From an uncultured Polymorphobacter sp. (lineage in GTDB: Bacteria; Pseudomonadota; Alphaproteobacteria; Sphingomonadales; Sphingomonadaceae): 13,908 nt of DNA. The notes beneath the pieces are model-generated. The model did not search any database. It was not told where the DNA came from and worked only from the letters and a program-made list of their open reading frames with translations. Location: the NCBI GenBank assembly GCA_937894055.1, contig CALDHQ010000269.1:1-13908 (forward strand), in the 5' to 3' direction. This document shows positions 1 through 13,908 of this stretch, in pieces. A program made the translations under genes and the position numbers. How positions within the stretch are numbered: position 1 is the stretch's first letter; the number at the start of each line of letters is the position of its first letter.

Positions 1-170
1 CCGCCGCGCCATTGCCCGTCATCCACGTCGATGACCTCGACGCGGCACTCACGGCGGTCACTCAGGCCGGCGGCGTTGTGACCAAGCCGGTGTTCGGCTT
101 TCCCGGCGGGCGGCGCTTTCATTTTCGCGATCCGGGCGGGAATGAACTGGCGGCGATGCAGGCGGACTAA
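1..170 (+). CDS. VOC/glyoxalase-fold protein, C-terminal fragment
   Basis: The reading frame is open from the window edge (first full codon at 3) to TAA at 168-170, so only about 55 C-terminal residues are visible. The segment VIHVDDLDAALTAVTQAGG followed by a final strand ending FRDPGGNELAAMQ is the typical second half of a vicinal-oxygen-chelate (glyoxalase/bleomycin-resistance) module. In that fold the last conserved Glu, here in GNEL, is often a metal ligand. The substrate cannot be told from this piece; many small family members are uncharacterised. In many alphaproteobacteria aroA precedes cmk, so finding a VOC gene here, separated from cmk by repeats, suggests local rearrangement. The family call is fairly secure and the specific function is unknown. 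Confidence 0.75.
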   Translation, partial: AAPLPVIHVDDLDAALTAVTQAGGVVTKPVFGFPGGRRFHFRDPGGNELAAMQAD

Positions 171-173
171 GAC

Positions 174-211
174 TTAAGGGCCTCCGGCGGGCAGGGGCTT
201 GCCCCTGCACC
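174..211 (+). repeat. Palindromic repeat family A, copy A1
   Basis: This 38-nt element starts just after the VOC stop codon. It has a conserved head (AAGGGCCTCCGGCGGGC) and a hairpin, GCAGGGG (191-197), loop CTTG, CCCCTGC (202-208). It is identical over its whole length to the reverse complement of copy A4 (6936-6973), about 6.7 kb away. The position right behind a stop codon and the hairpin suggest a REP-like element that may also act on mRNA 3' ends. That role is inferred. Confidence 0.85.
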
Positions 212-229
212 TATTTGTTGAAGAACCGG

Positions 230-295
230 GTCATTCCCGCGCAGGCGGGAATCCATCTTCGGCGCCGCATGGATTCCCGCCTACGCGGGAATGAC
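230..295. repeat. Inverted REP-like pair (ATTCCCGC...GCGGGAAT)
   Basis: Two 27-nt arms, 230-256 and 269-295, are reverse complements with a single mismatch (C243 against the T282 position), separated by 12 nt. Each arm also contains its own hairpin, ATTCCCGC and GCGGGAAT around a 4-nt loop. Repeats built on this core are widespread in intergenic regions of proteobacterial genomes, including sphingomonads and xanthomonads. Such sequences are usually non-autonomous REP/BIME-type elements. No transposase or RAYT gene is present in the window. Confidence 0.85.
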
Positions 296-306
296 AATGG
301 ATAAAT

Positions 307-342
307 GGGTGCAGGCCTCAGGCCTGCTCGCCGGAGGCTCTT
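307..342 (-). repeat. Palindromic repeat family A, copy A2 (inverted)
   Basis: This is a diverged, inverted copy of the 174-211 element. Read on the minus strand it begins AAGAGCCTCCGGCGAGC and then forms the hairpin GCAGGCC, 3-nt loop, GGCCTGC (arms 311-317 and 321-327). The stem sequence differs from copy A1, but both strands of the stem changed together. With A1 it brackets the inverted pair at 230-295, giving a nested symmetric block from 174 to 342. It ends 43 nt before the cmk start. Confidence 0.8.
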
Positions 343-385
343 CCCGCACTTGTCGCCCCCTGCTCTGTCGGTCTATGCCGCGCCC

Positions 386-1036
386 ATGACTTCGCACCGC
401 GCCATGATCATCGCCGTCGACGGCCCCGCCGCGAGCGGCAAGGGCACCATTGCGCGCGCACTGGGGCGGCATTTCGGGTTGCCGCATCTCGATACCGGCA
501 AGCTGTATCGCGCGGTCGGGCTGGCGCTGTTGCGCGCCGGGGTAGACCCCGCCGATGCGGTGGCGGCTGCGGCTGCGGCACGTGAGCTTGATGCCGCGCT
601 GCTCGATGATATGGCGATCACCGATGACGCGACCGCCGCTGCAGCATCGATCGTGTCGGCGCATCCGGCGGTGCGGGCGGCGTTGATCGACCGCCAGCGG
701 GCATTTGCCGGTCAGGCCGGCGGCGCGGTGCTCGATGGCCGCGATATTGCCACCGTTATCGCACCGCATGCAGACGCCAAATTGTTCGTGACCGCCAGCC
801 CGCCGGTGCGTGCGGCGCGGCGTCATGCCGAGCTGACGGGCAAGGGCCAAAGCGTCGAGTTGGCAACTATTCTTGCCGATATTCAGGCGCGTGATGCGCG
901 CGATTCGAACCGCGCTGCGGCGCCGCTGGTGCAGGCTGCCGATGCTGCCTTGCTCGATACGAGTGAAATGAGTATAGACGCGGCCGTCGAACGGGCCGTG
1001 GCGCTGGTCAAGGCGCAGCTCGCAGCGGCAGCTTGA
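386..1036 (+). CDS. cmk: Cytidylate kinase
   Basis: The product transfers phosphate from ATP to CMP or dCMP in the cytosol, a step of pyrimidine nucleotide synthesis and salvage. The 216-residue protein has the P-loop GPAASGKGT at residues 13-21. It also has the [10 protein letters not shown] substrate segment, the DGRDIATVI motif, and the late signature [20 protein letters not shown] with the paired Arg and Asp residues typical of Cmk. Length matches the family (about 210-230). The frame is open upstream to 305, but that extension runs through repeat A2, so ATG 386 is preferred. ATG 404, just before the first beta strand (MIIAVDGP), is the alternative. Neither start has a strong Shine-Dalgarno. 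The downstream neighbour is rpsA, the usual bacterial arrangement. Confidence 0.95.
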
Positions 1037-1047
1037 AGGCAATTTCG

Positions 1048-1090
1048 TGCATGGACGGGCCACCAGCCCGTTGCCGTGCATTTTCCTTTG
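1048..1090 (+). terminator. Terminator-like hairpin between cmk and rpsA
   Basis: A stem forms between TGCATGG/ACGGGC (from 1048) and GCCCGT/CCGTGCA (to 1080), with loop CACCA, a small bulge and one G-U pair. It is followed directly by TTTTCCTTT at 1081-1089. The hairpin plus T-rich tract begins 12 nt after the cmk stop. It could end part of the cmk transcript or attenuate read-through into rpsA. The T tract is interrupted, so efficiency is uncertain. Confidence 0.5.
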
Positions 1091-1116
1091 CGCTGCAGTT
1101 TTCGACGGACAAGGGG

Positions 1117-1165
1117 AGCATGGCATGGTGCCATGCTTCGGCGAAGAACGGGTGGCATGGTGCCA
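1117..1165 (+). promoter_or_regulatory. Twin palindromes in the rpsA leader
   Basis: A perfect 9-bp inverted repeat (AGCATGGCA, TGG, TGCCATGCT) occupies 1117-1137. Its core TGGCATGGTGCCA recurs at 1153-1165. The two cores start 32 bp apart, close to three helical turns, and lie 69-113 nt before the rpsA start. They could be hairpins in the mRNA leader or a tandem operator for a dimeric DNA-binding protein. Ribosomal protein S1 represses its own translation in E. coli, but no such leader is established here, so the role is inferred. Confidence 0.4.
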
Positions 1166-1233
1166 TTCGGGGCAATGACCGGACAAGCCGCGTGCAGCGG
1201 TCGGCGCCCGACAAGACGAAGGTTATGAACTAG

Positions 1234-2973
1234 ATGGCATCTTCTGCCCAACCGACCCGCGATGATTTCGCAGCCATGCTCGAAAGCTCGCTCGGCAAGA
1301 ACCAGAGCTTTGAAGGCCGCGTCGTCAAGGGACGCGTCACCGCGATCGAGAATGATCTCGCGGTTATCGATGTCGGACTGAAGTCCGAAGGCCGTGTCGC
1401 GCTGCGCGAATTCGCTGCACCCGGCATGAAGGCTGAACTCAAGGTCGGCGACGAAGTCGAAGTCTATGTCGACCGCGTCGAAAACGCCCAGGGCGAAGCG
1501 ATGCTGTCGCGCGACCGTGCGCGCCGCGAAGGCGCCTGGGACGCTCTCGAAACGCAGTACGCCGCGAATGAGCGCGTCGAAGGCGTCATCTTCGGCCGCG
1601 TCAAGGGCGGCTTCACTGTCGACCTCAGCGGCGCCGTGGCGTTTCTGCCCGGTTCGCAGGTCGATATCCGCCCGGTGCGCGATGTCACCCCGCTGATGAA
1701 CCTGCCGCAGCCGTTCGTGATCCTGAAGATGGACCGCAAGCGCGGCAACATCGTCGTGTCGCGTCGCTCGATCCTCGAAGAAACCCGCGCCGAAGCCCGC
1801 ACCGGTCTGATCCAGTCGCTCGCCGAAGGCCAGATTGTCGACGGCGTCGTCAAGAACATCACCGATTACGGTGCGTTCGTCGACCTCGGCGGCATCGACG
1901 GCCTGCTGCATGTCACCGACATGAGCTACAAGCGCGTCGGCCACCCGAGCGAAGTGCTCAACATCGGCGACACGCTGCGCGTGCAGATCGTCCGCATCAA
2001 CCGCGACACGCAGCGCATCAGCCTCGGCATGAAGCAGCTCGAAGCCGATCCGTGGAGCGCTGCTGCTGCCAAGTATCCGGTTGACGGCAAGTTCAAGGGC
2101 CGCGTCACCAACATCACCGAATACGGCGCGTTCGTCGAACTCGAACCCGGCATCGAAGGCCTGGTGCACGTTTCGGAAATGTCGTGGGTCAAGAAGAACG
2201 TCCACCCCGGCAAGATCGTTTCGACGAGCCAGGAAGTCGAAGTCATCGTGCTCGAAGTCGATGAAGACAAGCGCCGCATCAGCCTCGGCCTCAAGCAGGC
2301 CCAGCGCAACCCGTGGGAAGTCTTCGCCGAAGCGCATCCGGTGGGCTCGATCGTCGAAGGCGAAGTCAAGAACGCCACCGAATTCGGCCTGTTCATCGGG
2401 CTCGACGGCGATGTCGATGGCATGGTCCACATGTCGGATATCGCGTTCGGCCTGACCGGCGAACAGGCGCTGGCGCAGCACCACAAGGGTGAACGCGTCC
2501 GTGCCCAGGTTCTCGAAATCGACATCGAGAAGGAGCGCATCAGCCTCGGCATGAAGCAGCTCGATGAAACCCGCGTCAGCGGCGGCGCCACCGGCGCTGC
2601 AGCGGTTGCCGGTGAAGCCGGCAGCGAGTTCAAGAAGAACCAGGTCGTCACCGTGACGATGGTCGAAGCGCGCGACGGCGGCATCGAAGTCCAGGTTGGC
2701 GAAGATGGCCCGCTGGCGTTCATCAAGCGTGGCGACCTCAGCCGCGACCGCGACGAACAGCGCCCCGAACGCTTCCAGGTCGGCCAGAAGATCGACGCGA
2801 TGGTCATTGGTTTCGAACGCGGCAAGAAGCCGATGGTCTCGATCAAGGCCGCGCAGATCGCCCAGGACAAGGAAGCTGTCGAAAAGTACGGTTCGTCCGA
2901 CTCGGGCGCCTCGCTCGGCGACATCCTCGGTGCCGCGCTCAACCGCGCCAAGGAAGGCAGCGACAAGGCTTAA
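1234..2973 (+). CDS. rpsA: 30S ribosomal protein S1
   Basis: S1 binds mRNA at the small ribosomal subunit and helps initiation on structured or leaderless-weak messages. The 579-residue protein shows six S1 (OB-fold) repeats at about residues 25-95, 110-175, 198-268, 285-355, 370-442 and 465-540. The middle repeats carry the consensus ITDYGAFVDL / ITEYGAFVEL and end in the RISLGMKQL-type closing strand. E. coli S1 has 557 residues, so the length is normal. ATG 1234 is preceded by GAAGG (1218-1222) and directly abuts a TAG at 1231-1233. Codon use is strongly biased (GAA, AAG, CGC), as expected of a highly expressed gene. It lies downstream of cmk behind a 197-nt structured leader and is closed by a strong terminator. 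Confidence 0.98.
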   Translation: MASSAQPTRDDFAAMLESSLGKNQSFEGRVVKGRVTAIENDLAVIDVGLKSEGRVALREFAAPGMKAELKVGDEVEVYVDRVENAQGEAMLSRDRARREGAWDALETQYAANERVEGVIFGRVKGGFTVDLSGAVAFLPGSQVDIRPVRDVTPLMNLPQPFVILKMDRKRGNIVVSRRSILEETRAEARTGLIQSLAEGQIVDGVVKNITDYGAFVDLGGIDGLLHVTDMSYKRVGHPSEVLNIGDTLRVQIVRINRDTQRISLGMKQLEADPWSAAAAKYPVDGKFKGRVTNITEYGAFVELEPGIEGLVHVSEMSWVKKNVHPGKIVSTSQEVEVIVLEVDEDKRRISLGLKQAQRNPWEVFAEAHPVGSIVEGEVKNATEFGLFIGLDGDVDGMVHMSDIAFGLTGEQALAQHHKGERVRAQVLEIDIEKERISLGMKQLDETRVSGGATGAAAVAGEAGSEFKKNQVVTVTMVEARDGGIEVQVGEDGPLAFIKRGDLSRDRDEQRPERFQVGQKIDAMVIGFERGKKPMVSIKAAQIAQDKEAVEKYGSSDSGASLGDILGAALNRAKEGSDKA

Positions 2974-3007
2974 CTGCCGAACCGCTGACGACCAGCACAC
3001 GAACATC

Positions 3008-3040
3008 AAGCCCCGCCGATTGGTTTCGGCGGGGCTTTTT
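3008..3040 (+). terminator. Intrinsic terminator of rpsA
   Basis: The perfect 11-bp stem AAGCCCCGCCG / CGGCGGGGCTT (3008-3018 and 3027-3037) has an 8-nt loop and ends in a TTTTT run at 3036-3040. It lies 34 nt after the rpsA stop. This is a textbook rho-independent terminator and separates rpsA transcription from ihfB. Confidence 0.92.
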
Positions 3041-3139
3041 GTCGCCCGCCCAAGAATTCGGTGCAATTCCAGTAAAATGGAGTATCGTCTGGTGTTTGGG
3101 GGCTGATGGCGCGAGTCGCGGTTGGTAGATGGGGGATCT

Positions 3140-3421
3140 ATGATTCGGTCGGAACTGGTACAGGCAATCGCGGCGGCGAATCCGCAACTCACCAAGGAAA
3201 TCGTCGAAAACCTGATCGACACGATATTCGGCGAGATCACCGAAGCACTGGCCGCAAACCGCCGCGTCGAGCTGCGCGGCTTCGGCGCGTTTTCAACGCG
3301 CGCCCGCGATGCCCGCGTCGGCCGCAACCCGCGCACCGGCACATCGGTGTCGGTCAGCGCCAAGCGCGTGCCCTATTTCAAGCCCGGCAAGGAATTACGC
3401 GAACGCCTCAACTTGTCGTAG
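3140..3421 (+). CDS. ihfB: Integration host factor subunit beta
   Basis: This subunit pairs with IHF alpha (encoded elsewhere) to form a DNA-bending nucleoid protein. The complex is used in transcription, replication and recombination. The 93-residue sequence is a complete HU/IHF fold: [18 protein letters not shown] at the start, [11 protein letters not shown] before the arm, the arm-tip signature GRNPRTG that carries the intercalating Pro, and [11 protein letters not shown] at the end. [10 protein letters not shown] and the N-terminal MIRSEL favour the beta subunit over HU or IHF alpha. ATG 3140 is chosen because GGGGGA lies immediately upstream (3131-3136); a TTG at 3122 would only add six unconserved residues. 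Since rpsA ends in a terminator, the gene probably has its own promoter in 3041-3130. A TAAAAT at 3073-3078 could be a -10 box, but no convincing -35 is visible. Confidence 0.95.
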
Positions 3422-3452
3422 AGGCGCGCACTCGCCAGCTTGCCAAGCCCAT

Positions 3453-3539
3453 GCCCACGTGGCGGAACTGGTAGACGCAAGGGACTTAAAATCCCTCGGC
3501 CGCAAGGCCGTGCCGGTTCGATTCCGGCCGTGGGCACCA
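3453..3539 (+). tRNA. tRNA-Leu (anticodon UAA)
   Basis: The acceptor stem GCCCACG (3453-3459) pairs with CGTGGGC (3529-3535), followed by A and an encoded CCA (3537-3539). The D arm GGCGGAACTGGTAGACGC, anticodon stem AGGGA/TCCCT, a class II long variable arm and the T arm GGTTCGATTCC are all present. The anticodon loop CTTAAAA reads TAA at positions 34-36, which decodes UUA/UUG. At 87 nt with a long variable arm it is a normal leucine tRNA. It starts 31 nt after the ihfB stop. Confidence 0.97.
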
Positions 3540-3675
3540 TTTGTTTGCGGGGATTGGCGCGTGCCTGAGCGCGTTTGACTTATCATTGGACAATAATCGC
3601 GATATCCGTCATTTTCCCGGTATTGGCGCAAACTGCCGCGGCATACGGCGTTTGCTGAATCGGGGAGACTTTGAA

Positions 3676-3882
3676 ATGCCAACGACACGTGGTGGTGGTG
3701 ATGCCGGTGGCCGCAGTGGCGGTCGCGCTCCCGGTACTGATGAAGTTGCGCCCGCGGGCACGACCGAGCGTGGCGGCGGTGACGCCGGCGGACGCAGCGG
3801 CGGTCGTGGCGGCGGTGACGCCGGTGGCCGCAGCGGCGGTCGTGGCGGCGGCGACGCCGGCGGACGCAGCGGCGGACGCTAA
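3676..3882 (+). CDS. Small Gly/Arg/Asp repeat protein, four GGGDAGGRSGGR units
   Basis: The 68-residue product starts MPTTR and contains four exact copies of GGGDAGGRSGGR, at residues 6-17, 33-44, 45-56 and 57-68. Copies 2-4 are head to tail and end exactly at the C-terminus. A 15-residue spacer with the segment APGTDEVAPAG follows copy 1. There is no signal peptide or membrane segment, and the composition suggests a disordered, net-basic chain. ATG 3676 has a good ribosome site (GGGGAG, 3662-3667). The frame stays open upstream to 3541, but that part lacks repeats. Copies 1 and 2 differ in 7 of 12 codons, all synonymously, which argues that the peptide is translated and selected. I know no named family. 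The next gene, 153 nt on and on the same strand, is a CHAT-domain protein, so a partner or substrate role is possible but unproven. RGG-like nucleic-acid binding is an alternative. Confidence 0.75.
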   Translation: MPTTRGGGDAGGRSGGRAPGTDEVAPAGTTERGGGDAGGRSGGRGGGDAGGRSGGRGGGDAGGRSGGR

Positions 3883-3890
3883 GACCATGC

Positions 3891-3950
3891 GCCGGTCGCA
3901 GCGACCGGCCTGACGACAAGACGCCGGCGCCGGAGTTCCAGCGCCGGCGT
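3891..3950 (+). terminator. Two tandem hairpins after the repeat-protein gene
   Basis: Nine-base arms GCCGGTCGC and GCGACCGGC (3891-3909) meet around a single base. A second hairpin with perfect 10-bp arms ACGCCGGCGC / GCGCCGGCGT (3921-3930 and 3941-3950) has a 10-nt loop. The following TGTTGCAATTT is only moderately T-rich. The hairpins begin 8 nt after the stop codon. They probably terminate or attenuate the short transcript, or protect its 3' end, before the CHAT gene. Confidence 0.55.
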
Positions 3951-4035
3951 TGTTGCAATTTCGGACGATTGGCGCGAGTGAACAAACCCGCCTGCGTGCC
4001 GCACAATCCGACGCCACAAAAACTGGTCCGAACCC

Positions 4036-6873
4036 ATGGCCGACACCAAATCCTCCCCCGCCGACGCACCCGCCGACGCGCTGCGCCTGACCGTCGTCAA
4101 CGGCGACCTGTCCTACGCGCACTATCCGGTCATCGTCGGGCATTTCGCCGGCGATTCGATTTCCGGCCCCGAAGCGCGGCTCGATGCGGCGCTCGATGGC
4201 GCATTGTCGCGGCGCTATGCGCTCGGCATCTATCCCGCCGGCGTCGGCAGCGTCAGCTATGCCGCGCAGCCTGTTGACCGGCGCCCCGGCGGCGTCGTCG
4301 TCGGGCTGGGCAATATCGCCGACTTCAGTGCCGGTACGATCCGCAGCGCGCTGATTGCCGGGCTGATCGAACTGGCGCTCGGCGAAGGCCAGATCGCCCG
4401 CGTCCGCGATACCATCGGGCGCCTCGATGGCGGCACCAACCCCGCCCCGCGCAACGGCGCCGCGATGGTGATGATCGGCACGCGCACCGGCGTCGTGTCG
4501 ATGACCGACACGCTGGCGGCCATGCTCGGCGCCATTGTCGAAGCACAGCGCCGGCTCGCCGAGCAGAAGCTGCGGCCGTTCACCAAAATCCAGATCTTCG
4601 CGTATATGGAAGACACCGCGCACACGATCTGGCACACGCTCGACCGGCTGATCGCCACCCCGCAGTTCCGCGGTGCCTTCGCGCTCGACGGCGAAGTCGC
4701 CTACCGCGACGGCGCCGCGCGGCGTATTGCCCGCGACGAAAATCTCGATGCCTGGCGCGCGCTGCAGATTCAGGAGGCCGCGCTCGCCGATGGCAGCAAG
4801 GGGCTGCGCTTCGCGTCGATCGGCGGCAGCGCCCGCGCCGAAGGCATGCTCGTCGCCGGCAACCGCGAATTCGTCGATAAATTTGCCGCGACCATCTACA
4901 ACACGCACGAACCCGCCGCCGCATGGCAGGCCGCCGCGCGGTCGCTCTATCAGTTGATCTGGCCGCAGCAGCTCAAGGCGACGCGCTTCGACAACCGCCA
5001 CCTGCGCCTCATCCTCGATACGACGGCGGCGTCGCTGCCGTTCGAACTGATGGACGACCGTCAGGATCACGAGGCGGAACTTGATGGCAGCCGCCCGCCG
5101 GCGGTACGCTTCGGCATCCTGCGCCAGCTCATCCAGCAGGACTATGCGCGCCGCCAGACCGCCGCATCGGGCGAACGCACTGCACTCGTCATCGGCGACC
5201 CGCACGACGGTGACTGGAACTTCGGCTTCAACCGCCTGCCCGGCGCGCAAGCCGAAGCCACATTGGTCGCCGACCAGCTCGAACAGGCCGGCTACGCCGT
5301 CACCCGGCTGATCGGCGCGGGCAATCCGCCCGAAACCGTCATCGAACATGTGCTGCGCGGCGGTTGGACGGTGCTGCACGTATCGGCGCACGGCATTTTC
5401 GATTTCACCTTCAAGCGCGAAGCGGACCTCGAAGACTCCGGCGCCATCCCCGCCGGCAGCGCCCAGCGCTACACCGGCGTACTGCTTGGCGACCACATCG
5501 TCATCAGCCCCGCCATCCTGCAGGCGATGCCCGATCCGCCGACCTTCGCGTTCATCAACTGCTGCGAGCTCGCGGCGATTTCACCGCGCCAGGAAGAACG
5601 CTTCCACACCAGCGGCCGCCCGGAGTTCGCCGCGAGCTTTGCCGCGCAACTCATCGCCATGGGCACCCGCGCCGTCATCGCCGCCGGCTGGACGGTCGAT
5701 GACAAGGGCGGGAAGCTGTTCGGCGGCGAAATCTACAAGGGCCTGCTGGCGAACAGCGCCGGCTTCGGCGAAGTCGTGCTGAACGCCCGCACCGCCGTCT
5801 ATGAGGCCAACCCCGATGACAGCACCTGGGGCGCCTACCAATGCTACGGCGAGCCCGACTGGCGGCTGAGCCCGAAGAATGGCGACGAACCCGCCACCAC
5901 CACCTCGCTGCCGCACGGTGCGCGCCTCGCTTTCGCCTCGCCCGCCGAAGCCATCGCCTTCATCGACACCATCCGCGAACAGATCGAAGTCGGCTCGGGC
6001 CGCGCCGGCCAGCGCGATGCGCTGCTCAAGTCACTGACCACGCTACAAACCCGTTTCGACAAGCGCGGCTGGCTCGGCCGCCCGCACGTCGCCGAAGCCT
6101 TGGGCCGTGCCTTTGCCGCGCTCAACGAATCCACCGGCGCGATTTCGTTGTTCGAACGCGCGCTCCACGAAGATGCGCTGCCGTCGGTGCAGCTGCTCGA
6201 ACAGCTCGCGACGCTGCGGCTGCGCGCCGCCGTCGCACCGCTGGAGGGCGGCGGCTTCGCCCCCGACGCGTTCGACCGCATCGCCGCCGTCCGCGCCGAT
6301 ATCGAGGCGCTGTGCAAGATCGCCGGCCCCACCGTCGAACGGCTGACGCTGATCGGCGCCACGCACAAGCGTGAGGCGCTGCTGCAAACCGGCGCCACCG
6401 TCGATGCGACGCTTTCCACGATGCGCGACTGCTACCGCGCCGCCTGGGCGCTCGCGCACAGCCGCGGCGATGCCAATGCCTATTACCCCGGCCAGCTGGT
6501 CGTCGAGGCCGGGCTGCTCATCGACCTGCGCGCCGGCCATGCCGCCAGCGACGCCACCAAGGCCGACCTCACCCAACTCGCCGCCGACCTCGCCGTGGGC
6601 GAGGAACAGCTCGACGACTATTGGCACGCCGCCAGCCGCGCCGGCTACTTGCTGTTCGAACAGCTCGCTGCCGGCACACTGTCACAAGCCGCACACGACG
6701 CCATCGTCCACTGCTACGACAAGGTCATGCTCCGCTGCGGCAGCAATTTCGAATTCGAAACCACGCTGTCCGACATGCGCTACATGCGCACCCAGCTTGG
6801 CTCCGGCAATGGCGCTGCCGCCGCCGCATGGATTGCGTCGATCGAGGATGCGATTGCGCGGTTGGAGGCGTAG
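4036..6873 (+). CDS. CHAT-domain (caspase-like) protein with M17-N-like and helical C-terminal regions
   Basis: This is a 945-residue, probably cytoplasmic protein with no signal peptide. Residues about 15-130 resemble the macro-like N-terminal domain of M17 leucyl aminopeptidases: VIVGHFAGD, LDAALDGALS, then RPGGVVVGLGN followed by a helix. Residues 140-260 are helical. Residues about 280-615 form the CHAT domain: LRLILDTTAASLPFELM, the His motif VLHVSAHG with the candidate catalytic His452, and FINCCELA with the candidate nucleophile Cys510 (Cys509 sits where most relatives have Ala). It closes with WGAYQCYGEPDWRL. Residues 650-945 are Ala-rich paired helices, including a TPR-like stretch (LGRAFAALNESTGAISLFERAL). 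CHAT proteins are clan CD cysteine peptidases related to caspases and separase, and several act in prokaryotic immunity or programmed death. ATG 4036 is the first in frame and has a weak ribosome site. The substrate is unknown; the upstream repeat protein is a candidate. Confidence 0.88.
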   Translation: MADTKSSPADAPADALRLTVVNGDLSYAHYPVIVGHFAGDSISGPEARLDAALDGALSRRYALGIYPAGVGSVSYAAQPVDRRPGGVVVGLGNIADFSAGTIRSALIAGLIELALGEGQIARVRDTIGRLDGGTNPAPRNGAAMVMIGTRTGVVSMTDTLAAMLGAIVEAQRRLAEQKLRPFTKIQIFAYMEDTAHTIWHTLDRLIATPQFRGAFALDGEVAYRDGAARRIARDENLDAWRALQIQEAALADGSKGLRFASIGGSARAEGMLVAGNREFVDKFAATIYNTHEPAAAWQAAARSLYQLIWPQQLKATRFDNRHLRLILDTTAASLPFELMDDRQDHEAELDGSRPPAVRFGILRQLIQQDYARRQTAASGERTALVIGDPHDGDWNFGFNRLPGAQAEATLVADQLEQAGYAVTRLIGAGNPPETVIEHVLRGGWTVLHVSAHGIFDFTFKREADLEDSGAIPAGSAQRYTGVLLGDHIVISPAILQAMPDPPTFAFINCCELAAISPRQEERFHTSGRPEFAASFAAQLIAMGTRAVIAAGWTVDDKGGKLFGGEIYKGLLANSAGFGEVVLNARTAVYEANPDDSTWGAYQCYGEPDWRLSPKNGDEPATTTSLPHGARLAFASPAEAIAFIDTIREQIEVGSGRAGQRDALLKSLTTLQTRFDKRGWLGRPHVAEALGRAFAALNESTGAISLFERALHEDALPSVQLLEQLATLRLRAAVAPLEGGGFAPDAFDRIAAVRADIEALCKIAGPTVERLTLIGATHKREALLQTGATVDATLSTMRDCYRAAWALAHSRGDANAYYPGQLVVEAGLLIDLRAGHAASDATKADLTQLAADLAVGEEQLDDYWHAASRAGYLLFEQLAAGTLSQAAHDAIVHCYDKVMLRCGSNFEFETTLSDMRYMRTQLGSGNGAAAAAWIASIEDAIARLEA

Positions 6874-6876
6874 TTC

Positions 6877-6910
6877 AAGGGCCTCCGGCGGGCAGGCCAG
6901 AGGCATGCAC
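6877..6910 (+). repeat. Palindromic repeat family A, copy A3
   Basis: It starts 3 nt after the CHAT gene stop codon with AAGGGCCTCCGGCGGGCAGG, identical over 20 nt to copy A1. The hairpin is GCAGGCC (6892-6898), loop AGA, GGCATGC (6902-6908), with one mismatched pair. The stem type matches copy A2 rather than A1. It pairs with inverted copy A4 to give a large cruciform-capable structure behind the CHAT gene. Confidence 0.82.
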
Positions 6911-6935
6911 CCATTTGAAGAGCGCCTAAAAGTTG

Positions 6936-6973
6936 GGTGCAGGGGCAAGCCCCTGCCCGCCGGAGGCCCTTAA
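6936..6973 (-). repeat. Palindromic repeat family A, copy A4 (inverted)
   Basis: The reverse complement of this 38-nt stretch is identical to copy A1 at 174-211. The hairpin is GCAGGGG (6939-6945), loop CAAG, CCCCTGC (6950-6956). Copies A3 and A4 face each other across about 25 nt, and their conserved heads can pair as long outer arms. The block may act as a terminator of the CHAT transcript and, because it is symmetric, may insulate the pilus genes that follow. Confidence 0.85.
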
Positions 6974-7024
6974 CCCCCTCCCCACCCCGCCGTAGACAGG
7001 ACAAGCCGCGCGGAGTTTTGTTGC

Positions 7025-7468
7025 ATGTCCTCGATTACCAGCTGCGCGCATGATCGCAGCGGCGCTGCAGCGGTGGAGTTTGCGTTGCTGATGCCGGTGC
7101 TGATGCTGTTGCTGCTCGGTCTGGCGGATTTCGCAACGCTGGCCAGCCGGACGTTGCAGGTCGAGGCGGCGGCGCGGACCGGGGCGAACTATGCACGCCG
7201 GCATGGCTGGCAGGCTGACGCTATTGCCCGCGCGGCGGGTGATGGTTTGGCGACGCTCAGTGACGCGCGCGCGATGCCACGATTGATCGAGGGCTGTCTG
7301 CAGCGCGATGGCACAACGACGCCGGCACACAAGCGCTGTGCCGATGGCGGCGCGCCGGGCGTCTATGTCGAGGTGACAGTGACGGCGGCATCGGCGCCGA
7401 TGTTGCTGCGGTCGCGCGCCCTGCTACCCGACAGCGTTTCGGGGCAGGCGCTGGTGCGGATTGGCTAG
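7025..7468 (+). CDS. TadE-like pseudopilin/pilus assembly protein 1
   Basis: The 147-residue protein has a short basic leader and then GAAAVEFALLMPVLMLLLLG, a hydrophobic N-terminal helix. A candidate prepilin cleavage site lies after Gly13, with Glu at +5 (Glu18), the hallmark of type IVb pilins and TadE-type pseudopilins. The rest is a soluble periplasmic domain with two Cys (in GCLQRD and KRCADG) and a final beta-rich segment. TadE proteins are inner-membrane minor pilins of the Flp/Tad pilus and are processed by the prepilin peptidase. ATG 7025 has CGGAG about 10 nt upstream. It is the first of three close-packed genes of this type, with 1 nt to the next. I avoid choosing between tadE and tadF because all three genes are short. 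Confidence 0.85.
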   Translation: MSSITSCAHDRSGAAAVEFALLMPVLMLLLLGLADFATLASRTLQVEAAARTGANYARRHGWQADAIARAAGDGLATLSDARAMPRLIEGCLQRDGTTTPAHKRCADGGAPGVYVEVTVTAASAPMLLRSRALLPDSVSGQALVRIG

Positions 7469-7469
7469 G

Positions 7470-7847
7470 ATGCTTGCCACAAGGCTGGCGCGCTGCAGTC
7501 GTGGTGCGACCGCGCTCGAATTCGCGCTGATCGCCCCGCCGTTGCTGATGCTGCTGATCGGCACGATGGATGTCGGGCGGTTGTTATGGACGCGCGCGGC
7601 GCTGCAGGATGCGGTGGTGCGGGCAGCGCGCTGTGTGGCGGTGACGCCCAAGACATGCGGCAATCCGGACGAAATCGGCGCATTTGCGCGCGATTCGGCG
7701 ACCATATCAGCGCTTGGTGACGTGGAATTCAGCTTGCAGCACGGCTTTTGCGGTGTCCAGGTGCGTGCCCGGCTCGGCTACCATGCGCTGGTGCCGTTTT
7801 TCGGCTTGCTGGCGCCTGAGCTGGAGGCAACCGCGTGCGTGCCGTGA
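7470..7847 (+). CDS. TadE-like pseudopilin/pilus assembly protein 2
   Basis: The 125-residue protein begins with a basic leader, then GATALEFALIAPPLLMLLIG. Gly12 followed by Glu at +5 (Glu17) again matches a type IVb prepilin cleavage site. The remainder is a small domain with four Cys (RCVAV, KTCGN, GFCGV and near the end, ACVP), so disulfides are likely once it is exported. ATG 7470 begins 1 nt after the preceding stop. A TTG at 7461 would overlap it and is less likely. Its stop overlaps the next ATG (TGATG at 7845-7849), so the three genes are probably translated in a coupled way. Confidence 0.85.
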   Translation: MLATRLARCSRGATALEFALIAPPLLMLLIGTMDVGRLLWTRAALQDAVVRAARCVAVTPKTCGNPDEIGAFARDSATISALGDVEFSLQHGFCGVQVRARLGYHALVPFFGLLAPELEATACVP

Positions 7848-8353
7848 TGCGCGGAGCTTTGCATGACCGGCGCGGCGCCACCGCGATCTTCACCGCGCTG
7901 ATGATGACCACGATGCTCGGCTTTGTCGGACTGGGCGTCGATGCCGGGCTGTGGCTGCAACTGCGTGCCGCGACGCAAGGCATCGCCGACACTGCCGCGA
8001 CCGCCGCCGCGATGAGCGACGGCGATGCGCGGGCGGAGGCGCTGGCGATGGCCGCCGCGCACGGGCTGATCGACGGCGAAAACGGCGTGACGGTCACCGG
8101 CGGCTGGCGCAAGGCCGGCAAGCGCGGCGACGCGGTGTTTGATGTCATCATCACTCGGCCGACACCGCTGCTGTTTGCGCGCGCCTTCATCAGCCAGACA
8201 TCGGGGTTGCAAGTGAGCGCCAGCGCCGCGCCCGACCCGGCGTGCGCGGACAAGCCCGACAAGGGCGAGAAGGATAAGGGCGAGAAGGCTGAAAAGGCCG
8301 ACAAGCGTGACGATGCGGAAAAGACTGATTGTGTCGCGCAGCTGGTCGGGTAG
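7847..8353 (+). CDS. Short TadG-like (Tad-domain) pilus protein with Lys-rich tail
   Basis: The 168-residue product opens with RRGATAIFTALMMTTMLGF and a VDAGLWLQLRAATQGIADTAATAAA segment, the signature of the TadG N-terminal helix and following region. It has no Glu at +5 after the Gly, unlike its two neighbours. Typical TadG proteins run to several hundred residues and may carry a von Willebrand A domain; nothing of that kind is present. The last 35 residues are low-complexity Lys/Asp/Glu (KGEKDKGEKAEKADK) ending in a segment with one Cys. ATG 7847 overlaps the preceding stop as TGATG; GTG 7835 is an alternative. The gene ends just before the bidirectional hairpin and converges on the tadC end of the minus-strand operon. 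Confidence 0.75.
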   Translation: MRGALHDRRGATAIFTALMMTTMLGFVGLGVDAGLWLQLRAATQGIADTAATAAAMSDGDARAEALAMAAAHGLIDGENGVTVTGGWRKAGKRGDAVFDVIITRPTPLLFARAFISQTSGLQVSASAAPDPACADKPDKGEKDKGEKAEKADKRDDAEKTDCVAQLVG

Positions 8354-8390
8354 CGGTTGCTTATTTAGATATATCTAAATGGCAAACCGC
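8353..8390. terminator. Hairpin with AT-rich 18-bp palindrome between convergent operons
   Basis: A perfect 18-bp palindrome, ATTTAGATATATCTAAAT (8363-8380), is flanked by GCGGTTGC (8353-8360) and GCAAACCGC (8382-8390), which pair with one bulge. The element begins at the last base of the TadG-like stop codon and lies 46 nt before the tadC stop on the other strand. A bidirectional terminator is the simplest reading, although no clear T tract follows on either strand. The AT-rich core is striking in this GC-rich DNA and could also be an operator. Confidence 0.55.
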
Positions 8391-8435
8391 CTTTACCCCC
8401 CTGCACCCGTAAAGACTGACCACATTCGCGACGCG

Positions 8436-9335
8436 CTACTGCCCCATGACCTGGATGATCGCTGGCCCGATCAAAACGATAAACAGCGGCGGCAGCACGA
8501 AAATAATCATCGGAATGGTCAGCACCGCCGGCAGCCGCGCCGCCTTGGCCTCGGCCGCCATCATCCGCGCCGAACGGAATTCGGTCGCCAGAATCCGCAG
8601 CGATTGCGCCAGCGGCGTGCCGTAGCGCTCGGTCTGCGCCAGGATATTGACCATGCCGCGCACCGACGCCAGCGGCACCCGCGCCGCCCAGTTCGCCAGC
8701 GCATCGCCGCGCCGTGGCAGGAAGCCGAGCTCGACCGCTGTCAGCGCCAGCTCGTCGGCGATTTCGGGGGCACCGGGCGCCATCTCGCGCGCCACCCGGC
8801 GCATTGCGGCGTCGAGGCTCAACCCGGCTTCGGCGCAGATAACGAACAGGTCGAGCGCATCGGGCAGCGCCATCTGCAGCTTGATCCGGCGCTTGGCCGC
8901 AGCATTTTGGACGAACAGCGTCGGCACCCGGCTGGCGACGATAACCAGCAACGCCGCGACCGCCAGCGCACTCGCCGCAGCGACGCCGGCCTGGCGCAGC
9001 ACCAGCCACCCTATGACCCCGGCCACCACCGGCAGCACCAGCCGCGCCACCAGTAGCAGCACCAGCGCATCGGCACTACGCCACCCCGCCTGCGCCAATG
9101 CCAGCGCCGCGCTGCGCGCCTCGTCACCGCGCAGCAGGTCGAAGCGCGTGCACAGCTGCGTCGCGCGGTCGATCAGCGTTTCGCGCCATAGTCTCCGCGC
9201 CTCAGGCACCGAGGCATCGCGCCGCGCCAGCGCCTGCGCCCGCACCGTCAAGGCGTCCGCCGGCTGCAGCGCCAGCCCGAGCACGACGGCGGCGGCAAAG
9301 CTGAGCAGCGCGATGCCCGCCAGCAGCAGCGTCAC
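8436..9335 (-). CDS. tadC: Tad pilus assembly inner-membrane protein TadC
   Basis: This 299-residue type II secretion F-domain protein forms, with TadB, the inner-membrane platform on which the TadA/CpaF ATPase drives Flp pilus assembly. Hydrophobic segments lie at about residues 5-25, 85-145 and 265-297. The F domain sits at about residues 155-270 and includes ALPDALDLFVICAEAGLSLD, AMRRVAREM, ELGFLPRRGDALANWA and GTPLAQSLRILATEFR. The start is GTG at 9335-9333, overlapping the tadB stop as GTGA. This implies coupled translation and identifies the gene as the last in the operon. The order tadB then tadC matches Tad loci generally. The stop is TAG at 8438-8436. Confidence 0.93.
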   Translation of the reverse strand: MTLLLAGIALLSFAAAVVLGLALQPADALTVRAQALARRDASVPEARRLWRETLIDRATQLCTRFDLLRGDEARSAALALAQAGWRSADALVLLLVARLVLPVVAGVIGWLVLRQAGVAAASALAVAALLVIVASRVPTLFVQNAAAKRRIKLQMALPDALDLFVICAEAGLSLDAAMRRVAREMAPGAPEIADELALTAVELGFLPRRGDALANWAARVPLASVRGMVNILAQTERYGTPLAQSLRILATEFRSARMMAAEAKAARLPAVLTIPMIIFVLPPLFIVLIGPAIIQVMGQ

Positions 9336-10312
9336 AGCTCGAACCGCACCATCTGGCGCATCACCAGCGCGCCGACGACCATGCTGGCGGCGGCCCCGCC
9401 GAGCAGCACATGGCCGAGGCTGGTGGTGAACAGCGGGTCGATATAGCCCGGCGACGCAACCAGCATCAGCGCGCCCATCACCAGCGGCAAGGCGCCGATG
9501 ATGACCGCGCTCGCCACCGCTTCGGACGACATCGCCTTGACCTTGAGGCGCATCGCCTCGCGGTTGCGGAGGATCTCGTCAAGGTTGGCGAGCGTTTCGG
9601 CGAGGTTGCCGCCGGTTTCGCGTTGCACCGACAGCGTGATGACGAAGAAATCGAGCGCCGGCAGCTTGAGCCGCCGCGCCACGACCCAAAGCGCGGTCTC
9701 CAAGCCCTGCCCGAGCCGCAATTCGTTGGCGATGCCGGCGAATTCCTCGCCGACCGGCCCGCTGACCTCGCGGCCGACTTCGACGATGGTATCGGCAATC
9801 GGCAGCCCGGCCTTGAGCCCGCGCACGATCAGCCCGATGGCATCGGGCATCCCCGCGGCGAACTTGGCACGCCGGCGCTGCGCCAGCGTCCCCAGCCCCA
9901 GCCACGGCAGCAACGCGCCTGCGGCCAACGCGCCGGTCAGCACCAGCAGCGGCAGCGCCCCGGCCAGCAGCGCGCCGACCCCGGCGATAGCCGCGACGGC
10001 AGCAGCCAGCGCCAACAGCCGGCGCAACGGAATCTCCAGCCCGGTCGCATCGAGCCGTGCGCGCAGTTGCGGCAGCCGCGCCTCAATCTGCGCCGCCCAG
10101 TCGTCTGTCGCACCGTCGCGCATAATCGGCGCTGCGGTCGAACCGCGCGTCTGCGGCGTCGCGGCGGCCGCCCGCGCCAGGTCGCGCGCGTGCAGCAGGC
10201 GGCGCGCCCGGCGGGTCAGCCGCAGGTCGCGCACCAGCGGCAGCGCGGCCGCCGCCACCAGCGCCAGCAGCGCCGCCGCACCGGCGACCAGCAAAGGCGC
10301 CAGCAACGTCAT
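9332..10312 (-). CDS. tadB: Tad pilus assembly inner-membrane protein TadB
   Basis: This 326-residue protein has an N-terminal membrane segment (LLAPLLVAGAAALLALVAAA), a basic linker, a central hydrophobic pair at about 100-145 and a type II secretion F domain at about 160-285. The domain includes GMPDAIGLIVRGLKAGLP, GLETALWVVARRLKLPALDF and the conserved ETGGNLAETLANL, then a C-terminal membrane pair. It is the partner of TadC in the pilus platform. ATG 10312 is chosen because it overlaps the cpaF stop as ATGA. An in-frame extension to 10390 would run back through the cpaF end and is unlikely. Confidence 0.93.
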   Translation of the reverse strand: MTLLAPLLVAGAAALLALVAAAALPLVRDLRLTRRARRLLHARDLARAAAATPQTRGSTAAPIMRDGATDDWAAQIEARLPQLRARLDATGLEIPLRRLLALAAAVAAIAGVGALLAGALPLLVLTGALAAGALLPWLGLGTLAQRRRAKFAAGMPDAIGLIVRGLKAGLPIADTIVEVGREVSGPVGEEFAGIANELRLGQGLETALWVVARRLKLPALDFFVITLSVQRETGGNLAETLANLDEILRNREAMRLKVKAMSSEAVASAVIIGALPLVMGALMLVASPGYIDPLFTTSLGHVLLGGAAASMVVGALVMRQMVRFEL

Positions 10313-11973
10313 GTCATCGCCGCCGCAAGTTCGGCGTCGAGCCCGTAATAGGCGGCACGCGGGCTGAAGTGCGGCCGCAACCGCGAACATTCGAAGCCGC
10401 CGCGCACCGCACCCGCCGCCATCTGCGCCGCACCGTCATCGAGGTGATACGCAAACAGTTCCTTGAGCACGATGGTGTCGCCTTCGATGCCGGCGATTTC
10501 GGTGATGCTGGTGATGCGCCGCACGCCGTCGCGCATCCGCGCGATCTGCACGACCATGTGCACCGCCGCGGCAATCTGCGTGCGCACCGCCGCGACGGGC
10601 AGGTTGAACCCCGCCATCGCCACCATATTCTCGAGCCGCGTCAGCGCCTCGCGCGGGCGGTTGGCGTGGATGGTGCCGAGCGAGCCGTCATGGCCGGTGT
10701 TCATCGCCTGCAGCATGTCGATCGCCTCCTGCCCGCGAATTTCGCCGAGGATGATGCGGTCGGGCCGCATGCGCAGCGCGTTCTTGAGCAGGTCGCGCAT
10801 GTTGATTTCACCCTTGCCCTCCAGGTTCGCCGGGCGCGTTTCGAGCCGCACGACATGCGGCTGCTGCAGTTGCAGTTCGGCGGCGTCCTCGATGGTGACG
10901 ATGCGCTCGTCGGTGCCGATGAGCTGCGACATGGCGTTGAGCAACGTCGTCTTGCCCGATCCGGTGCCGCCCGAAATCAGGATGTTGAGCCGGCAGCGCG
11001 CGGCAATCTTGAGCACCGTCGCCATCGCCGGCGCCAGATTGCCCTGCGTCGCCATGCGGTCGAGATCGATGCTCATCTTCGAGAATTTGCGGATCGAGAT
11101 CGACGGGCCATCGAGCGCCAGCGGCGGGATGATGATGTTGACGCGGCTGCCATCCGCCAGCCGCGCATCGACCAGCGGCGACGCCTCGTCGACGCGGCGA
11201 CCAATCTGCGTGACGATGCGCGTCACCACCGCCATGACATGCGCATTGTCGCGGAAGGTGACGTCGGTGCGCTCCAGCCGCCCGCGGCGTTCGACAAACA
11301 CCTGCGACGCGCCGTTAACCAGAATATCGTTGATGCTGTCATCGGCGAGCAGCGGTTCGAGCGGCCCGAGCCCGAGCATGTCGTCGAGCAGCAAGGTCAC
11401 CAGCTCGCGCTGTTCGCGCTGGTTTAGCTGCAGCGCCAGCTCGGTCAGCACCTCGGCGACGACCCCGGTCAGCCGCCGCGCCAGTTCGCCACGCCCGAGC
11501 TTGGCAGCCGCCGCGCTGTCGATGCGCTCCATGACGCGCGGATAGACCAAGGGCACGACGCGCGCGACTTCGCTTTGCACCGGCGCCGCAGTAGCGACGC
11601 CCAGCGCCGCACCGGGCAGCGCACTTCGAGCAACCAGCGGCGCGGCGGCGGGCGCAGCGTCGCTGCCGGCGGCGATGATGCCGTGCAGGAACTGCGTCAC
11701 CAGACCGCGCCGCGCCTTGGCATCGAGCCACAGCGCCTGGTCGGCGAGCGTCGTGTCGATGAGCACTGCCAGCTCGGCGGCAAGTTCGCCGCGTGGCCGG
11801 GCGCCGTCGCGCGCCGGATCGAAGCGGTGCGCGACCAATGGCTGCAGCAACGCCGTAACCGCCTGCGGGGTCGACGCAGCCAGGCCGCGCGCCGGGCCGA
11901 GTGCGGCGACCGCGACCGTGTCGGCACGGCGTCCGAACGCGCTCAACGCAGCACCGATTGTAGTCGCTGCCAT
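10309..11973 (-). CDS. cpaF: Tad pilus assembly ATPase CpaF (TadA) with duplicated N-domain
   Basis: This hexameric secretion ATPase powers Flp pilus extension and, in characterised systems, retraction. The C-terminal half is canonical: RVNIIIPPLALDGPSISIRKF, Walker A GGTGSGKT at residues 335-342 with Lys341, the Asp box IVTIEDAAELQL, Walker B RIILGEIRGQEAIDML and the His-box region TGHDGSLGTIHANRP. The usual N-domain (YPRVMERID to LLLDDMLGLGPLEPLL) is at about residues 144-210. Before it, residues 45-104 align without gaps to residues 145-204, with about 21 of 60 positions identical, so the domain appears duplicated. Total length is 554 residues against roughly 450-500 for many CpaF proteins. 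ATG 11973 overlaps cpaE by 31 nt. TTG 11946 would overlap the cpaE stop as TTGA, in the style of the rest of the operon, and would give an N-terminus MSAFGRR; both starts remain possible. Confidence 0.93.
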   Translation of the reverse strand: MAATTIGAALSAFGRRADTVAVAALGPARGLAASTPQAVTALLQPLVAHRFDPARDGARPRGELAAELAVLIDTTLADQALWLDAKARRGLVTQFLHGIIAAGSDAAPAAAPLVARSALPGAALGVATAAPVQSEVARVVPLVYPRVMERIDSAAAAKLGRGELARRLTGVVAEVLTELALQLNQREQRELVTLLLDDMLGLGPLEPLLADDSINDILVNGASQVFVERRGRLERTDVTFRDNAHVMAVVTRIVTQIGRRVDEASPLVDARLADGSRVNIIIPPLALDGPSISIRKFSKMSIDLDRMATQGNLAPAMATVLKIAARCRLNILISGGTGSGKTTLLNAMSQLIGTDERIVTIEDAAELQLQQPHVVRLETRPANLEGKGEINMRDLLKNALRMRPDRIILGEIRGQEAIDMLQAMNTGHDGSLGTIHANRPREALTRLENMVAMAGFNLPVAAVRTQIAAAVHMVVQIARMRDGVRRITSITEIAGIEGDTIVLKELFAYHLDDGAAQMAAGAVRGGFECSRLRPHFSPRAAYYGLDAELAAAMT

Positions 11974-13157
11974 AGCGAGGCGCGCGGCGCGGCGACACTC
12001 GCGACGCCGCCGAGCAACGCCGCGAGCGCCTGCCACGGCGCCGCACTGCGGGCGCTGGCGGCGAGCGGGCCGGCATCGAGCGCCGCCGCCCGCGCGGCAA
12101 CCGGGTCTTCGGCGATTTCGATGTCGCAACCGACGCCCAATGCCGCCTCGAACGCCGCGCGCGTCAATTGGCCGGGGGCATCGCGGCCACAGCGGTTGGC
12201 GATGACCAGCGGCCGCGCCCCGGCGCGCAGCCCCGCCGCCAGCCGCACCAGCCGCTGCGTGTCGCGCAGCCCTGCCAGCGTGAAATCGCTTACGATGGCG
12301 ACAGCATCGACGGTGCGCAGCAACCCGCGCGTTGCCGCGTCAAGCTGGCGCGGCAAGTCGATGATGATGGTGTCGGCGCTGCCGGCGAGTGCAGCGAGCA
12401 GCGCCGCGACCCCGGCTGCGGTGCTGCCCGTTTCGGCTTCGAGCGGCACTTCGGCGGCGAGCAAGGCCAGCCGCGCATCACCCGCCTTGCTGCCGTCGAC
12501 GCGCAACAGCGCCGCGTCGATCAGCGTCGCGTCGACGCGGTCGGGGTTGGCCAGCAGGTCGCGCAATCCCGGCCCCGGCACGACATCGAGCCCCAGCGCC
12601 AGCGCGCCGAAATGCAGGTCGAGGTCGAGCAGCACGACGCGCTGGCCGCACTGCTGCGCCAGCGTCCAGCCCGCCGACAGCGCGAGCGCGCTGGTACCGA
12701 CGCCGCCGCGCGCGCCGATCATCGCCACGACGCGCGCGCCGCTGCCGCGCTGCGTCGCCAGCGCGGCGTCGATGCTGGCCGCCAGCCGCTCGGGCGCCAG
12801 CGGCTTGACCAGATAGTCGGCGACGCCCGCGGCGATCAGGCGCCGGTAGAGCAGGATGTCATTGAGGCTGCCGACCACGATGACCCGGGTTTCGGGGGCG
12901 CAGACATTCGCCAGCGCCTCGATGCTCGCCGCGACATCGGGCGCGGCGTCGATATCGACGATGACCAGTTCGGGCGGCAGCGTCACCGCGATCAGCCGCG
13001 TCGCCGCATCGATGCCGCCGTCGATGATTTCGGCGGGCGCACCGCTGCGGGCGCGCAGCACCTCGGTCACGGCCGCGCGCGTCGGGGCATCGCACAGCGC
13101 CGCGACGTGGCGCAGCGCCCGCGCCATGCCCGGGCCGATGGCCAGTTGCTCGGTCAT
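11943..13157 (-). CDS. cpaE: Tad pilus localization protein CpaE (TadZ), MinD/ParA-like
   Basis: This 404-residue protein should place the pilus machine in the cell. Residues about 10-135 are a receiver-like domain (ELVIVDID, ETRVIVVGSLND and DYLVKPLAPERL, which keeps the conserved Lys-Pro). A MinD/ParA-type ATPase follows from about 142. Its deviant Walker A reads ARGGVGTS at 149-156, where both lysines of the KGGxGK pattern are replaced (Arg150, Thr155). VVLLDLDLHFGALALGLD and DTIIIDLPRQLDAATRGLL supply the switch I and Walker B regions. Loss of the signature lysines is frequent in CpaE/TadZ and suggests weak or no ATP hydrolysis. ATG 13157 overlaps the cpaD stop as ATGA; the open frame upstream to 13367 runs over cpaD and is not used. 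Confidence 0.92.
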   Translation of the reverse strand: MTEQLAIGPGMARALRHVAALCDAPTRAAVTEVLRARSGAPAEIIDGGIDAATRLIAVTLPPELVIVDIDAAPDVAASIEALANVCAPETRVIVVGSLNDILLYRRLIAAGVADYLVKPLAPERLAASIDAALATQRGSGARVVAMIGARGGVGTSALALSAGWTLAQQCGQRVVLLDLDLHFGALALGLDVVPGPGLRDLLANPDRVDATLIDAALLRVDGSKAGDARLALLAAEVPLEAETGSTAAGVAALLAALAGSADTIIIDLPRQLDAATRGLLRTVDAVAIVSDFTLAGLRDTQRLVRLAAGLRAGARPLVIANRCGRDAPGQLTRAAFEAALGVGCDIEIAEDPVAARAAALDAGPLAASARSAAPWQALAALLGGVASVAAPRASLWQRLQSVLR

Positions 13158-13426
13158 TTCGGCGCCGTGCCGCCGGCGGAACCATCGGTGCCGACATCGG
13201 CCAGTGGCAGCAGCTTGCCGGTGCGGTAGCGTTCGATCGGTAGCAGCGTCGCCGCGCCCATCGCCGGTGCTGCCGGCTGCGGTGACGTCAAGTCGGCGGG
13301 GTTGGCGAGCATCGCCGCGAGGTTGGCGGCATTGGCGCAGCCCATCACCACCGGCCGCGCGGTGCAAGTTGGCGTTTGTGCCGCGGCGGGCGCCGCAACG
13401 AGCATCAGTAACAGCAAGGGCTTCAT
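13154..13426 (-). CDS. cpaD: Minimal CpaD-like pilus biogenesis protein
   Basis: This is a 90-residue exported protein. The N-terminus MKPLLLLMLVAAPAAAQ is a signal peptide with a likely signal peptidase I site after AAA; no lipobox cysteine is present. The motif GCANAANLAAMLANPADL at residues 29-46 matches the conserved C-terminal part of CpaD (consensus near GCATQxNLAAxVANPxDL), and RYRTGKL follows as in the family. Full-length CpaD proteins are about 200-230 residues and usually lipoproteins, so most of the N-terminal domain is absent here. CpaD acts in the outer membrane with the CpaC secretin. ATG 13426 has a strong GGGGAGG site 7 nt upstream and overlaps the cpaC stop as ATGA, while its own stop overlaps cpaE. 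Position between cpaC and cpaE supports the call. Confidence 0.8.
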   Translation of the reverse strand: MKPLLLLMLVAAPAAAQTPTCTARPVVMGCANAANLAAMLANPADLTSPQPAAPAMGAATLLPIERYRTGKLLPLADVGTDGSAGGTAPK

Positions 13427-13617
13427 TGGCTGGCCTCCCCGGGTGCCGCGAGGCGGCCCGAAACCGGGCGCACCAGATACGGCGTGACGATGATCACAAG
13501 TTCGGTTTCGTTGCGTTCGTAGCGCGTCGAGCGGAACAGCGCGCCGAGGATCGGGACGTCGCCAATCCAGGGCAACTGGTTCTGGTTCAACGTGGTACCG
13601 CTCTGGAGCAGCCCATC
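13423..13617 (-). CDS. cpaC: Secretin CpaC, C-terminal fragment cut at the junction
   Basis: About 64 C-terminal residues of the Flp pilus secretin remain. They include GLLQSGTTLNQNQLPWIGD, VPILGALFRS, then RNETELVIIVTPYLVRPVSG, the typical end of the secretin beta domain in CpaC/RcpA. The protein forms the outer-membrane pore of the Tad pilus. The stop TGA (13425-13423) overlaps the cpaD start. Reading back toward the N-terminus, family resemblance ends at the Gly of GLLQ (13614-13612), and an in-frame stop appears at 13641-13639. The gene is therefore broken by foreign sequence rather than by the window edge. About 400 or more residues are missing. Confidence 0.85.
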   Translation of the reverse strand, partial: DGLLQSGTTLNQNQLPWIGDVPILGALFRSTRYERNETELVIIVTPYLVRPVSGRLAAPGEASQ

Positions 13618-13908
13618 TCCCGCCTGATAGAAACGGCATCACACGCGCCAAAGGCTGCCGCAGAAGTAATCGGCAAATTGCGCGAGGAGATATCCAACAG
13701 TGTGGCGCGGGACAACGATTTGCTGGAAGAGCGCAGTCGCATCATGCAAACGCTGAACGCCTTGCTGGATGGCATCAACCACGCATCCGTCGAACAAAGG
13801 TCAGTGATTGGTTCGATGGTTGCATCCTCATCTTTGGCGCTTGAACAGGCAGGTATGCAGTTCGCTAGCCAAGTGGATGCGCAAGCGGACAAGCTCGCGG
13901 GCGTTGCG
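13612..13908 (+). CDS. DUF802-like coiled-coil protein, internal fragment
   Basis: An open plus-strand frame of 99 codons runs off the right edge. The recognisable part starts PISRLIETASHAPKAAAEVI, continues ISNSVARDNDLLEERSRIM and then LNALLDGINHASVEQRSVIG, and is predicted to be long amphipathic helices. I recall this pattern from the C-terminal region of DUF802 proteins of Burkholderiales and gammaproteobacteria, whose function is not established. Base composition is visibly lower in GC, and codons such as GCA, TCA, GTA and ATA are used freely, unlike the pilus genes. There is no start codon context: the frame begins inside a broken cpaC. It is best treated as a fragment of a different genome or locus. 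Confidence 0.6.

Follow-up and report, generated by a model that had tools for sequence, protein, structure and literature searches.

The window, i.e. the whole stretch of 13,908 nucleotides that was analysed, carries in order cmk, rpsA, ihfB, a tRNA-Leu gene, a short ORF encoding a 68-residue Gly/Arg repeat peptide, an ORF encoding a 945-residue CHAT protein and a group of Tad-pilus genes (Table 1), the names cmk, rpsA and ihfB being assigned from the sequences together with S1 and DNA-binding profiles. The first-pass annotation had proposed the two ORFs as a candidate protease/substrate module. Its description was correct in coordinates, lengths, repeat unit (four copies) and catalytic residues (His452 and Cys510), and the CHAT gene lies directly downstream on the same strand as far as gene order is concerned, with a gap of 153 nt containing two hairpins between the genes.

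Table 1 Features of the peptide/CHAT locus (window coordinates)
Feature	Position	Strand	Basis or remark
tRNA-Leu(TAA)	3453..3536	+	Rfam tRNA 59.6 bits; ARAGORN tRNA-Leu (taa) in own-genome locus L020
GGGGAG, Shine-Dalgarno-like	3662..3667	+	8 nt before ATG at 3676; identical in two other species
68-residue Gly/Arg repeat peptide gene	3676..3882	+	matched in 3/98 relatives, all of the same genus; codon comparison
Repeat unit 1, GGGDAGGRSGGR	3691..3726	+	residues 6-17
Acidic spacer APGTDEVAPAGTTER, diverged	3727..3771	+	9/15 residues unlike species G002; final Arg retained
Repeat units 2-4, GGGDAGGRSGGR x3	3772..3879	+	residues 33-44, 45-56, 57-68
Hairpin 1	3891..3909	+	RNA fold of 3880-4035; sequence conserved across the genus (alignment)
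Hairpin 2, GC-rich, followed by TGTTGCAATTTC	3921..3950	+	RNA fold of 3880-4035; alignment
945-residue macro-fold/CHAT/TPR-S protein	4036..6873	+	ORF, profiles, structure model
N-terminal macro-fold domain, residues 13-214	4072..4677	+	structure model
CHAT peptidase domain, residues 298-606	4927..5853	+	Pfam PF12770 E 5.7e-25; repeat search, same position
His452 codon, putative catalytic	5389..5391	+	motif in 25/26 proteins
Cys510 codon, putative nucleophile	5563..5565	+	NCC motif in 25/26 proteins
C-terminal TPR-S / ASK1-like helical region, residues 635-940	5938..6855	+	TPR-S profile; ASK1 fold in model

The larger protein belongs to the CHAT peptidases, its PF12770 match scoring 88.8 bits against a cut-off of 24. 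His452 lies within HVSAHG and Cys510 within FINCCEL, and among the 26 proteins surveyed both motifs were absent only from P0003, which has no CHAT region; Cys509 is conserved as strongly as Cys510. The C-terminal part belongs to TPR-S, based on the PF20308 profile at residues 701-819 and the ASK1-like fold. The N-terminal domain is macro-like by fold alone, in the structure model. The profile of the ADP-ribose-binding macrodomain (PF01661) found no match at E 0.001 in the genome itself and matched in 8 of 14 control genomes. By sequence the domain leans toward the N-terminal domains of M17 aminopeptidases (PF02789), with a weak score in the window protein (12.5 bits against a cut-off of 23.4) and, with E values up to 1 admitted, matches in 14 of 19 family members (best E 0.00089). 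The structure model has a mean pLDDT of 71.9 with values below 50 at residues 327-379, 510-531 and 605-629, and since this includes the surroundings of the active site, the cleft was left uninterpreted. The 50 Foldseek matches listed included macro, aminopeptidase and TPR proteins, with no CHAT protein among them.

The CHAT family is wider than this locus. Relatives which are 40-50 % identical (P0004-P0018) have no hydrolase part and are known as proteins alone. In P0019, P0020, P0022 and P0023, which are 27-32 % identical over 63-95 % of the window protein, alpha/beta-hydrolase domains (DUF7379, in part LCAT) precede the shared part, whereas the window protein has no such N-terminal hydrolase part; all four have CHAT and three have TPR-S, one of these below the cut-off. 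The CHAT gene is likewise extended upstream in L004-L006 and L014-L017, where the sequence or the length, rather than a profile, was taken to indicate a hydrolase-like part. P0003 (560 residues, 77-79 % identical), which retains the N-terminal domain and TPR-S, is either a natural CHAT-less form or an assembly artefact.

A candidate defence locus is present on a Rhizobium leguminosarum plasmid (L013, 3014-16904), where a CHAT gene of the family stands alone and is flanked by large TIR-domain genes at distances of about 1.0 kb (upstream) and 1.7 kb (downstream). An Ensifer locus has, upstream of CHAT, a large gene whose sequence looks like that of a STAND NTPase. The neighbourhoods, together with the TPR-S literature, suggest that the CHAT family is a conflict-system family. 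Two Paracoccus plasmids (L014, 2087-10778, and L015, 2098-10643) carry a gene of 1,094 or 1,081 residues immediately before the long CHAT gene, separated from it by 37 nt or overlapping it by 4 nt. None of nine distant CHAT loci (L004-L006, L013-L018) contains the exact unit, and thus the family does not need the unit. Gly-rich stretches are present near CHAT in L014, L015 and L017 as candidate frames, none showing the unit, and tandem-repeat scans of three of the nine loci (L013, L016 and L005) found none; a partner of another kind would have escaped these searches.

The small gene looks real, because the core of the unit is fixed, the differences in its DNA are silent and the spacer diverges. 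The core GGDAGGRSGGR is present in all four window units, in the three complete units of L011 and in one unit of L003, both of species G002. When the units were compared pairwise within each genome (six pairs in the window and three in L011), 27 + 14 = 41 nucleotide differences were obtained, all of them at third positions and silent, while for this unit 29 of 99 single changes are expected to be silent; the pairs share copies and the 41 differences are thus not independent events. All complete units were included and none was selected by its peptide. Units 1 and 4 of the window alone gave seven silent differences out of seven. When the window is compared with G002, units 1 and 2 together show five silent and no replacing codon changes, compared to one silent and nine replacing changes in the 15-residue spacer. 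In Polymorphobacter arshaanensis the core is kept in three of five units, and the 18 silent differences between these three are outside the total of 41; units chosen for an identical peptide can by their choice show no replacing change. The two degenerate units, GGDISKPSGGR and GGDLGGTSGGR, are four and two codons off the core, respectively, and both retain the final GGR. Across all ten pairs of units in this species, 43 codon differences are silent and 22 are replacing. Selection seems to keep the repeat unit unchanged. A 27-base unit pattern (at most three mismatches) is found four times in the window but never in 200 shuffles, which, as the pattern was derived from the same units, says only that the repeat is not a chance self-match. 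A pattern search for the peptide in viral contigs gave no match. A profile built from three peptide sequences had a single match (E 5.2), to another Gly/Arg-rich protein that we hold to be unrelated.

Used as queries, the peptide and the CHAT protein each matched three of 98 relatives, the same three in one genus, and neither gene was found alone among these relatives at E 0.001. The G002 assembly breaks within the peptide gene, so that one contig has the 3' end of the gene ahead of CHAT and a second contig has the 5' part, following ihfB and tRNA-Leu. The two genes do occur together, and of the proposed module it stands that both are real, judged by sequence, and accompany each other in three genomes. 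It does not stand as independent evidence of a link, since all three genomes share one syntenic locus; the pair is best regarded as one such locus in one genus, and the co-occurrence counts once. In a draw of 397 genomes of the family, the CHAT query P0005 matched those same three only, and the peptide matched 12 at E 0.01, of which the three strong ones were all from the genus. The other nine (E 0.001-0.009, 18-21 bits, six with internal stop codons) were attributed to composition and dropped. In the draws from the order (396 genomes, E 1e-30) and from the class (385 genomes, E 1e-10) the CHAT query matched a single genome each time, the own genome. It further matched five loci in genome contigs, two of them from this genus, and nine plasmid records, of which six were fetched, and had no match in viral contigs and phages.

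The tRNA-Leu gene is the left border of the slot holding the pair. The nearest named genome that we met is that of P. arshaanensis, with a CHAT protein 94 % identical; its DNA aligns to window positions 13-6943, i.e. up to about 70 bp past CHAT, and the ORFs beyond this point are unlike those of the window. A repeat of 40-45 bp is present in opposite orientations at window positions 303-342 and 6873-6917, the latter copy directly past CHAT and close to the synteny break, and also in P. arshaanensis L002 (1161-1205, 1259-1296 and 7842-7881) and in L003 (3067-3106). In loci from other genera the slot after ihfB and tRNA-Leu carried different genes in all 16 cases read, out of 27 loci (ten had no tRNA-Leu in the stretch, and in L048 it is further away), the contents being judged by eye from the two longest frames per locus, without profiles. 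Six of the 16 (L026, L032, L036, L037, L042 and L046) hold a PilZ-like protein, similar by eye, and the others vary; the genomes concerned match neither query. The pair is thus shared cargo in a slot of changing content, yet a single event. In L039 a long minus-strand frame beside tRNA-Leu resembles, by eye, a phage-type integrase, and tRNA-Leu may be an integration site in the genus of that locus.

It is quite possible, at somewhat less than even odds, that the two genes are unrelated neighbours in this variable slot, a repeat gene with its own ribosome site and 3' hairpin followed by a separate accessory CHAT gene. The RNA fold of 3880-4035 has an energy of -69.3 kcal/mol (z -3.64), equalled by one of 200 shuffles, and two hairpins so placed fit separate transcripts; hairpin 2 is a possible weak terminator or attenuator, uncalled by the terminator scan, which requires a T run. 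Between 3400 and 4200 the promoter scan found zero sigma-70-like sites (0.2 expected), and the terminator scan a single site on the minus strand (1.0 expected). The other genes found in the 16 slots, the single syntenic locus and the nine distant CHAT loci without the unit agree with independence of the two genes. However, the pair is intact in three species although the alignment of P. arshaanensis with the window ends so soon after CHAT, the repeat unit is constrained, and neither gene occurs alone among the 98 relatives.

A role unconnected with proteolysis, in which the small protein would be a disordered RGG-like repeat binding RNA or another anionic polymer, is rather improbable. Shifted by one residue the unit reads RGGGDAGGRSGG, which is RGG-like, and the peptide contains 30 Gly and 10 Arg in 68 residues, with 10 basic against 7 acidic residues. 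On the other hand its net charge is merely +3, every unit contains an Asp, no profile matched it, and a single-sequence database search found no relative at E 0.001. The same register affects how the arginines are read. An Arg stands ahead of every one of the 13 complete units read. Before tandem copies this is automatic, and the informative cases are the six non-tandem junctions, which follow the N-terminus or the spacer. Because the RGG-like register places Arg at every boundary automatically, its presence there is no proof of cleavage sites.

To our knowledge few bacterial CHAT proteases have established substrates. In the type III-E CRISPR system the csx30 gene lies near the gene for Csx29, the TPR-CHAT protein, which resembles the window protein in joining CHAT to a TPR part and has a dedicated partner protein in Csx30. 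In the window protein TPR-S is C-terminal, unlike the TPR part of Csx29. According to the available parts of PMC11106740 and PMC10028731, this complex (Craspase) is a precedent for a CHAT protease that has its own substrate; cleavage of Csx30 is at a single place and tolerates substitutions around the site. Csx30 is not a Gly/Arg repeat, whereas the window peptide is one. As far as the accessible text of PMC11106740 goes, the TPR-CHAT sites are, by species, A|S, L|D and M|K, none after Arg. The argument that Arg cleavage by clan CD enzymes makes the repeats likely targets is therefore weak and does not carry over to these CHAT enzymes. No gRAMP/Cas7-11, Csx30 or other CRISPR gene was found among the ten window proteins scanned, and within the window the locus is thus not a Craspase. 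Compared to SAVED-CHAT, a type III CRISPR effector, the window protein has a macro-fold domain in place of SAVED. BovA of the Borvo system contains a CHAT domain, and the PADLOC BovA profile matched four of 19 relatives weakly (best E 0.0023); the window protein had no PADLOC match at E 1 and is not assigned to Borvo. A small, fast-evolving precursor beside a peptidase is known from conflict operons (FxSxx, RxD, acidic and FtsH-associated peptides), where according to the available part of PMC7159879 a zincin serves as the peptidase and radical-SAM genes accompany some types, whereas here the peptidase is a CHAT cysteine peptidase. Neither zincin nor radical-SAM genes were found among the ten window proteins scanned, and the locus is not of the zincin type. 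The comparison also took in the accessible parts of PMC8195603, PMC10907252 and PMC11229360. Within a coverage that leaves out most subscription journals, no paper was found on the peptide/CHAT pair or on a repeat array beside a macro-fold/CHAT/TPR-S protein.

Taken together, the analysis established both genes, the domains, the constraint on the unit and the linkage in three species, and our proposal, to which we give a probability of about 35 %, is that the two genes form a linked cassette and that the protease has the repeat protein as its partner, cutting or binding it. This genus-specific cassette of two genes would fill the slot that follows ihfB and tRNA-Leu. Its large gene would probably encode a cytosolic sensor-protease of the conflict-system kind, in which the macro-fold and ASK1-like TPR-S domains may keep the CHAT protease inactive in the absence of a signal. 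Its small gene would probably encode a disordered array of a fixed unit of 11-12 residues with Arg before and at the end of each copy, and this array might act as a dedicated partner, either cut at several sites into short peptides or occupying the active site. The link is favoured most by the constraint on the unit and by the continued presence of the unit next to CHAT while the DNA past CHAT has changed. The intact catalytic motifs, the assignment of CHAT and TPR-S by profile and of the macro and ASK1 folds by model, the Arg ahead of every complete unit and the occurrence of each gene in the same three relatives further support a partnership. The strongest points against the link are that it is a single event, that hairpins lie between the genes and that known CHAT sites are not at Arg and tolerate substitution; the two degenerate units of P. 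arshaanensis, the Foldseek matches listed without a CHAT protein and the weak model around the active site also weaken it.

A toxin-antitoxin pair, in which the repeats silence a self-harming CHAT protease that is freed when the small protein is lost, is very doubtful, as the upstream position of the small gene, an order common among antitoxin-toxin pairs, and the unit constraint would fit it but the TPR-S and macro-fold domains already provide internal control and the relatives P0004-P0018 are known as proteins alone.

Within the proposed partnership, a more specific form is unlikely, namely that the array is polyprotein-like and is cut by CHAT at Arg-Gly junctions, releasing several copies of one signal or effector peptide of 11-12 residues in response to stress or phage sensed by the macro-fold and TPR-S domains. 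If true, the array would be a multi-copy peptide precursor of a bacterium, matured by a caspase-like enzyme. The pair, kept in a genus with a tiny, repetitive and constrained candidate partner, provides a cheap test case for CHAT substrates: if the array is cut, the CHAT protein would act as the caspase-like maturase of a repeat peptide, and if it is not, the array would be an orphan peptide needing a separate explanation.
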